DNA of 64,000 nt from Shouchella patagoniensis (GTDB taxonomy: Bacteria > Bacillota > Bacilli > Bacillales > Bacillaceae_D), in NCBI RefSeq assembly GCF_002019705.1, contig NZ_KV917377.1, positions 618,565 through 682,564 on the forward strand, written 5' to 3'. This document shows positions 1-64,000 of the stretch, one piece after another; position 1 is the stretch's first letter; each line of letters begins with the position of its first letter. Both the position numbers and the translations under genes were made by a program. The notes beneath the pieces are model-generated. The model was not told the DNA's origin. It made no database searches and saw nothing but the letters and a program-made list of their open reading frames with translations.

Positions 1-159
1 ATCTGTAACAGCAATTACCGCAACTGCACCAGGATGTCTTATCAACTCTCGTGTTGACTGATTGCCATCTGGCATTTGAACTTTCTCGACCTCCAAAGTA
101 ATTACTTTCCCTTTAAATATCGTTTCTCTTTGAACTGTTTTTTCAAAAAATAAATCCAC
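1..159 (-). CDS. nudF: ADP-ribose pyrophosphatase, 5' part only
   Basis: Only the first 53 codons lie in the window; the gene runs off the left edge. It reads from a GTG preceded by GGGAG about 8 bases upstream. An in-frame TAG lies just upstream, so no longer start is possible. The peptide begins MDLFFEKTVQRE and continues to the conserved stretch RHPGAVAVIAV, as in NudF Nudix hydrolases that cleave ADP-ribose to AMP and ribose-5-phosphate. The Nudix box itself lies outside the window. The ATG eight bases upstream of the GTG is in another frame and stops quickly. The MciZ-like gene lies next to it, divergently oriented. Confidence 0.85.
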   Translation of the reverse strand, partial: MDLFFEKTVQRETIFKGKVITLEVEKVQMPDGNQSTRELIRHPGAVAVIAVTD

Positions 160-240
160 TTTCTCATCTCCCTATGCATGTCTATTGTATATGCTGCATA
201 AAAGTGTAACACACTTAATAAAAAACGAGGTGATTCTACT

Positions 241-402
241 ATGAAGACCTACCACCATACGAACCAAATTGTATTATCTGGTACAAAACAAGAAGTGCTC
301 TTCACATTAAAACAAGCAGCTTACACGTTTAAAACAGTTCAAGCATGGATAGACCATAACTCTTCAGTAAATCAACGCCCTCTGCTAAAACGCATTAAAT
401 AA
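241..402 (+). CDS. mciZ: MciZ-like inhibitor of FtsZ (53 aa)
   Basis: A 53-codon gene with a GAGGTG ribosome binding site 7 bases before ATG. Aligned by eye to the 40-residue B. subtilis MciZ (from memory), many positions coincide without gaps: the initial MK, VL-x-G near residues 11-14, E18, LK near 23-24, TF near 29-30, V33 and the WI pair at 36-37. MciZ caps FtsZ filaments in the mother cell during sporulation and is transcribed by sigma-E in B. subtilis. This copy carries about 13 extra C-terminal residues rich in R, K and S. It lies head to head with nudF. The identification rests on pattern similarity in a very short protein. Confidence 0.7.
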   Translation: MKTYHHTNQIVLSGTKQEVLFTLKQAAYTFKTVQAWIDHNSSVNQRPLLKRIK

Positions 403-407
403 ATAGA

Positions 408-920
408 CTATTTCAGTTTATCCACTTTTTCTTGTAACATTTTTGCGTGTACCTCGCCAGTGACTACCTCTTGTACGACCATATTTTCATCTACTATATA
501 GGTCATTGGGAAATTTTGAGGTTGAACTTTCTCTAAAAATTCCCCATCTTCATCAAGAAAAACTGGAAGATCGAGATCCTGTTCATTGATAAAATCAATT
601 GCATCACTTGCTCTAAATTCTCGCGTTTGCATATTAACTGTAATAACCGTAACTTCGTTATCTGATTGTGCAAATTCCATTAGCTCGGGCATTTCTCTGA
701 TACATGGTTCACACCACGAAGCCCAAATATTAAGAACCACTATTTCCCCTGCATATTGGTGGATTGTTTGAGGTCCTTCACCATACATTTCTAATTCTAA
801 GTCTGGCATCGTATCTCCAGCGACGATTGGACCCTCTTCGCCGATGCCTTGATAAATGACGACCCCAATCATTAAAGCTGCAAATATCAGCACGATCAAA
901 GTCAAAGACCGTTTTTTCAT
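408..920 (-). CDS. Membrane-anchored thiol-disulfide oxidoreductase, ResA/TlpA type
   Basis: This 170-residue protein has an N-terminal hydrophobic anchor (about residues 7-24) and an extracytoplasmic thioredoxin fold. The redox motif WASWCEPC lies near residues 67-74, with the CEPC dipeptide typical of ResA. The family reduces or isomerises disulfides outside the membrane, for example for apocytochrome c maturation or spore envelope proteins. No cytochrome biogenesis genes are adjacent, so the substrate cannot be inferred. The ORF ends 6 bases from the stop of the convergent MciZ-like gene. A StoA or YneN role is equally possible. Confidence 0.85.
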   Translation of the reverse strand: MKKRSLTLIVLIFAALMIGVVIYQGIGEEGPIVAGDTMPDLELEMYGEGPQTIHQYAGEIVVLNIWASWCEPCIREMPELMEFAQSDNEVTVITVNMQTREFRASDAIDFINEQDLDLPVFLDEDGEFLEKVQPQNFPMTYIVDENMVVQEVVTGEVHAKMLQEKVDKLK

Positions 921-1004
921 GTTGCACTCGCCTCTTTCCGATTGCTTAAAAGTTTGCTAGAATGATCAAGTATGTATCGATTATAACAAGAAGGGAATTC
1001 AAAA

Positions 1005-1832
1005 ATGAGTTTACTAGAAGCTATTATCCTCGGACTAGTCCAAGGTCTTACTGAGTTCTTACCTATTTCTAGCTCTGCACACCTAATTATTGTCCAATCA
1101 ATGTTTAATATGACCTTTGACGGTTTCAGCTTTGAAATCCTCCTGCATTTAGCTTCTGTTTTAGCAGTGATTCTGTATTACCGCAATGACTTGATTGAAA
1201 TTATTCGTGGCTTTTTTGCTTTCTTTAAAAACCGCACGCCACAAAACAAGTCTATGTTTTTCTTTGCAATTTATTTGGTTGTTGCTACAGCAATTACTGG
1301 CATTGCAGGAATCATGTTTGAAGATTACATAAGTGAAACATTTAAAGCCCCTATATTTATCGCACTTGCATTAGTTGTTACAGGTCTTTTCTTAATCATT
1401 ATAGAACGTTTTGTACGTCACGGAAACCGAACAGAAAAAGAAATGACGATTTGGGATTCAATCTTCGTTGGGCTAGGTCAATGTTTAGCTCTTGTCCCAG
1501 GCTTATCTCGTTCTGGAACTACCTTAATTGTTGGGATGTTCGCAGGGCTTTCAAAAGAAACAGCGGTACGATTTTCTTTCTTACTTTCAATTCCAGTCAT
1601 ATTAGGTTCATCTGTTCTTGCTATTGATGATTTAACTTCAGGTGTGTTATTAGAACAAACTGAAATTTTGGCACTTAGCCTCTCCTTTATCGTTACGTTT
1701 ATTGCATCGTGGTTAGGAATTGTATTTTTTATTAATCTAGTGCGCAGAAGCAAACTTGTTTACTTTGCTATTTATTGCTTTATTGTCGCTATACTCGTAT
1801 TTATTTTCCGCAATGCGTTAGGAACATCCTAA
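1005..1832 (+). CDS. uppP: Undecaprenyl-diphosphate phosphatase
   Basis: The 275-residue polytopic membrane protein dephosphorylates undecaprenyl pyrophosphate to regenerate the lipid carrier for cell-wall polymers; overexpression of the family gives bacitracin resistance. Both signature regions are present: GLVQGLTEFLPISSSAH at residues 11-27, which holds the catalytic Glu and Ser residues, and the second motif PGLSRSGTT near 165. Length and about eight hydrophobic segments match BacA/UppP. The start has an AAGGGAATT site upstream. A hairpin follows the stop. Confidence 0.95.
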   Translation: MSLLEAIILGLVQGLTEFLPISSSAHLIIVQSMFNMTFDGFSFEILLHLASVLAVILYYRNDLIEIIRGFFAFFKNRTPQNKSMFFFAIYLVVATAITGIAGIMFEDYISETFKAPIFIALALVVTGLFLIIIERFVRHGNRTEKEMTIWDSIFVGLGQCLALVPGLSRSGTTLIVGMFAGLSKETAVRFSFLLSIPVILGSSVLAIDDLTSGVLLEQTEILALSLSFIVTFIASWLGIVFFINLVRRSKLVYFAIYCFIVAILVFIFRNALGTS

Positions 1833-1848
1833 TTTAACGACTAATAAA

Positions 1849-1870
1849 GCGGCTATTAATAGCCGCTTCA
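1849..1870 (+). terminator. Hairpin after uppP
   Basis: A perfect inverted repeat (AGCGGCTA / TAGCCGCT around a short loop) lies 17 bases after the uppP stop. It lacks a strong T-run, so it may act together with the second hairpin just downstream. Confidence 0.5.
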
Positions 1871-1906
1871 GCTTGAAGTGATTCATAAAAAATCTTATTC
1901 ACTTAA

Positions 1907-1941
1907 ATGCCTCGGAGATTTTATCTCCGAGGCATTTTTAT
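1907..1941. terminator. Bidirectional terminator between uppP and the RuBisCO-like gene
   Basis: A 15-base-pair stem (AAATGCCTCGGAGAT and its complement) around a 3-base loop, flanked by A and T runs. It lies directly after the stop of the minus-strand RuBisCO-like gene and can also end uppP transcription. Confidence 0.85.
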
Positions 1942-3063
1942 TTACGCTTTGCTAATTGTTTCGATTAACGCTTTCCCACCAGCTTCGACTCCACCGCTAT
2001 AACGATGAACGCTTCCACCCAGATTAATGATAACATCCTGACCAAAATCTTTTTTGACATTAGCGATTGTATTAAAATCAATACCCGCAGAAGGAATTGG
2101 AAAAGTTGAATTCATTTCAGCTGGCTGGAGTAATTGCTCTTTTACATGCCTCGCCTCTTCAGCATTTATTCCTATCCTGCCATATGGAGAGGGAAAGAGC
2201 ACTGCATCGGCTCCTGCCATGCGCATTAATTTCCCTAATAGAAGACGGGAAGAAATGCCATGTTGTTTGGAGCGAGTCATCATTCCAGCTAAAGAAGAAT
2301 GAGCAAAGATGGGAACGTCGATTTCCGGGTCTTCACTAAGACCTTGTAAAACATCAATTCCATACGCAAAAACGTTCAACAGGAGCGCAGGAGCACCTAA
2401 ACCAATTGCTTCTTTTGCACGTTCTTTTAATTCAAACGTTTTCCCGGTTACATTCACAACATAAAGTGGTGTGCGACCAGTTTTCTCAGCCGCTTCTGCA
2501 ATCGCAGCAAGACCAACTGGAACACGTTGTTCAAGTGGTGTCCAATCATGTTCAAATAAACGCTCATCATCTTGTATGATATCAATACCGCCATAACAAT
2601 GGGCAAGCATTTGTTCATGGAACGAATCAATCGAACGCCCAATTGCTCCCTTCGCAACACTCATTGCTAACGGACGATTCTTGACTTCGACTAATTCTCG
2701 AATTCCTGCTATTCCATACTTTGGACCTGGGAACAAGCTAATTAAATCGTTCGAAAATTGCAAGTCAATAAGTTTAACATTCGGTTCATAAGATAGTCTG
2801 CCATATGTAGTTGTTAAAATGGACGGGAAATCAGGTACCTCATACGCGACAGGAAAAGAGATTGTAACAAAGTACCCGTTTCCATATGTATCATCTTCAG
2901 TAATGGATAAAACTCGTCCTTTATAAGCAAGACTCTCCTGTTTTTCTGATTCAGGCATTTCCTGCCAAGGTTTAGCAGTTAACCCTGAAGCCATTTTTTC
3001 GGCTTTTTCTTCAATAAAGTCATTTGATTCGCTGACATAGTATACTGCATTAATTTGAGCCAT
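1942..3063 (-). CDS. mtnW: RuBisCO-like protein, MtnW/YkrW type, with altered metal site
   Basis: A 373-residue form IV RuBisCO-like protein. The closest named relative is MtnW, the 2,3-diketo-5-methylthiopentyl-1-phosphate enolase of methionine salvage. The start is the ATG preceded by AAGGGAGG; an ORF extension of eight codons upstream would include that site. Shared features include LPGPKxG-like FPGPKYG, RPLAMSVAKG (Lys138, equivalent of the enolase general base), LLLNVFAYGxDVLQ, and loop-6 region FPSPYG. The sequence GGxDxxKDDE, which carries the carbamylated metal-ligand Lys, reads GGIDIIQDDE: Gln164 replaces Lys, while the Asp and Glu ligands remain. No other methionine-salvage gene is nearby. 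Whether it is still an enolase is open. Confidence 0.8.
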   Translation of the reverse strand: MAQINAVYYVSESNDFIEEKAEKMASGLTAKPWQEMPESEKQESLAYKGRVLSITEDDTYGNGYFVTISFPVAYEVPDFPSILTTTYGRLSYEPNVKLIDLQFSNDLISLFPGPKYGIAGIRELVEVKNRPLAMSVAKGAIGRSIDSFHEQMLAHCYGGIDIIQDDERLFEHDWTPLEQRVPVGLAAIAEAAEKTGRTPLYVVNVTGKTFELKERAKEAIGLGAPALLLNVFAYGIDVLQGLSEDPEIDVPIFAHSSLAGMMTRSKQHGISSRLLLGKLMRMAGADAVLFPSPYGRIGINAEEARHVKEQLLQPAEMNSTFPIPSAGIDFNTIANVKKDFGQDVIINLGGSVHRYSGGVEAGGKALIETISKA

Positions 3064-3096
3064 AAGCCTGCCTCCCTTAATATGCATTTATCTTTT

Positions 3097-3125
3097 ATAA
3101 TCCGAAATATAAGTCAAACTGTCAA
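3097..3125 (-). promoter_or_regulatory. Putative sigma-A promoter of the RuBisCO-like gene
   Basis: On the minus strand a perfect -35 TTGACA (3120-3125) is followed after 17 bases by GATTAT (3097-3102, 4 of 6 matches to the -10 consensus), about 33 bases before the start codon. Confidence 0.5.
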
Positions 3126-3140
3126 GAATAGCAACTTATT

Positions 3141-3177
3141 AAAAAAGCAGAGCACCATTATGTCGTCTCTGCTTTTT
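3141..3177 (-). terminator. Terminator of the UPF0316 gene
   Basis: Stem AAAAAGCAGAG / CTCTGCTTTTT with a 14-base loop and a run of six Ts on the minus strand. The stop codon of the UPF0316 gene lies in the loop. Confidence 0.7.
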
Positions 3178-3718
3178 CTTTTCGTTTCAAATATTTCTCG
3201 CGCCTTTTTTTCATTGCTTTTGTTATATATCCACCTTTAAAACTTCGTGGTTCGAACGAAACGATAAAAGCAGCAGGCTCATATTTTGAGACAATCGTGA
3301 TAAACTCTTTTTCCCGATCACGCCTAGCCGTACAGTCTAGCTGACATCGATGAGAATTCATCCCTTCAACTGAAGAACTCGATACACTAAAACCAAGTTC
3401 CCTTAGTCGATCAATTAACGCTTGGTTTTTTTGTGGAATATTTACTTCAATACTTACATAACCAATAGCTAACTTCTCTTCTATAATTGCACCGATATAT
3501 AAACCAATTCCAAAGCCTAAAGCGTACGCAGCCATGTTGTAATAGTTCGACAAATCACTAAAAACAATCCCTAAAGCAACAACATAAATGACTCCTTCTA
3601 ACATCCCCATTGCCGCTGCTTTTTGTTTAAGGCCTTTTACCATCATAATGGTACGCAAAGTTAATATGGGAACATAAATCAATTGGGCAATAAATATAAT
3701 TAATGCTTGTAGAAGCAT
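3158..3718 (-). CDS. UPF0316 membrane protein (YebE family, DUF2179)
   Basis: A 186-residue protein with three N-terminal membrane segments (about residues 1-75) and a cytoplasmic C-terminal alpha/beta domain of the DUF2179 type. Family signatures are [15 protein letters not shown] near the start, [11 protein letters not shown], and the C-terminal SFKGGYxTKAMKKR. The start was set at the ATG six bases after AGGTG; a GTG three codons earlier is possible but lies inside the ribosome binding site. No function is established for the family; the soluble domain resembles those in YitT-like proteins. It is a single-gene unit. Confidence 0.85.
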
Positions 3719-3880
3719 AGCATTCACCTCGTATTAATCAAATTACACTCTCTAAAATGTTAATTACTCAACTAGATTGACATAAGAAACAAACTGCAAT
3801 CAAAAGGTAGTTTAACAGGTTCAAGCAAAGAAAACCATAGCAAGAACTAGAAAAGATTTTGACAAATCGCGCACAAATAA

Positions 3881-3906
3881 AACGCAAAGCGACAATGCTT
3901 TGCGTT
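3881..3906 (-). terminator. Terminator of the EIIA gene
   Basis: Nine-base-pair stem ACGCAAAGC / GCTTTGCGT with a six-base loop, followed on the minus strand by TTTTATTTG, directly after the EIIA gene. Confidence 0.75.
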
Positions 3907-3914
3907 TATTACAT

Positions 3915-4412
3915 TTATTTCAATTTAAGTTTAAATAAACTTGTTTCTCCTGCAATGGATTCGCCTTCTCCAACTTTCTCAATTGTATACTTATCGTGAT
4001 TTGTAATAACAATTGGTGTTATTGTATGAGCGGCCTTCTCCTTCACTAGCTCGAGATCAAAATCAATGATAGGATCGCCAACTTTAATCTGATCACCTTC
4101 TTTTACATGAGACGTGAATCCTTCTCCATTCATTGCCACCGTCTCAAGTCCAATATGAATTAAAAGTTCTGCTCCACCTGGTGTTTCAATTCCAAAAGCA
4201 TGTTTTGTCGGAAAAACTTGGACGATTTTCCCTTCTACAGGTGCAACAACATGTCCATCTGCAGGCTCAATCGCTATACCATCACCAATCATCTTTTCAC
4301 TAAAAGTTGGGTCTGGAACTTGTTCAATTGAAACAATTCTACCATTGATCGGTGAAGCAATCGTTTCTGTTTTTATTTCTGCTTCTTTTTTCCCAAATAA
4401 CTTTTTAAACAT
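3915..4412 (-). CDS. PTS glucose-type EIIA component (Crr/YpqE-like)
   Basis: A free-standing EIIA-Glc domain of 165 residues. It accepts phosphate from HPr and passes it to an EIIBC sugar permease. The phosphorylated histidine is His86 in LLIHIGLETV, with the partner His71 in KHAFGIE. The family C-terminal region KVGDPIIxFDL is intact. The start has AAAGGAGTGG 5-6 bases upstream. No permease is adjacent, so this is an orphan EIIA that may serve several EIIBC proteins lacking their own A domain, as suggested for YpqE in B. subtilis. Confidence 0.9.
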   Translation of the reverse strand: MFKKLFGKKEAEIKTETIASPINGRIVSIEQVPDPTFSEKMIGDGIAIEPADGHVVAPVEGKIVQVFPTKHAFGIETPGGAELLIHIGLETVAMNGEGFTSHVKEGDQIKVGDPIIDFDLELVKEKAAHTITPIVITNHDKYTIEKVGEGESIAGETSLFKLKLK

Positions 4413-4610
4413 TAAACCACTCCTTTAAATCCATAAGCATGCTGCTTACCTCACTGTATTTTAATAAGGATCTTTTACAATTGTCAACGTACATACTATT
4501 CCCTAACAAATTTTAACTAAACGTTTCTAGGTGTTTTGCCTATACAATCCGCTAACGCCTGCATAAGTTATCTAGAAACATTAAAAATTATTTTACAGGA
4601 GTGATGAACG

Positions 4611-4697
4611 ATGGGTTTTGAGAACCAGGGTGGGTTTGCTTTCATCGTCGTACTATTTATTCTACTTGTCATTGTAGGATCTGCTTACATTAAATAA
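4611..4697 (+). CDS. YjcZ-family tiny sporulation membrane protein (28 aa)
   Basis: A 28-residue protein, MGFENQGG followed by a single hydrophobic helix FAFIVVLFILLVIVGSAYI. This matches the tiny transmembrane YjcZ/SscA-type family of Bacillus sporulation proteins (Pfam Tiny_TM_bacill). ACAGGAGTGATG lies 6-8 bases upstream of the start and a strong terminator follows. It is too short for most gene finders. In B. subtilis related proteins are made late in the mother cell and help spore coat or germination; the role here is inferred. Confidence 0.8.
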   Translation: MGFENQGGFAFIVVLFILLVIVGSAYIK

Positions 4698-4718
4698 TTA
4701 AATAATGGAATATGCTTA

Positions 4719-4743
4719 GGGGCAGGTATCCTGCCCCTTTTTT
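4719..4743 (+). terminator. Terminator after the YjcZ-like gene
   Basis: GGGGCAGG / CCTGCCCC stem with a three-base loop and six Ts: a textbook intrinsic terminator. Confidence 0.9.
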
Positions 4744-4812
4744 CATAAACAACACAAAGATCATTTTAAAAATAGAGTGCAAAAAAATGCTTATGCGAAG
4801 GATTTTATTACG

Positions 4813-5075
4813 GTGTTCCTTTCTCTAATTTTATGGGCTGGTTTTTTATTGCCTTAGCCCTTCATGGGTTGCTTTTCTTTTTGCTACACTTGTTTAATTA
4901 TGATAAGAAGCCTCAACAGAAGTACTGGCAGCCGCGTATGGTCCTTTTATACATATTAATGATCGTCATGTTTTCTATTACTGCTACCGTTAATGGCATG
5001 TTCTTAGCTCCATTACTAACAATTTGTTGTATGGCTCTGCTACTCTTTATTTACTACAGTCGGAGGATCGCATGA
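4813..5075 (+). pseudogene. Decayed small membrane-protein gene of the carotenoid-type relic
   Basis: The open part from 4833 codes for 80 residues with three hydrophobic segments, but its ATG has no ribosome binding site. Reading from a GTG at 4813 gives VFLSLILWAGF, which would join FIALALHG in the other frame if the six-T run near 4842 had one more T. The 3' end overlaps the start of the acyltransferase remnant as ATGA, so the two were once translationally coupled. I see no family assignment beyond an integral membrane protein. It is interpreted as an inactivated member of the locus that follows. Confidence 0.45.
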
Positions 5076-5807
5076 TTAAGGCCAAAAAAATACATTTTCC
5101 TTCAATTTGTTTCATTTATATGTCAGCTATTGGTTATGCAAGCGCTCATTCTCTTCCATTCATGTTCATTATGAAGGGGATTATGATTTAAAAAAACCTT
5201 TGCTGCTACTTGCAAATCATAGCAGTTGGCGGGACGGGATGATCGCTCTGTTTCTTTCAAAACGTTTCATCAAGCATGATGAATATGTAATGATGAATGA
5301 AACAGGCCTTAAACAATTCCCTTTCTTTTCGCACGTAGGAGCATACTCAGTTCAACCACAGAAACCTAAAGATGTGTTGACCTCTCTTACATATACAGTA
5401 TCTTTGCTTCAACAAGGAAAGGCAGTGTGGTTATTTCCACAAGGAAAAAAATGCCACTAGAGAAACGCCCTTTGGATTTTATGTCCGGGGTCGGCTGGCT
5501 TGCAGAGAAGGTTCCTATCGACACACAAATTGCACCAGTCACTTTTTATTATGCATTTATGAATGAGCAGCGTCCGCGTTTGTATATCCATTTAGGCAAC
5601 TCTATTTCGAACTTGGTGTTAAACGAAACGAGAGAAGAAACAAGAGTAAAGATAGAAGCAATTGTTTCTGAACAACTAGATCAACAACGATTTAATATTA
5701 TTAACGGGTTGACCAGCGCCTATCAAGTAAGTATGTATGGAACAAAAAGTGTAAGTGACTGGTTAAACTTGAGGTACGCCCACCTATATATGGCTGTTTT
5801 TCAATGA
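5072..5807 (+). pseudogene. PlsC-type acyltransferase, two frameshifts and fused 3' end
   Basis: The start ATG at 5072 follows GGAGG, but the frame is lost within seven codons in a seven-A run (5084-5090). The homologous reading continues in another frame from about 5107 with NHSSWRDG, the acyltransferase NHx4D box, and reaches FPQG near 5440. A second one-base loss in another seven-A run then shifts the frame, and the remainder reads MPLEKRPLDFMSGVGWLAEK. Homology fades near DWLN (about 5770), where the DNA continues as a fragment of a desaturase gene on the opposite strand. Acyltransferases of this kind sit in Bacillus C30 carotenoid clusters. The gene cannot give a full-length product. Confidence 0.8.
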
Positions 5808-5891
5808 CTTTTACATCATATCCTTTACCAGCCAATAGAAGTGCGGTTGCTAGTCCACCTGGACCCGCACCAATGATTATTATTTTTTCAC
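5771..5891 (-). pseudogene. N-terminal fragment of a CrtN/CrtI-type carotenoid desaturase
   Basis: On the minus strand the DNA encodes the FAD-binding start of a phytoene-desaturase-like flavoenzyme: IIIIGAGPGGLATALLL, then VIEKQPYIGGRTS. Only about 40 codons remain before the sequence changes into the acyltransferase remnant. A GTG at 5891 behind AGGGTGGG would be the start, but the six-A run after it is one base short, so the frame is broken at codon 3. The fragment supports loss of a carotenoid cluster by deletion. It has no possible function as a protein. Confidence 0.75.
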
Positions 5892-5963
5892 ATACCCACC
5901 CTTTTTCTATCTAAATAACTAAATAATACACTACTTATTACCCGGGTTTTTTTCATTTTAAAC

Positions 5964-6263
5964 CTAAATCCCTGTCCAACTATGTTTGTCCATTTGCACA
6001 GCTCCATCATCTGTAAATTGAATTCCTTCTTGTTCTAAGCGCTTCCGCTGTGAACTCCCTTGAAAAAATACATTAGGCAACTCGCCACTTTTTTTTACAA
6101 CCCGATGAGCTGGAACATCTTTTGGGGCTTGTTTCATTGCCCAACCAACTACTCTTGCACTTCTCGGTGCGTCTAATTTACGCGCGATTTCTCCATATGA
6201 AGCAACTTCACCTGGTGGTATCTTTTTCACTAGTGTATAAACTTGATTAAAAAAAGAATTCAT
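5964..6263 (-). CDS. Alkyltransferase-like DNA-binding protein (ATL)
   Basis: The 99-residue protein is the DNA-binding domain of O6-methylguanine methyltransferase with the recognition pieces PPGEVASYGEIA and SARVVGWAM. The acceptor-cysteine motif PCHRVV reads PAHRVV (Ala near residue 52), so it cannot accept alkyl groups. Alkyltransferase-like proteins bind O6-alkylguanine, flip the base and hand the lesion to nucleotide excision repair. GGAGGAAAG lies upstream of the ATG. It sits alone, divergent from the TVP38 gene. Confidence 0.88.
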   Translation of the reverse strand: MNSFFNQVYTLVKKIPPGEVASYGEIARKLDAPRSARVVGWAMKQAPKDVPAHRVVKKSGELPNVFFQGSSQRKRLEQEGIQFTDDGAVQMDKHSWTGI

Positions 6264-6350
6264 TTGCTGCTTCTTTCCTCCATCATCTGCTACAATATAG
6301 CTTGTTACAGAAAATCTTTAAAAGCTTAAGTGGAAAATATGAGGTGTTTT

Positions 6351-7001
6351 ATGGGTAAAAAGATTGGTGTTTTTATTAGTTTTCTTACAGTAGGTTTAGC
6401 GGTTTTCTTTTTTGGAGAGTCAATGCTTTTATGGATTCAATCATTTGGCCAGCAGTATCTAATCGTAACGGCTCTAATCGCTACAGTTCTTGCTCTTTTT
6501 CCAATTATACCTTATCCAATTACAGGCGGCCTAATTGGAGCAGCGTTTGGTCCTATTACTGGGAGCTTAATTACTTGGATAGGTTCTTCTAGTGCATCTA
6601 TTCTAATGTTTATCTTAATCCGCTACGCCTACCAAGACTATGGTTTATCACTAATTAATCGATTTCATACAACCTCAAAAATAACGGTTTTATTTGAAAA
6701 AAGTGCGTTTATGACCATTTTTATAACAAGGCTTATTCCAATTATTCCTTCCATTCTAGTAAATGCTTATTCGGCATTAAGCAGAGTGAAAACATCCCAT
6801 TATGTGTTTGCCTCATCTTTAGGTAAAGTACCTTCGATGATTTTATTTGCTACAGTTGGTAATGCCGTATTACAAGATCCAGCAACCCTTTTTATGATTG
6901 GCATTTATTACTTTATCTTTTTAATTATTGTGTATGTAGGCTATCGAAGCTGGCAACGTTGGACGCTTAAAAATAAACGATCCGCTTCTTTAGAAAAATA
7001 A
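6351..7001 (+). CDS. TVP38/TMEM64 (DedA-like) membrane protein
   Basis: About 216 residues with six or so hydrophobic stretches. The SNARE-associated/VTT signature appears as GGLIGAAFGPITGSLI and TRLIPIIPSILVNAYSALSRV. Members of this superfamily (YdjX-Z, YtxB) are lipid-scramblase-like or transporter proteins of uncertain substrate. The ATG at 6351 was preferred because GAGGTG lies just upstream; an in-frame GTG at 6330 and an ATG at 6339 have no ribosome binding site. The last 35 bases overlap the 3' end of the convergent VanZ gene. Confidence 0.8.
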   Translation: MGKKIGVFISFLTVGLAVFFFGESMLLWIQSFGQQYLIVTALIATVLALFPIIPYPITGGLIGAAFGPITGSLITWIGSSSASILMFILIRYAYQDYGLSLINRFHTTSKITVLFEKSAFMTIFITRLIPIIPSILVNAYSALSRVKTSHYVFASSLGKVPSMILFATVGNAVLQDPATLFMIGIYYFIFLIIVYVGYRSWQRWTLKNKRSASLEK

Positions 7002-7419
7002 TGATCATAAAAAAACAATAACCGATAAGTCCTCCTGCTGTATTTAAAATTAAATCGTCCACATCAGCGACACGTGATGTAAAAGTAAACTGACTCACTT
7101 CAATAAATAAAGAAACGAAAAAACTTGCGATCACAGTTCTCACTATTGTTTGAAATGACGGAAAAAGGAAAGGAAGGAATAACCCTAGAGGTATAAACAA
7201 AGCTATGTTTCCTAACAAAATTACAATCGGATCATAAATAGTAGGGCTGTAAAAAGTAATTCTAAAAATGCTCCGAAAAGGATGAAAATTATAGTTGCGC
7301 CCATCAAATCCTCCAGGTTCGAACGATGCACCATAATTCCACGCCGCAAGTGTTAGATAGAGAACAAATGCAAGATAACAAAAAAACAAAAACATGCCAA
7401 ATTGTTTGTAGCCACTCAT
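6967..7419 (-). CDS. VanZ-family membrane protein
   Basis: A 150-residue protein with four to five membrane helices. It carries the VanZ pattern NIALFIPLGLFLP, SLFIEVSQF, and RVADVDDLILNTAGGLIGY. VanZ gives low-level teicoplanin resistance in enterococci, but most genomic homologues have no known role. GGAGGGGGG precedes the start. The 3' end runs into the end of the TVP38 gene on the other strand, so the two transcripts can pair over 35 bases. No glycopeptide resistance genes are nearby. Confidence 0.85.
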   Translation of the reverse strand: MSGYKQFGMFLFFCYLAFVLYLTLAAWNYGASFEPGGFDGRNYNFHPFRSIFRITFYSPTIYDPIVILLGNIALFIPLGLFLPFLFPSFQTIVRTVIASFFVSLFIEVSQFTFTSRVADVDDLILNTAGGLIGYCFFMIIIFLKKRIVYF

Positions 7420-7530
7420 TGTAAATCCCCCCTCCTATATTTACATATATGCACAATAAAAGAAAACTGAACAAGCTTTCTTTTTAGAACCACTCTAGGA
7501 AACGACTGTGTCTTCTTTTAATAGATAAAA

Positions 7531-7560
7531 AATACCTCTGACAGTTAATCTCAGAGGTTT
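7531..7560 (-). terminator. Terminator of asnO
   Basis: ACCTCTGA / TCAGAGGT stem with an eight-base loop, followed on the minus strand by ATTTTTTATC, 37 bases after the asnO stop. Confidence 0.8.
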
Positions 7561-7596
7561 GATTGAATCATATAGAGTTGGCTGGTTGCCAGGATT

Positions 7597-9447
7597 TTAA
7601 GAAGCATCAATTTTGATTTGATACTGTTTAAGCCAATAATCCATTTGCACAAAATGCGCCAATAGCTGTGGTCCGGCCATAAGTTGCCCAAAATAAGGTT
7701 TCCCAGTATCAAATCCACCGGCATCGGCAATCTGTTTTAACTTATCCTTATTTATGAATTCAAACAGCGGAGCATCATCTTGCTGAACAACCTTAGCAAT
7801 GGCTGATGTGACGGCTTTTGTATAAGTGGGGTGGTGTGTCTTTGGATATGGGCTTTTCTTTCTGTAAAGCACATCATCTGGAAGCAAACCTTCTAATGAT
7901 TTACGTAGGATCCCCTTTTCTCTACCGCCGTAAGTTTTCATTTCCCACGGGATATTCCAAACATATTCGACTAGACGATGATCAGAGAATGGCACTCGAA
8001 CTTCAAGAGAAGCTCCCATACTCATTCTATCTTTTCGATCCAGTAAGTTCGTCATAAACCAAACCATGTTCAGATATGAAATTTCTCGCCGCCGAGCTTC
8101 TTCTTTAGAATCTCCAGTAAAACGAGGTGTTTCATTAATTGTTTCTCGGTACCGGTTATGAACATAGCTCTTTAAATCAAGTCTCTTTTGCCACTCCGGT
8201 GTTAGCAAATCAATCCGTTCATTCACAGATCTCATCCATGGGAAACCATCAATCGCCATTACCTCAGGTTTATGAAACCAAGGATATCCACCAAATATCT
8301 CATCAGCACACTCTCCAGATAGTCCAACAGTTACATCTTTTTTGATTTGCTTACAGAACCAAAGTAAGGAAGAATCAACGTCGGCCATGCCTGGCGTGTC
8401 ACGTACAAGTACCGATTCTTTTAATAGCTCTGCCAATACAGCATTTTCAATTACGCAATCGGTATGGTTTGTGCCACAATGGTTCGAGACTTTTTTAACC
8501 CATTCGGCATCAGCGTTTGGTTGAAATGTACTTGCTTTAAAATACTTTTCATTTTCTTCATAATCAATGGAATAGCTAAGAATATTTGTTTTGCCTTGTT
8601 TCTTATAAACATTTGCTGCAATTGCCGTTAACGCACTTGAATCAATTCCACCCGAGAGAAACATACCAACGGGAACGTCTGCAAATAGCTGACGTTCAAC
8701 AATATCTTCAAGTAATTCACGGATATGTGTTGCCGTTTCTTTTGTTGAAGCGGTGTGAGTACCACTTTTTAATTGCCAATATCGTTTGGTCACAACACCA
8801 TTTTTGCTGTAGGTAAGATAATGTGCTGGTCTTAACTCCTTAACATGCTTAAAAATTCCATTTCCTGGTGTTCTAGATGGTCCAAGCCCCATTACATCAG
8901 CTAAACCTCCACGATCTACAACTGCATCAACATCACGGTGTGCCAATAAACTTTTTAACTCCGAGCCAAATAATAAAAATCCATCACGAATGGTATAAAA
9001 TAACGGCTTAACTCCTAAACGATCCCTTGCCATAAATAGGGTTTGTTCATTGTTATCCCAGATGGCAAATGCAAAAATTCCGTTTAGCTTTTCTAGGCAT
9101 TCACCGCCCCACTCGATGTAAGCTTTTAATAAAACCTCTGTATCAGAGTGGCCATTAAACGTATGGCCAGATACGAGTAATTCTTTTCGAATCTCCTCCG
9201 TATTATATAGTTCGCCGTTGTAAACAATTGTGTATTCATTGTTTCTTACCGTACGCGTCATCGGTTGTTTTCCGCCTTCTGGGTCTACAACAATTAAGCG
9301 CGCATGACCAAAAGCCACCTGTTGTCTCACCCATGTCTCAAGAGCATCTGGTCCACGGCGGTTTAGCGTTTTTGCCATATCTGTAATTTGTTGTGTTTCT
9401 GTGCGCAGGTCCCTCCGCCAATCGATCCACCCTGTAATGCCACACAT
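7597..9447 (-). CDS. asnO: Asparagine synthetase (glutamine-hydrolysing), AsnO type
   Basis: The 616-residue enzyme makes asparagine from aspartate, ATP and glutamine. The start was moved to the ATG directly before TGT so that Cys becomes the N-terminal nucleophile of the Ntn glutaminase domain (MCGITGW); two codons upstream another ATG exists. The glutaminase domain fills about residues 1-200 with RRGPD and YNGEL-type motifs. The synthetase domain follows with the PP-loop SGGIDSSAL and SGECADEIFGGYPW. Length and sequence are closest to B. subtilis AsnO, the paralogue used in sporulation. It is a single gene divergent from the DUF4282 gene. Confidence 0.93.
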   Translation of the reverse strand: MCGITGWIDWRRDLRTETQQITDMAKTLNRRGPDALETWVRQQVAFGHARLIVVDPEGGKQPMTRTVRNNEYTIVYNGELYNTEEIRKELLVSGHTFNGHSDTEVLLKAYIEWGGECLEKLNGIFAFAIWDNNEQTLFMARDRLGVKPLFYTIRDGFLLFGSELKSLLAHRDVDAVVDRGGLADVMGLGPSRTPGNGIFKHVKELRPAHYLTYSKNGVVTKRYWQLKSGTHTASTKETATHIRELLEDIVERQLFADVPVGMFLSGGIDSSALTAIAANVYKKQGKTNILSYSIDYEENEKYFKASTFQPNADAEWVKKVSNHCGTNHTDCVIENAVLAELLKESVLVRDTPGMADVDSSLLWFCKQIKKDVTVGLSGECADEIFGGYPWFHKPEVMAIDGFPWMRSVNERIDLLTPEWQKRLDLKSYVHNRYRETINETPRFTGDSKEEARRREISYLNMVWFMTNLLDRKDRMSMGASLEVRVPFSDHRLVEYVWNIPWEMKTYGGREKGILRKSLEGLLPDDVLYRKKSPYPKTHHPTYTKAVTSAIAKVVQQDDAPLFEFINKDKLKQIADAGGFDTGKPYFGQLMAGPQLLAHFVQMDYWLKQYQIKIDAS

Positions 9448-9629
9448 TGATTCCATCAGCCCTTTCTAAGATGCAATACAAACCCTTTTGCTTTACACCT
9501 CTTTCACTCCTAAGCTATGGTATTCATCCAAAAAGGCAAAAGTGCTTCTTTTTCGTTATTCAAAGAAAGCTTGGGTAAAAGAACTACTTTTCCACATACT
9601 ACGAACAAACAAATAAAAGAGGTGCAAGA

Positions 9630-9872
9630 ATGTATCAACTTTTACGATTTGAACGCTTGTATACACCAGTCCTTCTCGAATGGCTCTATTGGTTAGGAAT
9701 TGGATTATGTGTCGTTTTTTCAATTTATCTATTTGCTTACGGAACACCCCTTCCTGTTTTATCTGGTCTGTTAGTCTTAGTGGCTGGTCCTATTTTATTA
9801 AGAGTAACTAGCGAGTTGGTTTTAACCATATTTCGTCTGTTAGAGGAAGTTAGCGTTATTAAAAATAAATAA
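9630..9872 (+). CDS. DUF4282 small membrane protein
   Basis: Eighty residues with two membrane helices separated by a short loop. The pattern EWLYWLGIGLCV, LSGLLVLVAGPILLRVTSEL fits DUF4282, a family of small bacterial membrane proteins of unknown function that often end in an amphipathic stretch with RLLEE. AGAGGTGCAAGA lies in front of the ATG. The gene forms its own unit ending at the strong hairpin downstream. Confidence 0.75.
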   Translation: MYQLLRFERLYTPVLLEWLYWLGIGLCVVFSIYLFAYGTPLPVLSGLLVLVAGPILLRVTSELVLTIFRLLEEVSVIKNK

Positions 9873-9911
9873 AAAAGATTAGGCTTTAAAAGCCCCACCT
9901 TTTTATGATGT

Positions 9912-9956
9912 TGTGCTATTAAATGTTCACTACACATTTAATAGCACATTCCTTTT
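9912..9956. terminator. Strong bidirectional terminator
   Basis: A perfect 15-base-pair stem (9912-9926 with 9934-9948) and a seven-base loop, with CCTTTTTTTC on the plus side. It lies between the convergent DUF4282 and dehydrogenase genes. Confidence 0.9.
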
Positions 9957-9961
9957 TTTCG

Positions 9962-10714
9962 TTATTTTTTAGTTAAAAAGGGACCAGCAATTGACTCAAA
10001 TAAATGAGGCGCAACGGCGTGTGCTTTTGCTGCCACATTCATCCACCACGGCAGATTCACTTCCCTCTTAGGGGTCTCAATTAAACGAACAACGCGTTCA
10101 GCTACCTTAGTAGGATCAAGCAACCACTTTTTAATCGAATTTTCGTAAGAACCACTTGGGTCAGCTTGCTTTAAAAATGGGGTTGCAATAGGACCGGGAT
10201 TTACCGTAGATACAGCGATACCAAAAGGTTTCAGTTCGAGACGGATTGCATTTGAGTATCCAATGACAGCGTGTTTTGAAGCTGCATATACGCTTGCTTT
10301 TGCAGTTGCAAGTTTTCCTGCTTGCGAGCCAATTTGAATAATATGACCAGATTGCTTTTCTTTCATAATTGGTATAACAGCTCCCGTTAGCGCCATCATT
10401 CCTAGGACATTCACTCTGAATATCTGTTCTGCTTCTTGTTGATTGATGTCCCACGCAGTCTTAAATATTCCGATTCCAGCATTATTAATAACTACATCAG
10501 GCGCTAACCCTTGTTCAGAGAGATATTTGACAGTTTTCATAACTTGGTTTTCATCTAATAAATCCATATGAACTGAAATGATGTTTTGATTCTCCATCTT
10601 ACTAGTCGAAAAAGAACGAGCCAGCTTAACAATACGGTACCCTTTCGACTGAGCTTGCTTGCTTATTTCTGCCCCTAAACCACTTGATGCACCTGTTATC
10701 CATATCGTTTTCAT
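9962..10714 (-). CDS. Short-chain dehydrogenase/reductase
   Basis: A classical SDR of 250 residues. The start is placed at the ATG before KTIWITGASSGLG, giving the Rossmann TGxxxGxG motif at residues 7-14; the 21 upstream codons are hydrophobic and cysteine-rich, unlike the family, and AAGGTG lies ten bases before the chosen ATG. The NNAG motif (VINNAGIG) and the YxxxK catalytic pair (YAASK) are present, as is NPGPIATPF. It oxidises or reduces an unknown alcohol or carbonyl with NAD(P). YqjQ and DltE are among the family members of similar size. No neighbours suggest a substrate. Confidence 0.82.
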   Translation of the reverse strand: MKTIWITGASSGLGAEISKQAQSKGYRIVKLARSFSTSKMENQNIISVHMDLLDENQVMKTVKYLSEQGLAPDVVINNAGIGIFKTAWDINQQEAEQIFRVNVLGMMALTGAVIPIMKEKQSGHIIQIGSQAGKLATAKASVYAASKHAVIGYSNAIRLELKPFGIAVSTVNPGPIATPFLKQADPSGSYENSIKKWLLDPTKVAERVVRLIETPKREVNLPWWMNVAAKAHAVAPHLFESIAGPFLTKK

Positions 10715-10804
10715 CTTTAAACCACACCTTTTTTTATCACATAGAAACAGTCTACATGAAAAGAGTACCAGCTTCACCTCCTCCTCTCTTTTTCAAAAAA
10801 ACAA

Positions 10805-10834
10805 TTGACTTTTAAATCGTCCCTCATGTATAAT
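10805..10834 (+). promoter_or_regulatory. Promoter of the proBAC leader
   Basis: TTGACT (10805-10810) and a perfect TATAAT (10829-10834) separated by 18 bases, just before the T-box leader. Confidence 0.75.
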
Positions 10835-10841
10835 CACTTCA

Positions 10842-11089
10842 ACTTAACAAGTATGTATGGGCAACGACAGGAACAAGTAGAACTTAGCAAATGCATAGAG
10901 AGTTGGTTTCACCGGCTGAAAGAACCAACCATCCCTGCTAGATTTGAACCCCTATTCCTAGAGCTCCTGGCTAAAATTCCAGCGTCTTATTCTGCGTTAA
11001 TGAATAATTAAGTGGGCAAATGATGCCAACAAAGGTGGTACCGCGGAGTCTCTTCCGTCCTTTTTTAAGGACAGAAGAGACTTTTTTTA
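10842..11089 (+). promoter_or_regulatory. T-box leader, proline specific
   Basis: A tRNA-sensing T-box. Stem I carries GGAACAAGTAG, an AGAGAG bulge and GGCTGAAAGAACC. The specifier region reads GAACCCCTA, giving CCC or CCU, both proline codons. The T-box sequence AAAGGTGGTACCGCGG is at 11031-11046. The terminator stem AGTCTCTTC / GAAGAGACT with a T-run follows (11047-11089). Uncharged tRNA-Pro binding should favour read-through into proBAC. The apparent 68-codon frame in the leader is not a gene. Confidence 0.93.
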
Positions 11090-11110
11090 TTTTTAAATAG
11101 AGGAGCTCAA

Positions 11111-12232
11111 ATGATGGCAAATGGCATTATTGTTATTAAAATTGGCAGCAGTAGTTTAACAGATTCAGCAGGTCATTTAAACGTTCCTCAGTTGAAAAAT
11201 CATGTGCAAGCCATTGTTGCTTTACTAAAACAAAAATATAAGGTTGTGCTTGTTACGTCTGGAGCTGTGGCTGCTGGTTTTCCTATACTAGGGTATAAAC
11301 AAAAACCACAATCAATCTCTCAGAAACAAGCAGCTGCCGCTGTTGGCCAAAGTCTTCTAATGCAATCTTATATGGAAGCATTCAGAAAACATCATTATGT
11401 AGCAGCACAACTGCTTTTAACGCGGGCTGATTTCACAGACTCAACTCGTTTTTCTAATATGTCACGAACAATCGTAGAATTACTAAACAGAGGGGCGATT
11501 CCAATTGTGAATGAAAATGACTCTATATCAATTGATGAATTAACCTTTGGGGACAATGACCGACTCTCCGCGTTAGTTAGCGGAATCGTCCATGCGGATA
11601 TGCTTTGTTTATTCACAGATGTTAATGGAGTATATGACCAAAATCCATTCAAAAACAAAGATGCTAAAAAATACCATTACTTAGCGAATATCCCTGAAAC
11701 ACTTCTTAAAGAAATCGATTCAACCACTTCTTCTGTTGGGACTGGAGGCATGAAATCAAAACTCCTTGCAGCTAAAACTGCGATTGATTTTGGTACAAAT
11801 GTATTTATCGGATCTGGGTGCGGTAACGCCAAATTCACAGATGTTTTGCATGGCAAAGGCGATGGGACATATCTTGGACCGTTTTCAAACAAAACGATGT
11901 CAAACGTCAAACAATGGATTGTCTACCATAGTAAGCCAATTGGCAGCATTCATATTGATGAGGGTGCCTCTATGGCGCTCTTACAAAAACGAAAAAGCTT
12001 GTTACCAGCTGGAGTTATCCAAGCCGAAGGACCATTTACCGCTGGGGATATCATTAATGTTTTTGCCAATAGCAAGTTGATTGGTAAAGGCAAAGTCAAT
12101 TTTAGCAAAAATGAGTTGGATCTTATTAAAGGGCTCAGCAGCGTAGAAGCCATGCAAGTGACAAACCGAAGTAAAAAAGCGGTTATCCATCGCAATTTTT
12201 GGGTCGCCATTGAACAGGAGAGATTGATATGA
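11111..12232 (+). CDS. proB: Glutamate 5-kinase
   Basis: The enzyme phosphorylates glutamate in the first step of proline synthesis. The amino-acid kinase domain starts IIVIKIGSSSLT and includes VTSGAVAAG, the substrate loop VNENDSISIDELTFGDNDRLSA, and GTGGMKSKL. A C-terminal PUA domain begins near residue 278. The 373-residue length is that of the PUA-containing form. Two ATG codons stand in tandem after AGAGGAGCTC; either may be used. Its stop overlaps the proA start by ATGA, indicating translational coupling. T-box control links it to proline starvation rather than to osmotic shock alone. Confidence 0.96.
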   Translation: MMANGIIVIKIGSSSLTDSAGHLNVPQLKNHVQAIVALLKQKYKVVLVTSGAVAAGFPILGYKQKPQSISQKQAAAAVGQSLLMQSYMEAFRKHHYVAAQLLLTRADFTDSTRFSNMSRTIVELLNRGAIPIVNENDSISIDELTFGDNDRLSALVSGIVHADMLCLFTDVNGVYDQNPFKNKDAKKYHYLANIPETLLKEIDSTTSSVGTGGMKSKLLAAKTAIDFGTNVFIGSGCGNAKFTDVLHGKGDGTYLGPFSNKTMSNVKQWIVYHSKPIGSIHIDEGASMALLQKRKSLLPAGVIQAEGPFTAGDIINVFANSKLIGKGKVNFSKNELDLIKGLSSVEAMQVTNRSKKAVIHRNFWVAIEQERLI

Positions 12233-13473
12233 CAAATGCTAAAAAACAATCAATGCAAGCAAAAGCAGCATCAGCTACACTTGCACATGCATCCACGGAA
12301 CAAAAAAACAATGTTTTAAAACAAATGGCACAATTACTACTAGACGATGCACCAAAGCTCATTGAAGCGAACAAAAAAGACATTAGTAAAGCTCAGGCAA
12401 ATGGACAAAGTGATCATATAGTCGACCGATTACTTCTGACTGAAGACCGAATTCAAATGATGGCAAACAGCATTTTAACACTTGTTGAACTACCTGATCC
12501 AATTGGTGCAACGATTCAAACGATAACCAGGCCTAATGGACTTAAAATCGAACAAATTTCTACCCCATTTGGTGTTGTCGGGATGATTTATGAGGCTCGT
12601 CCAAATGTGACGGTTGATGCTTGTACTCTTACAATTAAAACCGGAAATGCGGTAGTATTACGAGGAAGCGCAAGCGCCATTGAGTCAAATAAAGCAATCG
12701 TCCATACTCTAAAAAAAGCATTTGCTCATTCACAAATTAATCCAGATGTTATTCAACTTCTTGAGGATTCTTCTCATGAAGAAGCTGCTCGATTTATGAA
12801 ATTAAAATCAACCATTGACGTACTAATTCCACGAGGAGGAGCTTCGCTTATTAATAAGGTAATAGAAGAAGCAACGATACCAGTTATTGAGACTGGAGTG
12901 GGCAATTGTCACGTTTACTTAGCCGAATCAGCCAATCCAATCTTAGCGAAATCAATCGTGTTGAATGCTAAGACCCAACGACCGTCTGTTTGTAATGCTT
13001 GCGAAACACTGATCGTACATGAGAATTTCGCAGACCAGCATTTACACGACCTGGCTGAAGAATTACTTCATTCCGGAGTTTCTTTAGTTGGTGATTCCTA
13101 TGCTGTAAAAGCTCATAAAGAGATTAACCATGCCACTGAAGACGATTGGTCAAAAGAGTATTTAGATTTAATTTTAGCAATACGTTGTGTTAAATCGACA
13201 GAGGAAGCACTTGCTCACATCACTCAATACGGCACAAAACATTCTGAAGCAATTGTGACAGAAGATATAAATGAGAGAGATGCCTTTTTTAAGGGTATTG
13301 ATGCAGCTTGCATCTACCACAATGCCTCTACTCGATTTACAGATGGAATTGAATTTGGCTTTGGAGCAGAAATTGGCATAAGTACACAGAAGTTACATGC
13401 AAGAGGACCTATGGGTCTTGAAGCACTAACAACAAGCAAATATTGCATCTATGGCAACGGACAAATTAAATGA
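12229..13473 (+). CDS. proA: Gamma-glutamyl phosphate reductase
   Basis: The 414-residue NADPH-dependent reductase converts glutamyl-5-phosphate to glutamate-5-semialdehyde. Family motifs include PFGVVGMIYEARPNVT, VVLRGSASAIESN, the catalytic cysteine in QRPSVCNACETL, and the C-terminal HARGPMGLEALTTSKY. The start overlaps the end of proB and AGGAGAG lies within that gene. It is the second gene of the T-box-controlled operon. Confidence 0.97.
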   Translation: MTNAKKQSMQAKAASATLAHASTEQKNNVLKQMAQLLLDDAPKLIEANKKDISKAQANGQSDHIVDRLLLTEDRIQMMANSILTLVELPDPIGATIQTITRPNGLKIEQISTPFGVVGMIYEARPNVTVDACTLTIKTGNAVVLRGSASAIESNKAIVHTLKKAFAHSQINPDVIQLLEDSSHEEAARFMKLKSTIDVLIPRGGASLINKVIEEATIPVIETGVGNCHVYLAESANPILAKSIVLNAKTQRPSVCNACETLIVHENFADQHLHDLAEELLHSGVSLVGDSYAVKAHKEINHATEDDWSKEYLDLILAIRCVKSTEEALAHITQYGTKHSEAIVTEDINERDAFFKGIDAACIYHNASTRFTDGIEFGFGAEIGISTQKLHARGPMGLEALTTSKYCIYGNGQIK

Positions 13474-13487
13474 AAGGCGGAAACATA

Positions 13488-14312
13488 ATGGGCACAACGA
13501 TTGGGTTTATTGGCGCTGGAGAAATGGCAGAAGCGATCATCAGTGGCATTCAACCTTCAGGACAATTTACAGCTTTAACAGTCATAAATTATTCTGATAA
13601 GGTAAAATTAAATAGACTTCAGCATTTATACAATGTCAATGTTACAAATGATTATGAAAATGCGATTCGTGACAAGGATATTATTGTGCTTGCAGTAAAA
13701 CCAAAAAATCTACATGAGGCCATTCTTTCAATCCGACCATTTTTAAGAAAGAATCAACTTATTATTTCTGTAGTCGCTGGTATCAGACTAGCTACGATTG
13801 AACAATGGTTACCAAAAGAAACAGTGGTTATACGTGCAATGCCTAATACTTCCGCGAAAGTACATGCTTCTGCAACAGCTATTTCAATAGGAACATTTGC
13901 AAAAGAAAAAGAGATCAAGCTAGCAAAAAATGTGTTTACATCCATAGGCTCTGTATCAATTGTGAACGATGACCAAATGGATACAGTAACCGCAATTGCA
14001 GGTAGTGGTCCGGCCTATTTTTATTACCTGGCTGAGATAATGATTAACACAGCTATAGAAAAAGGTCTTTCAGCAGAAGAAGCAAGAGCGTTTGTTGCAC
14101 AAACTATGCTCGGCTCCGCCACTAGGTTATCCGTAAGTGAAAAGCCGGCAAGTGAGCTCTATCAAGAAATCATGAGTCCAGGTGGTACAACCGAAGCCGC
14201 AATTTCCTATTTAAATGAATCAAATAGTAACCTCCATTTTAAAGAAGCAATTCATCATGCTTATAATCGTTCAGCTACAATCGGGCAAACTTTTTTAACT
14301 TCGAAAAAATAA
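13488..14312 (+). CDS. proC: Pyrroline-5-carboxylate reductase
   Basis: The last step of proline synthesis, reducing pyrroline-5-carboxylate with NAD(P)H. The Rossmann start IGFIGAGEMAEAII follows the chosen ATG (MGTT), which has AAAGGCGG seven bases upstream; an in-frame ATG 18 bases earlier lacks a site. The signature near the C-terminus, with SPGGTTEAAISYL, is intact, and AGSGPAYFYY marks the dimerisation region. The 274-residue length is typical. The gene follows proA by 14 bases and shares its T-box. No terminator is evident after it, so some read-through into the channel gene is possible. Confidence 0.96.
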   Translation: MGTTIGFIGAGEMAEAIISGIQPSGQFTALTVINYSDKVKLNRLQHLYNVNVTNDYENAIRDKDIIVLAVKPKNLHEAILSIRPFLRKNQLIISVVAGIRLATIEQWLPKETVVIRAMPNTSAKVHASATAISIGTFAKEKEIKLAKNVFTSIGSVSIVNDDQMDTVTAIAGSGPAYFYYLAEIMINTAIEKGLSAEEARAFVAQTMLGSATRLSVSEKPASELYQEIMSPGGTTEAAISYLNESNSNLHFKEAIHHAYNRSATIGQTFLTSKK

Positions 14313-14385
14313 AATCATGACAATGCTTTTCCTCCCTTTCTAATCTTGGTAAGATAATACAAGTTAGACGAAGGAGAGACTGCTT

Positions 14386-15189
14386 TTGTTTAGAAATAAA
14401 TTAGCTCAAATTGTAAATCATAAAGCTTTTCAAGCTACTGTTATTACATTAATACTTATTAATGCCATTTTGGTTGGTGTCGAGACTTATCAAAATATCT
14501 ATGAATCCAATAAGGCCTTTTTCTTCTATGCGGATCAAATTCTGCTTTGGCTATTTACTATAGAGATAGCGATGCGATTATTCGCTACATCACTCCCTTC
14601 TTTCTTCAAAAAAGGTTGGAACTGGTTTGACATAACCATTGTTCTTACAGGGCACCTGTTTACAGGTGGTCATTTTGTGACTGTATTACGTGTTTTACGT
14701 GTTTTACGTGTTTTACGAGCTATATCTGTTATCCCATCACTTCGAAAGCTTGTTGATGCTCTCGTTATGACGATTCCTTCGCTGGCAAACATACTTGTAC
14801 TCATGAGCATCTTTTTATATATTTTCGCCGTTATTGGCACAATGCTATTTAATGAGGTATCCCCTGAGTACTTCGGAAATTTGCAGCGAACCATCTTAAC
14901 GTTATTTCAGATCGTAACGCTAGATTCTTGGTCGAGTGACATTATGAGACCATTGATGGCCTACAACGAATGGATTTGGATTTATTTCGTTTCATTTGTA
15001 TTAATTGGTACTTTTATTATTTTTAATTTATTCATTGGTGTTATTGTAAATAATGTAGAGAAAACAAATGATAACGAAGAAGATCTTAATGATAGCAAAC
15101 CAGTTACAAAGCGAGAACTTGCTAAAGTTGAAGCACAGTTGGATGAGATTAAACGATTGTTGAACAATCAAGAAAAAACACCTTACTAA
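14386..15189 (+). CDS. Voltage-gated sodium channel, NaChBac family
   Basis: A 267-residue, six-helix homotetrameric channel. Helices S1-S3 lie at about residues 15-90. S4 (99-113) carries Arg102, 105, 108 and 111 in a VLR repeat. The pore region holds the selectivity filter T178-L-D-S-W-S-S184, and S6 ends NLFIGVIVNNVE before a C-terminal coiled coil. NaChBac has LESWAS in the filter, so Asp180 replaces the key Glu. In alkaliphiles these channels let Na+ re-enter for pH homeostasis and for motility behaviour. The start is TTG with AAGGAG upstream, and no ATG is suitable. Confidence 0.93.
   Translation: MFRNKLAQIVNHKAFQATVITLILINAILVGVETYQNIYESNKAFFFYADQILLWLFTIEIAMRLFATSLPSFFKKGWNWFDITIVLTGHLFTGGHFVTVLRVLRVLRVLRAISVIPSLRKLVDALVMTIPSLANILVLMSIFLYIFAVIGTMLFNEVSPEYFGNLQRTILTLFQIVTLDSWSSDIMRPLMAYNEWIWIYFVSFVLIGTFIIFNLFIGVIVNNVEKTNDNEEDLNDSKPVTKRELAKVEAQLDEIKRLLNNQEKTPY
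14683..14718 (+). repeat. Nine-base tandem repeat coding the S4 voltage sensor
   Basis: Four consecutive nine-base units, GTATTACGT then GTTTTACGT twice and GTTTTACGA, each coding Val-Leu-Arg. The middle copies are identical at the DNA level. Confidence 0.9.
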
Positions 15190-15254
15190 AATTGGTCGTA
15201 TTAATGATTATTCACACACGAAATATCTTTAAGCAGTTAATTAAATAGTGTACT

Positions 15255-15300
15255 AAAAAAGGTAGTACGATATGGAAATCTTATCGTACTACCTTTTTAT
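15255..15300. terminator. Bidirectional terminator between channel and aspartokinase
   Basis: Stem AAAAAGGTAGTACGAT with its exact complement, 11-base loop, A-run on one side and T-run on the other, serving both convergent genes. Confidence 0.9.
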
Positions 15301-15312
15301 TTAGATATTTTA

Positions 15313-16677
15313 TTAAAAAATAACTTGTGGACCAAAAAACTCTTCATAAAGGACACGAACTGCACGTTTCGTATCTTGTTGTTGAATGCCAAATACTAAA
15401 CTGACCTCTGACGAGCCTTGGTTAATCATTTCAATATTTACCGCTTGTTTAGATAATGCGGTTGCCGCACGTGCAGTAACTCCGACTGTATTGTGCATTC
15501 CTTCACCTACGAGCATAACCATGGAAAAACCACGTTCCACATGTACATCATCTACATCCAACTCAGTTTTAATTCTACTAACAATTGCTGCCTCTACGTT
15601 CGATGACAACTGGCTTTCTCGAATGATAACTGATGTATCATCGATTCCCGATGGAATATGTTCATAGGAGATATTGGCATCTTCTAAAATTTCCAATAAC
15701 CTACGACCAAAGCCAACTTCACGGTTCATCAAATATTTGCGCACATAGATAGTGGCAAAGCCTTCATCCGCCGCGATCCCAATTACAGGATTTAATGAAT
15801 ATTCTCGTTCCGCTAAAATGAGCGTACCGCTGCTTTTAGGGTTATTCGTATTTTTCACACAAACAGGAATGCTGTTACGAAACGCCGGAATTAGCGCTTC
15901 ATCATGAAAAACTGAGAAACCTGCATACGACAATTCTCGCATCTCTCGATATGTCATGCGTTTTATTTCTACTGGGTCTTTTACAATAAATGGATTCGCA
16001 GCATAAACCGAGTCCACGTCTGTAAAATTTTCATAGAGGTCCGCTTTTACCCCAGCAGCTAAAATAGCTCCTGTTATATCAGAACCTCCCCTTGGAAATG
16101 TGACGAGATTACCTGTTTCTGAAAAGCCAAAAAAGCCTGGAAAAACCGCAATACCGTCAAGGTCTCGTAGTTGATACAAATTGTCATACGCTTCTTGAAG
16201 TACTTGCGCATTACCTGGTTCGTCACTAACTAATAAGCCAGCATCTTTAGGATTTATGTACGTTGCTTTGATGCCCACTTGGTTTAAATAAGCCGCAATT
16301 AACTTTGCATTATTATCTTCACCACTTGCTTTTAATGTATCTAAAAAGCGGCCTTTGCTTTCATATGTCTCGTCAAGTCTAGCACGTAAGTCAGCTTCAA
16401 TTTCGATCATTACATTTGCTTCTAAATCAAGATCCTTTGCGATTTGCAGATACCGCTCAATAACGTTGTTTAGAGCACTTGATGTATCTTGTTTTGCTAT
16501 AGCAGTTTCAGCTAACTCAATTAATAAATCAGTCGTTTTCTCGTCCGTTTCATGACGCTTCCCTGGTGCCGAAACGACAATTATCTTACGCTCTTTATCT
16601 GCTTGGATAATCGCTGCTACCTTCTTTATTTGATCTGCGTTCGCAACAGACGACCCTCCAAATTTTGCTACTTTCAT
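15313..16677 (-). CDS. Aspartate kinase, ThrD/YclM type
   Basis: The 454-residue enzyme phosphorylates aspartate at the head of the lysine, threonine and methionine pathways. The start MKVAKFGGSSVAN is the conserved kinase motif, and FPRGGSDITGA and ENFTDVDSVYAANP are also present. Two ACT domains occupy roughly residues 310-454. The size and architecture match the third, threonine/lysine-responsive B. subtilis isozyme (YclM/ThrD) rather than LysC, which has an internal start for a beta subunit. It is monocistronic, with no lysine riboswitch seen upstream. Confidence 0.9.
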   Translation of the reverse strand: MKVAKFGGSSVANADQIKKVAAIIQADKERKIIVVSAPGKRHETDEKTTDLLIELAETAIAKQDTSSALNNVIERYLQIAKDLDLEANVMIEIEADLRARLDETYESKGRFLDTLKASGEDNNAKLIAAYLNQVGIKATYINPKDAGLLVSDEPGNAQVLQEAYDNLYQLRDLDGIAVFPGFFGFSETGNLVTFPRGGSDITGAILAAGVKADLYENFTDVDSVYAANPFIVKDPVEIKRMTYREMRELSYAGFSVFHDEALIPAFRNSIPVCVKNTNNPKSSGTLILAEREYSLNPVIGIAADEGFATIYVRKYLMNREVGFGRRLLEILEDANISYEHIPSGIDDTSVIIRESQLSSNVEAAIVSRIKTELDVDDVHVERGFSMVMLVGEGMHNTVGVTARAATALSKQAVNIEMINQGSSEVSLVFGIQQQDTKRAVRVLYEEFFGPQVIF

Positions 16678-16780
16678 ACTCTCTCCAGCCCCACTCTCTG
16701 TTTAAACCTAAAGAATTATAGCGTTTTATTTGATTATTCATATTACCATAGAGGATCTATCCTGCCAACTCAAGTTTCTA

Positions 16781-16808
16781 AAAAGAGCGTTTACAAACGC
16801 TCTTTTTT
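16781..16808 (-). terminator. Terminator of the small charged protein gene
   Basis: AAAGAGCGTTT / AAACGCTCTTT stem with a short loop and flanking A/T runs. It overlaps the stop of the minus-strand gene. Confidence 0.75.
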
Positions 16809-16983
16809 AAGGTCGATAACGATCTTCACTTTCTGAATCCTTTTTAGTCTTCTCTTTATTACGTTCTTCTTTTGACTCTTTCTCTATTTCATCTAATGGC
16901 AATTCATCATAAGGAGCTTCTATTTGATCCTTATTTCTTTGCTCTTTCCAATTTCTTTGCTTGTCTTCATCTTTATGAGTCAT
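16807..16983 (-). CDS. Small, highly charged protein of unknown function (58 aa)
   Basis: I do not recognise this gene. It encodes 58 residues, more than half of them D, E, K or R, with no hydrophobic segment, and begins MTHKDEDKQRNW. The ATG was chosen because AAAAAGGAG lies ten bases upstream; an in-frame GTG three codons earlier is too close to that site. It has its own terminator. Such proteins in sporulating bacilli are often forespore or stress proteins, but nothing in the sequence proves this. Confidence 0.6.
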   Translation of the reverse strand: MTHKDEDKQRNWKEQRNKDQIEAPYDELPLDEIEKESKEERNKEKTKKDSESEDRYRP

Positions 16984-17036
16984 AAAATACACACTCCTTT
17001 TTCTATGTATGTACCCACTTCCTCAATGATAAAAAC

Positions 17037-17330
17037 TTACATGAACCAAGCAAACCAAAGTGGACCTCTTTTTGTTTGCATTTCTACTGCTGTGCATGAA
17101 GATTCAGGGAGAAATGTCTGATGGTCTTCTACTTCACTATAGGTTGTATCATCGATATTGTTCGTGAAACCAGCTTGATCAAAACAAGTAGGTGCACTAT
17201 ATTGATTTAACGTATAATCAATGATTACCCGAGTGTCATCTCCAGGCCCATATTCAACTTGAACGATAAAACCAATTGCTATTATTAAGATGCTTGCAAT
17301 GACCCCAATTAGCCAGCGGTATTTTTTCAT
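17037..17330 (-). CDS. Membrane-anchored protein of unknown function (97 aa)
   Basis: The N-terminus MKKYRWLIGVIASILIIAIGFI is an uncleaved signal anchor or signal peptide. The exported rest, about 70 residues, has two cysteines (near residues 49 and 80) that could form a disulfide, and an acidic middle. I recognise no family. The AGGAGG site lies only one base before the ATG, which is unusually short and may mean low expression. The gene sits alone between the small charged protein and tnrA. Confidence 0.6.
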   Translation of the reverse strand: MKKYRWLIGVIASILIIAIGFIVQVEYGPGDDTRVIIDYTLNQYSAPTCFDQAGFTNNIDDTTYSEVEDHQTFLPESSCTAVEMQTKRGPLWFAWFM

Positions 17331-17477
17331 ACCTCCTGCCCCCTTTTGCTTTTCGTTTTCAGTCTACACACATCCATTCATGTGGGCAACTTTTTTATAG
17401 CTTTTTAAATCGTCAGAATAAACGAACATATACATTGTGAGATAATCTAACAATTTCATTCACACTCTACATCTTTC

Positions 17478-17494
17478 TGTGATATATTATTACA
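17478..17494 (+). promoter_or_regulatory. TnrA/GlnR operator upstream of tnrA
   Basis: TGTGATATATTATTACA fits the dyad TGTNA-N7-TNACA exactly. It lies 46 bases before the tnrA start codon, consistent with autoregulation by TnrA or control by GlnR. Confidence 0.8.
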
Positions 17495-17540
17495 CAATTA
17501 AAAAACAACGCGGTTAAAACCTGCAGCGAGGTGGAGTGGA

Positions 17541-17843
17541 GTGTCTTACAAAGATAAGAAAGTGATTACCATAGGCGTTGTTAGTGAACTCACAGGATTA
17601 TCAGAAAGAAAGATACGCTATTACGAAGAAAGAAAGCTTCTATTTCCCGATCGCTCAAAGGGCGGCACTCGCAAATATTCATTTCTAGATGTAGAACGAC
17701 TTGTCGACATTGCAAACAAAATGGAAGATGGTATGCAAACATTTGAAATCCGTAAAATGGAACAAAAAGCAATTCGAAAACAAGAAGTGCGAGAACGAAT
17801 GCTTCGCGGTCAATTAAATGCCGCTTTTAACATCCGCAAATAA
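17541..17843 (+). CDS. tnrA: Nitrogen regulator TnrA (MerR family)
   Basis: A 100-residue MerR-type regulator. The winged helix [25 protein letters not shown] is that of TnrA/GlnR. The C-terminal tail ends [17 protein letters not shown], like the TnrA segment that binds feedback-inhibited glutamine synthetase; GlnR has a longer, different tail. TnrA activates and represses nitrogen genes during nitrogen limitation. The start is a GTG after GGTGGAG; the protein lacks about eight N-terminal residues found in B. subtilis TnrA. The upstream perfect TnrA box supports autoregulation. A terminator follows. Confidence 0.9.
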
Positions 17844-17873
17844 GGTCGGTCCAATTGGGCCGATCTTTTTTTG
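17844..17873 (+). terminator. Terminator of tnrA
   Basis: GGTCGGTCC / GGGCCGATC stem (with G-U pairs), AATT loop, then seven Ts. Confidence 0.8.
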
Positions 17874-17957
17874 TCATTAGTTTCCTATACTTTTTTCACA
17901 TGAGCACCCCACTATTTGAGCCAAACTATATAAAAAGTAATTGAAGGAGTTATCTGG

Positions 17958-18758
17958 ATGTGTCATATCCCTTTTAAGAAGATAGGTCTTCTCCTGTTAT
18001 CCCTACTTATACTTCCCGCAAGCATTTGCGCTGCTGCAGAAAATCAAGCAGCCATTATCATTGACGATTTTGGTGGTGATGTAAAAGGCGTCACATCTTT
18101 TTTAGAAGGGGAGATTCCTATTACAGTTGCCATCATGCCATTTTTAGAGGAGGCGACTGAACAGGCGAAACTTGCCCATGAAAATGGACTTGAAGTCATG
18201 ATTCATCTACCACTAGAGCCTAAAAAAGGAAAAGCTTCATGGCTTGGACCAAAAGGCATTACAACCAACCTTTCAAAAGAAGAAATAAACAAGCGCCTTC
18301 AAGAGGCTTATGATGCCGTTCCTTACGCAAAAGGTTTAAACAACCATATGGGGTCTAAAGCGATGGAAGATCAGCGTATCGTGGAGCTCATAGTCCAATT
18401 TGCAAAAGAGAAACGTTTATACCTTGTTGATAGTGGTACAACTCCTAAATCACTCATGCCTGATCTTGCTAAACACTATAATGTTCCTTGTTTTAAACGA
18501 ACACTGTTTTTAGATGATTCTTTATCAAGTAAAGAACATGTTAGTAAACAGCTTCATACATTTGTCAATTCGGTTGATCACTATGAACAACCAATTGCGA
18601 TTGGTCATGTAGGCATTAAAGGACACGAAACTCTTTCCGCAATCAAATCTGCACTCCCTTTATTTATTGAAAAAAAGATCGAGTTGGTCTTTCCTTCTAA
18701 CTGGGCATCACCTGAAATTGATAACAACTTAAATAAATTATCTAGAGGAGCGAAATAA
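17958..18758 (+). CDS. Secreted divergent polysaccharide deacetylase (YibQ family)
   Basis: The 266-residue protein has a signal peptide (about residues 1-27, ending ASICAAAE). The rest is a deacetylase-like barrel: AAIIIDDFGGD, ITVAIMPFLE, MIHLPLEP, NNHMGSKA, LVDSGTT and IGHVGIKGHE. The family (DUF610, YibQ) is related to NodB-type deacetylases but its substrate is unknown; the Asp pair and His residues that could bind metal are conserved. GAAGGAGTT lies upstream of the start. Its stop is three bases from the start of the subtilase gene, so the two are co-transcribed. Confidence 0.85.
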   Translation: MCHIPFKKIGLLLLSLLILPASICAAAENQAAIIIDDFGGDVKGVTSFLEGEIPITVAIMPFLEEATEQAKLAHENGLEVMIHLPLEPKKGKASWLGPKGITTNLSKEEINKRLQEAYDAVPYAKGLNNHMGSKAMEDQRIVELIVQFAKEKRLYLVDSGTTPKSLMPDLAKHYNVPCFKRTLFLDDSLSSKEHVSKQLHTFVNSVDHYEQPIAIGHVGIKGHETLSAIKSALPLFIEKKIELVFPSNWASPEIDNNLNKLSRGAK

Positions 18759-18761
18759 ATA

Positions 18762-20540
18762 ATGAGAAGATCAGAAAAATGGGCAATTGCATTCGGCGTT
18801 TTAGCCATTGTTACAATGCTAGTAATTGGACCGAACCACCATAACAATACTTACACCACAACCGAAAACAACTATAACCAGAAAAATAGCCAAGTTGAAG
18901 CTACAGCGAAAGATCATTTGATGGCCGAAGATTTAGCGAAAACAACGTCGTTGTTCCTTTCCGCTTTATCTGAACAACTTGATAAATGGAGCGAGCACTA
19001 CTCTAATGGTGATTTGTCCGATGATTTTTCAGAAGAAATCCGTGAACATCCTTATATTTCTGGAATGGCCCTTTTAACTTCCGATCAACAACTAGAGCAA
19101 ACGATTGGAACATTAGAAAGCTTTAAAGAGAGCCAATTTAGTCACACACAAAATGGGATTAGGTATTCTGAACCTTACAATCGAGATGGCAAGAGTTATT
19201 TGATAATGGGTAAAGAAATGGAAAACAACGAAATCATTATAGGAGAAGTTGATTTAAGCTTTATAGAGGCATATTTGTCTGAAACAGCAGCAATCGCTGA
19301 TAGTTCCGGTACGTTTTTTGTTAGCGGATCAGATCCGAATGTCCAATTTAAAACAACTGCAGAACTTCCTGATGGAGCAAAAACAGAAACAGTTCCAGGT
19401 CTCGACTGGAATATTTATGTTCAATCAAAAGCAGAGGAACGTGACCAGATAACGTATAAAAATCAAGCTGTTGCAAAATTAGCCCCACAAGCAAACTCAA
19501 CAACATGGGCTAAACAAAACCATTATCGGATCGTATCGGAAAATAACCCTTATATCGTTGTTGAAAAAGATAATACAGGGACTGATCATCTTCTAGAAGA
19601 ACTAAGAAGAAATGAGGATGTATTATTTGCTGAACCAAACTATGCATTCGCCAATCAAGTACAAACGATCGAATCAAAAGTCGAACCAAACGATGAATTT
19701 TTTAAACCTTATCAATGGAATTTGGAACAAATCCAAATTGAAGAAGGTTGGAATTTAGCTAATGGTCAAGATACAGTCATTGCCATTATTGATTCTGGAG
19801 TAGATCCGAACCATATTGATTTACAAGAAAAACTCACAGAAGGTTACAATGCAGTGGACGACAATGATGACTTCACCGACCAAAACGGTCATGGCACACA
19901 TGTAGCTGGTATTGCTGCAGCGGTTACAAATAATATTGAAGGTATTGCAGGAGTTTCCTGGCAAAGTAAAATTATGCCTGTGAAAGCCTTAAACGAGAAT
20001 GGCGAAGGCTCTTCTTACTCCGTTGCCAGAGGCATTTATTGGGCTGTTGATCATGGCGCAGATGTAATAAATATGAGTCTTGGCGATTACAATCATTCAG
20101 ATTTGCTTTATGATGCAATTACGTATGCTCATGAACAAGGAGTGATTTTAGTCAGTGCTTCTGGAAATGACAACACGGAACAAGCCATGTATCCTGCTGC
20201 CTATCCAGAAGTCATAACAGTCGCTGCTGTCGATGAAAATAAAAACCGAGCTTTTTTCTCTAATTATGGCGACCATATTGATGTTTCAGCTCCGGGAGAA
20301 CACATTCCGAGCACGTACACAGATAATCAATATGTTGTTTTGTCTGGTACGTCGATGGCATCGCCACATGTAGCTGGATTAGCCGCTTTATTAAAGTCGA
20401 CAAATCCAGAGCTAACCAACGATGCAATTGGAGATATTATTCTCGGTACCGCTGATCAATTAGGTGACGGTGACTATAACGCTTATTATGGTTATGGTGA
20501 GATTAATGTGCGTAATTCACTTCAACAAATCATAGATTAA
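18762..20540 (+). CDS. Membrane-anchored subtilisin-like protease with N-terminal sensor-like domain
   Basis: The 592-residue protein has one N-terminal membrane helix (about 8-23). Residues 50-225 resemble an extracytoplasmic Cache/PDC sensor (GEVDLSFIEAYL, then ADSSGTFFVSG), followed by an inhibitor-like stretch (250-300). The S8 catalytic domain spans 315-590 with Asp344 in AIIDSG, His377 in NGHGTHVAG, oxyanion Asn469 in SGND and Ser531 in GTSMASPHVAG. The full triad is present, so it should be an active surface protease. It follows the deacetylase gene within three bases. The N-terminal domain is an inference from pattern only. Confidence 0.88.
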   Translation: MRRSEKWAIAFGVLAIVTMLVIGPNHHNNTYTTTENNYNQKNSQVEATAKDHLMAEDLAKTTSLFLSALSEQLDKWSEHYSNGDLSDDFSEEIREHPYISGMALLTSDQQLEQTIGTLESFKESQFSHTQNGIRYSEPYNRDGKSYLIMGKEMENNEIIIGEVDLSFIEAYLSETAAIADSSGTFFVSGSDPNVQFKTTAELPDGAKTETVPGLDWNIYVQSKAEERDQITYKNQAVAKLAPQANSTTWAKQNHYRIVSENNPYIVVEKDNTGTDHLLEELRRNEDVLFAEPNYAFANQVQTIESKVEPNDEFFKPYQWNLEQIQIEEGWNLANGQDTVIAIIDSGVDPNHIDLQEKLTEGYNAVDDNDDFTDQNGHGTHVAGIAAAVTNNIEGIAGVSWQSKIMPVKALNENGEGSSYSVARGIYWAVDHGADVINMSLGDYNHSDLLYDAITYAHEQGVILVSASGNDNTEQAMYPAAYPEVITVAAVDENKNRAFFSNYGDHIDVSAPGEHIPSTYTDNQYVVLSGTSMASPHVAGLAALLKSTNPELTNDAIGDIILGTADQLGDGDYNAYYGYGEINVRNSLQQIID

Positions 20541-20543
20541 ACA

Positions 20544-20578
20544 AAAAGAATCAGTTGCTTAGTTCAACTGATTCTTTT
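20544..20578. terminator. Bidirectional terminator after the protease gene
   Basis: AAAGAATCAGTTG / CAACTGATTCTTT stem with a seven-base loop and A/T flanks. Its right arm overlaps the 3' end of the next minus-strand gene. Confidence 0.85.
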
Positions 20579-20819
20579 CATCCGTTTTTTTTACTGCAAG
20601 ATTAATGAGCGACGCAGATTGCTTTTGCACCCATTCGCAATAAAATCCTTCTGCTTGTCGTTTCATAAATGTCTCTTTTTTTATTGGCCGAGGAGCAGAC
20701 CACGCAAGTGATTTTATATTTGACCACTTATCATGGGTAATATACTCTCTCTTAAAATAATACTCATTGCCGGATGAAAATTGCTCACAAATGTATTTTA
20801 CTGTTTGCTTTGAATGCAC
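20559..20819 (-). CDS. Protein of unknown function (86 aa)
   Basis: I do not recognise this small soluble protein. It has a cluster of aromatic residues (YICEQF, EYYFKREYIT, FYCEWVQ) and no membrane segment. A GTG start with GAGGGTGG five bases upstream was preferred to a GTG nine codons earlier that lacks a site. It is divergent from darB and ends within the shared terminator. A real gene is likely from the site and the terminator, but no role can be assigned. Confidence 0.55.
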   Translation of the reverse strand: MHSKQTVKYICEQFSSGNEYYFKREYITHDKWSNIKSLAWSAPRPIKKETFMKRQAEGFYCEWVQKQSASLINLAVKKTDEKNQLN

Positions 20820-20941
20820 TGAAACCACCCTCACTCGAATTATCACACTAATTTTCCTACCATTGCTTTACACTGACAAGAGCCTTTAAAAAGTAGTATA
20901 GACAAATCAAGTAAATCTTAGTTAAATTGAACACTCACTTC

Positions 20942-20970
20942 TTGACGGACTGTAAGCAACCGTTTACCAT
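20942..20970 (+). promoter_or_regulatory. Putative promoter of darB
   Basis: TTGACG (20942-20947), 17-base spacer, TACCAT (20965-20970), about 50 bases before the darB start. Confidence 0.4.
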
Positions 20971-21020
20971 TAATAGAGAATAAACTTGAAAAAATCTAAC
21001 ATAAAGAAGTGATTCCTTTC

Positions 21021-21464
21021 ATGAATACATTAAAAGATCGGCTCCTTACCGATAATGAAATTTCACCTTTAATTATTTCTGCAGACAAGGTAGCCCATGT
21101 CCAAATGAATAACCCATTGCAACATGCGCTCTTAGTATTAATTAAATCAGGCTATACAGCCATTCCTGTACTCGATTCTTCCTTTCGCTTGCGGGGAATG
21201 ATTAGCAAATCACTTATTTTAGATTCATTGCTAGGCGACGAAGATTTTGAACTTGATCGCTTGTCCACTTTAACTGTGAGTGATTCCATGATGCAAGACG
21301 TCCCGTGCATCCGTCCCGATGCCCCTTTTTCCAAAGCCCTATCCTTATCCATTAATCATCCGTTTCTATGCGTTGTTGATGAGAACCAGTCATTTTCCGG
21401 GATATTAACTCGCCGATCAATTCTTGCCTTAATTAGTAAATACTTGCATCAGCCAAGCAAATAG
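21021..21464 (+). CDS. darB: Cyclic-di-AMP-binding CBS-domain protein DarB/CbpB
   Basis: Two CBS domains in 147 residues, exactly the length of B. subtilis DarB (YkuL). Matching stretches include IxADKVAHVQ, HALLVLxKxGYTAIPVLD and GILTRR. DarB is dimeric; without c-di-AMP it activates Rel and pyruvate carboxylase, and the nucleotide releases it, linking potassium status to the stringent response. The ATG at 21021 was chosen over a GTG four codons earlier because AAAGAAGTGA precedes it and the resulting length fits the family. A terminator follows. Confidence 0.88.
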   Translation: MNTLKDRLLTDNEISPLIISADKVAHVQMNNPLQHALLVLIKSGYTAIPVLDSSFRLRGMISKSLILDSLLGDEDFELDRLSTLTVSDSMMQDVPCIRPDAPFSKALSLSINHPFLCVVDENQSFSGILTRRSILALISKYLHQPSK

Positions 21465-21530
21465 CACTTCACTCAATTTCCCCTCATATAACTACCTTTA
21501 AAACTAATCAAAACCATCACTAAAAAATTA

Positions 21531-21570
21531 AAAAAGGAAACTGCATCAAAAAACGATGCGGTTTCCTTAC
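21531..21570 (+). terminator. Terminator after darB
   Basis: AAGGAAACTGCATC / GATGCGGTTTCCTT stem with a seven-base loop, about 70 bases after the darB stop. The remaining 137 bases before the YaaR gene show only a short GGTCC/GGACC hairpin. Confidence 0.75.
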
Positions 21571-21707
21571 TTATTAACACTGCTTATGTTTAAAATAAGT
21601 TATCGGAATGGTACAAATAAAAATAGTTAAGCTGTACTAAATTGTTGCGTTCCTATGCTTGATTTCATTCGCCTAAATGGTCCTGTAAGGACCCAACCTA
21701 TCCTCCC

Positions 21708-22145
21708 TTATATGTATATTTGAATAATCAATCCTTTTAACTCTCCAATACGATCTAATAAATCTAACTCAGTTTTCCGTTGATTAAAGACGTCTTCTGC
21801 CAATTGGGCAAGTTCTGCTTCAATTAATTCAACAAGCTGATACTGCTTTAAGCGACCGCTCGCAGTGCTGGACGCTTGTTTTACATTTAGCCCATCTGAC
21901 ACAAACTGTTGCAAACAAGCCTGCACCCCCCGTTTAAATGCAAGCAAATCAGCAGAGGACCTTCTTTTTGCTAACCTCTCCCCGTCCTTTGTTAATTCTT
22001 TAATTAAATGAACAATGGTTTGCTGTGAGCCAACTTGCATCGATTGTGCCATCGTACGTTGAAAACTCGATTTAGGTAATTGAGCATTAGTAAAAGAACT
22101 AGTCGTTGGAGCATGTTTTTTTTGAACTCTATTAATGTCAATCAT
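21708..22145 (-). CDS. YaaR-family protein (DUF327)
   Basis: A 145-residue soluble, mostly helical protein fitting YaaR: a variable N-terminus, then LLAFKRGVQACLQQFVSDGL and a C-terminal helix ending ELLDRIGELKGLI-like. In B. subtilis yaaR lies beside holB and yaaT; here it stands alone, so a second YaaR paralogue elsewhere in the genome is possible. Its function is unknown; it resembles flagellar-chaperone-like helical bundles only in composition. The nearby ATG is preceded by a GAGGTGACC site. Confidence 0.75.
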   Translation of the reverse strand: MIDINRVQKKHAPTTSSFTNAQLPKSSFQRTMAQSMQVGSQQTIVHLIKELTKDGERLAKRRSSADLLAFKRGVQACLQQFVSDGLNVKQASSTASGRLKQYQLVELIEAELAQLAEDVFNQRKTELDLLDRIGELKGLIIQIYI

Positions 22146-22252
22146 TTGTGGTCACCTCTACTCTTAAGAGTACCAAATTTCTTAAAATAACGCAGCACTC
22201 TATTTTAAAACAAAAGCATAAGAATTGAATGATACATGAATCGTTTAAAAAT

Positions 22253-22292
22253 AAAAATGCCACCCTGTGATGAATAACAGAGTGGCATTTTT
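22253..22292 (-). terminator. Terminator of the yqjE-yqjC unit
   Basis: AAAAATGCCAC / GTGGCATTTTT stem directly after the peptidase stop on the minus strand. Confidence 0.85.
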
Positions 22293-23414
22293 CTAATTGT
22301 TTGTGACTTCATCGATTATTGCTTCAACAAGACGAGCCGTATTTTCAAGTGCTTCAATGGAAATTTGTTCATTCGTTGTATGAATAAATTCATAACCAAC
22401 CGATAGATTAATTGTTGGTATACCAAAACTGGCTATAATATTTGCATCACTTCCACCACCACTTGCCTCGATTGATGGTGAAAATCCACATGCTTCAATC
22501 GCTTTTTGGGCAGTTTGAACCACTTCAGCATCATTGGATTCTTTATATCCTGGATACGCATGGGAAACTTCAACATCACAGCTTGTTCCCATTTCTTGCG
22601 CTGCCGATTCAAATGCGACTTTCATTGCTTCGACTTGTTTTTTGAGCTTTTCTTCTACAAGTGAACGCGCCTCAGCCGTAATTTCCACATAATCACATAC
22701 AATATTTGTTTGAGTGCCACCTTCAAACCGTCCAATGTTCGCTGTTGTTTCTGAATCTATGCGTCCAAGAGGCATTTTTGAGACTGCTTTTGAAGCGACT
22801 GAAATTGCTGAGATCCCTTTTTCCGGCTCCACACCTGCATGTGCTGTTTTTCCATACACTTTTGTTTTAATCTTTGCTTGTGATGGCGCCGCCGTAATCA
22901 TTCCGCCAACTTCACCATCGCTATCAAGGGCGTAACCGTATTTCGCTTGCACAAGTTCCGGCTTTAAAGCTTTTGCACCAACTAAGCCAGATTCTTCTCC
23001 TACAGTTATAATAAATTGTACTTGACCATGCTCTTTTTTATTTTCTTTAATGACTTTAATTGCTTCAAGCATTGCTGCTATCCCAGCTTTATCATCAGCA
23101 CCTAAAATCGTTGTCCCATCTGTTTTTATGTATCCATCCTCAATCACAGGTTTAATTCCTTTTCCAGGTACAACTGTATCCATATGTGATGTAAAATAAA
23201 TCGGATCAAACCCTTCTTTAGATGCAAGCAATGTGCAAATGAGATTACCTGCTCCATGACCCGTCACTTCTTTTGAATGATCTTCCTTAACATCCAGTCC
23301 TAATGCCTTAAATTTCTTTTGCAGAACAGCAGAAATCTCTGCTTCGTATTTCGTTTCTGAACTTACTTGTACAAGTTCAATAAACTCTTCTACTAGCCTT
23401 TTATTCAACAACAA
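22293..23414 (-). CDS. M20-family aminopeptidase/dipeptidase (YqjE, PepT-like)
   Basis: The 373-residue zinc peptidase shows the M20 motifs SHMDTVVPG (first metal His and Asp), LGADDKAGIAAMLE, and the catalytic Glu pair GEESGLVGAK. The dimerisation domain occupies about residues 180-290, and the last metal ligand lies in the C-terminal HTTNE. It removes N-terminal residues from small peptides in the cytoplasm. It lies 14 bases downstream of the epimerase gene, the same pairing as yqjC and yqjE in B. subtilis, but the yqjD carboxylase gene normally between them is absent. Confidence 0.88.
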   Translation of the reverse strand: MLLNKRLVEEFIELVQVSSETKYEAEISAVLQKKFKALGLDVKEDHSKEVTGHGAGNLICTLLASKEGFDPIYFTSHMDTVVPGKGIKPVIEDGYIKTDGTTILGADDKAGIAAMLEAIKVIKENKKEHGQVQFIITVGEESGLVGAKALKPELVQAKYGYALDSDGEVGGMITAAPSQAKIKTKVYGKTAHAGVEPEKGISAISVASKAVSKMPLGRIDSETTANIGRFEGGTQTNIVCDYVEITAEARSLVEEKLKKQVEAMKVAFESAAQEMGTSCDVEVSHAYPGYKESNDAEVVQTAQKAIEACGFSPSIEASGGGSDANIIASFGIPTINLSVGYEFIHTTNEQISIEALENTARLVEAIIDEVTNN

Positions 23415-23428
23415 TCACTCCATTTTCT

Positions 23429-23881
23429 TTATTCAATCACATTTATCATAGCTGAATTACGAATTAATTTCACGTCTGGCAGCTTACATAATTCAATTAA
23501 TACTCCATTCGTACACGATGGCTCTAGAAAACAAATCTCTCTGCCAGAACTCCCTGTTTGCGGAGTTGTCTGAATAAATTTATAGTTCTCTTTTTCTAAA
23601 TAACGAATTGTCGTGATTAAATCACTGACAGAAAATGCAACATGGTGCAAGCAAGGAGACCGTCTCTTTTTAAGAAACCGTTGTAGTGGGCGATTCCCCA
23701 CATGAGGTCTTACAATCTCTATTAAAAAAGGATCTGATTTTAAAAAAACAACATCAACCCTCTGGCCCGGAACAGTTTCTACTGATGATGCTGGTACCTG
23801 TAACGCTTTTTCAAATATAGGTAAGCTGCATTCAAACTCGTCTACTACGTATGCAATATGGTCAAGCCGAAGAAATTGCAT
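23429..23881 (-). CDS. Methylmalonyl-CoA epimerase-like VOC protein (YqjC)
   Basis: A 150-residue glyoxalase/VOC-fold protein. Metal ligands expected of methylmalonyl-CoA epimerase are visible: His in RLDHIAYVV, His in LHHVAFSV and Glu in VLIELC. The enzyme interconverts R- and S-methylmalonyl-CoA in propionate or branched-chain metabolism. In B. subtilis yqjC is followed by yqjD (a carboxyltransferase) and yqjE; here yqjD is missing and no mutase is nearby, so the substrate is uncertain. It leads a two-gene unit with the peptidase. Confidence 0.8.
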   Translation of the reverse strand: MQFLRLDHIAYVVDEFECSLPIFEKALQVPASSVETVPGQRVDVVFLKSDPFLIEIVRPHVGNRPLQRFLKKRRSPCLHHVAFSVSDLITTIRYLEKENYKFIQTTPQTGSSGREICFLEPSCTNGVLIELCKLPDVKLIRNSAMINVIE

Positions 23882-23951
23882 AAAACACCTCTTGATTGAT
23901 TGGTTTCATTTCAGTTAAACTAGGATTACATGATAATTAGGGGGAATATGT

Positions 23952-24050
23952 ATGCCACGTAAGTTTCAACGTGTCATTGTGTATATTATGATCGCAACAC
24001 TCGTCCTTGGAGGCGTCCTTGGAGGGGCAGCAGGGCTCGGTATGTTCTAA
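23952..24050 (+). CDS. Prli42-like stressosome mini-protein (32 aa)
   Basis: A 32-codon gene: MPRKFQRVIVYIMIATLV, then a glycine-rich helix ending GMF. The basic start followed by VVYxMI and one membrane helix fits Prli42, the small membrane protein that anchors the stressosome in Listeria and is found widely in Bacillales. AGGGGGAATATGT lies in front of the ATG. It sits between divergent and convergent genes as its own unit. Gene finders easily miss it; the family match is from memory. Confidence 0.65.
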   Translation: MPRKFQRVIVYIMIATLVLGGVLGGAAGLGMF

Positions 24051-24075
24051 GCAGGCTGTTTCATTGCTTGCTTTT

Positions 24076-24588
24076 TTATTTTGTTAACAGACTTGACTTT
24101 AAACCAATTGCCTCAAAAGAATTGGATTCATCAACAATAAGGACTGAACTACCAATATCAAGTTTCTCATATAAATGTTCAATTGTTGGATTTGCCAATC
24201 TGATGCATCCTAACGAGACACTGTGACCAATTGAGTCGGGCTGATTTGTCCCATGCAAACCGAACGTTCTCCCCTTTGTTCCATTTGCATCAAAACCCAC
24301 CCAGCGGCTTCCTAAGGGATTATCTGGTGAACCACCGATTATATTTTTTTTAATATAATAAGGCTCTTCTGCTTTCACTATTATTTTGAAGTGTCCAAGT
24401 GGGGTTTCTTCTCCCTTTCTACCTGTTGCAACAGGATGAATCTCCGTTATATGATTGGCCTCAATTAATGCGAGTGTATTTGTGTGAACATTCACAATTA
24501 CGCTCGTTTTTTCCATTTCTAATAATTCATCGGGCACAGTTTGAGCAGTGACAAGCATAAAAAAAACAACAAAAAACGACCATTTCAT
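24076..24588 (-). CDS. Secreted L,D-transpeptidase (YkuD family)
   Basis: The 170-residue protein has a short signal peptide (about 1-16) and a YkuD catalytic domain. The active-site signature reads HGTNQPDSIG then SLGCIRL, giving the His, Gly and the nucleophilic Cys near residue 133. Such enzymes make 3-3 cross-links in peptidoglycan or attach proteins, often in the spore or cell wall. There is no LysM or peptidoglycan-binding domain, so it is the minimal form. It follows the YqjA-like gene by about 30 bases and may be co-transcribed. Confidence 0.88.
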   Translation of the reverse strand: MKWSFFVVFFMLVTAQTVPDELLEMEKTSVIVNVHTNTLALIEANHITEIHPVATGRKGEETPLGHFKIIVKAEEPYYIKKNIIGGSPDNPLGSRWVGFDANGTKGRTFGLHGTNQPDSIGHSVSLGCIRLANPTIEHLYEKLDIGSSVLIVDESNSFEAIGLKSSLLTK

Positions 24589-24619
24589 TTTTAGCCTCTC
24601 CTCATACGTACTTTAAGAC

Positions 24620-25603
24620 TTATTCTTTGCGAAACGGTCGTTTTTTATCCTGTTTTTTAGTCCATAGTCTTTCTTTAACATGTAAATATTGTTCAATTTC
24701 ATTCATAACATAAAGAAGCGAAGACCTCGTTTCGAATTCTTCTCGAGTTGTCGGCAATGGCATTTGCCTAAAGTCTTTTCGAATCTCTTCTAAACGCAAT
24801 AAAAAATATGGTACAGAATTTGTTGGGCTAACCGCCTTGCTTAATTCTCTTAAGAATTCAGCAATTGGTTTGCTTTGAGAAACCGCCCCTTCAATTCGTG
24901 TTAAATGAGGCATCACTCTTTCAATAATCTCCAATTGCGTTTCTCGCATATTGAAATAGTAATAATAATGATCTTCGTCTCTCAATAAATGATTTTGCAT
25001 TGTTTGCAGAGCTAGCTTTTTACTTGTCTTGAGAAGCTCATCTACTTCAGAGATTTCTTTCCCATCCCAGTTGCTTTCACCATATTGAATATATCGCGAT
25101 AATTGCAGTAGAATGACACTCAACTTTTCTTCAACAGCTTTGCGATGCATTCGCAAAGCGTTATCTTTAGAAGGCATATATAAATTCATTAATAAAGCCG
25201 TAACTATCCCAATAAAAATCAATTGGATTTCGTTCCAGAAAAAAGAAACACTTACTTCTCCACCTACATAAAGATGCAAAACAATGACTGAACTTGTGAC
25301 TATTCCTTCTGCAGCTTTTGCAACAAGCACAACTGGAATGAAAACTAAAACAAATAATCCAAGTGTTAATGGAGTATAACCAATGAATTCGAATAAAACA
25401 GCGCTCATAATAAGTCCAATCATACACGCAACAAAACGCGCCCATGAGACAACTAGAGAGTTTTTCCTTGTTACGGAAATACATAGAATTGTGATAATCG
25501 CTGCTGAGCTAGCAAATTGTAGACCTAATGCTTCTGCAATTGTTAGTGAAATAAATACACCAACTGCGGTTTTAAGTGTTCGATATCCTATTCTAAATGG
25601 CAT
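24620..25603 (-). CDS. Aromatic-acid-exporter-like membrane protein (YqjA, DUF939)
   Basis: The 327-residue protein has about five to six N-terminal membrane helices (residues 1-145) and a cytoplasmic helical C-terminal domain, the layout of the ArAE/DUF939 family. It begins IGYRTLKTAVGVFISL, a family signature. B. subtilis YqjA is about the same length and lies in the same yqj neighbourhood. Substrate unknown; relatives export hydroxylated aromatic acids. No strong ribosome binding site is evident and the AAAGAGAAAAAG upstream is modest. Confidence 0.8.
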   Translation of the reverse strand: MPFRIGYRTLKTAVGVFISLTIAEALGLQFASSAAIITILCISVTRKNSLVVSWARFVACMIGLIMSAVLFEFIGYTPLTLGLFVLVFIPVVLVAKAAEGIVTSSVIVLHLYVGGEVSVSFFWNEIQLIFIGIVTALLMNLYMPSKDNALRMHRKAVEEKLSVILLQLSRYIQYGESNWDGKEISEVDELLKTSKKLALQTMQNHLLRDEDHYYYYFNMRETQLEIIERVMPHLTRIEGAVSQSKPIAEFLRELSKAVSPTNSVPYFLLRLEEIRKDFRQMPLPTTREEFETRSSLLYVMNEIEQYLHVKERLWTKKQDKKRPFRKE

Positions 25604-25648
25604 CTAATCCCTTTTTCTCTTTAAGATAAAACAAGTCTACCACGATGG

Positions 25649-26389
25649 TTATGGAAAATCGACTTTTGGTACATTTTTTGCTTGAAATGGGCAGCTACCC
25701 TTTTCTGGTTCGCAGTCATCACTGATAAAAAATTGCTTCCACTCTCGATGATCTTTGTCTCCATAATGACTAATATCGGGATGTTTTGGAATTTGATCCC
25801 ATGCTTCAACACGCTTGCGAACCGCCTCACGTGAATTCACTCCTTTTGGCTCTGTTCCTTCTAACCCTTTGAATATTTCTCTAGGCTGAAAACCTATAAC
25901 CATACTCTGTCCTAAGTCTCTCGTCACTCGTTGCTTATATGCAGGAGCATTTGCGAATGCAAACATTGACTTTCCTGCAAAACAAAACGACCATAAATAG
26001 TTTTCTGGGTTATTTGGTGTATGAGACGGCCAATCACTAGGATCATGCTTATTTAAGTATTGTAATATATCCCAGAAATACCTATGGTAATAGTGAAGAG
26101 ATTGTTCTTTTTCTTCTGGTTCAATAAAGAGAAACAAACCTCTTCGAACAAGCGGATCAGTCTCCATTAATTGCAAAAACGAATTTAATGTGGACGGCAA
26201 ACTTGACCAGTCATTATGCGATAAATAGGAGTAGCGCAATTCTCCGCTCCGCTCCCCTTTCTGTCCAAAAAAACAAGGAAACGTTGGCTCAGTAACAACT
26301 TGTTCATATTGACTATAGGATTGGTTCACCCACTTTGGTACTTGACTTGATTTCATCTCCAATGTGTTTAGTAATCGTGACTTACTCAA
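25649..26389 (-). CDS. YqcI/YcgG-family protein
   Basis: The 246-residue soluble protein matches the YqcI/YcgG family of unknown function: FPCFFGQKGERSGELRYSYL near residue 38, the central LWSFCFAGKSMFAFAN, and NxREAVRKRVxAWD near residue 183. Members are scattered in bacilli and actinobacteria and some are linked to heme or stress. Several conserved His and Cys residues remain. It is a single gene, and a degraded exporter gene lies on the other strand upstream. Confidence 0.8.
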   Translation of the reverse strand: MSKSRLLNTLEMKSSQVPKWVNQSYSQYEQVVTEPTFPCFFGQKGERSGELRYSYLSHNDWSSLPSTLNSFLQLMETDPLVRRGLFLFIEPEEKEQSLHYYHRYFWDILQYLNKHDPSDWPSHTPNNPENYLWSFCFAGKSMFAFANAPAYKQRVTRDLGQSMVIGFQPREIFKGLEGTEPKGVNSREAVRKRVEAWDQIPKHPDISHYGDKDHREWKQFFISDDCEPEKGSCPFQAKNVPKVDFP

Positions 26390-26532
26390 GCTATTCCCCT
26401 CCTATCCCATCTTATCCTATGAGAGAATATTCTCCTTTAGACACTTACTTACAATAAAAACAAGTCTATTTTATTAAAAGACACCATTAAGTAATAAGAG
26501 ACAGACAAGCAACAACATGATGAGGTAGAAAA

Positions 26533-27147
26533 ATGACTGATGCATTTGCCGCAATGGTATTAGGTATTTCGTTAGCAGCACCAGTTGAATGATTAGTTTA
26601 GAAATGATTAAAAAAGGAATTATTAATGGTTTTAATAGTTCTTTAGCCGTTGGGTTAGGTGGCCTGACCGCAGACGCCATGTTTATGGTTTGCATTTACT
26701 TTGGACTTTCTTATTTTCTTATGTTATCACCTGTTTAAATCGGACTATATTTTTTCGGATCACTTTTACTACTTTAATTAGGATACCAATCCATTAATCA
26801 TCGACACTTCCAATTCAAAAATATGAATGATACGAAACGAAAGTCGCTCCTCTTATCCCTTATACAATTGGTTTGTCAATCGCTCTAATTAATCCAGTTA
26901 ATCTTATGTTTTGGTTTGGCATATATGGTCGGTTCTTGCGGAAATGGCGAGTGAATTAAAAAGCAACCCACTTTCTTCAACATGCAAGTTTTAAGTTTTT
27001 AGGTATATTCTTATGGAATGTAAGTTTCTCTTTTCAAGCAAGTTGTGGCTCGACATTTTTAAAGGCAAAGTTACTACCCCTTATTAATATTATAGCTGGC
27101 AGTTGTTTGTTATTTTTGGGTTTCCACTTTTCTTTCAAATTAGCTCA
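26533..27147 (+). pseudogene. LysE-family amino-acid exporter, heavily degraded
   Basis: An ATG after GATGAGGTAG opens MTDAFAAMVLGISLAAPV and meets a stop at codon 20. Homology continues in other frames: LEMIKKGIINGF, AVGLGGLTADAMFMV and IYFGLSY, then YFFGSLLLL interrupted by a stop, then PYTIGLSIALINPVNLMFWFG, and a last hydrophobic piece. At least three frameshifts and several stops separate segments that together follow a LysE translocator of about 200 residues. It fills the whole gap between the YcgG-like and kinase genes. It cannot make a functional protein. Confidence 0.85.
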
Positions 27148-28783
27148 ACTTCTTTTTTTGTTTTTTCTTTCCCTTCTCATATTTTTCTTTAAATAAAGGA
27201 AAATGAACTTGAACAATTGTACCCGTACCCGTCTTTGTTTTAATAATCAAATTTCCACCATGTAATTCCGCAATTTTATAGCAAATCATCAGACCAAGAC
27301 CTGTTCCTTTTTCTTTAGAAGAGAAAAAAGGCTGGCCGAGTAAATGCATTCTGTCTGTTGAAATACCCGTTCCTTTGTCAATTACTTGAATACATAATTG
27401 TTCATCTTCTATACAAGCGCGAAGTTGAATTGGCGATTTGTAAGAACTAGCATCAACTGCATTTTCAATTAAATTATAAAAAAGGACACCAAGCTCTTTT
27501 TTATAACCCCTAATGACAACATTTGCCGGGACTGATAATGAGATCGGATTATTCGTAGCTATTTTTTTTATTTTCTCTTTTTCGAGAAAACGTTCTAAAT
27601 AGTGTTTCATATTGATTGCTTTGCTTTTCATATTACCTTTCTCTTCAGCGAGAAAAACATAATCAGCGATTATTTTTTCTATACGTTCTAATTCATCATT
27701 AATAAGAGTTAACTGACTTTTTGGCAAGACATACGACTCTTCATATAATTGCATAAACCCTTTAATTGTCGTTAGAGGATTTCTTATTTCATGGGCCATG
27801 CTTGCCGATAATCTTGAAGCTACTTGCATCGCTTCTTTTCTTCTTTTCGGTTGATTATATGGTTGTTTTAAAATCGATATAAACAATTTTTTGTGATTAA
27901 AATCAATTGGTCGAATGGCGCACATCGTGTAAATGATTCGCCCACTTTCCGTCATTACCTTAATGGCCTGATACAATACGTTATCTTTTTTATTAAATCG
28001 CTTAATATTCTTTCTTTTTAATTTCCGCAACTCCCCATCCACTAAGTAATCACGCAGTAATTTCCCTGACAATGATTCTTCTACTCCTAAGTATCTATGC
28101 GCAGCTGGGTTAGCATAATGAATGGTTAAAGTGTCATGAATCACGTAAGAGTCTTCCGCTAATTCCAATACATCAAATAATTCATTTGCGCACATGAATT
28201 GTTCAATTCTCTGTTCTGCTCGAATGACTTCAAATAAGCAATACGTATCATAATTAATGACACGCACTTCATATTGAACATGGTGATAAAGAAATGAAAT
28301 AATCTGTTTTTTCTTCTGTGGTGCAATCATATCTCTCGGAATAAACTCCCAGATACAATCTTGTACTTTAAGAAATGCACTTCCGCTCTTACTTGATTCA
28401 ATAATTATGCCATCCGAATCTGTTAACCACCGAAGTGTTCGATTCCTATTTTCCTGATTAAGCAGCTTCCCTTCTTTTTTGTTCCTTTTCCCATCAAATG
28501 TATATAGCATATATTCTTGATCTAAAATAGCTCGATTAATTGTTAAGTGACTCGTACATGCGTTTGCTTCGATCGTCCATTCATCCATTGATTGATAAAT
28601 AAGTATAGACGACAATGGAAGTTCTCCTGTAAATTCCTTTAAGTTTGCTAGTTCATTAAATAAATCATTCCGCAAAATAATTGCATCATTATAAATAATG
28701 CATTGGGGATGGGGTGAATTGTCGATTAGCTCTTTTAATATCGCTTTCATATAGGTAAACCGATGTGTATCACACCGGTACAA
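27140..28783 (-). CDS. Soluble PAS-domain histidine kinase, sporulation-kinase type
   Basis: The 547-residue protein has no membrane helix. A PAS domain lies near residues 200-306. The phospho-acceptor His331 sits in SMAHEIRNPLTTIKGF, as in KinA-type sporulation kinases, followed by NLIENAVDAS (N box), DKGTGIS and GTGLGLMICYKIAELHGG (G boxes). No response regulator is adjacent, the usual state for orphan kinases feeding Spo0F. The start is uncertain: a TTG is only one base after GGAGG, and an ATG 33 bases on lacks a site. A sigma-H-like promoter lies upstream. Confidence 0.88.
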   Translation of the reverse strand: MYRCDTHRFTYMKAILKELIDNSPHPQCIIYNDAIILRNDLFNELANLKEFTGELPLSSILIYQSMDEWTIEANACTSHLTINRAILDQEYMLYTFDGKRNKKEGKLLNQENRNRTLRWLTDSDGIIIESSKSGSAFLKVQDCIWEFIPRDMIAPQKKKQIISFLYHHVQYEVRVINYDTYCLFEVIRAEQRIEQFMCANELFDVLELAEDSYVIHDTLTIHYANPAAHRYLGVEESLSGKLLRDYLVDGELRKLKRKNIKRFNKKDNVLYQAIKVMTESGRIIYTMCAIRPIDFNHKKLFISILKQPYNQPKRRKEAMQVASRLSASMAHEIRNPLTTIKGFMQLYEESYVLPKSQLTLINDELERIEKIIADYVFLAEEKGNMKSKAINMKHYLERFLEKEKIKKIATNNPISLSVPANVVIRGYKKELGVLFYNLIENAVDASSYKSPIQLRACIEDEQLCIQVIDKGTGISTDRMHLLGQPFFSSKEKGTGLGLMICYKIAELHGGNLIIKTKTGTGTIVQVHFPLFKEKYEKGKKKQKKKLS

Positions 28784-28827
28784 TCCTCCTCATAACGAAA
28801 TAGTGTTTGACAGCAATCAACAAAAAC

Positions 28828-28855
28828 ATTCGTGAACTGCTAAAATGAATCCTTC
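28828..28855 (-). promoter_or_regulatory. Sigma-H-like promoter of the kinase
   Basis: On the minus strand GAAGGATTC, 12-base spacer, CACGAAT. This matches the sigma-H pattern RNAGGAWWW and RNNGAAT at all but two positions, about 45 bases before the first possible start codon. Confidence 0.55.
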
Positions 28856-28891
28856 TCGATATTCATATTTCGTTAAAGATCTTTTGACAAT

Positions 28892-28925
28892 AAAAAAAAT
28901 AAGTCGACATCTTGTCGACCTATTC
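28892..28925 (-). terminator. Terminator of the purine permease gene
   Basis: AATAGGTCGACA / TGTCGACTTATT stem with an AGA loop and eight Ts on the minus strand. Confidence 0.85.
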
Positions 28926-29024
28926 TTCCATCCATCATCATTTTTCTTTTTATTCATCTCTTTTATGACATTTTTAGCGCATCCGCTAAAATGCTATTTA
29001 TAATGAAGGCAAGCTTTAGTTCTT

Positions 29025-30314
29025 TTAAGATAAAGCCGTGAAAATTAAATGAATCAAAAATAAACAACCTACAACATACATTGTTTTCGAGACCTCTTTT
29101 TTCTTCCCAGACATTAAATGAATAATCGGGTAGAAGGCAAATCCAATTGCAATGCCATCTGCGATCGAATGTGTTAGAGGGATTCCTGCAACAATTAAAT
29201 ATGCTGGAAACCACCCTGCCATTGAGTCAAAAGAAATTTGCGTAATGTCTTTTAACATAAGGCCGCCAACGATTAAAAGAATTGGCGCAATGGCACTATC
29301 GGGAATATAAGACAAGAAAGGCAATAAAATGAGCGCCAATGCAAATAACAGTCCCGTGACAACGGCAGAAAGTCCAGTTCTTCCGCCAGCAGCAATTCCA
29401 GCAGCTGTTTCCGCCGTAGACACGGTTGGACTTGTCCCAAAGAAACCTGCACTCGCTGCTGACACAGCATTTGCTTGCAAAGCTCTTTTTGCTTTTCCAG
29501 GTTGATTTAGAGTGTTTGTATAGCCGGAAATCAAACCAATGTTTTCAAATGTGAGCACCATCGTTAGTGCAAAAACAGACGTCCAAAAAGTTACCGTTAA
29601 TAACGGACTAAAAGAGAACTGCCCGAAAACTGCTGCAGCATCACCTAAACCTACATTCATTATCTCTCCACTCAATGGTACATCTAAAAATGTCCCTATC
29701 CCTATGCCTGCTATTACCGCCCATAAAAAATGCCCTGGGATATTTCTTACAAATAGGAAGACAGCAATAAGTAAGGTTAATAATGTTGCTAACGGCAGAG
29801 GTTCTAATAGAGGAGCAAGCTGAACAAACGTTTCAGGATTGCTTTGAATTAAACCGCCTTTTTGGAGTCCAATAAAGGCTAAAAATAAACCAATTCCAGC
29901 GGTAACCCCATATTTCAAATTGTTTGGGATCGCTTTTGTTAGAAGGTCTGCTAACTTTGTAAACGCAATCGCCATAAACAATAATCCCGCAACAAAAACA
30001 ACACCCAGTGCCTCTTGCCATGACAAACCTGAGTTTTGCACAAATGTGTACGTAAACATTGCATTAATTCCCATTCCAGGAATAAGAACAATTGGGGTAT
30101 TACTCCATAGCCCCATTAAAATGCATCCCATAACTGACGTCACAATTGTCGCTAAAGCAGCACCTGTTAAAGGAACACCAGCATCAGCTAAAATACTTGC
30201 GTTAATAGCAACAATATAAACTGAGGTTAAAAAAGCAACCGTACCAGCCGATAATTCTTGTTTCACCGTCGTGCCATGTTCTTTCAAGCCAAATCGTTTT
30301 GTAAAATCGTACAT
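29025..30314 (-). CDS. NCS2-family purine permease (PbuG/PbuO type)
   Basis: The roughly 429-residue permease has 12-14 membrane segments and the AzgA/PbuG-type signatures VKQELSAGTVAFLTSVYIVAxNA, GMGINAMFTYTFV, FFGTSPTVSTAETAAGIAAGGRTGL and a C-terminal GGLMLKDI. It imports hypoxanthine/guanine or adenine with protons. The start at MYDFTKRF was chosen because a five-codon upstream frame (MNEWQ) with a strong ribosome binding site ends two bases before it. No purine riboswitch was seen in the short leader. Single gene. Confidence 0.85.
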   Translation of the reverse strand: MYDFTKRFGLKEHGTTVKQELSAGTVAFLTSVYIVAINASILADAGVPLTGAALATIVTSVMGCILMGLWSNTPIVLIPGMGINAMFTYTFVQNSGLSWQEALGVVFVAGLLFMAIAFTKLADLLTKAIPNNLKYGVTAGIGLFLAFIGLQKGGLIQSNPETFVQLAPLLEPLPLATLLTLLIAVFLFVRNIPGHFLWAVIAGIGIGTFLDVPLSGEIMNVGLGDAAAVFGQFSFSPLLTVTFWTSVFALTMVLTFENIGLISGYTNTLNQPGKAKRALQANAVSAASAGFFGTSPTVSTAETAAGIAAGGRTGLSAVVTGLLFALALILLPFLSYIPDSAIAPILLIVGGLMLKDITQISFDSMAGWFPAYLIVAGIPLTHSIADGIAIGFAFYPIIHLMSGKKKEVSKTMYVVGCLFLIHLIFTALS

Positions 30315-30316
30315 CT

Positions 30317-30334
30317 TTATTGCCACTCGTTCAT
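30317..30334 (-). CDS. Five-codon upstream reading frame of the permease gene
   Basis: ATG AAC GAG TGG CAA TAA, six bases after GGGAGAGGG, the only good ribosome binding site here. Its stop lies two bases before the permease start, an arrangement that could couple translation of the two. Confidence 0.4.
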   Translation of the reverse strand: MNEWQ

Positions 30335-30484
30335 TAAAATCCCTCTCCCACCCAGTGCATCGCACCAAAGAATTATATTAGCATAATCACCAAAACATGA
30401 AAAGACACATAAGCACATTTTAGGCTTCCAAAAATGGGGTATGTTATACTTTATTAACACCTTTTTATATGAGGAGAGTAGATA

Positions 30485-31021
30485 ATGGGACAGCTACAAA
30501 AAGCAACATTTGCAGGGGGTTGTTTCTGGTGCATGGTAAAACCTTTCGATTCTTATGATGGAATTGAATCGGTTGTATCCGGCTACACTGGCGGGCATAC
30601 AGAAAACCCAACTTATAAAGAGGTCTGCAGTGAGACAACCGGTCACTTTGAAGCTGTTGAAATTACGTTTGATCCAGACGTTTTTCCATACAGCAAGTTA
30701 TTGGATATTTTTTGGCAACAAATTGATCCAACTGATCCTGGTGGTCAATTCCACGATCGTGGAGACTCCTACAGAACCGCCATATTTTACCATGACGAAC
30801 AGCAAAAAGCAGCCGCTGAAAAATCGAAACAAACTTTGCAAGATAGCAACAAGTTTACAAAACCAATTGCCACATTGATTTTACCTGCAAAGGTATTTTA
30901 TCCAGCGGAAACATACCATCAAGATTACTATAAGAAAAACGAATTTCATTATAAGATGTACCGACGCGGCTCTGGTCGAGCTGATTTCATAGATAGACAT
31001 TGGGGAGGTCATGATAAATGA
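30485..31021 (+). CDS. msrA: Peptide-methionine (S)-S-oxide reductase
   Basis: The 178-residue enzyme reduces S-methionine sulfoxide using thioredoxin. The catalytic Cys13 lies in GGCFWC, followed by SGYTGG and ATFAGG-type family motifs, and [13 protein letters not shown] near the end. ATGAGGAGAGTAGATA gives a strong site before the start. The last four bases overlap msrB (ATGA), so the two repair activities are made together. The pair handles both sulfoxide stereoisomers. Confidence 0.96.
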
Positions 31022-31449
31022 ACGAAAAAAAAGAAGAACTAAAAAAGAAATTAACAGCTATGCAATATCACGTAACACAAGAAAATGGCACAGAACCACC
31101 ATTTAAGAATGAATTTTACGAGACTGAAGAAGATGGTATTTACGTAGACCTCATCTCAGGTAAACCTCTTTTTTCATCTACCGACAAATATGATGCAGGC
31201 TGTGGCTGGCCAAGTTTTACTCGTCCAATTGAAGAAGCTGAAGTGCTTGAAAAAGAAGATAGAAGCCACTTCATGGTAAGAACAGAGGTTCGAAGCAAAG
31301 AAGCAGATTCTCACTTAGGACATGTATTCCCAGATGGTCCTGGTCCAAATGGATTGAGGTACTGCATTAACTCTGCAGCACTTCGTTTTGTCCCGAAAGA
31401 AGATTTGGATAAAGAAGGTTATTCGACTTACAAAAAATTATTTAAGTAG
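31018..31449 (+). CDS. msrB: Peptide-methionine (R)-S-oxide reductase
   Basis: The 143-residue protein reduces R-methionine sulfoxide. It contains [20 protein letters not shown] and the catalytic Cys in [11 protein letters not shown]. The zinc-binding CxxC pairs found in many MsrB proteins are absent, as in B. subtilis MsrB. The start overlaps the end of msrA, so translation is coupled. Confidence 0.96.
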
Positions 31450-31547
31450 GGTTGGCAGATTGCCGATCCTTTTTTCGTTAAGTTCTGTCGACTTTTCTGT
31501 TATGATAGAAGTGTGTCATGAATTTTTTGATAAAAGGATGATGAAAA

Positions 31548-32936
31548 ATGGAAACGCGTACAGAGCGAGATACGATTGGCGAAATTCAAGTACCAGCAGA
31601 TCGTTTTTGGGGAGCGCAAACGCAGCGTAGCCTTGAAAATTTCAAGATTGGCACGGAAAAAATTCCGTTTGAAGTTGTTCGTGCTTTTGCAGAACTGAAG
31701 AAAGCTGCGGCAATTGTGAACGGTGCCTTAAAAGGGCTTGATTCGCGTAAAGTTGAGGCCATTACATATGCAGCTGATAAAGTCATTGCCGGCGGACTTG
31801 AAGATCATTTCCCCCTTGTCGTTTGGCAAACTGGTAGCGGCACGCAATCAAATATGAATATGAATGAAGTACTTGCTTATCTAGCAAATGATTATTTAAC
31901 TGAAAAAGGACTTGAAGATGTGCGTGTTCACCCTAACGATGACGTGAACCACTCCCAGAGCTCTAATGATACCTTTCCAACAGCTATGCACGTAGCAACT
32001 GTCGTATTTGCAGAAGAGCAAGTTCTTCCAGCCATTCGCCAGTTCAAAGAAACATTAGCCACAAAGGAAAAAGAATTTGCAAACACCGTAAAAATTGGAC
32101 GGACTCATCTACAAGATGCAACCCCTCTTACATTCGGTCAAGAAATAAGTGGCTGGAAGCATATGCTTGCTACTTGTGAAAAAATGGTTACTGAATCTCT
32201 CGAACATGTACGTGCATTGACGATAGGTGGCACTGCAGTAGGAACAGGTCTTAATGCGCCAATCGGATTCAGTGAGGAAGTGTCATCCCAATTAAGTCAA
32301 CAAACAAATGTATCTTTTAAAGCATCAGAGAACCATTTTCATGGCTTAACAAGTCATGATGAACTAGTTCATTTCCACGGTGCATTAAAAGGTCTAGCTG
32401 CTGATGCATTTAAAATTGCTAATGATATTAGGCTACTCGCCAGTGGACCACGCTGTGGCATCGGTGAAGTCATTATCCCAGCTAATGAACCTGGCAGCTC
32501 GATTATGCCAGGAAAAGTAAATCCTACACAAAGTGAAGCACTCACAATGGTAGCTGCTCAAGTTCTTGGTAATGATGCAACGATTGGTTTTGCAGCAAGC
32601 CAAGGTCATTTCCAACTAAACGTTTTTAAACCAGTTATTATTTATAACGTCATTCAATCAATGCGGCTCTTGGCAGATGGATTAAACAATTTCCACGACA
32701 AATGTTTAGTTGGCCTTGAAGCCGACGAAGAAAAAATGACACAGTTATTAAACGAGTCGTTAATGCTTGTCACTGCGCTAAATCCATATATCGGTTATGA
32801 AAATGCAGCAAAGATTGCTAAAAAAGCTCATGCCGAAAACACAACGCTAAAAGAAGCAGCCATTAAAAGTGGATTGTTAACAGAAGAACAGTTTAACGAA
32901 TACGTTGTTCCAAAAGAAATGATTTCGCCAAAATAA
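31548..32936 (+). CDS. fumC: Class II fumarate hydratase
   Basis: The 462-residue tetrameric enzyme of the citric acid cycle hydrates fumarate to malate. It starts TRTERDTIGEIQVPADRFWGAQTQRS, has the SSNDTFPTAMH and TGSGTQSNMNMNEV substrate loops, and carries the superfamily signature GSSIMPGKVNPTQ. Sequence and length match B. subtilis CitG. It differs clearly from the aspartase at 41-42.5 kb. AAAGGATGATG precedes the start and a long terminator follows. Confidence 0.96.
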   Translation: METRTERDTIGEIQVPADRFWGAQTQRSLENFKIGTEKIPFEVVRAFAELKKAAAIVNGALKGLDSRKVEAITYAADKVIAGGLEDHFPLVVWQTGSGTQSNMNMNEVLAYLANDYLTEKGLEDVRVHPNDDVNHSQSSNDTFPTAMHVATVVFAEEQVLPAIRQFKETLATKEKEFANTVKIGRTHLQDATPLTFGQEISGWKHMLATCEKMVTESLEHVRALTIGGTAVGTGLNAPIGFSEEVSSQLSQQTNVSFKASENHFHGLTSHDELVHFHGALKGLAADAFKIANDIRLLASGPRCGIGEVIIPANEPGSSIMPGKVNPTQSEALTMVAAQVLGNDATIGFAASQGHFQLNVFKPVIIYNVIQSMRLLADGLNNFHDKCLVGLEADEEKMTQLLNESLMLVTALNPYIGYENAAKIAKKAHAENTTLKEAAIKSGLLTEEQFNEYVVPKEMISPK

Positions 32937-32970
32937 GAAACACTAAATAATAGGCCTGCCTATTCAATTT

Positions 32971-33019
32971 GCTTGTCGACAAAGTCTCGTAAAACGAAAC
33001 TGTCGACAAGCTTTTTTTT
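32971..33019 (+). terminator. Terminator of fumC
   Basis: GCTTGTCGACA / TGTCGACAAGC stem with a 19-base loop that can itself pair, followed by eight Ts. Confidence 0.85.
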
Positions 33020-33173
33020 GGATAAATAAATGTTTTATTCAGTTAAAAAAAGCCTTGCTCCTTATTACCAGCACTATAAAGGCTGAATCGAAGATACCGC
33101 TTGTCATCAAAAGAAAACAAAAGAATAGCCTGTAAGTAAAGTTGGAAGAAGCAGCTACCCTCCAACCAATAGT

Positions 33174-33208
33174 AAAACACCTCTGAATGAATCTCAGAGG
33201 TGTTTTCT
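33174..33208 (+). terminator. Second hairpin in the fumC-xre gap
   Basis: ACACCTCTGA / TCAGAGGTGTTTT stem, similar to the asnO terminator. In the 376-base gap between fumC and the XRE gene there is no convincing gene before it. Confidence 0.6.
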
Positions 33209-33280
33209 AAGCTCAATAGAACTGGAAAACCATACCTTTTTGTGATAATTACTATTGAAAAGGATCCCAAGGAGGCAGAA

Positions 33281-33316
33281 ATGAATGTCTATCCCTTCAA
33301 CACGTTATATGGTTAA
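33281..33316 (+). CDS. Possible 11-codon peptide gene
   Basis: AAGGAGGCAGAA, an excellent ribosome binding site, precedes ATG and eleven codons (MNVYPFNTLYG) ending in TAA. The stop overlaps the end of the convergent XRE gene. It could be a small peptide or the stump of a deleted gene. Confidence 0.35.
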   Translation: MNVYPFNTLYG

Positions 33317-33534
33317 CCTTCGTTTCGAATTGCTTTAAACCGTGTCGCTTCAAATAAAGATTCCAGCTTTACATGAAACAATTTTGCTAATTGATAAGAC
33401 ACTTCTGCACTTACTTGTCGTTTTCCCGATTCTATTTGCGATAAGTAGCCAGCAGAGATTCCAACCTGCTGAGCGACTTCTTCTAAACTTAGTCCTTTTT
33501 GAATGCGCATTAACCGAATGTTGCTTTCACCCAT
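33313..33534 (-). CDS. Small XRE-family transcriptional regulator
   Basis: The 73-residue protein is a single Cro/CI-type helix-turn-helix: RIQKGLSLEEVAQQVGISAGYLSQIESGKRQ at residues 10-40, then a fourth and fifth helix. No ligand or oligomerisation domain is present. TAAGGGGG lies about ten bases from the ATG. It has no obvious regulated partner apart from the divergently oriented short genes around it. Targets are unknown. Confidence 0.8.
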   Translation of the reverse strand: MGESNIRLMRIQKGLSLEEVAQQVGISAGYLSQIESGKRQVSAEVSYQLAKLFHVKLESLFEATRFKAIRNEG

Positions 33535-33671
33535 TCCTATTTGCCCCCTTAGACACTTACCGATTATTCAAATAAACCTTTATCATTTCTATTCACTTGC
33601 TAGTATGTGATTAAACATTATTTGTTTATGCCATTCCTTTAAAGATAAGCGATTTACGTATAAAACCATTT

Positions 33672-33860
33672 CTACATTACTTCATCATACGTATAACGGA
33701 CAACATATTTATTAGTCTTTAATCGTCTCACTTCTACAAGTGGCCCAATTTCATAACCTTGTTCCCAGTTATCTTCTAGTTTTGCTTTTAAACAACCCGC
33801 TTGGAACTTTGAACGAAAGACTTCTTTATAATAGACCCAATGAGGCTTATGCCGCTTCAT
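33672..33860 (-). CDS. Protein of unknown function (62 aa)
   Basis: I do not recognise the family. The 62-residue basic protein starts MKRHKPHWVYYKEVF, has many aromatic and basic residues and no membrane segment. GGAGGAAGGGAC directly precedes the ATG, a strong site that supports expression. The ORF upstream of this ATG (eight codons) runs through the ribosome binding site and was discarded. It is a lone gene between the XRE regulator and yjcH. Confidence 0.6.
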   Translation of the reverse strand: MKRHKPHWVYYKEVFRSKFQAGCLKAKLEDNWEQGYEIGPLVEVRRLKTNKYVVRYTYDEVM

Positions 33861-34014
33861 GTCCCTTCCTCCAGTTCTATACAATTTCTAATTAGGCTAT
33901 CCATAATCATCTATTTTATCATAGGAACAGAATAAATAGATGAATCTATCAGGCATTATATTAAATATGTTAAACTAAATAAAAGGCATTAGTCACAGAA
34001 AGGAAGTAGTCAAC

Positions 34015-34743
34015 ATGGCTGGGATTGAAGGAAGCTTAGAAGAGCTTACAATAAAAAGTACATATTTAAATGAGACAATCTCGTTATCTGTCTATAAACC
34101 ACCAAATTATACACCGCTTAAATCGTATCGCTTGCTTATTTGCCAAGACGGGCAAGATTTCTTTAGACTTGGGCGCATACCTCGTCAAGCAGATTCATTA
34201 ATAGAAGAGATGGAAATGGAAGAAACAATTATTGTTGGGGTGCCCTACCCTTCCGTTTCCACGCGTAGAAAGTGGTATCATCCAGACGGAGAAAAGTCCA
34301 CAGAATACAGACGGTTTCTCGCTTGTGAACTGCTCCCTTTTTTAGATGAAAACTTTGCAACAGAACCATTAGCTGAAGCTCGAATACTTGCAGGTGATTC
34401 GCTAGCAGCAACCATTTCCTTTCTAACCGCACTTGAGTATCCAAGTTTATTTGCTAATGTTATAATGTTTTCACCATTAGTCAATGACACCGTGCTACAA
34501 GAAGCCTCCAACTTTAATAAAAGTGATTCTTTAACTCTATACCATATCATCGGGAAAGATGAGTCAAATGTGAAGCTTACAAATGGAGAAATGGCTGATT
34601 TTTTAACACCTAATCGTAAATTAAACCATGTATTGGAAAAACGGGAATTCAGATATACGTATAAAGAATTTAGTGGTGATCACACTTGGACCCATTGGCA
34701 AAAAGCAGTTCCTGAAGCACTTACTTTTGTATTGCCGCTTTAA
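34015..34743 (+). CDS. yjcH: Putative esterase YjcH
   Basis: The 242-residue alpha/beta-hydrolase of the enterochelin-esterase/esterase-D-like group carries the nucleophile elbow GDSLAA (about residue 124) and the terminal His in SGDHTWTHW. LLICQDGQDFF marks the oxyanion region. In B. subtilis the same protein precedes yjcG and yjcF, and the order is kept here. Substrate unknown. AAAGGAAGTAGTCA precedes the ATG. Confidence 0.85.
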   Translation: MAGIEGSLEELTIKSTYLNETISLSVYKPPNYTPLKSYRLLICQDGQDFFRLGRIPRQADSLIEEMEMEETIIVGVPYPSVSTRRKWYHPDGEKSTEYRRFLACELLPFLDENFATEPLAEARILAGDSLAATISFLTALEYPSLFANVIMFSPLVNDTVLQEASNFNKSDSLTLYHIIGKDESNVKLTNGEMADFLTPNRKLNHVLEKREFRYTYKEFSGDHTWTHWQKAVPEALTFVLPL

Positions 34744-34763
34744 TAGACAAGGGAGGGTTTTAC

Positions 34764-35282
34764 ATGAACTTTGGAATTGTATTATTTCCATCAACCGCTT
34801 TTCAAGATATAGCGAATGGATATCGCCGTCGTTACGATGCACATTACGCCAATATTCCGCCTCACCTAACAGTTAAAGAGCGCTTTTCACTCCCAACAGA
34901 AGACGTTCCCGTTATTGTGGATGCTCTTTCTCAAATTGCAAGAGATTACGCACCCATCTCGATTGACGTTTATAAGGTAGATACCTTCTATCCTCAATCA
35001 ACAACTATTTTTTATAAAATACGTGAAAACAAACAGTTAAGTGAAATAAATCAAGCCTTATATGAGCCACCGTTCCCTAGCAAGCGTGCTCACTCTGTCT
35101 TTATTCCGCATATTACAATCGCTCAAAAATTGCCGCAAGCAGAGCATGCAGATATTGTTGGACAATTAAAAATGATTGATGTTTCACATAAGGAAACGAT
35201 AAATAACATCCAATTACTTCAGCAGCATGATAATGGAACATGGTCCGTGTTTAAGTCGTTTTTATTGGAGGGGAATAAGTAA
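34764..35282 (+). CDS. yjcG: 2H phosphoesterase-like protein YjcG
   Basis: The 172-residue protein is of the 2'-5' RNA ligase/2H phosphoesterase type. The two HxT motifs are HLTVKERF (residue 34) and HITIAQ (about residue 115), spaced as in the family. B. subtilis YjcG has nearly the same length. The reaction is not established; the fold suggests RNA or cyclic-phosphate chemistry. It sits between yjcH and yjcF with short gaps, in an operon with both. Confidence 0.88.
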   Translation: MNFGIVLFPSTAFQDIANGYRRRYDAHYANIPPHLTVKERFSLPTEDVPVIVDALSQIARDYAPISIDVYKVDTFYPQSTTIFYKIRENKQLSEINQALYEPPFPSKRAHSVFIPHITIAQKLPQAEHADIVGQLKMIDVSHKETINNIQLLQQHDNGTWSVFKSFLLEGNK

Positions 35283-35285
35283 GAA

Positions 35286-35729
35286 ATGGAGTTCATAACC
35301 ATTAATGGAACGTCTGATGATCGATATAAACATTGCTTACACATTCGTACAAACGTATTTGTACATGAACAAGGTGTAGAAGCAGCTCTTGAGCAAGATG
35401 AGTATGATCAGTTAGCAACCCACATTGTTTTATATCTTGATGGTGAAGCAGTTGGAACAGGTCGTATTCGTTTGTTAGATACAAAAGCAAAGATTGAGCG
35501 TGTCTGCATTCTTAAGTCGGCAAGAAATAAAGGGGTAGGAAAAAGACTCATCCAACAGATGGAAAGTAAAGCCAGTGACTTAGGAGCTAGCAAACTCTCC
35601 CTTCATTCGCAAGAACATGCTTTACCCTTTTACTTAAATCTCGGTTATTCAATTGTTTCTGAACGTTTTTTTGATGCCGGAATTCCTCATTTTGCTATGG
35701 AAAAGCCTATCAAAAAAGCTAACGGTTAA
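35286..35729 (+). CDS. yjcF: GNAT acetyltransferase YjcF
   Basis: The 147-residue protein has the GNAT acetyl-CoA site: IERVCILKSARNKGVGKRLIQQ, the R/Q-x-x-G-x-G/A loop. The conserved start has IRTNVFVHEQGV, typical of the ElaA/YjcF group. The acceptor is unknown. It ends the yjcHGF operon and a strong terminator follows directly. Confidence 0.88.
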   Translation: MEFITINGTSDDRYKHCLHIRTNVFVHEQGVEAALEQDEYDQLATHIVLYLDGEAVGTGRIRLLDTKAKIERVCILKSARNKGVGKRLIQQMESKASDLGASKLSLHSQEHALPFYLNLGYSIVSERFFDAGIPHFAMEKPIKKANG

Positions 35730-35744
35730 ACCGTTAGCTTTTTT
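35713..35744. terminator. Bidirectional terminator between yjcF and the thi operon
   Basis: AAAAAGCTAACGGTT / AACCGTTAGCTTTTT stem with a tiny loop. It overlaps the last codons of both convergent genes and ends the TPP-controlled operon. Confidence 0.9.
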
Positions 35745-36057
35745 CCTTATTTAATTGATCTTTAACAGAACGCCTTTTCGAATCAAGCGTTGATTGTTTA
35801 TCTCTTCTATCATCAATACGTATATTTGTTGCAACTCGATTAACTCCATTTTCAAAAGGAAGTTCATGAATTTTTTGAATAACCTCAAATAATACTGGTA
35901 GTTCAGCTTCTATTAACGTACTCATTGGCGTCAATTCAAAAGTTAGTTTTCCTTCCAGTTTATACTCATCTAGAACCAATTGGATTTTTGCTACATATGA
36001 ACTTACACTCGGAGTACTAGTTCCAATGGGAATAATTGTTACATCTGCGATAGGCAT
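35734..36057 (-). CDS. yqgV: Thiamine-binding YqgV/MTH1187-type protein, internal start
   Basis: The same frame can be entered at an internal ATG preceded by AAAGGAGGTTAAAAAA, one of the strongest ribosome binding sites in the window, giving 107 residues. The body (about 85 residues) is the ferredoxin-like DUF77 fold; the tail is charged (DRRDKQST then KRRSVKDQ). B. subtilis YqgV is a free-standing homologue in the yqg region. It probably accumulates in addition to, or instead of, the fused form. A role in sensing or buffering thiamine is inferred from the fold and from the operon. Confidence 0.7.
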   Translation of the reverse strand: MPIADVTIIPIGTSTPSVSSYVAKIQLVLDEYKLEGKLTFELTPMSTLIEAELPVLFEVIQKIHELPFENGVNRVATNIRIDDRRDKQSTLDSKRRSVKDQLNKEKS

Positions 36058-36792
36058 TTTTTTAACCTCCTTTTGTTTTGCACTAAGTCTTTTAAATATG
36101 AGTTGGTCTGAAAACACTTGAAAACCTAACTTCTCATATGATTCAACAGCACAAAGCATATGTTTTTGACTTGGCTCTATTGTTGTAACATGCTCTTGAA
36201 GCCAATAAGAAATATATAACACAATTCGCTCTGGCCACTTCATCCAGTTCTTTCTGTGAAAAAGATGATAGAACAAAACAACAAATAATGAAAAATACGA
36301 ACTGATCATAAGTGAAGTATGAGCGGGTAACCAAATGTATAAAACAATCCATAAGCAAACCAAACTAAGAAAATAGACAGTCACAAGACCTGTTGAACAA
36401 CCTCGATTTTTAATCGTTGCCCGTTTTATTGCAGGTAAACGAAAGCGATTGATTCTTCCTCTCGTACTAAAGACTTTATGCTCTGCACCATGGTATTTTT
36501 TAAGCGATTTCGGAAAAATAAAATGGGTGCCAAACAGCAAATACAGAAAACAATAATACGGTAACCCATCCCAACTAAACGCCCACATTTTGGGGACAAG
36601 AATGAGTAAGATAACCCCAATTATAATAGACATAAACCATAAAGGTGATGTTGTAACAACAAGTCGAATTGCTTCTAAGTATGTACGTCCATTCATTGGC
36701 TTTACCCATGATTGTAACCGCCCGTCCAAATCATGGTATGCACAAGAAATATATCCTTCTGCCGTATAAAAAACGCCTGATTGAAAAGACAT
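35734..36792 (-). CDS. DUF1385-like membrane protein fused to a thiamine-binding domain
   Basis: A single frame of 352 residues. Residues 1-245 resemble the YqhQ/DUF1385 family: four hydrophobic segments (about 50-67, 80-93, 136-156, 160-178), the hallmark KKYHGAEHKVF at 98-108, and LQEHVTTIEPSQ at 198-209. Residues 246-352 are a YqgV/MTH1187-type (DUF77) domain starting MPIADVTIIPIGT and including ELTPMSTLIEAELP; proteins of this fold bind thiamine. A perfect AAAGGAGG site lies between the two halves. The gene closes the TPP-riboswitch operon, four bases after the preceding stop. The fusion, or the loss of a stop codon between two former genes, is notable. Confidence 0.75.
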   Translation of the reverse strand: MSFQSGVFYTAEGYISCAYHDLDGRLQSWVKPMNGRTYLEAIRLVVTTSPLWFMSIIIGVILLILVPKMWAFSWDGLPYYCFLYLLFGTHFIFPKSLKKYHGAEHKVFSTRGRINRFRLPAIKRATIKNRGCSTGLVTVYFLSLVCLWIVLYIWLPAHTSLMISSYFSLFVVLFYHLFHRKNWMKWPERIVLYISYWLQEHVTTIEPSQKHMLCAVESYEKLGFQVFSDQLIFKRLSAKQKEVKKMPIADVTIIPIGTSTPSVSSYVAKIQLVLDEYKLEGKLTFELTPMSTLIEAELPVLFEVIQKIHELPFENGVNRVATNIRIDDRRDKQSTLDSKRRSVKDQLNKEKS

Positions 36793-36796
36793 TCCA

Positions 36797-37354
36797 CTAA
36801 TTCTCAAGCAAATCACTCAACTCTTTGCTTTGAACCCAATACTGAACATTTTCCGCAGTCCCAAATGTTGGATCGCTAAAAAAGGCATCTTCACGTGTTA
36901 GCTCTGAGTGACTTGTCCATGTATGTAGAAGAGAGACAGTCACTTCACTTGCATCATCAGGAATATCCTGAATAATCTTCCCTTTTGTTCCTACACTTTG
37001 ATGCTCTTCCATAGTTGTTGGGAAAGAGTAAATGAATCCATTATCTACACGCTCCCCGTCCATTGAACGTTCTGGTTCCACTAACAATGTAACGATTCCA
37101 ACTTCATTGGCCTCTGCTTCATCAAAGGCAATACCAATGTAGTCTGTCCCATAAATACCTTCCACAGGCATTTTAGGCCATTCCCATTCAATCTCAACCA
37201 TGCCATCTTCAATTCTCTTTGCGGTAATCTCAATTTCTTCTTTTAACTCTTCATTTGTCATTTCTTCATCTTGCTGTAAATAATAAAAACCGCTCAATAC
37301 AATCACAACCATTAAAATAGCTGGTAGCAACAATACGACCCAATGTTTTTTCAA
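36797..37354 (-). CDS. Membrane-anchored protein of unknown function in the thi operon
   Basis: The 185-residue protein begins with a TTG seven bases after GAGGAG, four bases after the thiD stop. It has one N-terminal membrane helix (about 6-24, VVLLLPAILMVVIVLSGFY). A mostly acidic extracytoplasmic domain follows, with ITAKRIEDGMVEIEWEWP at its start and a beta-rich remainder containing three Trp-rich motifs. I recognise no family. Position between thiD and the thiamine-binding fusion suggests a link to thiamine, but this is inference only. Confidence 0.65.
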   Translation of the reverse strand: MKKHWVVLLLPAILMVVIVLSGFYYLQQDEEMTNEELKEEIEITAKRIEDGMVEIEWEWPKMPVEGIYGTDYIGIAFDEAEANEVGIVTLLVEPERSMDGERVDNGFIYSFPTTMEEHQSVGTKGKIIQDIPDDASEVTVSLLHTWTSHSELTREDAFFSDPTFGTAENVQYWVQSKELSDLLEN

Positions 37355-37358
37355 CGTG

Positions 37359-38171
37359 TCACTCCTCACTTGCCTTTTTCAACTTATAGGCAGCATGATT
37401 CGTTGGACCTTTTCCTGCTCCTAAAGAAAAACCACATTGAATGGCTTCTGTAATAAACACTTTCGCTGTTTTAATTGCTTGCATCACATCGTCACCTTTG
37501 GCTAACTCTGCCGCAATGGCTGAAGCGAATGTGCAACCAGTACCGTGAGTATGCTCTTTCTCTATTCGTTTACTCACTAGAACTTCAAATTGTTGCCCAT
37601 CATAAATAAGATCTGTTGCATCTCCTTTTAAATGGCCACCTTTAAGTACAATATATTTAGGACCCAACTTATATAATTGTACCGCGGCTTCTTTCATTTC
37701 TGCAATTGTTTCTGGCTCTTTTCTGTTTAAGATGAATGCAGCTTCCGGTAAATTAGGTGTAAATACAGTTGTTTTCGGTAGTAGCTTTTCATTTAATGCT
37801 TTAATACCTTCATCATCTAGCAAAGCCGTTCCACTAGTGGAGGCAATAACCGGGTCTACGACAACGTTCTTAACAGCATATTTGTCAATTAATCGAGACA
37901 CCATTTCAATATGATGCTTACTGACAAGCATTCCCGTTTTTAAAGATTGCGCACCAATGTCCTTTAAAACGGCATCTGCTTGTGCATAAACAAGCTCCGG
38001 TTCAATTGTGGAAATTTCTTGGACCCCTAATGTATTTTGAGCAGTAATGGCTGTGATGGACGTAGCAGCATATACGCCTAGTTCTTGGCATGTTTTAATA
38101 TCTGCTTGAATACCAGCCCCTCCTCCAGAATCGGAGCCAGCTATCGATAACACAACTGGGATTGACACCAC
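37359..38171 (-). CDS. thiD: Hydroxymethylpyrimidine/phosphomethylpyrimidine kinase
   Basis: A 270-residue ribokinase-family enzyme that phosphorylates HMP and HMP-phosphate in thiamine synthesis. It begins VLSIAGSDSGGGAGIQADIK and carries VVDPVIASTSGTALL, VLKGGHL and the GTGCTFASAIA anion-hole motif. It follows thiO by about 11 bases and is in the TPP-riboswitch operon. The pyridoxal-kinase relatives of the family have the same core, but the operon favours ThiD. Confidence 0.94.
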   Translation of the reverse strand: MVSIPVVLSIAGSDSGGGAGIQADIKTCQELGVYAATSITAITAQNTLGVQEISTIEPELVYAQADAVLKDIGAQSLKTGMLVSKHHIEMVSRLIDKYAVKNVVVDPVIASTSGTALLDDEGIKALNEKLLPKTTVFTPNLPEAAFILNRKEPETIAEMKEAAVQLYKLGPKYIVLKGGHLKGDATDLIYDGQQFEVLVSKRIEKEHTHGTGCTFASAIAAELAKGDDVMQAIKTAKVFITEAIQCGFSLGAGKGPTNHAAYKLKKASEE

Positions 38172-38182
38172 TTTTAACCTCC

Positions 38183-39289
38183 TTATGTAAATCGTTCAGG
38201 GTGAAATGAGCTAAGAGGAACTGAAGGCTCTTTTTCACTCAACAATTCCACCACCAATTTAGCTGTTATCGCACTTAATAAAATACCATTTCGGTAATGA
38301 CCACAAGCCATGTAAATATTCGGATACTGCGTTAATGCTCCTATAAAAGGATATCCGTCCTGCGTTGCTGGTCTTAGTCCTGCCCAAGTATGAAACGGTT
38401 TTTCGTTTTTTAAAAATGGTAAAATCTTACCATTCCAATTCGTTAATCGCTTTATGCCTTTCTCAGTTACATCTGTTTGAAAGCCAACAATATCTTCGGA
38501 AGCACCGTTTACAATTGTCCCATTTGCTTTTGGTACTAAATAACCTTGGCTTGTATATAAGATATGGTGGATCCGCTTCTGTTCAAGTGTATACGCACAG
38601 ATTTGCCCACGAATTGGAACAATTGGCAAGGATACATTTAATACATCGGCCTGTTCCAGTGCCCAGGCTCCGGTTGCAATAACTAGCTTATCGGCTTCAA
38701 ATGACATACCATTAGAAGCCGATAATAAAGCTGGTTTTGTTGCTTTTTCAAGCTTTACATCTACAAGATGCTCAAAAATCTTAACTCCACACTGACGGCA
38801 CGCCACCTCAAGCGCCTTTACGTAGTCGGGCGCATACACATGTGCTTCCTCTGGATAATGAATCGCCCCAATAATTTCTTGAGACAACTCCGGTTCTAGT
38901 TCGTTTAATTCCTCTTTCCCAAGCACGTTTGCTTGTGCACCAAATGATTCTTGCCAACTTTTTCTTGTCTCTAAAGATAATAAATCTGCTTCATGGTAAA
39001 CGCAGTGTAAACTACCTGACTCAGTATATTCGAACTCGTAACCAGATTCCTTTTTTACAATTGCCTGCCACGATTTAAACTCACGTAAACTAGCCAAACA
39101 AAGTCGAAAAAAATCATCTGGATCTTCGGTAATCTCGGAATATGGGGCAAGCATCCCAGCTGCCGCACCAGAAGCCTGGCCACCACATGCATTTTTTTCT
39201 AATAAGGTTACGGAAGCGCCATCTAATGCCAACTTAAGTGCAATGGATAATCCAATGACACCTCCGCCAAGAACAACAGTCTCTTCCAT
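38183..39289 (-). CDS. thiO: Glycine oxidase ThiO
   Basis: The 368-residue FAD enzyme oxidises glycine to the imine used to build the thiazole. The Rossmann motif VVLGGGVIGLSIALKLA is at the N-terminus and the DAO-type C-terminal HYRNGILLSAITA is present. TWAGLRPATQDGYPFIG marks the substrate region. It lies five bases after thiG. Presence of ThiO rather than ThiH marks the aerobic route. Confidence 0.94.
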   Translation of the reverse strand: MEETVVLGGGVIGLSIALKLALDGASVTLLEKNACGGQASGAAAGMLAPYSEITEDPDDFFRLCLASLREFKSWQAIVKKESGYEFEYTESGSLHCVYHEADLLSLETRKSWQESFGAQANVLGKEELNELEPELSQEIIGAIHYPEEAHVYAPDYVKALEVACRQCGVKIFEHLVDVKLEKATKPALLSASNGMSFEADKLVIATGAWALEQADVLNVSLPIVPIRGQICAYTLEQKRIHHILYTSQGYLVPKANGTIVNGASEDIVGFQTDVTEKGIKRLTNWNGKILPFLKNEKPFHTWAGLRPATQDGYPFIGALTQYPNIYMACGHYRNGILLSAITAKLVVELLSEKEPSVPLSSFHPERFT

Positions 39290-39294
39290 GCACT

Positions 39295-40083
39295 CTACCC
39301 CTTAAACGATGAAATCAATGATTCATACTGGCTGCTCGCCGTTGCATACTTCTTTTTTGGTATACGTCCAGCTTCAAATGACATTCTTCCGGCATCAATT
39401 GCATACTTCATCGCCTTTGCCATTTTAACTGGGTCTTTCGCTTTGGCTACTGGCGTATTCATTAAAATTCCATCAACGCCAAGCTCCATCGCAAGCGCAA
39501 CATCACTAGCTGAACCAAGACCTGCATCAACAATAATTGGAACGTTCGCTTCTTCCGCGATCAACCCAATATTATATGGATTTAAAATCCCAAGACCTGT
39601 CCCAATTGGCGAAGCACCTGGCATAACAGCTGCAGCTCCGGCTTCTTCTAGTCGTTTGCAAAGAATTGGATCATCCGATGTATAAGGGAGTACAACAAAT
39701 CCTTCTTTGACAAGTATTTCGGTAGCTTTAAGTGTTTCAATGGGGTCGGGTAGAAGTGTTTTTTCAGATGCACTAATCTCTACTTTTATCCACTCACTTA
39801 ATCCTGCAGCTCTAGCTAAACGGGCAATTCGTACCGCTTCTTCAGCATTACTTGCTCCTGATGTGTTTGGCAAGTATTGAAGAGTTCTCCCCTCAAGGTG
39901 TTGCAAAATCGAGTCTTCCCCAGGTGCTTCTAAATTTACTCTGCGAATCGCGAATGTTAATACCTCTGCTCCTGAAGCTTTAATTGCTTCGTTCTGAACA
40001 TAGGGGTTTGGATACCTGCCTGTGCCAAGAAAAAAGCGAGAAGACAACGTTTTTCCACCGATCACCAATTGTTTTTGCTTCAT
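39295..40083 (-). CDS. thiG: Thiazole synthase
   Basis: The 262-residue TIM-barrel enzyme condenses DXP, the ThiS thiocarboxylate and the glycine imine. Motifs [40 protein letters not shown] and [16 protein letters not shown] are those of ThiG, with the Schiff-base Lys in IKVEIS. It lies between thiS and thiO in the usual order. Confidence 0.96.
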
Positions 40084-40086
40084 TTC

Positions 40087-40284
40087 TTAACCACCTCCTA
40101 CAAAATGAACTAATTCAATCTGCATTCCTTCTTGGAGCATTGTTTCTTTCCAATGAGAACGATCGATAATCTCACCATCAACTTCTGCAACCACAAGTTG
40201 GCTAGACAGCTCATATTCAACAACTAATTCATACAGTGACAAACTTTTAGAATTTAGTTGTCCTCCATTTACAATTATTTTCAT
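40087..40284 (-). CDS. thiS: Sulfur carrier protein ThiS
   Basis: The 65-residue ubiquitin-like protein carries sulfur as a C-terminal thiocarboxylate. The tail ends VHFVGGG with the Gly-Gly needed for adenylation. The short VNGxxLNSKSLSLYELV start is typical. It overlaps the end of thiE by four bases. Its activating enzyme, ThiF, is not in this operon but is encoded at about 50 kb. Confidence 0.93.
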   Translation of the reverse strand: MKIIVNGGQLNSKSLSLYELVVEYELSSQLVVAEVDGEIIDRSHWKETMLQEGMQIELVHFVGGG

Positions 40285-40910
40285 TGTTTAGCCTCTTCCA
40301 ATGCTTCTTTCATTGCGGCACTTGCAGCTTTCACATCTTTTGCGGCAACAATTTCCGTAATCACACAAACTCTATCTGCACCTGCTTCAACCACTTCTTT
40401 TACATTATGCAACTTAATGCCACCTATTGCGACAAAAGGAATGGAGACATGATCTTTTACTTCCTGGATATAAGAAGTTGTTACAGGGTCTACAACATCA
40501 ACTTTACTTTTAGTCGGAAAAATCGGCCCAACCCCAATATAATCTGCACCATTCTTCTCTGCCTCTAATGCTTCTTCTAGTTTATGGGAAGAAACCCCAA
40601 TCATTTTTTTCGGTCCAATAAGCTTCCTCACTTCTGCTAACGGCATATCATCTTGTCCGATGTGAACACCATCTGCGTCTACGACTAAAGCTATATCAAT
40701 GTGATCATTCACAATAAAGGGAACATCATACTTTGCACATAATTCCTTTAGGTTTCTTGCCTTTTCAAGTAAATCCTTTTTACTACTTGTTTTGTCACGA
40801 AGTTGGATGATATCTGCGCCTCCTTGGATGGCTTCTTCCATCACATCAATCAAGTTTCGTTCAGGGTGAAATTCTTCTCCGGTAATCACATACAAATGAA
40901 AATCTCTCAT
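40281..40910 (-). CDS. thiE: Thiamine-phosphate synthase
   Basis: A 209-residue TIM-barrel enzyme that joins HMP-PP and thiazole phosphate. It has GGADIIQLRDK, the pyrophosphate/Mg region FIVNDHIDIALVVDADGVHIGQDD and IGVSSH, then GADYIGVGPIFPT. These are residues of ThiE rather than of the related aromatase TenI. It is the first gene behind the TPP riboswitch and starts with a GAGGAATAG-type site upstream. Confidence 0.92.
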   Translation of the reverse strand: MRDFHLYVITGEEFHPERNLIDVMEEAIQGGADIIQLRDKTSSKKDLLEKARNLKELCAKYDVPFIVNDHIDIALVVDADGVHIGQDDMPLAEVRKLIGPKKMIGVSSHKLEEALEAEKNGADYIGVGPIFPTKSKVDVVDPVTTSYIQEVKDHVSIPFVAIGGIKLHNVKEVVEAGADRVCVITEIVAAKDVKAASAAMKEALEEAKQ

Positions 40911-40933
40911 CTTCTATTCCTCCTCTATACAAT

Positions 40934-40962
40934 AAAAAAGACCGCAGCAAAGGGGCTGCGGC
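40934..40962 (-). terminator. Expression-platform terminator of the TPP riboswitch
   Basis: On the minus strand GCCGCAGC / GCTGCGGT with a six-base loop and CTTTTTTATT, between the aptamer and thiE. Confidence 0.88.
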
Positions 40963-40982
40963 CTGCATGCACAAACATAAGG

Positions 40983-41078
40983 TCCGACTTCCCTCCGCTG
41001 GCATCACCCAGATCAGGTCAAAAGGGTATAAGAAACGAGTTCTTATTCTCAGCCCGACTTCTCCAGGCACCCCTAGTC
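40983..41078 (-). promoter_or_regulatory. TPP riboswitch (thi element)
   Basis: The minus strand has the conserved TPP-aptamer pieces in order: ACTAGGGGTGCC, GGCTGAGA, ACCCTTTTGACCTGATCTGG, GTGATGCCAGCGGAGGGAAGT. With the terminator that follows it should repress the thi operon when thiamine pyrophosphate is plentiful. Confidence 0.96.
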
Positions 41079-41135
41079 ATTTAACAATCATTATGACATA
41101 TCTTTATACTTGATTTAAACCAGTTTGCTTCATTT

Positions 41136-42551
41136 TTATAATGGCAAAAACCTTGAACCCGCAATACCAGGTTTAGTCATTTCTTTTGGATCAAGGATCT
41201 CATTTAATTCTTCCTCTGATAATATACCACGCTCTAGGCAAATTTCGCGAACAGCTCTACCAGTCTCAATTGCTTCTTTGGCAATTCGTGTAGCTACTTC
41301 ATATCCAACATGGGGATTGATCGCAGTAACAATACCAACACTTTTTTCAACCATCTCACGGCAATGTTCCACATTCGCCGTAATTCCAGAAATCGCGTAC
41401 TCTTTAAAAACACGCATCCCATTTTTTAAGATTGTCAATGATTGTAACAAGTTAAATACAAGTACTGGTTCCATCACATTTAACTCCAATTGACCTGCTT
41501 CTGAAGCCATACTAATCGTATGATCGTTTCCAATAACTTGGAATGATAATTGATTAATAACTTCACACATTACCGGGTTAACCTTACCCGGCATAATAGA
41601 CGAGCCTGGCTGACGGGGAGGCAAGTTAATTTCATTTAAACCAGTGCGTGGACCTGAACTCATCAAACGCAAATCATTTGCGATTTTGCTTAAATTGATT
41701 GCTAAAATCTTTAATGAACTTGAAAGTTCTGTATACGCATCCGTATTTTGCGTGGCATCAACTAAATCCTCTGCTGTTTTGAAAGGCAGTTCTGTAATAT
41801 CAGCTAAATGAATGGCTACTTTCTCGATATACTCAGGTTTGGCATTTAACCCAGTACCAACAGCAGTAGCCCCCATGTTTACTTCATGTAGATGATCAGC
41901 AGAACGACTTATGCGCTTTAAATCACGTACGAGCACTTTTCGATAAGAACCAAATTCTTGTCCTAAACGAATGGGCACAGCATCTTGTAAATGGGTACGA
42001 CCCATTTTCAGCACATTGTCAAACTCTTCTGCTTTGCTTGCCATTTCTTTTATTAATTCACGTAATTCGTCCGTTAAGCCCTGAGTCATATGAACTGCTG
42101 CAATGTGGATTGCAGTCGGAAACGCATCATTTGTTGATTGCGCCATGTTTACGTGCGTATTTGGGCTTACTTTTAAATAGTCGCCTTTTTCTCCGCCTAG
42201 CAGTTCAATTGCTCGATTTGCGATTACTTCATTGGTATTCATATTAAATGAAGTTCCTGCACCGCCCTGAATCGAATCCACGATAAAATGTTCATTTAAC
42301 TGACCAGCGATCACTTCATTACTTGCTTCTACAATTGCATCTGCAATATGTGGACGCAGTACACCAACATCTTTATTGGCAAGTGCCGCCGCTTTTTTTA
42401 CATACCCGAAAGCCCGAATTAATTCTGGGTGTGGCGGATAACCTGTAATTGGAAAATTATCTTTTGCTCGTAATGATTGAATGCCATAATACGCATCCTT
42501 TGGTACTTGTTTTTCTCCTAATAAATCTCTTTCAACGCGGTACTCCGTCAT
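41136..42551 (-). CDS. aspA: Aspartate ammonia-lyase
   Basis: A 471-residue fumarase/aspartase-superfamily enzyme that splits aspartate into fumarate and ammonia. It begins YRVERDLLGEKQVPKDAYYGIQSLRA, a typical aspartase N-terminus, has VSPNTHVNMAQSTNDAFPT and the signature GSSIMPGKVNPVMCE. It differs from fumC here in these stretches. B. subtilis AnsB is the counterpart. It lies downstream of glcK, and its stop is close to the thi leader. Confidence 0.93.
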   Translation of the reverse strand: MTEYRVERDLLGEKQVPKDAYYGIQSLRAKDNFPITGYPPHPELIRAFGYVKKAAALANKDVGVLRPHIADAIVEASNEVIAGQLNEHFIVDSIQGGAGTSFNMNTNEVIANRAIELLGGEKGDYLKVSPNTHVNMAQSTNDAFPTAIHIAAVHMTQGLTDELRELIKEMASKAEEFDNVLKMGRTHLQDAVPIRLGQEFGSYRKVLVRDLKRISRSADHLHEVNMGATAVGTGLNAKPEYIEKVAIHLADITELPFKTAEDLVDATQNTDAYTELSSSLKILAINLSKIANDLRLMSSGPRTGLNEINLPPRQPGSSIMPGKVNPVMCEVINQLSFQVIGNDHTISMASEAGQLELNVMEPVLVFNLLQSLTILKNGMRVFKEYAISGITANVEHCREMVEKSVGIVTAINPHVGYEVATRIAKEAIETGRAVREICLERGILSEEELNEILDPKEMTKPGIAGSRFLPL

Positions 42552-42589
42552 CTTCTGTTGACTCCTTTAGTCTCTTTCAATTCCCTCAG

Positions 42590-43546
42590 TTATTTACTTT
42601 GTTCACGAGCTTTAATTGCTAACCAAACCGCACCATATATGCCTGCATCATTGCCAAGTGATGCTAGTTTAATTTCTGCACTTTCTGCAACTCTGGGCAA
42701 TGCATATTGATTGAAAACACGTCGCAGCGGCTCAAGCAATTGGTCGCCAGCCTTTGAAACACCACCACCAATAACTATCTTTGCCGGGTTTAACGCATTC
42801 GCTAAGTTCGCTACTGCAAAACCTAAATGTTCTGTTGCCTCTGCTACAACATTAGTAGCGGTTGCATCTCCTTGCTTCGCAGCTTCAAAAATATCTTTTG
42901 TTGTTAATGCTTGTGCTCCTACTTGATGAAGCAAGCTCGAAGATTCTTTTTTCATTGCTTCTTGCGCTAATCTAACCATTCCAGTTGCTGAAGATACTGT
43001 TTCCAAACAACCCGTTTTTCCACAGTTACACAATGCCCCACCTTCACGAATGGATGTAATATGACCAATCTCACCACCCATGCCATTTTCACCATGGAGG
43101 ATTTGACCACGCGTAATGATGCCACCCCCAACTCCTGTTCCTAGCGTAACAAACAATTCTTCTTCTGTCCCGTCCCCTGCACCTTTCCATTTTTCTCCGA
43201 GTGCAGCTAAATTCGCATCATTATCAATACGGACAACGACGCCTAATGCTTTTTCTAGTTCATCTTTCAGCGGGTAATCTCGCCACCCAATGTTTACAGC
43301 ATGGTATATAAAACCTGTTTCCATTTCAATAAAACCTGGTGCCCCCACACCAGCTCCTAATAAAACACTATTTCCAGGTAGCTTTTCTGATAGGCTAGTC
43401 GCGATATCTGAAACGATACGAACTCCGTTTTCACTTGCATCCGTGGGGATTTCCCATTTACTAATTAAATCCCCTCCTTCTGTTAAAAAGGCTAATTTAA
43501 CAGAAGTTCCACCAATATCAATTCCCGCATAAAATTCTTGTTTCAT
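42590..43546 (-). CDS. glcK: ROK-family glucokinase
   Basis: The 318-residue kinase phosphorylates glucose with ATP. The N-terminal DIGGTSVKLAF binds phosphate, and the ROK zinc motif reads CNCGKTGCLE. VTLGTGVGGGII and NDANLAALGEKW are also present. It follows yqgQ as in B. subtilis, where the order is gluP-yqgQ-glcK; here gluP has moved away by some kilobases. Confidence 0.95.
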   Translation of the reverse strand: MKQEFYAGIDIGGTSVKLAFLTEGGDLISKWEIPTDASENGVRIVSDIATSLSEKLPGNSVLLGAGVGAPGFIEMETGFIYHAVNIGWRDYPLKDELEKALGVVVRIDNDANLAALGEKWKGAGDGTEEELFVTLGTGVGGGIITRGQILHGENGMGGEIGHITSIREGGALCNCGKTGCLETVSSATGMVRLAQEAMKKESSSLLHQVGAQALTTKDIFEAAKQGDATATNVVAEATEHLGFAVANLANALNPAKIVIGGGVSKAGDQLLEPLRRVFNQYALPRVAESAEIKLASLGNDAGIYGAVWLAIKAREQSK

Positions 43547-43562
43547 AATCCCTTCTCCCCCA

Positions 43563-43754
43563 TTAACTCAACTTCTCAAGTTCTTGCCTAATAATGAGTA
43601 ACGCTTGCAAGTACTCTTCACGATCGATCATTCCATACTGATGCAATTCCTTTATTTCTCCTTGCATGAGTTGAAGATCCGTTGCTCGATTTCTCGTATA
43701 TATGAAAGCGCCATACCGTTTCAGCAATTGTTGAATGTCAAAAAGCGTTTTCAT
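43563..43754 (-). CDS. yqgQ: YqgQ-family protein (DUF910)
   Basis: The 63-residue helical protein matches YqgQ, a three-helix bundle with weak single-stranded nucleic acid binding. It starts MKTLFDIQQLLKRYGAFIYTRNR and includes LMQGEIKELHQYGMI, both conserved. It lies just upstream of glcK, the same pair as in B. subtilis. The molecular role is unknown. Confidence 0.9.
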   Translation of the reverse strand: MKTLFDIQQLLKRYGAFIYTRNRATDLQLMQGEIKELHQYGMIDREEYLQALLIIRQELEKLS

Positions 43755-43772
43755 CCGTTCACCTCAAGCTTA

Positions 43773-44282
43773 TTATAACAGTTTAATCACTGCAATAAAA
43801 AGAAATGAAACGAGCGGGAGAAAAGCAGCGACATATATGTTTTTCACCCATAGCAAGATAGAATTATACAGCAATATCCCAAAAAATACTGCCCCTACAA
43901 ATAAAATAGCCATACTTAGTGTAAAGAAAGTGCCAAATCCCAGCATCCCCCACTGAACGCCCATGAAAAAAAAGAGGGAGGCGAGTATGATTCCGTATGG
44001 TTTTATAAAAAGCTGATAGCCAAATGCCGGGTGGTACGATCGAACAGTCGCAATAATAAATAGAAAAGAACAAATTGCGATGATAATATCTAAAAAACGA
44101 AATCCAAGCCAGCTAGGTCCGATCAAAGCTATAAACATTCCCGCATATGAGAAGAATAAAAAACAACAGCCCATAGTCACTAGCATGAGAATCGGCGGTA
44201 CCAATTTCATCGCTGCAGCAATACCACCAATCGTAACACCTAGTGAAAGGACAAATAAGACTATGATAAACAAAAAGCCCAT
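43773..44282 (-). CDS. Membrane protein of unknown function (169 aa)
   Basis: The 169-residue protein consists of about five closely packed membrane helices and almost no loops. I recognise no family. It begins MGFLFIIVLFVLSLGV and ends in a short hydrophobic tail. The stop is 19 bases before the yqgQ start, so it is probably the first gene of a yqgQ-glcK unit. It is divergent from the yueI-like gene. A permease or a structural membrane protein are both possible. Confidence 0.65.
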   Translation of the reverse strand: MGFLFIIVLFVLSLGVTIGGIAAAMKLVPPILMLVTMGCCFLFFSYAGMFIALIGPSWLGFRFLDIIIAICSFLFIIATVRSYHPAFGYQLFIKPYGIILASLFFFMGVQWGMLGFGTFFTLSMAILFVGAVFFGILLYNSILLWVKNIYVAAFLPLVSFLFIAVIKLL

Positions 44283-44385
44283 ACCATCATCTCCTGTCTT
44301 AAAATTGTACTAGTTTAGCCTATGTTTTCATTTGAAAATTAAGGACACGTTTGACATGATAGAAAAAGGAAAAGGAGTGAACACC

Positions 44386-44781
44386 ATGGCTAGAGATGTA
44401 AATGAAGTCATTGATCGAGCAATTTACGGTGCGTTAGAGACAAAACCGGGAGAGCGCCGTCTTTTTTTAACAACTATCCTTGAACGACTGCATATTGCAC
44501 TAACAAGAAAGCAAGTTAGTTCCAAAGGTATTTATCAAGAGGTCGAACAAGTTATGAAAACGAAACAAAACCTGCATCTTTATGTAAACGCAGAGTTGGG
44601 TTACCAAGCATACGCCGATTACATTCGCCTTGCCAATGTTAATCAGATCACATATACGATTGTTTCCCCAACTGGAGAAACACCATTCGGACTGGTCCTT
44701 GCTAATAAGGACCAAGCTGTTAACGTTGCCGATCCTTTTATAAAAGATGAGATGCATGATCGAGACATAAGCGCATATTAA
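44386..44781 (+). CDS. yueI: YueI-family protein (DUF1694)
   Basis: The 131-residue protein matches YueI: GALETKPGERRLFLTT, followed by ERLHIALTRKQV and NAELGYQAYADYIRLA. The start is the ATG after AAAGGAGTG; an 18-codon upstream extension does not resemble the family. The fold is of the L7Ae-like type, but the function is unknown. Its terminator lies inside the 3' end of the convergent spoVAF-like gene. Confidence 0.85.
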   Translation: MARDVNEVIDRAIYGALETKPGERRLFLTTILERLHIALTRKQVSSKGIYQEVEQVMKTKQNLHLYVNAELGYQAYADYIRLANVNQITYTIVSPTGETPFGLVLANKDQAVNVADPFIKDEMHDRDISAY

Positions 44782-44785
44782 AAAG

Positions 44786-44843
44786 GCAGACCTGCTACCT
44801 ATCCGGATCTTGTGGATGAATAATAGCAGGTCTGCGATTTTTT
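44786..44843 (+). terminator. Terminator of yueI, inside the next gene
   Basis: A 12-base-pair stem GCAGACCTGCTA / TAGCAGGTCTGC with a 26-base loop, then ATTTTTTAG. It covers the last codons of the minus-strand spoVAF-like gene. Confidence 0.7.
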
Positions 44844-46249
44844 AGTGGCATAGAGATACGTAAAAACACATCTCGAAGAGCTTTTAAATTAAACGGGATA
44901 AATGGCCACATATATGGAACTTGTAATCCCTTTAAACGAACAAGTAAAATAAGCCATACGGTCGTTGAAACAACAAATCCGACAACACCAAACGCCGCAG
45001 TTGCGATAAGAAAAACGATTCGCATAAATCGATTGGCAAGTGACAATTCGTAACTTGGTGTTGCAAAAGTCCCTACAGCTGCAATCGCTAAATATAAAAT
45101 CACTTCTGGAGAAAACATTCCCACTTCTATCGCGATATCACCTATTAAGAGAGCAGCTACCAGCCCAAGCGCTTCTGCGACAGCACTCGGCGTATGAATA
45201 GACGCCATTCGCAACATTTCTATTCCCGCCTCTGCAATAATGAATTGCACAAACAAAGGAATACTTCCTTCTTCTTGGGTACCTACAAACGAAAAAGCAT
45301 CTGGTAATAAATCAATTTGCGTTGCCAATAAATACCATAAAGGCAATAAAAATAACGAAACAAATACCGCTGAAAAACGAACTAGTCGCAACATCGCTCC
45401 GATAATTGGTTTTTGTCTATATTCTTCTGCGTGTTGAAGTAAATTCCAAAACGTAATTGGTGTGATCATTGCACTTGGCGAACCGTCAACTAATAGTAGG
45501 ACATGACCTTCAAACAAATGAGTTGCACAGACATCTGGGCGTTCTGTGTAGCGTACAAGAGGATAAGGGTTGTTGCTTTCCTTGAAGACAAATTCTTCAA
45601 TGGTCTTATCAGCCATCGGCAAACCATCGGTATCAATTGCTTTTAATGAATCTCTCATTTGTTCAACATAATCAGGGTCTGCAATATCAGCTATATAAAC
45701 GAGAGCCATATCTGTTTTTGACCTACGACCTGCTTGCATGAATTCTACACGCAGCGTTCTATCTCTTACACGCCTACGAATCAATGCTGCACTCATCACT
45801 AATGTTTCAACTAAACCATCCCTTGCTCCACGAACAACCTTTTCTGTATCTGGTTCTTCAGGACCTCTAACTGGATACTCTCTTGTATCAATTAAGATAC
45901 AGTAATCGAGTCCTTCTACAAGTAAAGCTGCAGGACCGGATAAAACTTGATCAACAACTTTATTTAAATCTTTTTCGCTCTCCACTTCAGCATAGGGAAT
46001 CCTGCTTTGCATTAAAGCGTCGTACTCGTGATTTAATTCTTCTTCTGTTGTATGTGATAACTCTCGTTGTATTTGAGTTAAAGCCACATCTTTGCCGAAT
46101 CCATCTACTAAAAAAAGCGCCATTTTTCGGTTGGCATGCTTCATTTCTAAACAGATAATATCAAAGTTTTCATCAACTGCTAGCTCTTTATTTAAGTAAT
46201 TAAAGGCGCTCTTAAAAGATGAGATATGATGCTCATCGCCATTGGCCAT
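44795..46249 (-). CDS. GerA-family spore germination protein, SpoVAF-like
   Basis: The 484-residue protein has the GerA alpha-subunit layout: a cytoplasmic N-terminal domain to about residue 280, then five or six membrane helices and a short cytosolic tail. The stretch REYPVRGPEEPDTEKVVRGARDGLVETL is nearest to SpoVAF. DGSPSAMITPITF is the family core. SpoVAF assembles with FigP/YqhR in the spore inner membrane and amplifies germinant signals. The start at MANGDEHH has AAGGGGTG eight bases upstream. It stands alone, away from a spoVA operon. Confidence 0.85.
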   Translation of the reverse strand: MANGDEHHISSFKSAFNYLNKELAVDENFDIICLEMKHANRKMALFLVDGFGKDVALTQIQRELSHTTEEELNHEYDALMQSRIPYAEVESEKDLNKVVDQVLSGPAALLVEGLDYCILIDTREYPVRGPEEPDTEKVVRGARDGLVETLVMSAALIRRRVRDRTLRVEFMQAGRRSKTDMALVYIADIADPDYVEQMRDSLKAIDTDGLPMADKTIEEFVFKESNNPYPLVRYTERPDVCATHLFEGHVLLLVDGSPSAMITPITFWNLLQHAEEYRQKPIIGAMLRLVRFSAVFVSLFLLPLWYLLATQIDLLPDAFSFVGTQEEGSIPLFVQFIIAEAGIEMLRMASIHTPSAVAEALGLVAALLIGDIAIEVGMFSPEVILYLAIAAVGTFATPSYELSLANRFMRIVFLIATAAFGVVGFVVSTTVWLILLVRLKGLQVPYMWPFIPFNLKALRDVFLRISMPLKNRRPAIIHPQDPDR

Positions 46250-46304
46250 CGCCATCACCCCTTGTCTATCATAGAATGCACAAGAAGTAAAAATATATGT
46301 AACA

Positions 46305-46331
46305 ACAAAAGCCAGCGCAACCGCACCGGCT
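46305..46331 (-). terminator. Terminator of gluP
   Basis: GCCGGTGC / GCGCTGGC stem on the minus strand (with two G-U pairs), then TTTTGTTGTT. It overlaps the gluP stop. Confidence 0.6.
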
Positions 46332-47883
46332 ATTGTTGTTCTTCTATTTGAACCCTCACATCATAATACGTTTCTAAGTCTGGAATATTTTGATCCTCCG
46401 CTTGCTCAATCGCCTTATTAATTGCCTCAAGCGCTTGATCATAGGCTTTAGTCTCAGCGTAAATAAGAGCTAAATTATGCCACGCTTCAAAGAATTGTGG
46501 TCTTACAGATGTTGCGGTCTCAAGCCGATCTTGCGCCTCTACTAAATGACCGTCTTGAATATCAAGATAGGCTTGTAAAAAAAGCAACTCCGGCTGTTCT
46601 GCATTTTCTTCTAACCCACCCTCAATAATCGGTCTAGCTTCTTCTATTTGATTGTTTTCAAATAAACGATTAGCCTCAATTACAGCCAAATCCCCTGACG
46701 ATGAGCCTTGCTGCTGCCCAAAGAAAAGGAAACCAACTGACGCTATTGCTAGTCCTATTAAAGATAGCAACGCCCATATTCCCTTCGTTTTCTTTTTTTC
46801 CTTCGGCATACGCACAAGAACAGCCGTTAGAAAACCACCAATGAGCCCACCTATATGAGCTCCATTATCAATTCCAGGAACAATAAAACCAAGTACTAAG
46901 TTAAAAAGTAATAGGAAAAAAATATTCCGTCCAAGCGTTCTATAAAATAGATTTGGCTGTTTAAGACCAAAGTAGAGCAATGCGCCAAAACATCCAAATA
47001 ATGCACCTGATGCCCCTGCAGACACCGAGTCATTAAAAGCAAAGCTAACAATTGACCCGAAAATTCCCGCCAAAAAATAAATGACTAAAAAACGAATTGA
47101 ACCAAATAATTGTTCAACCGCAGTACCAAGAAAATAAAGCGCCATGCCATTGAAGAACAAATGGAGCATTCCAATGTGTAAGAACATTGACGTGAAAAGC
47201 CGCCACCACTCTCCTTCTATCATGAGAGGATTATATTTTGCCCCATAATCGATTAATACTTGGATATTTGTACTACCTCCATTTAACTCAAGCAATAAAA
47301 ACATCCCCACAATGGCTATAAGAAGGGCATAAATCATTCTAGGCTTTCCAAAAAACAACGTATTTTTATCCTGTTTTTGCCTACCAGCACTCACTTGCTG
47401 GACTTTTGTACGAATTGATTCAATTTCTTGTTCCATTTGAACTTCGTCACTTAGAGCAATGAAAGGTGGAATGCCGTCACTCGAAAGACGATCATTTGCA
47501 ACCTGATTGTATGTAGATGCGTCCGTATGTAGAGCGATATTCGTAACAGTTCCTTTTTTTCTTACTTGAAAAGGTTCCATTGCTCCTTCCCATGAGTCAA
47601 CTGGGGGGTAACTCATTACATAAATATTGTCTCCTCGCATCTCCCAAACGCCTAATTGTTTATAAATCGCGTCAAATTGCTGCTTAGCATGAGTGATATC
47701 ACGTTTTAAGCGGTTTGCCCAATCTACCTCCGATAGTACGAGTCTTATAACTCGCCTCGGCTTTGCTTCATCATCTTCAAACCATGCTTGGGTTGACTGT
47801 AGCGAAAGGACTCGATATTGTTTTGTAATCGCATAATGTTCAACCATTTTCCAAAAAAAGTACCGGTGCACAGAAGAATTCAA
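46330..47883 (-). CDS. gluP: Rhomboid protease GluP with TPR domain
   Basis: The 517-residue membrane protease has a soluble N-terminal domain (1-185), a rhomboid core of six or seven helices (about 190-385) and C-terminal TPR repeats (about 400-510). The catalytic Ser lies in GASGALFG and His in NGAHIGGLIGG; HLFFNGMALY is the L1 region. GluP (YqgP) cleaves membrane proteins such as the Mg2+ transporter MgtE and works with FtsH. In B. subtilis it is beside yqgQ; here two other genes intervene. Confidence 0.93.
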   Translation of the reverse strand: MNSSVHRYFFWKMVEHYAITKQYRVLSLQSTQAWFEDDEAKPRRVIRLVLSEVDWANRLKRDITHAKQQFDAIYKQLGVWEMRGDNIYVMSYPPVDSWEGAMEPFQVRKKGTVTNIALHTDASTYNQVANDRLSSDGIPPFIALSDEVQMEQEIESIRTKVQQVSAGRQKQDKNTLFFGKPRMIYALLIAIVGMFLLLELNGGSTNIQVLIDYGAKYNPLMIEGEWWRLFTSMFLHIGMLHLFFNGMALYFLGTAVEQLFGSIRFLVIYFLAGIFGSIVSFAFNDSVSAGASGALFGCFGALLYFGLKQPNLFYRTLGRNIFFLLLFNLVLGFIVPGIDNGAHIGGLIGGFLTAVLVRMPKEKKKTKGIWALLSLIGLAIASVGFLFFGQQQGSSSGDLAVIEANRLFENNQIEEARPIIEGGLEENAEQPELLFLQAYLDIQDGHLVEAQDRLETATSVRPQFFEAWHNLALIYAETKAYDQALEAINKAIEQAEDQNIPDLETYYDVRVQIEEQQ

Positions 47884-47940
47884 TAACCTTCTCTCCTCTC
47901 TGTCAACTTATTATAGCAAGATTAGTGATAAATGAAACGC

Positions 47941-47981
47941 AAAACACTTAGAAGCCCTGACAACTGTCAGAGCTTGTGTTT
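47941..47981 (-). terminator. Terminator after the small membrane protein
   Basis: AAACACAAGCTCTGACA / TGTCAGGGCTTCTAAGTGTTT stem with a very short loop on the minus strand. It overlaps the stop codon. Confidence 0.65.
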
Positions 47982-48188
47982 ATTTATGTCATTCGTTTGT
48001 GATGCGTCAGGAAATGAAAAGAGCGTACCCATTATTCGTTTGCGGATAAATGGCAAACGGAGCACCGATACGATTGCCATTCTCCGAAGCAATGGGTGCC
48101 TTAGAATGAGATTAACAACCTTGTATCGATATTTATACATACATCCAGCTAGTAGTGCCATTGATAAAATGGCAATAGTTTGGCGCAT
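47967..48188 (-). CDS. Small membrane protein of unknown function (73 aa) behind nhaC
   Basis: The 73-residue protein starts MRQTIAILSMALLAGCMYKY, a signal-like stretch ending in a Cys that could be a lipobox (LLAGC). The rest is very basic with repeated arginines. AGTGGAGGTGG lies before the ATG. The gene follows nhaC by 20 bases and is probably co-transcribed. No family is recognised; a lipoprotein or a small membrane peptide are the two options. Confidence 0.6.
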   Translation of the reverse strand: MRQTIAILSMALLAGCMYKYRYKVVNLILRHPLLRRMAIVSVLRLPFIRKRIMGTLFSFPDASQTNDINKHKL

Positions 48189-48207
48189 ATGACCACCTCC
48201 ACTCTTA

Positions 48208-49590
48208 CTATACCGAGTTTCGCTTCTTTTTATCCAAAGAAGCCACACCAATTCCAGCATAACCAAATATAATCGTTAGAATGGGCGATAGAAAGAGAAA
48301 AAAAGCATACGGCGCATATTCCACTACTGAAACACCTAAACTCTCCGCATAGAATGCGCCGCTTACTCCCCACGGAATTAACGGATTTACTAAAGTCCCA
48401 GCATCTTCAAGCGTCCGAGATAAATTTTTCATTGGCTCGCCTGCTTTTTTATAATGCTGCTTAAAAAATTGTCCCGGCAACAAAATGGATAAGTACTGCT
48501 CACCAGTTGTTACATTTACTCCAATTGAAGCTGCTGCAGTAGACGCTATTAAATGACCTCTTTTAAGTAAAATTCGTTCAGCATTGACAAAAAGAGCTTC
48601 AATCACGCCTATTTTTTGCACAACACCACCCAAAGCTAGAGCGAAAATAATCAGTGAAACAGCAAACATCATTGATTCTAATCCTCCAGTTTGAATAATT
48701 TCATCAACCATTTCACTTCCAGTTGATACATCTAAACCAGACTGTAAAGCATTAAAAATGGTACTAAGTGATTGCTGTCCTTGCACAAAAAAACTAACGA
48801 GAATACCAGCTACAATACCTGCTACTAAAACAGGAAGAACTGGAAAACGTAGCTTAACCAGTATAACGACAATGACAGGAGGAGTTAAGGCAAGCCAGCT
48901 TATGACAAAGCTTGAATCAAGCGCACTCAATACAGCAGGAATATCTGAATGACCACTAGCTTCTCCTCTCCCAATAAATAGAAATAACAGATAGGTTAAA
49001 GTAAGGGCAGGTATTGTTGTCCACATCAAATGCCTGATATGAGTAAACAAATTCACCCCTGCAACTGCCGGAGCAAAATTTGTTGTGTCAGAGAGTGGCG
49101 ACATTTTATCCCCAAAGCAGGCTCCAGATACAATCGCGCCAGCAACTAATGGGGCTGGTACGTCAAGAGCTATACCAATTCCCATAAGAGCAACCCCCAC
49201 TGTTCCTATTGTAGTAAAGGAGCTACCAGTAAAGGTTGATACAACGATACAAACAGTTAGTGCACTAATTGCAAACCATTCTGGTGATAGAAGCTGAACA
49301 CCATAAAACAATAGCGTAGGCACAGTCCCACTCATCATCCATACGGCAATAACAACACCCACTAACATTAAAATTAATATTGGTTGAACGCCCGCACGAA
49401 CGCCATTTATTGCTGCGGTTTCTAAGTCACTATAAGTAATACCCAAAAAACGGCCCCAAATAATTGTTACCGTTAACGCAATTAGAATTAACATATGTGG
49501 CGGAGCTTGAATGATGAACATCCCGCCTACCATAATTAGAATAAAAACAATAAAATAAAGTATAGCCATAAGTGAGTGTATTTTTTTCAT
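48208..49590 (-). CDS. nhaC: Na+/H+ antiporter NhaC family
   Basis: The 460-residue antiporter has 11-12 helices. The NhaC-type signature GACFGDKMSPLSDTTNFAPAVAGVNLFTH is complete, with the conserved SDTTN. VNVTTGEQYLSILLPGQFFKQ and NPLIPWGVSGAFYA follow in the second half. In alkaliphilic Bacillus NhaC takes protons in exchange for sodium with high affinity. The start has AAAAGGATTCG upstream, spaced eleven bases. A TTGACG/TAAGCT promoter lies before it. Confidence 0.93.
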   Translation of the reverse strand: MKKIHSLMAILYFIVFILIMVGGMFIIQAPPHMLILIALTVTIIWGRFLGITYSDLETAAINGVRAGVQPILILMLVGVVIAVWMMSGTVPTLLFYGVQLLSPEWFAISALTVCIVVSTFTGSSFTTIGTVGVALMGIGIALDVPAPLVAGAIVSGACFGDKMSPLSDTTNFAPAVAGVNLFTHIRHLMWTTIPALTLTYLLFLFIGRGEASGHSDIPAVLSALDSSFVISWLALTPPVIVVILVKLRFPVLPVLVAGIVAGILVSFFVQGQQSLSTIFNALQSGLDVSTGSEMVDEIIQTGGLESMMFAVSLIIFALALGGVVQKIGVIEALFVNAERILLKRGHLIASTAAASIGVNVTTGEQYLSILLPGQFFKQHYKKAGEPMKNLSRTLEDAGTLVNPLIPWGVSGAFYAESLGVSVVEYAPYAFFLFLSPILTIIFGYAGIGVASLDKKKRNSV

Positions 49591-49684
49591 TAAAATCGAA
49601 TCCTTTTCGTTTCACTTTAACGCGTCGACGTGAAATAGTTTTCTTGATTACGTTAGCTTATCGTTGTTTTTCCATTTCGTCAAG

Positions 49685-49707
49685 AAAAAAAGAGACCGTC
49701 TGGTCCC
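49685..49707 (-). terminator. Terminator of the rpmG-yqgN-DUF92-thiF operon
   Basis: GGGACC / GGTCTC stem (one G-U pair) with an AGAC loop and seven Ts on the minus strand, just after thiF. Confidence 0.75.
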
Positions 49708-49711
49708 TCCT

Positions 49712-50722
49712 TTAATTACCAATATACTTACTATAAAGTGATTTTGCCCGAACAAGATCTTCCGTTCCTTGCACCAAAACACGACCATCAGGAAACAAAA
49801 CTAAGGTTTCTCCTTCGGTTAGCGTAGCTCTCAATAAAAAAGGTGTGGATTTTATTTGAGCACTGCGCTCTAATTTCGTGGCCCATTGCGTTAAATCAAT
49901 TGGTTGTTGTCGAGTTATTTGGATGGTGTTTCTACCACATAAAGTTGTTTCAGCTTCGCTTTGTGCTTCAAGGGCTGGATAGTGTTGCAACTGACAAGTT
50001 GGACAATCTACTTTTGGCTCTTGAAACGCTAGTGAATGACTATAGTTAGTCCAAACATCAAAAGAAGTGAGAGAACGCCGATTTTTGCCGCTTTCAACTA
50101 GATACTTTATCGTTTCTACTGCCTGCAAGGAAGCAACAATATCAACGACTGGAGAAATAACTCCCACAGTATCACATGTTTCCCCCGGGGAAGCGCCGCT
50201 TTGAATAAAGCAACGAAGACATGGAGTTTTACCAGGTTCTAAAAATGCGCTCATTCCTCTTGCACTCACTGCTCCACCATAACTAAAAGGAACACCGTAC
50301 TTATAACTTGCATCATTTAATAGAAACCTTGTTTGAAAATTGTCGGTTCCATCTAAAACAACATCAACATCTTGCATGAACGTTTTTATGTTTTTTTCTG
50401 TTACATCTTCTACAAATGCTTCTATTTCAATTGTGGAATTTATTTTCTCAAGCGCTTGTTTAGCTGCAATCGCTTTAGGTAAAACTTCTTCTACATCTGC
50501 CTCGGTAAACAACGTTTGTCTTTGGAGGTTGCTAAGTTCCACATAATCACGATCGACTAGTCGAATAGATCCTACCCCTGACCGCGCCAAATGGTTTGCC
50601 GAAACGGTGCCAAGTGCACCAACACCAACAATTAAAACACGACTCCTTAATAACCGCTCCTGCCCTGCTTCACCAATACCAGAAAACAACTGTTGCCGTG
50701 AATAACGCCCTGTATGTGCCAA
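49712..50722 (-). CDS. thiF: ThiS adenylyltransferase ThiF
   Basis: The 336-residue E1-like enzyme adenylates the C-terminal Gly of a ubiquitin-like carrier. It begins RYSRQQLFSGIG, has the ATP loop VGVGALGTVSANHLARSGV, and zinc cysteines in PCLRC and CPTC. The C-terminal part (ending FPDGRVLVQGT then VRAKSLYSKY) and the total length match B. subtilis ThiF rather than MoeB. It lies outside the thi operon, at the end of an operon with rpmG, yqgN and a DUF92 gene, and no TPP riboswitch was seen before it. Confidence 0.85.
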   Translation of the reverse strand: MAHTGRYSRQQLFSGIGEAGQERLLRSRVLIVGVGALGTVSANHLARSGVGSIRLVDRDYVELSNLQRQTLFTEADVEEVLPKAIAAKQALEKINSTIEIEAFVEDVTEKNIKTFMQDVDVVLDGTDNFQTRFLLNDASYKYGVPFSYGGAVSARGMSAFLEPGKTPCLRCFIQSGASPGETCDTVGVISPVVDIVASLQAVETIKYLVESGKNRRSLTSFDVWTNYSHSLAFQEPKVDCPTCQLQHYPALEAQSEAETTLCGRNTIQITRQQPIDLTQWATKLERSAQIKSTPFLLRATLTEGETLVLFPDGRVLVQGTEDLVRAKSLYSKYIGN

Positions 50723-50735
50723 GTTGTTTCTCCCC

Positions 50736-51530
50736 TTACATAATCATAATCACTACAGCGATACTTAATACAGCACCTGCTCCCGTACATGTTAAATTAA
50801 CTAGGTCATTTGTGACAAATGAAATGCCTTTCGTTTGGATTGTTTCTGTGCAATGATAGCGTTTTTCCGTTATTGCTCCACATTCTGGGCATTTGTATAA
50901 AGTTTGATATAATGCCCCCATAAGTGTATCAACTAAATTCGCTATGAAACCAATTATCGTAAAAAACAAGAGCCACACATGGCTTAAACTTGTTAAACTC
51001 CACCAAATAAGAATAGCTGTTACCGATATAACAAAGCTACCTGCAATAGCCGCAGCAGTCCCCAAACCAGAAACAGCTCCAGAAACTCCTTGTGGAACAC
51101 TCTCACGTGTAATGATATGGACTGGTTTTTCTTTGCTTAACTTACCCAACTCTGAAGCCCACGTATCCGCTGTCGCAGCCGCTATACTACCTACAAACCC
51201 AACGATACCGAGAAGCGCGTAATTCGGAAAGAAAAACACAAACAATGAGCACAGTGCAGCGACTCCTCCATTCGCTAGTACTTGATTCGCATCTCGCGCA
51301 CCGCTTTTATCAACCACGTCTGCATCAACTGTTGAACGACGCAACCTCCCCATCATAATGGAGCTTCCAAAAAACACAGCATATAATAATAAACCTGCTG
51401 CTCCAACTCCGACAACCGTTGCAACCCCAACAAGATAAGCTGCGACTGCACCAGATTTTGTTAACTTTCTTTTTATGTATAAGAAAAAACAAACAACACC
51501 AATTAAGATCGCAGAAATGATCACATTCAT
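50736..51530 (-). CDS. DUF92/TMEM19-family membrane protein
   Basis: The 264-residue protein has about six helices. It fits the DUF92 family, related to phytol/prenol kinases: KSGAVAAYLVGVATVVGVG, VLANGGVAALC, AAATADTWASELG and the C-terminal NLVDTLMGALYQ. A CPEC...HC pair of cysteines in the last third may bind metal. The substrate is unknown; it may phosphorylate or handle isoprenoid lipid alcohols. It overlaps yqgN by four bases. Confidence 0.85.
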   Translation of the reverse strand: MNVIISAILIGVVCFFLYIKRKLTKSGAVAAYLVGVATVVGVGAAGLLLYAVFFGSSIMMGRLRRSTVDADVVDKSGARDANQVLANGGVAALCSLFVFFFPNYALLGIVGFVGSIAAATADTWASELGKLSKEKPVHIITRESVPQGVSGAVSGLGTAAAIAGSFVISVTAILIWWSLTSLSHVWLLFFTIIGFIANLVDTLMGALYQTLYKCPECGAITEKRYHCTETIQTKGISFVTNDLVNLTCTGAGAVLSIAVVIMIM

Positions 51531-52087
51531 AACTGCTCACCATCTGAAATTACAAGATCGACCTTTACATCGTGTGCCTCTATCGGTAAATCTATTTTAA
51601 GTTGCTCATGAAAGCAAACCGACATAAGCGGTGCCCTTTGTCCAGGTAAAAACCGATCGTAAAAACCTCCACCAAGTCCAAGTCGTTTACCGTCTTTTGT
51701 AAACGCGACACCTGGAACAAGAATAAGGTCAAAAACAGAATGATTAACAACTTGACATCTTTCTGGTATTGGTTCCATCAACCCAAACGATTGCATCTCT
51801 AAATCTTTCATTGATTTAATTGAAAAAAACTGCATTGTACGGTCGTTTATATTTGTGCGTGGAAGAGCAACTTGTTTTTCTTGCTCTAAAGCTGCATAAA
51901 TCAAAGGGTAAGTATCCACTTCAGGGAAGCGAGAGGCAGTAAGGGCCACCGTTGTAGAACGTTTCCAAAACGGTGACGTCTGTATTTTGTTTGTTAACTT
52001 TAGAGAACGTTCATGATAGACTTCCTTGGACAAGCGTTGTAGCTCATCCTTAACTTGCTTTCGAATTTCTTTTTTAGTAACATCCAT
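51527..52087 (-). CDS. yqgN: 5-formyltetrahydrofolate cyclo-ligase YqgN
   Basis: The 186-residue enzyme converts 5-formyl-THF to 5,10-methenyl-THF with ATP. It has KKEIRKQVKDELQRLS at the start and GVAFTKDGKRLGLGGGFYDRFL, the ATP/Mg and folate signature. The ATG was chosen at GAGGTGAGTTG; the longer ORF reaches into rpmG. It lies just after rpmG, the same pair as in B. subtilis. Confidence 0.92.
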   Translation of the reverse strand: MDVTKKEIRKQVKDELQRLSKEVYHERSLKLTNKIQTSPFWKRSTTVALTASRFPEVDTYPLIYAALEQEKQVALPRTNINDRTMQFFSIKSMKDLEMQSFGLMEPIPERCQVVNHSVFDLILVPGVAFTKDGKRLGLGGGFYDRFLPGQRAPLMSVCFHEQLKIDLPIEAHDVKVDLVISDGEQL

Positions 52088-52142
52088 CAACTCACCTCGG
52101 GCCATAAATTTACAAAAAAATAAGCAGCGGAGAACCGACTGC

Positions 52143-52292
52143 TTACTTTGTTTCACGATGAAGTGTGTGGCGCTTTAAGCGCGGGCTATATTTCTTCAGT
52201 TCAATACGCTCTGGATTTGTGCGCTTGTTTTTAGAAGTGATGTACGTACGATCACCAGTTTCAGTACAAGCAAGTGTAACTTGAACACGCAT
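52143..52292 (-). CDS. rpmG: 50S ribosomal protein L33, cysteine-free form
   Basis: A 49-residue ribosomal protein missed by longer ORF filters. The sequence [19 protein letters not shown] then [20 protein letters not shown] and HRETK is almost identical to B. subtilis RpmGA. The two zinc-binding CxxC pairs of the other L33 type are missing, so this is the zinc-independent paralogue used during zinc limitation. It precedes yqgN. Start ATG follows a GGAGGGATAACAG site. Confidence 0.95.
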
Positions 52293-52370
52293 CTGTTATC
52301 CCTCCAAACTCGTCTTGCATACTTGAATAGGATAGCAAATAAAGCAAACAAAAGCAAGTATAATTTACAG

Positions 52371-53057
52371 CTAGAACGAAAGTGGCCATAGCTTCTTATG
52401 AGAATGCTTCAAATATGGAAGGCTATCGGCTGTTACTAACGAGGCTCTCGCTTTATACGTTTGTCTCGGCTCTATTGTCACAGATGCAGCAATAACACTT
52501 TCCATACTAGTTGCAGAAAACGGTGCAAAAAATAATTTCCCTTCCTGGTCATTCCAATTTTGCTTTAATGGTCCTGCCCCATGTTGGATATATTGAGCAC
52601 ATGGCATTTGCACCGAGAACAATGAATAGGAATTTTGCGAATGATGAATCAACACCTTTTCTTGAGGCGAATAAAAAACCACACCTTCTCTTTGACCAAT
52701 TGGCATTTGGTGCAAAAGTAATTTAATATGTCGTGGATGATCGCTTTCATTTTTTAACGTGATAAGTCGAACACTACCTATGGGATCATCTGTTTGACGA
52801 TCTAATACGGACATGTTAAGGTGCCACTGTTTATGATAGGCTTGACTCATTACTGAAGAAGCAGTTTTTGAAAAAGCAGGGTTTACCCTCCAAGAAGAAT
52901 CGCCAACCCATGAAGTAGCACCTTCATGCCAAAAACCAATCTTTGTAAGAGTCTCTGGGTTCTCTATCGTTCTTAATCGAGTGTGAATATCAACATAAAA
53001 ACGATGTTTTAGAAAAGGTGGGTCCAACTCGTTTGAGTAAAAAGGTACAGTTTGCAT
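52371..53057 (-). CDS. Protein of unknown function in the GH57::GT4 operon (228 aa)
   Basis: I do not recognise the family. The 228-residue soluble protein looks beta-rich and has no signal peptide. Tryptophans and aromatic residues near the N-terminus (FWHEGATSWVGDSSW) and repeated polar strands recall the beta-sandwich domains that accompany glucan-active enzymes, but this is weak. It follows the GH57::GT4 gene by 48 bases with no terminator between, so it is most likely part of that operon. A role with glucan binding is a guess. Confidence 0.6.
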   Translation of the reverse strand: MQTVPFYSNELDPPFLKHRFYVDIHTRLRTIENPETLTKIGFWHEGATSWVGDSSWRVNPAFSKTASSVMSQAYHKQWHLNMSVLDRQTDDPIGSVRLITLKNESDHPRHIKLLLHQMPIGQREGVVFYSPQEKVLIHHSQNSYSLFSVQMPCAQYIQHGAGPLKQNWNDQEGKLFFAPFSATSMESVIAASVTIEPRQTYKARASLVTADSLPYLKHSHKKLWPLSF

Positions 53058-53105
53058 ATAATCGCTCCTTATAATCGAATTTTGATTGTTACGAATAATT
53101 ACGAA

Positions 53106-55709
53106 CTACATCTTGAACATTTCCACATTTACTTGTTTTTTATTCCAACTACTCATTTTTCTTTTTATAATGCTTCCAGCTTGCTTCCAGTTAAATTGAT
53201 TCAAAACAACCAACTTCGCATGTTGACCAACGATCGATGCTTCTTCACGTGCTCCATAGATTGTATTCAACCGCTTAGCTAACTCCCTTTCGTCTGAAGC
53301 CGGATAAAAGTAACCCGTTTTTTGATCAATAATCATTTCGTTCAATCCACCTACAGCAGAAGCGACAACTGGTAAACCAGCACTCATCGCTTCAAGTGCA
53401 GTTAATCCAAAAGGTTCATAAATGCTTGGCACAACAACAACGTCGGTTACCTCAAACCATTTGTTACGCTCTGTATCTTGTATAAAACCTAAGAAAGTTA
53501 CATCAACGTTTAAACGCTCTGCCAAAGAAGTTAAATAACCTAATTCCGGACCCGTGCCCGCAATCACACACTTTGTATTTTCAGGTAAAAAAGATAAAGC
53601 TTTAATTAAAACATCAAACCCCTTTTCTTGAACGAGTCTTCCTGATGCATAAATAAAAAATGAATGAGAACTTGCTTTCTTAACTACTTTCACATCAGTT
53701 GCACCACTATATAAAACAGTCGTCTTTTCTTCTAAATGATCATATTGATTTTGTAGCTCACTTTCGACAGACTTACTACAAACAAATAGGTGATCTGCTT
53801 CTCGAACGAGAACGCCTTCCTCATACGTATGTCCAGTTTTGATGTCAGCGTATTTTCCTCTTTCTTGCAACGTCCCATGAATCATTCCAAACATTGGGAC
53901 GGCTAATCTTTCTTTTAGTGCTGCGGCAGCAATAGCTGTTGTCCAATCATGTGCGATGATGGTTGAAACCTCTTGCGTTAAACACAATTGTTCGACCACT
54001 TCTACACAAGCAAGATTAAAACTACTAACCCAATGAGCAAAACTCGTCGCTTTTGGTTGCAATGGTTGAATTCGATGAACATACACTGATCGATCCATTA
54101 CAAGTTCTGGTTTATGTGTTGTAGTCGTCAAAATATGGACTTCATAATCGTCATCGTTTAAAACATATGCCATTTGTTGAACATGTTTGGCGATTCCACC
54201 AAATATAACTGGAGGATACTCTAAAGCAATAATAAGAAGAACTGGTCTAGCTTTTTTCTTTTGTTGATGATGACCACAATCAATTTCTAATTGACCGTTA
54301 GTCAAGAAAGGCAATTGCTCCTTTTTTTCTTTTTTCTTCTTCACTTCATAGAAAGCTTGCACATGATCGTCGAAACGTTTTTGAGCGTAAGTGGTTGCTG
54401 TTTGTCCATCTAGAATAAACGCCCAGTCACTACTTGCTGCAAGCATCCAATGTTGCATCATTTCTTTTTCAACGACTGAAAAAGGATGCTTGTATTTCGC
54501 TAGAGAAACCAATTCCATTTCCATTGAATGCAATGGTTTATACATGTATCGGTTTTTCTCATTTAGCCAAACATCACCGTACCCATCTCTTCCCCATGTT
54601 GTAAAAGGAAGATCGTTTAACTGTGGCATGTCAGTATCCAAGAACGATTCTGGTAATGTCAACATTCCCCTGCGCAATCCTTCTTCTACAATCATTCCAA
54701 CCCATTCTGGCCCTTCAAACCACCAATGACCAAATAATTCTGCATCAAACGGAACCGCTTCAAACGCATCATTCGTAGTGGTTTGTTCAACTTTTTCCAG
54801 AAAATCAATCGCGTCTCTTTTCACTTGCTTCATTGCTTCTACCCGATCGTAAGTCTGCTTCTCCTCATTTTTACCTGTTACACGCCAACACTTAATCCCA
54901 GTATCAATTCGAATACCTTCAGGATGAATAAAAGGGGCTATATAATGATCCGTTCTCTCATAGGCTACATCCCTATAAAACTCACGATACATTTCATGGC
55001 CTGGATAACCATCAACCGAACTCCAAACCGCTCCACTTAAGTGCCGATTTCTTGGAATCAACATCACGCCATGTGGCGACATCGCGGGCTTTCGTGATGG
55101 CAAAGCATGTTCATCAACGAATGTATACTGAATTCCAGCTGATGCTAGTGCCTCATCTACACGTTCGTCTAAAGCACATTCTGGTGTCCAAAAACCATTA
55201 GGTCGAAAACCAATATGTTTAGTAAAACAATCAAGTCCAGCTTCTATTTGTGCTTTTATCCCTTCCATTGTCTTCATATAAGGTAGAATGGCATGGGTAG
55301 CGGACGTTGTAATGAATGAAACGGTATCTTGGTATTGCGCAAAAAGAGATACAACATTCTGATTACAAGAAAGAAATGTTTCTTCCAATTGCTTATACCT
55401 TTCCTCATAGAATTTAAGAAGATCCGTTTCAATAAAACCGTATCGCCTCTCCTTTCTAATTAGTGCTTGCGCGACCTTTAAATAATTCAGGTATCTATTT
55501 TGTAACAATGGATCTGCTAACATTTCTAATAGAGGTGGAGAGAGTGATAATGTAAACGTTTTTTCCTTTGGGAGCTGCTCCAATTGCCAAATTAATGGTA
55601 TATAGGTCTCTGTTATGGCTTCGAATAGCCATCTTTCTTCTAGTCTGTTGGGCTCATCATGGCGTATATAAGGCAAGTGGGCATGCAAGACAATTGCTAA
55701 ACGGTTCAT
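53106..55709 (-). CDS. GH57 glucan branching-type enzyme fused to a GT4 glycosyltransferase
   Basis: The 867-residue protein joins two enzymes. Residues 1-460 are a GH57 alpha-glucan branching-type domain: HAHLPYIRH at 9-17, the nucleophile Glu177 in WTPECAL, the acid Asp322 in FDAELFGHWWFEGP, and the C-terminal helical region to about 456. Residues 487-867 form a GT4 transferase: EYPPVIFGGIAKHV, GRLVQEKG, and EPFGLTALEAMSAG with the EX7E pair Glu765/Glu773. In B. subtilis the same chromosomal place holds yqgM, a GT4 gene alone. The fusion suggests a coupled elongate-and-branch step. Its ATG overlaps the DUF4912 stop (ATGA). Confidence 0.9.
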   Translation of the reverse strand: MNRLAIVLHAHLPYIRHDEPNRLEERWLFEAITETYIPLIWQLEQLPKEKTFTLSLSPPLLEMLADPLLQNRYLNYLKVAQALIRKERRYGFIETDLLKFYEERYKQLEETFLSCNQNVVSLFAQYQDTVSFITTSATHAILPYMKTMEGIKAQIEAGLDCFTKHIGFRPNGFWTPECALDERVDEALASAGIQYTFVDEHALPSRKPAMSPHGVMLIPRNRHLSGAVWSSVDGYPGHEMYREFYRDVAYERTDHYIAPFIHPEGIRIDTGIKCWRVTGKNEEKQTYDRVEAMKQVKRDAIDFLEKVEQTTTNDAFEAVPFDAELFGHWWFEGPEWVGMIVEEGLRRGMLTLPESFLDTDMPQLNDLPFTTWGRDGYGDVWLNEKNRYMYKPLHSMEMELVSLAKYKHPFSVVEKEMMQHWMLAASSDWAFILDGQTATTYAQKRFDDHVQAFYEVKKKKEKKEQLPFLTNGQLEIDCGHHQQKKKARPVLLIIALEYPPVIFGGIAKHVQQMAYVLNDDDYEVHILTTTTHKPELVMDRSVYVHRIQPLQPKATSFAHWVSSFNLACVEVVEQLCLTQEVSTIIAHDWTTAIAAAALKERLAVPMFGMIHGTLQERGKYADIKTGHTYEEGVLVREADHLFVCSKSVESELQNQYDHLEEKTTVLYSGATDVKVVKKASSHSFFIYASGRLVQEKGFDVLIKALSFLPENTKCVIAGTGPELGYLTSLAERLNVDVTFLGFIQDTERNKWFEVTDVVVVPSIYEPFGLTALEAMSAGLPVVASAVGGLNEMIIDQKTGYFYPASDERELAKRLNTIYGAREEASIVGQHAKLVVLNQFNWKQAGSIIKRKMSSWNKKQVNVEMFKM

Positions 55710-56239
55710 AAATGGCCCCTCTCAATATAACTGCCATACGCAGACCAAAGATATTCTTGATTGTCCACCTCAACTTGATGAATCCAATCGTGCCGTTGAT
55801 GCTGATTTGGCTCATTGCTTTGTGGCAATTTCACTACATTTGTTCGATTCACACATAAGAAACGTCCTTCTGAAGTACGAACTCCAATTTCACCCAAATA
55901 ATGCCTACCTGATTCTAAGTTCGTAAAAACCCAATCTCCTGTCATTTCAGGTAACAAAATCTCAATTTGCCTATTTGAAAAATGCCCATCATAATTCACC
56001 CAAGTTACATCATGAAGCACAATACATTTCTTTACGCTTGAAAAACGTTCTCCTGATTGCCATTCTAATAATCGTTGCTCTTCATTTGACCAAGACCAGA
56101 CCATCACCAAAATGGTCGGAGAATGTGTAAAAAGAAAACAGTTTCTTTTTGATAAGCGATCAAGCGCATCACTCGATTGTTTCCTTTCTTTCTCAGTACG
56201 GATAATAAAAGCTTTTTTATTTAAAAAAGGCTTATTCAT
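55706..56239 (-). CDS. DUF4912-domain protein
   Basis: The 177-residue protein matches DUF4912: VMVWSWSNEEQ at about residue 45, VLHDVT, FSNRQIEILLPEMTGDWVF and YLGEIGVRTSEGRFLCVNRTNVVKLP. The domain is beta-rich and often found with GH57 and GT genes in cyanobacteria and other thermophiles or phototrophs; its role is unknown, perhaps in glucan or compatible-solute control. It is the first gene of the operon with the fusion enzyme. TTATGGGAGGGAAG precedes the start. Confidence 0.8.
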   Translation of the reverse strand: MNKPFLNKKAFIIRTEKERKQSSDALDRLSKRNCFLFTHSPTILVMVWSWSNEEQRLLEWQSGERFSSVKKCIVLHDVTWVNYDGHFSNRQIEILLPEMTGDWVFTNLESGRHYLGEIGVRTSEGRFLCVNRTNVVKLPQSNEPNQHQRHDWIHQVEVDNQEYLWSAYGSYIERGHL

Positions 56240-56524
56240 TACTTCCCTCCAACAATTGCTTTATAAAAAGCATACCTGCTTCCTAACATTCCTACAAGAA
56301 GTGCAAATTGTATGTTTTTGTAGACGCTCAACTCCACTCACGACAAAGCTTTGCGGCTTCCACCCCTCACATCTTCATTATTTCGTTCATTTCATGTCTA
56401 AAGATGTCAAAAATATCCGCACACCGCCAAAAATTTCGTAAATCCAATCGAATGTCTGCCCATTTCATGTATAATGGATATCGTGAACAAACAAGATTTT
56501 TATTTATAGGAGGGTAAACGACAC

Positions 56525-56908
56525 ATGGAATGGACGTTAGCAATTTTATTTGGAACAGCGATCATTCTGTTCATTCTTTCTTTTTTTAAAGGCGAAAAAT
56601 CGTCAAAAGTAGAAGATCAAATGGAACAGCTCTCCATCTCTTTTATGCAAGAGTTGTATCAACTAAAAAATCAGGTGAGAAACTTGGAACTTGATGCAGA
56701 AATTTCGGCTCAAGACATAAACAACCAAACACGTTCTTCTTCACACCAAAAATTACTCAGAGAAATACTAGATTTGCATAAACGCGGGTATTCAGTTGAA
56801 GGTATTGCTTTTGAGACAAAACTGGAGGATCACGAAGTAGAACGATTGCTCGCTCCATATGTGGGAACAGAGGATGGAGATCGAAAGAAGGTTGCCAATG
56901 ACGCCTAA
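56525..56908 (+). CDS. Coiled-coil membrane protein, YqzD-like
   Basis: A 127-residue protein with an N-terminal membrane helix (1-21) and a long coiled coil (about 29-70). The C-terminal end resembles a DNA-binding or HTH-like segment, HKRGYSVEGIAFETKLEDHEVERLL. Position between the GT gene and the next YqzC-like gene corresponds to yqzD in B. subtilis. The start lies behind AGGAGGGTAAACGAC. Function unknown. It overlaps the next gene by 11 bases. Confidence 0.65.
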   Translation: MEWTLAILFGTAIILFILSFFKGEKSSKVEDQMEQLSISFMQELYQLKNQVRNLELDAEISAQDINNQTRSSSHQKLLREILDLHKRGYSVEGIAFETKLEDHEVERLLAPYVGTEDGDRKKVANDA

Positions 56909-57392
56909 AACGATGCGCAGTTTTGCAACTGGATTACTCGTAGCCGGTGGAGCTCTTGGGTTCGTTTATTATACAAGTGACACCAAGCAGGCAAACTCAG
57001 CTGAACAAACAGAAGCAACGATAGAAGACATGCATGAATCATTAACAGAAGCTGGATTTGTCGTACAAGAGCAGGAAGAATGGAATCAAATGGAAAGAGA
57101 TTTGGAAGAGGCGCTTGCAGCTGCCGAAAACGCAACTGATTCTGATGATGAAGGAAACAATGAAGTCGATGAGGAAGAGCGGATTGTTTACCGTACCATT
57201 CTTCACGTTGTTGCAGGCATGACAAGTATTGATGTTGGAAACATGCTTGAAGAAGCAGGAATTGTTGACAGTGGCTACGACTTTTATGAAGAAGTGGAAA
57301 ACCGAGGTCTTTCAAATGAACTACGTCCGCAAGTTACTGGAGAATTAACAAGCGAAATGAGCTTAAGTGAAGTCGTTGATGCATTTTTCTAA
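56898..57392 (+). CDS. MltG-like (YceG-related) membrane protein, YqzC-like
   Basis: The 164-residue protein has an N-terminal helix (about 9-25) and an acidic linker rich in Glu and Asp. Its C-terminal part (GMTSIDVGNMLEEAGIVDSGYDF, then GLSNELRPQVTGELT) resembles the start of the MltG/YceG transglycosylase fold without the catalytic Glu region. The start ATG after AAGAAGG was chosen over an upstream one in the same frame. It corresponds to yqzC by position. Probably a cell-envelope protein. Confidence 0.65.
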   Translation: MTPKTMRSFATGLLVAGGALGFVYYTSDTKQANSAEQTEATIEDMHESLTEAGFVVQEQEEWNQMERDLEEALAAAENATDSDDEGNNEVDEEERIVYRTILHVVAGMTSIDVGNMLEEAGIVDSGYDFYEEVENRGLSNELRPQVTGELTSEMSLSEVVDAFF

Positions 57393-57454
57393 GTAGCTAT
57401 TTCGATACGATTAGTGTAAACCCCTTTTAAATTTACAAATTAATTATGAAACCT

Positions 57455-57486
57455 AAAAAAACCCGGTGAGTTTACGCTCACCGGGT
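57455..57486 (-). terminator. Terminator of pbpA
   Basis: ACCCGGTGAG / CTCACCGGGT stem, six-base loop, TTTTTTT on the minus strand, just after pbpA. Confidence 0.9.
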
Positions 57487-57492
57487 CTTCGC

Positions 57493-59598
57493 TTATTCGT
57501 CAAACAAATCCACTTCATCGACAACCGAATCCACATCTTCAGGACCGTTGCGGTTTTCTTTTAAGTCAAAATAAGAGTTGGTAAGTTCTTGACTAATGTT
57601 CTGAGCAATCCTATTTGAGTCACCTGCTGATGGTATCCTCATCCCAGGAGCAATTACAGCAAATGCGATTTCTGGATCATCGTAAGGGGCATACCCAACA
57701 AAACTGACGTTGTTGGCTTTATAGCTTGTACGTTGATCCCCTTCACCAACACTAACCGTCGTTTGCGCAGTTCCTGTTTTAGCTGCAATTGGCACATCCG
57801 TATCAATGGAACCTGCCGTCCCATTATTTCCATTGACAACGCGACGAAAACCATTTTGCACAACATCAATTTGATCTTGACTCATATCAACAGTATTTAA
57901 AACTTCCGGTTGCAATTGTCGAAGCACAACGGAATCTTCACCATTTGTTGAAGGCTCTTTAATCTCCTTAACGAGTAGTGGTCGCATACGCACCCCATCG
58001 TTGGCAATCGTGCTTATATACTGACCTAATTGTAACGTGGAATACGTATCAAACTGACCAATCATAAAGTCCAGCGCAGCCCCTGGGTCTTGATCTAATG
58101 GTCCAATCATTCCAGTTGATTCAAAGGGCAAATCAATTCCTGTCGAGCCACCAAGTCCAAACTGGTTAAAATAATAACGCGAGCGATCTAAAACATCCTT
58201 CGCTGTTGATATCGAATACAAAGTTCGCTCGTTCTTAGAAAGCGATGGATTGTATGTGTAGTTCCCCATTCTCATCGCAATATCAAACATATATACGTTA
58301 GATGAACGTTCAAGCGCAGTTCCCATATCAATTGGTCCAAGGATACTCACTGAACGTTTATCAGCTGTTCCTCTAAACTGTAAAGGCCTGTCATTTATAA
58401 CAGTTCCTGGACTAACCACACCTTCTTCCATTCCCGCTAAAACAGAAGCACCTTTCACAACAGAGCCAAATTCATAAGCATTGTTTACTGTTCCTAACGG
58501 GTTATACGAGCCATCACCGCTAGCCGGATCATGATAGCCACTCATTGCCAGTATATCACCGGTTTTCGGATTCATGACGATGGCATACGCGCTTGCATCG
58601 TGGATAAAACGTCCTCGATTAGCCATCACTTCTTTTTGGACAATTTCATCAGCTAGTTGTTGGTACTCCATATCAATGCTTAGAACCAAGTCATTTCCGC
58701 GGCTCCCCTGCTTTTCTTCGACAATGCTTTCTGCTGGTCCAGAACCTTGTTTCGTTTGTGTTCTAGAGATTTCAGCTTTCTGCCCTCGCAAAGCCTCTTC
58801 GTATTGCGCTTCGAGGTAACTTACGCCAACAAGGTCGGAACGCTGATAGTCTTGTGTTAAATATTGGTCAATATCATCAGAAGGAATTGAACCAACACTG
58901 CCAAATAACGACTTTAATGTATCCCCATACACGTATTCGCGACTGGAATCACGCTGCAAGTCAATATGAGGCAATCGATCTAAATGTTCAGAGAGAACAT
59001 GTGCTTCTTCTTCTGAAATCGACTGTTTAATCCGTTGAGGTGAACCATTTGAACCTCTAAGCATATGAGAAAAGATAGCGATGATTTGTTCTTCTTCTTC
59101 AGAGTAATGACTGACCATCTCTTCGGTAATTTGATCTATAATTCGTTGATACTCAGATGTTTCATCATCTTCGGCATACTCAATATCCTCAATTAATGCT
59201 TGACGCTCTTTCACTTCCATATTGATATAAAAATACTCCTGTTTATCACGAAAGCGAAGATTTTCTGTATCCACATCAATATATTCGGATAACTTTTCAG
59301 CTAATTCAAGCATCTCGGCTTGTTTTTGGTTCCCTGGATTTGTGTATGTAACCGATAATTCCATCGCATTATCGACGATCACATTACCGAAACTATCGAA
59401 CATGAGTCCTCTTGGTGCATCAACTAAAGCCGTTTGGTTTGAAACATGAGTTAATTCTTTTTCATATTCTTCACCGTTTACAATTTGAACTAAGCCTAGA
59501 CGCAGAATTAATGCAGAAAATAGCAAAAATACAATCAAAAACAAAATATTTAATCGCATCGACACTTGGTGGCGTTTTTTATTTTTCGCTTCCCCCAA
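57493..59598 (-). CDS. pbpA: Class B penicillin-binding protein, PBP2A/PbpA type
   Basis: The 701-residue transpeptidase has a short cytoplasmic tail, one membrane helix (about 15-37), a pedestal domain and a transpeptidase domain from about residue 300. Active-site motifs are SVVK (Ser near 378), SSN and KTGTAQ. It makes lateral cell wall in rods with RodA; PbpA and PbpH are redundant in B. subtilis. The start is TTG with GGGGGAGAAG upstream. In B. subtilis the pst operon precedes it on this map; here no pst genes lie between yqzC and pbpA. Confidence 0.93.
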   Translation of the reverse strand: MGEAKNKKRHQVSMRLNILFLIVFLLFSALILRLGLVQIVNGEEYEKELTHVSNQTALVDAPRGLMFDSFGNVIVDNAMELSVTYTNPGNQKQAEMLELAEKLSEYIDVDTENLRFRDKQEYFYINMEVKERQALIEDIEYAEDDETSEYQRIIDQITEEMVSHYSEEEEQIIAIFSHMLRGSNGSPQRIKQSISEEEAHVLSEHLDRLPHIDLQRDSSREYVYGDTLKSLFGSVGSIPSDDIDQYLTQDYQRSDLVGVSYLEAQYEEALRGQKAEISRTQTKQGSGPAESIVEEKQGSRGNDLVLSIDMEYQQLADEIVQKEVMANRGRFIHDASAYAIVMNPKTGDILAMSGYHDPASGDGSYNPLGTVNNAYEFGSVVKGASVLAGMEEGVVSPGTVINDRPLQFRGTADKRSVSILGPIDMGTALERSSNVYMFDIAMRMGNYTYNPSLSKNERTLYSISTAKDVLDRSRYYFNQFGLGGSTGIDLPFESTGMIGPLDQDPGAALDFMIGQFDTYSTLQLGQYISTIANDGVRMRPLLVKEIKEPSTNGEDSVVLRQLQPEVLNTVDMSQDQIDVVQNGFRRVVNGNNGTAGSIDTDVPIAAKTGTAQTTVSVGEGDQRTSYKANNVSFVGYAPYDDPEIAFAVIAPGMRIPSAGDSNRIAQNISQELTNSYFDLKENRNGPEDVDSVVDEVDLFDE

Positions 59599-59632
59599 AT
59601 CTTCTCCCCCTTAAACGACAAAATATCAAATG

Positions 59633-59855
59633 AAAAGACACCCGGAATGCGGATGTCTATTGTTGTTAAAGTCGTTACCCGCAAGTGCCGTTTGCAGTGA
59701 ATGTTTCATGAACCTACTCTCGTAGGTGGGTGTCCGCAGTTAGCCTTTCGAAGTCTAGAACAAGCTAGCTTGACGTTGTGCTACTCATATAGAACTCCCT
59801 TTTTCACATTCAAGGTTCGAAACATAAAAAAGCGGACGAACACGGCAGGTAATTC
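59633..59855 (-). ncRNA. ssrS: 6S RNA
   Basis: The 306-base gap between pbpA and the MFS gene encodes a minus-strand RNA of about 220 nt. A near-perfect promoter (TTGACA, 18-base spacer, TATACT) lies upstream and a terminator at the end. The ends pair: 5' TTACCTGC with 3' GCGGGTAA and GCCGT with ACGGC. The core AACTGCGGACACCCACCT followed by AGGTTCA resembles the conserved AACTGCG-GACAC-CACCT and GGTTCA stretch of 6S RNA. 6S RNA mimics an open promoter and binds sigma-A RNA polymerase in stationary phase. Confidence 0.78.
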
Positions 59856-59861
59856 TTTCTT

Positions 59862-59891
59862 AGTATAACCCCAATTCACGAACGCTGTCAA
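59862..59891 (-). promoter_or_regulatory. Sigma-A promoter of the 6S RNA
   Basis: On the minus strand a perfect TTGACA (59886-59891) and TATACT (59862-59867), 18-base spacing. Confidence 0.8.
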
Positions 59892-59905
59892 AGCATGTAA
59901 CAATT

Positions 59906-61198
59906 TTACACAGTTTTATCAGATCCAGCATTCCCTTCTGTTTGGTTAACAGGAGGCACTAGATTTTCAGGTGGTTTTTCTGGATTCAATTGAATTTTAC
60001 GGACAAATAAGTAAATAAACGTATGCCCTGAACCAACGATTAATAAAACTACTGGAATTGCTTGTTTTTCCGGAAATAGTTTGATTGCAGCGATAAATAG
60101 CAAGATAGACGCAATCCGCCCCATATTAAGGAACAACTCACGAACAACTACGTATTCTACACGTAATTCGCCAGCTCGATGCGCTTTTCCTATCACATCA
60201 TAAGTCAGAGATACATATGGAATTAACAACATCGGATAGGCAATTGAAATAAAAACACCATATGTGATTAATTTGGCAAAGCTCAAATTAACCAATAAAA
60301 GAAAAATCGCTCCATAAAGTAATAAACCGCCTGTTAATATTGCCTTTTTACGCGCTCTTGGTTTCAATAATCTGGCCGTTAAATAGTAACAAACAAACTG
60401 AGTCCCTGATGTTACTAGACCATAAGTACCTAAAGCCAGTTCGTTACTTGTTACTACATAAACCCAAACAACGATAACAAAAACAAAAGTCCCTTCACGC
60501 AAGCCTTGAGATAAATGAGCCCACAAAATACGTCTCCAATTTTTATTGCGTTTGCGCTCTTTAAATACTTCCCCTAGTTCAAATCTTCCTTCGGCATGCC
60601 GTTTACTCATCCCTATTGTTAACAACACAGCAATAACAAATAAAGTAAGAGAACAGCCAAATATTAAGAAATAACCTTGGTATCCACTCATTTTTGTAAT
60701 GATTATGCCTGCAAACATTGGACCTGTCATTCCAGCAAAAGACGTAAGCAACCCTTGATATCCATTAAAAAAGTCTCGTGTTTCAGGTTCCGTTACTTCA
60801 AATGTTAATACATTAAAAGCAAGCCAGTAGCAACCTGTTCCAATACCTAGTAAAGCTCCTAATAAAAGCAAGTACTGTGCAGCGCTAGAACCAGCAACGA
60901 GCACCATAATGTAAAAGAGCGACATAACCGTTACACCTATACGAAGTACATGGACTCGGTCGATTTTTTTTGTTAATTTCCCAGCAATCATGAAAGCGAT
61001 TGGTTGTAAAATGACCGACATTAAATTATAAAGTGCAAGGTCAATAAATTGTCCTGACTGCTTCCATAAAAAGATGTTTACAAATGTATTGGAAAGCGCC
61101 ACACTCAGCGCATAAAGTCCGCCTATTGAAAGAAGCAATTTAAAATCTTTTGTTGCTTCGATATGGCCGAAAACTTTATCTGCCCATTTTTGTTGCAT
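59906..61198 (-). CDS. yqgE: Major-facilitator transporter YqgE
   Basis: The 430-residue MFS protein has 12 predicted helices. It lies between pbpA and sodA, as yqgE does in B. subtilis. Pieces such as SGGLYALSVALSNTFVNIFLW-like at the start and GTGCYWLAFNVLTFEVTE fit the family, a YqgE/YfkF-type transporter of unknown substrate. GAGGTGGTGAGGT precedes the start. Export of a drug or metabolite is the usual guess. Confidence 0.85.
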   Translation of the reverse strand: MQQKWADKVFGHIEATKDFKLLLSIGGLYALSVALSNTFVNIFLWKQSGQFIDLALYNLMSVILQPIAFMIAGKLTKKIDRVHVLRIGVTVMSLFYIMVLVAGSSAAQYLLLLGALLGIGTGCYWLAFNVLTFEVTEPETRDFFNGYQGLLTSFAGMTGPMFAGIIITKMSGYQGYFLIFGCSLTLFVIAVLLTIGMSKRHAEGRFELGEVFKERKRNKNWRRILWAHLSQGLREGTFVFVIVVWVYVVTSNELALGTYGLVTSGTQFVCYYLTARLLKPRARKKAILTGGLLLYGAIFLLLVNLSFAKLITYGVFISIAYPMLLIPYVSLTYDVIGKAHRAGELRVEYVVVRELFLNMGRIASILLFIAAIKLFPEKQAIPVVLLIVGSGHTFIYLFVRKIQLNPEKPPENLVPPVNQTEGNAGSDKTV

Positions 61199-61278
61199 GA
61201 CCTCACCACCTCAACAGTAGTGTGTCTGTTTGAAATCGGCGTATGCATACTTTTCGATTCTTTGAATGACAAAATAAA

Positions 61279-61306
61279 TAAAACTGCACTCATTTGAATG
61301 CAGTTT
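61279..61306 (-). terminator. Terminator of the small hydrophilic protein gene
   Basis: AAACTGCA / TGCAGTTT stem with a ten-base loop, then TATTTATTTT on the minus strand. Confidence 0.65.
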
Positions 61307-61314
61307 CTCATTTT

Positions 61315-61488
61315 TTACTCGAGAGGTTCAATCCCTTGTCCTTCTTCTCTCTTCATTTTTCTCGAAACATACTCATTTTGCTCTACACCATTAGTTGAAG
61401 AATTTTTAAACTGACTAAGGCGACCATTTCGATGCTCCCCGTTGTTTTTATTTTCTTTAAATTGATTGTTATGTTTTTTTTCGCTCAT
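61315..61488 (-). CDS. Small hydrophilic protein of unknown function (57 aa)
   Basis: A 57-residue protein very rich in Asn, Lys, Glu and Arg, no hydrophobic segment, starting MSEKKHNNQFKENKN. Two ATG codons stand in tandem after GGGGTTTT; the second was chosen. The composition recalls small spore-core proteins (such as the SspK-to-SspP set), but I cannot place it. It has its own terminator. The upstream hydrophobic extension of the ORF is unlikely. Confidence 0.55.
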   Translation of the reverse strand: MSEKKHNNQFKENKNNGEHRNGRLSQFKNSSTNGVEQNEYVSRKMKREEGQGIEPLE

Positions 61489-61563
61489 CATAAAACCCCA
61501 TTTCTTTTTAATAAAACTTAGCATGTGGTAGCTACCATTATTTATACATACCAGCACGAAAAC

Positions 61564-61602
61564 AAAAAAATTCACAAAGCTTAACGCTTTGTGAATTTTT
61601 TT
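61564..61602 (-). terminator. Terminator of sodA
   Basis: AAAATTCACAAAGC / GCTTTGTGAATTTT stem with a five-base loop and T-run on the minus strand. Confidence 0.88.
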
Positions 61603-61609
61603 GTACTTT

Positions 61610-62218
61610 TTATTTAGCTGCTTCGTAACGTTTAGCTACCTCGTCCCAATTAACCACATTCCAGAATGCTGCAATGTAATCAGGGCGACGATTTTGGTAG
61701 TTTAAATAGTATGCGTGCTCCCAAACATCTAAACCAAGAACTGGTGTTTTACCATCAGTTAGTGGAGAATCTTGATTAGGTGTACTTGTGATTTCTAATT
61801 TGCCGTTATTTACAACAAGCCAAGCCCAACCTGAACCAAAACGTCCTTTTGCTGCATCGGCAAATTTTGTTTTAAATTCTTCAAGGCTACCGAATGTTGA
61901 TTTGATCTCATCAGCTAATGCTCCCGTTGGCTCACCGCCACCATTTGGGCTTAGAAGTTGCCAGAATAATGAGTGGTTCGCATGTCCGCCGCCATTATTA
62001 CGAACAGCTGTACGGATATTTTCCGGAACTGAATCCAAGCTTGCAACAAGTTCGTCAATGTCTTTACTTGCTAAAGATTCATGACCTTCAAGAGCCGCAT
62101 TCAAGTTTGTCACATACGTGTTATGGTGCTTACCGTGGTGAATATTCATTGTTTGTTCATCAATGTGTGGTTCCAATGCATTTGCTGCATAAGGTAGTTC
62201 AGGTAATTTGTAAGCCAT
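61610..62218 (-). CDS. sodA: Superoxide dismutase (Mn/Fe)
   Basis: The 202-residue enzyme disproportionates superoxide. All four metal ligands are in place: His27, His82, Asp164 and His168 (DVWEHAYY). [11 protein letters not shown] and [11 protein letters not shown] mark the family. GAAGGAGGAACTC precedes the ATG. The Gly77 and Gln/His pattern suggest manganese, but specificity is not certain from sequence. It follows yqgE in the order seen in B. subtilis. Confidence 0.96.
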
Positions 62219-62348
62219 AGTAGAGTTCCTCCTTCAAATTTCATAACTGATTTCTCAATTAGATTACCATTAAAGAAAGCGTACCGCAATGAATATGCTT
62301 GCACTTTCTCATCTATCATTTCTATTCCCACTCTACATATGCATAAAC

Positions 62349-62388
62349 ATGAAAAAAACACTCTTTTGAAAAAGAGTGTTTTTTTCAT
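62349..62388 (-). terminator. Terminator of the tRNA cluster
   Basis: An 18-base-pair perfect stem (62349-62366 with 62371-62388) with a four-base loop, just after tRNA-Ser on the minus strand. Confidence 0.88.
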
Positions 62389-62396
62389 GTTTAGAA

Positions 62397-62486
62397 CGGA
62401 GGAAGAGGGATTCGAACCCCCGCGCGGTGTAACCCGCCTGTCGGTTTTCAAGACCGATCCCTTCAGCCGAACTTGGGTATTCCTCC
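62397..62486 (-). tRNA. tRNA-Ser (UGA)
   Basis: A 90-base type II tRNA with a long variable arm. Acceptor GGAGGAA / TTCCTCC, anticodon loop CTTGAAA with UGA, T-loop GTTCGAATC. The 3' CCA is not encoded, unlike the other four tRNAs here. Confidence 0.95.
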
Positions 62487-62489
62487 AAA

Positions 62490-62566
62490 TGGTGGACCCT
62501 GTAGGACTCGAACCTACGACCAATCGGTTATGAGCCGAGTGCTCTAACCAACTGAGCTAAGGGTCC
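62490..62566 (-). tRNA. tRNA-Ile (CAU, lysidine type)
   Basis: Acceptor GGACCCT / AGGGTCC, anticodon loop CTCATAA with CAU, encoded CCA. The sequence is that of the minor Ile tRNA whose C34 becomes lysidine rather than elongator Met, which is present separately in this cluster. Confidence 0.9.
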
Positions 62567-62572
62567 ATATGA

Positions 62573-62649
62573 TGGGGCGGCTGATGGGAATTGAACCCAC
62601 GAGTGCCGGAATCACAATCCGGTGCGTTAACCACTTCGCCACAACCGCC
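62573..62649 (-). tRNA. tRNA-His (GUG)
   Basis: Acceptor with the extra G at position -1, anticodon loop TTGTGAT with GUG, encoded CCA, T-loop GTTCAATTC. Confidence 0.95.
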
Positions 62650-62674
62650 AAGCTGTGTCATTATGTAAATGTTA

Positions 62675-62751
62675 TGGTAGCGGCGGAGGGGATCGAACCC
62701 CCGACCTCACGGGTATGAACCGTACGCTCTAGCCAGCTGAGCTACACCGCC
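62675..62751 (-). tRNA. tRNA-Met (CAU, elongator)
   Basis: Acceptor GGCGGTG, anticodon loop TTCATAC with CAU, T-loop GTTCGATCC, encoded CCA. The acceptor pairing begins with a normal G-C, unlike the initiator tRNA. Confidence 0.93.
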
Positions 62752-62753
62752 AA

Positions 62754-62828
62754 TGGCTCCACAGGCAGGATTCGAACCTGCGACCGATCGGTTAACAGCC
62801 GATAGCTCTACCACTGAGCTACTGTGGA
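62754..62828 (-). tRNA. tRNA-Asn (GUU)
   Basis: Acceptor TCCACAG / CTGTGGA, anticodon loop CTGTTAA with GUU, T-loop GTTCGAATC, encoded CCA. It is the first tRNA of the transcript. Confidence 0.95.
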
Positions 62829-62896
62829 TCGTTTGTGTTTCGTTAAGGACAAGAATTATATTACCATGATTTATCAGAGTGTGCAATACCTTTTTG

Positions 62897-62935
62897 AAAA
62901 AAAGATCGGACTTTTTGTCCGATCTTTCTTTTTTA
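62897..62935 (-). terminator. Terminator of the Na/Pi cotransporter gene
   Basis: AAAGATCGGAC / GTCCGATCTTT stem with a short T-loop and A/T flanks, between the transporter and the tRNA cluster. Confidence 0.85.
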
Positions 62936-64000
62936 TTGTTCATCGATAACTACTTCAGCAATATTGACAGAATGATCACCAATCCGTTCTAGGTTTGAGA
63001 TAATATCTACAAAGATAATACCAGCTGCTCCAGAACATTCTCCATCATTCATCCGTTGAATATGTTGCTTACGCAGTTTTCTTTCCATTTTATCAATCAA
63101 TTCTTCGTGTTTAAGGACGTCATGCGCTTTATCTAAATCATCTTTTTCAAGTGAATCCATTGCTTCTTCCAAAGTAGAATAAGTCAATTCAAACATTTCA
63201 TTTAGATCAGCAAGAGCGATACCACTTAGTGTTACCTTATTTGCCTTTTGATAATCTTTTAATTCAACAATGTTCTCCATATGGTCACCAATTCGTTCAA
63301 TGTCTCTAACCGCATTTAATAAAGTTGAATGAAGGTTTGAATCAGTTGCTGACAAAGACCTAGCCGAAATTTTCACCAAGTAATCAGTAATTTCTCGGTC
63401 AAGATTATTAATAGCTAACTCATATTGTAAAGCTAAATCAGCATCCTTTTTCTCCCCAGTTTCCATATAACGAATGGCTTGTTTTAATCCTCGTTTTGAG
63501 TAATCGGCCATATGAATCACTTCTTGTTTAGCTTGTCCCAATGCTATTGCTGGTGAGTTCCCGATAAAGATCGGATCCAAATGCTTTGGTTTGTAATCTA
63601 AATCTAACCCGTCCCCAGGTACAAGTTTGGTAACAATATATGCAAGTGATGCTATAAAAGGAAATTGAATAATGACGTTTGACACATTGTAAACCCCATG
63701 TGCAGATGCAATTTGCATAGCAGGATTTAAATTAAATTGTCCTGCTAAGTACTCAATACAGGTAACAAATAACGGAAATGCAATCATTACAAGAATCGCG
63801 CCAATTACATTAAAAATAACATGAGTAAGAGCTGCTCTTCTTGCCGCTACGGTCGCACCGATAGCTACTAATACGGCTGTAAGAGTTGTTCCAATGTTAT
63901 CTCCAATTAAAACTGGCAATGCTGCTCCAAGACTCATAGCACCTTGCTCATATAATTGTTGAACTAAACCAATTGCTGCTGTTGAGCTTTGTAATGCAAC
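62933..64000 (-). CDS. Na/Pi cotransporter (NptA-type) with PhoU domain, 3' part
   Basis: The frame is open to the right edge of the window, so the 5' end is missing; 355 residues are visible. The sequence begins inside a PNaS repeat (VALQSSTAAIG, then LIGDNIGTTLTAVLVAIGA). Several membrane helices follow to about residue 135 and then a long helical PhoU-type cytoplasmic domain (RDIERIGDHMENIVE and SNLERIGDHSVNIAEV). It imports phosphate with sodium. B. subtilis YqeW has the same layout. Confidence 0.9.
   Translation of the reverse strand, partial: VALQSSTAAIGLVQQLYEQGAMSLGAALPVLIGDNIGTTLTAVLVAIGATVAARRAALTHVIFNVIGAILVMIAFPLFVTCIEYLAGQFNLNPAMQIASAHGVYNVSNVIIQFPFIASLAYIVTKLVPGDGLDLDYKPKHLDPIFIGNSPAIALGQAKQEVIHMADYSKRGLKQAIRYMETGEKKDADLALQYELAINNLDREITDYLVKISARSLSATDSNLHSTLLNAVRDIERIGDHMENIVELKDYQKANKVTLSGIALADLNEMFELTYSTLEEAMDSLEKDDLDKAHDVLKHEELIDKMERKLRKQHIQRMNDGECSGAAGIIFVDIISNLERIGDHSVNIAEVVIDEQ

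Follow-up and report, generated by a model that had tools for sequence, protein, structure and literature searches.

A DUF1385-YqgV fusion gene with a conserved internal start site downstream of a TPP-riboswitch thi operon in Shouchella patagoniensis

Introduction

Why a thiamine biosynthesis operon should run on into two membrane-protein genes, and what the last of them would produce, is the question raised by a locus of Shouchella patagoniensis. The locus lies in a 64,000-nucleotide stretch of DNA, which was analysed as a whole and is called the window here. The last gene joins a DUF1385-like membrane part to a YqgV/MTH1187-type domain. The YqgV family is described in the literature as a possible thiamine-binding protein, and in the literature searched neither DUF1385 nor the YqgV branch was found to have a function established by experiment. 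Thiamine binding by this branch is a candidate function that follows from the family name.

Results

The operon of the window is composed of the following features.

40973..41084, minus strand: TPP riboswitch aptamer (Rfam RF00059, full length, 75 bits where the gathering threshold is 54.3)
40939..40964, minus strand: intrinsic terminator, the likely riboswitch expression platform (10-pair hairpin and T run)
40281..40910, minus strand: thiE (TIGR00693, 252 bits)
40087..40284, minus strand: thiS (TIGR01683, 66.6 bits)
39295..40083, minus strand: thiG (PF05690 of Pfam, 369 bits)
38183..39289, minus strand: thiO (TIGR02352, 370 bits)
37359..38171, minus strand: thiD (TIGR00097, 318 bits)
36797..37354, minus strand: ORF185 (start TTG 37354, 185 aa; a single membrane helix at the N-terminus, then a beta-rich domain)
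35734..36792, minus strand: DUF1385-YqgV fusion gene (start ATG 36792, 352 aa; PF07136, PF01910/TIGR00106)
35712..35744, no strand assigned: strong terminator-like inverted repeat between convergent genes (on the plus strand in the terminator listing)

A sequence-only reading had placed a TPP riboswitch and terminator ahead of thiE-thiS-thiG-thiO-thiD, and this was confirmed by a covariance-model match above the gathering score with a terminator hairpin behind the aptamer, while ThiE, ThiS, ThiO and ThiD all exceeded their NCBIfam cut-offs. The riboswitch also precedes thiE in 17 of 17 family genomes sampled out of 41 by coordinate comparison. The same reading let the operon continue past thiD into two membrane-protein genes with no terminator before 35744, and this also holds, as thiD and ORF185, like ORF185 and the fusion gene, are 4 bases apart, and the terminator listing of the window has none on the minus strand from 40939 down to where the fusion gene ends. 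The operon ends at the strong inverted repeat after the fusion, which overlaps its stop codon and whose letters are readable in both directions. Promoter-like sites in the window occur at about shuffle level (26 vs 22.9, sd 4.1), which argues neither for nor against an internal promoter. Judging from this anatomy, the thi genes, ORF185 and the fusion gene are probably co-transcribed in the window and in the genus Shouchella, which we consider well supported. The genes of the window operon include no thiamine or HMP uptake part (permease or ATPase of the YkoFEDC, ThiXYZ or ECF type), and the uptake role suggested earlier is unsupported, with permease and ATPase absent from the module in the window.

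For ORF185, previously read as a membrane-anchored protein of 185 residues without a known family, no Pfam or NCBIfam match was obtained up to E 1. Its AlphaFold model (pLDDT 88) shows a helix at residues 5-27 followed by strands, and the beta-rich domain is predicted to be extracellular. ORF185 was found in 56 of 397 genomes of the order and in all 41 genomes of the window's GTDB family (in two pieces in G014), where the gene order is kept, so that its arrangement is not due to chance.

The fusion gene contains three elements.

36058..36792, minus strand: DUF1385-like membrane part (from alignment A2, helices in the model, hydropathy and K+R counts)
36066..36073, minus strand: internal Shine-Dalgarno (SD) sequence AAAGGAGG, located within the linker and 8 bases upstream of the internal ATG (read from the letters)
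35734..36057, minus strand: YqgV/MTH1187 domain, 107 aa (from the internal start codon ATG 36057-36055)

The in-frame fusion, also proposed before, exceeds all three profile cut-offs: DUF1385 (PF07136) with 45.9 bits vs 22.1 over profile positions 45-223, Thiamine_BP (PF01910) with 101.1 bits vs 24.9, and TIGR00106 with 103.8 bits vs 54.7. No other DUF1385 match occurs in this genome, and the DUF1385-like part of the fusion has a loop that is positively charged and contains YHGAEHKVFS and NRxCST. In the fusion model, only the linker (232-244) falls under pLDDT 50, and the YqgV domain has the ferredoxin-like fold of its family and matches MTH1187. Compared with the YqgV/MTH1187 family (TIGR00106, PF01910, UPF0045), the domain here stands C-terminal to a DUF1385 membrane part and retains an internal start; compared with DUF1385 (YqhQ), the membrane part is fused and leaves the N-terminal part of the profile (before position 45) unmatched. 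The fusion's DUF1385 is a divergent branch: with a branch-specific profile, members from the family scored 294-413 bits, strong hits further away scored as low as 70, and among the matches listed other DUF1385 proteins reached at most 49 bits. The YqgV domain is 13% identical to TM0486 (Dermoun 2010, cited in PMC6393860), so the ligand of TM0486 is not safely transferable to this branch. YkoF, as described in PMC5627462, is unlike the fusion a tandem soluble protein beside the HMP transporter YkoC-F; the YkoF-type PF07615 had no match in the 41 family genomes, and ykoEDC-like genes lie behind a TPP riboswitch elsewhere in this genome.

ORF185 and the fusion gene form a module of their own. By hand count, 45 of the 397 order genomes have both ORF185 and the DUF1385 branch, and in these the two genes adjoin, while 11 have ORF185 only, 6 the DUF only and 335 neither. 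The module often occupies the glcK...yqgX-comGA interval, where other Bacillus have plain yqgV, and in some relatives only, an ABC/UPF0014 gene pair precedes ORF185, in several family loci placed between it and thiD. An alternative to a thiamine-related module starts from the glcK-comGA interval: thi may have landed there in an ancestor, and its proximity would then be positional and the membrane role of the module unrelated to thiamine, for instance an alkaliphile surface function. The named genera bearing fusions are mostly alkaliphile or halophile, in line with such a role. The gene order expected in relatives is kept across the family (41 of 41 with ORF185), but thi is absent nearby in several genera: 15 of 46 named fusion loci lack a thi match even though these 15 have contigs extending 6 kb upstream, and they include loci of Salipaludibacillus, Evansella, Alteribacillus and Salibacterium; thi is also not found ahead of the module in 25 of the 40 loci that lie outside the family, nor in the stretch examined around 33 of 34 plain-YqgV loci. 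Against a purely positional link, thiD is found no more than 2 kb upstream of ORF185 in every testable locus of the family apart from the window (39 of 39) and likewise in four further families (7/7, 4/4, 1/1 and 1/1 loci), and thi also occurs upstream in other branches (L146 and 2 of 12 loci of family f35) and, in one locus only, near plain YqgV (Bacillus taeanensis, L173). Either the arrangement is old and has been lost in places, or the association arose repeatedly, and the latter would favour a functional link. Transcription together with thi, as first proposed, is supported by tight gaps in the window and in Shouchella, where all 13 thiD-ORF185 gaps are at most 18 nt and free of terminators, but such tight coupling is confined to this genus and three other loci of the family; the gap exceeds 40 nt in 24 of 40 testable family loci, and 11 of these 24 gaps hold a terminator of at least 9 bp. 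Taken together, we consider positional proximity a serious possibility, with somewhat less than an even chance.

The sequence-only reading had overlooked the internal start site of the fusion. For its analysis, 87 loci (the window, L034-L073, L106-L150 and L166) were reduced to 59 distinct ones by removing exact repeats and L044, which has ORF185 and no YqgV match. Among the loci with a fusion is L113 of Alkalihalophilus pseudofirmus OF4. The in-frame fusion is present in 51 of the 59, and all 51 have a start codon at the YqgV boundary (ATG 45, TTG 5, GTG 1), although the loci are related to one another and the counts are not independent. The boundary residue is Met, TTG-encoded Leu or GTG-encoded Val in 59 of 59 loci, and the chance that all five boundary Leu codons would be TTG is about 7e-5 from Leu codon usage. 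The SD match in the 51 fusions averages 6.47 nt, compared with 4.25 when synonymous codons were redrawn according to the codon usage of the respective gene, and the highest of 400 resampled set means was 4.75. A match of at least 6 was found at 44 of 51 YqgV starts vs 11 of 1022 other in-frame ATG, GTG or TTG codons of the same genes, while another in-frame NTG codon with an equal or better match exists in 10 of 51 fusions. The conserved in-frame start and its ribosome-binding site, the pattern expected of one gene with two products, thus go beyond both synonymous and in-gene controls. From these sequences, we infer that one frame yields two products, a YqgV subunit tethered to the membrane and another that is free. 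In the window, the ribosome-binding site inside the fusion gene seems stronger than the one at its first start codon.

Two other explanations of the fusion were weighed. First, it could be a remnant of two overlapping genes that share a frame by accident, with free YqgV as the functional protein and read-through as tolerated noise. The seemingly weaker start site of the window's fusion would suit such a remnant, as would the split forms, found in 5 of 59 distinct loci with the stop and start overlapping or adjacent (Shouchella L040-L043, and L146), which show that a split form is viable. However, 51 of the 59 loci retain the frame, in several families, and the linker takes seven lengths of 13-19 residues (measurable in 47 of 51 fusions), so the indels are whole codons that maintain the frame. 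Moreover, in the tree the three split Shouchella rows fall into a single starred clade that lies next to and amid fused rows, so splitting looks derived there. The upstream frame is interrupted in three more loci (L034, the nearest relative, L046 and L149), possibly by assembly errors, and among the 40 non-family loci, five carry DUF1385 but no YqgV, and another five the reverse. On balance, we regard a remnant as unlikely. Second, that the fusion is the sole product and its SD-like linker a by-product of a KKEEK-type amino-acid motif with a role in the protein is more unlikely still, because although the Lys/Glu-rich linker gives SD-like sequence from its amino acids alone (4.25 vs 3.0 at other in-frame codons) and a second Thiamine_BP protein of the same genome (C1:1937114-1937365) could provide free subunits, the linker's Glu codons are strongly skewed to GAG (GAG:GAA of 66:11 vs 339:635 elsewhere in the same genes) and the boundary residue is constrained in every locus.

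Discussion

The arrangement suggests the following mechanism. In Shouchella, the riboswitch-controlled thiE-S-G-O-D transcript would be continued through ORF185 and the fusion gene. Initiation at 36792 would give a membrane protein with the YqgV domain at its cytoplasmic C-terminus, and initiation at the internal ATG 36057 would give free YqgV. MTH1187/YqgV family proteins assemble as small oligomers (tetramers), and the working form is therefore likely to be a mixed oligomer in which tethered and free subunits are perhaps combined beside the membrane. The ligand of such an oligomer may be thiamine, HMP or a related compound, and its binding may be coupled to the DUF1385 part as well as to the ORF185 domain predicted outside the cell. 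We give the whole account, from the through-transcribed module and the one-frame, two-product fusion to the mixed ligand-binding oligomer, about an even chance.

The principle of an internal in-frame start is already known, and the fusion would be a new instance of it. The LysIME-EF1 endolysin (PMC7098653) and Cas11b (PMC11899642) are reported to obtain a free C-terminal part from an internal start in one gene, and the LysIME-EF1 tetramer consists of one full-length protein and three free domains. These proteins are unrelated to the fusion, and their two products were experimentally shown, whereas those of the fusion are predicted.

In conclusion, the conserved fusion and its conserved internal start give DUF1385/YqgV a partner gene, ORF185. 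If the two products are real, a single gene would provide an oligomer with both forms of its subunit, in a setting that involves neither phage nor CRISPR. A further reading, which we hold tentatively and think rather improbable, is a riboswitch-controlled vitamin sensor of alkaliphilic and halophilic Bacillaceae, in which a mixed oligomer from one gene would be tied via DUF1385 to an extracellular beta-rich protein. If true, it would provide a functional context for DUF1385, a family named for its unknown function.

Results

Operon anatomy and distribution of the module

Profile matches and coordinates bore out the operon anatomy proposed in the sequence-only reading, namely a TPP riboswitch, the thi genes in the order given, 4-base gaps, ORF185 (the gene for a 185-residue protein after thiD) and a DUF1385-YqgV fusion. 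The unit is delimited by the following features:

40973-41084, minus strand, TPP riboswitch aptamer (75 bits)
40964-40939, minus strand, terminator hairpin of 10 pairs after the TPP aptamer
35712-35744, strong inverted repeat that overlaps the fusion stop codon and closes the unit

The products of thiE, thiS, thiG, thiO and thiD were clearly identified by Pfam and NCBIfam models. ORF185, which starts at TTG 37354, 4 bases past the thiD end, had no match in either model set. The last gene, starting at ATG 36792, 4 bases past the ORF185 end, matched DUF1385 (45.9 bits) and, at its C-terminal end, the MTH1187/YqgV family (101-104 bits). The window also contains a 6S RNA (RF00013, 83 bits) at 59672-59854.

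ORF185 was present in all 41 genomes (seven genera) of the window's GTDB family. When the same gene order was sought in relatives, it was largely conserved across the 40 further family loci fetched, as thiE-S-G-O-D, ORF185, the fusion, a convergent GNAT gene, and LigT-type and esterase genes; L044, from a reduced genome, is without the fusion, and L056 stops at a contig edge ahead of thi. Fusions with verified frames also occur on named genome contigs of Shouchella, Halalkalibacter, Alkalihalophilus, Alkalihalobacillus, Halalkalibacterium, Alkalicoccobacillus, Alkalihalobacterium, Anaerobacillus, Evansella, Salipaludibacillus, Alteribacillus, Salibacterium and Marinococcus. ORF185 precedes the fusion in 43 of the 46 named-contig loci and was not found at L131 (contig edge) or at Marinococcus L147 and L150. 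Order-wide, ORF185 occurs in 56 of 397 genomes, this DUF1385 branch in 51 (strong matches, E <1e-15, hand count) and both together in 45. In five genomes of another family, f25 (L230-L232, L234, L235), the DUF1385 branch follows ORF185 with no YqgV match, and three of the four such loci included in the DUF1385 tree have long branches.

A conserved start codon inside the fusion

The unexpected part of the analysis is a conserved internal start. All 59 distinct loci have a start codon at the first YqgV residue (ATG 52, TTG 5, GTG 2); 51 are fused, with at least 200 open codons upstream of the YqgV start (ATG 45, TTG 5, GTG 1), a stop or a change of frame separates the two parts in five (L040-L043, L146), and in the last three (L034, L046, L149) the upstream frame is broken. 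In the window, this region reads AAAGGAGG-TTAAAAAA-ATG. Scored as the longest match to the Shine-Dalgarno (SD) consensus 4-20 bases upstream of the codon, the internal starts of the 51 fusions averaged 6.47 nt, compared with 4.25 for linkers redrawn synonymously by the same gene's codon usage (highest of 400 redrawn set means, 4.75) and 3.0 for 1022 further NTG codons that lie in frame within these genes. SD matches of at least 6 were found at 44/51 internal starts but at only 11/1022 of those other codons, and the YqgV start was strictly the best internal site in 41/51 fusions. The five leucines at this position are all encoded by TTG, though TTG makes up 15% of Leu codons. Measured from the final conserved Phe up to the YqgV start codon, the linker spans 13 to 19 residues, in seven lengths that are all whole codons (47 of 51 fusions with a placeable motif; L139, L141, L144 and L148 left out). 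Because of the SD and codon controls together with the whole-codon linker lengths, selection appears to act on the fused frame as well as on the separate start, on row counts uncorrected for kinship. The fused or not-fused state requires four changes on the 52-row tree (nine rows not fused), where the three split Shouchella rows form one starred clade inside the genus.

The AlphaFold model of the fusion runs from a hairpin at the N-terminus through a helical membrane region and the linker 232-244 (the sole stretch with pLDDT <50) to a domain of MTH1187 fold. Hydropathy gives three clear membrane stretches (48-66, 135-153, 160-178), to which the model adds a short helix at 81-92. Loop 95-132 contains 12 K+R and 1 D+E, and region 178-247 contains 12 K+R and 7 D+E; if there are four crossings, this loop and YqgV would both be inside by the positive-inside rule. 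ORF185 is modelled as a single helix (5-27) followed by a domain rich in beta strands (mean pLDDT 88), with no convincing relative in the PDB comparison.

Position of the module relative to the thi genes

The Shouchella genomes (13 with the window's) all have a terminator-free thiD-ORF185 gap of at most 18 nt, and so do L046, L062 and L068 (16/40 testable family loci in all). This favours the proposed co-transcription with thi in Shouchella, but the gap exceeds 40 nt in the remaining 24 loci, and terminator hairpins (at least 9 pairs with a T run) in 11 of them speak against it there. Counting loci of all families, 38 gaps are >40 nt; they hold 11 terminators, against 0.6 expected from mononucleotide shuffles, and the 14 of these gaps that belong to other families hold none. 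Some thiD-ORF185 gaps contain an ABC ATPase and UPF0014 gene pair, presumably of YbbL/YbbM type, which also lies directly before ORF185, with thi upstream or not, at L051-L053, L057, L060, L064 and L066 and likewise at L199, L216, L222-L224 and L227; an ORF in the L061 gap looks like a transposase.

By coordinates, a TPP riboswitch lies ahead of thiE in 17/17 sampled family genomes. Outside the family, thiD is upstream in 15/40 ORF185 loci and absent upstream in 25; among 13 of the 15 that were scanned, 11 carry a TPP riboswitch ahead of thi, and for two (L199, L219) the fetched stretch starts within the thi operon. No TPP riboswitch was found between thiD and ORF185 in the scanned stretches. 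In the DUF1385 tree, a quick tree of 52 rows with long branches and unknown root, the thi-upstream families f1, f5, f28, f42 and f45 fall within one 31-row set (support 88, unstarred), with f25, Evansella and f35 outside it; thi is also upstream at L146 (f35 branch) and at two f35 loci without DUF1385.

Frequent neighbours of the module are a ROK/glcK gene, YqgU (PF21101), a YqgX-like Lactamase_B gene and a ComGA-like T2SSE gene. In a comparison set of 35 loci fetched for YqgV (L151-L185), only L166 is a fusion; in 25 of the 34 plain-YqgV loci, glcK or YqgU lies upstream and YqgX or ComGA follows, three lack all four, and neither ORF185 nor this DUF1385 had a match in any. At L173 (Bacillus taeanensis), thiE-G-O-D precede a plain YqgV gene that has neither ORF185 nor DUF1385 with it.

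Thiamine and HMP setting

ThiE, ThiG and ThiD are present in the genome, and ThiC had no match across it, as in 15/41 family genomes (9/13 Shouchella, 5/5 of genus g2, and G011). Besides that of the thi operon in the window, five further TPP riboswitches (six in all) precede tenA, an M20 hydrolase gene with tenA, a second thiD, ykoEDC-like genes and a bacimethrin-like cluster. The last (G000:C1:2250022-2253822; L187 1023-4823) encodes nucleoside deoxyribosyltransferase, thymidylate-synthase-like, methyltransferase and HAD-NUDIX proteins, the first three corresponding to the enzyme set for the antivitamin bacimethrin as described in PMC5627462 and PMC12345177. At G000:C1:337120-339945 (L190 1621-4446), the riboswitch is followed by ABC_cobalt, ABC_tran and CbiQ genes (Pfam), which we take to be ykoE-ykoD-ykoC-like, without YkoF; PF07615 (YkoF) had no match in the 41 family genomes.

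Discussion

Because of the neighbourhood of the plain-YqgV loci and the thi distribution, the module can be read as the Bacillus yqgV position enlarged by ORF185 and DUF1385, with the thi genes lying next to it throughout much of one large branch and at a few loci elsewhere. In Shouchella, the thi genes would then have been drawn into the module's transcript, a sequence of events that we infer.

We favour a working in which one gene would yield tethered and free YqgV subunits able to co-assemble. The LysIME-EF1 endolysin tetramer is described in PMC7098653 as one full-length chain with three internally started domains; such mixed assembly has been shown for LysIME-EF1, whereas it is predicted for the fusion. 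Going by the family name, the YqgV ligand may be thiamine or a precursor. The uptake role suggested for the membrane proteins found no support. With no ThiC and such genes behind six TPP riboswitches, the handling of HMP-type compounds matters to this genome, which is context and not proof for the module; a role of the module in thiamine sensing or buffering is possible.
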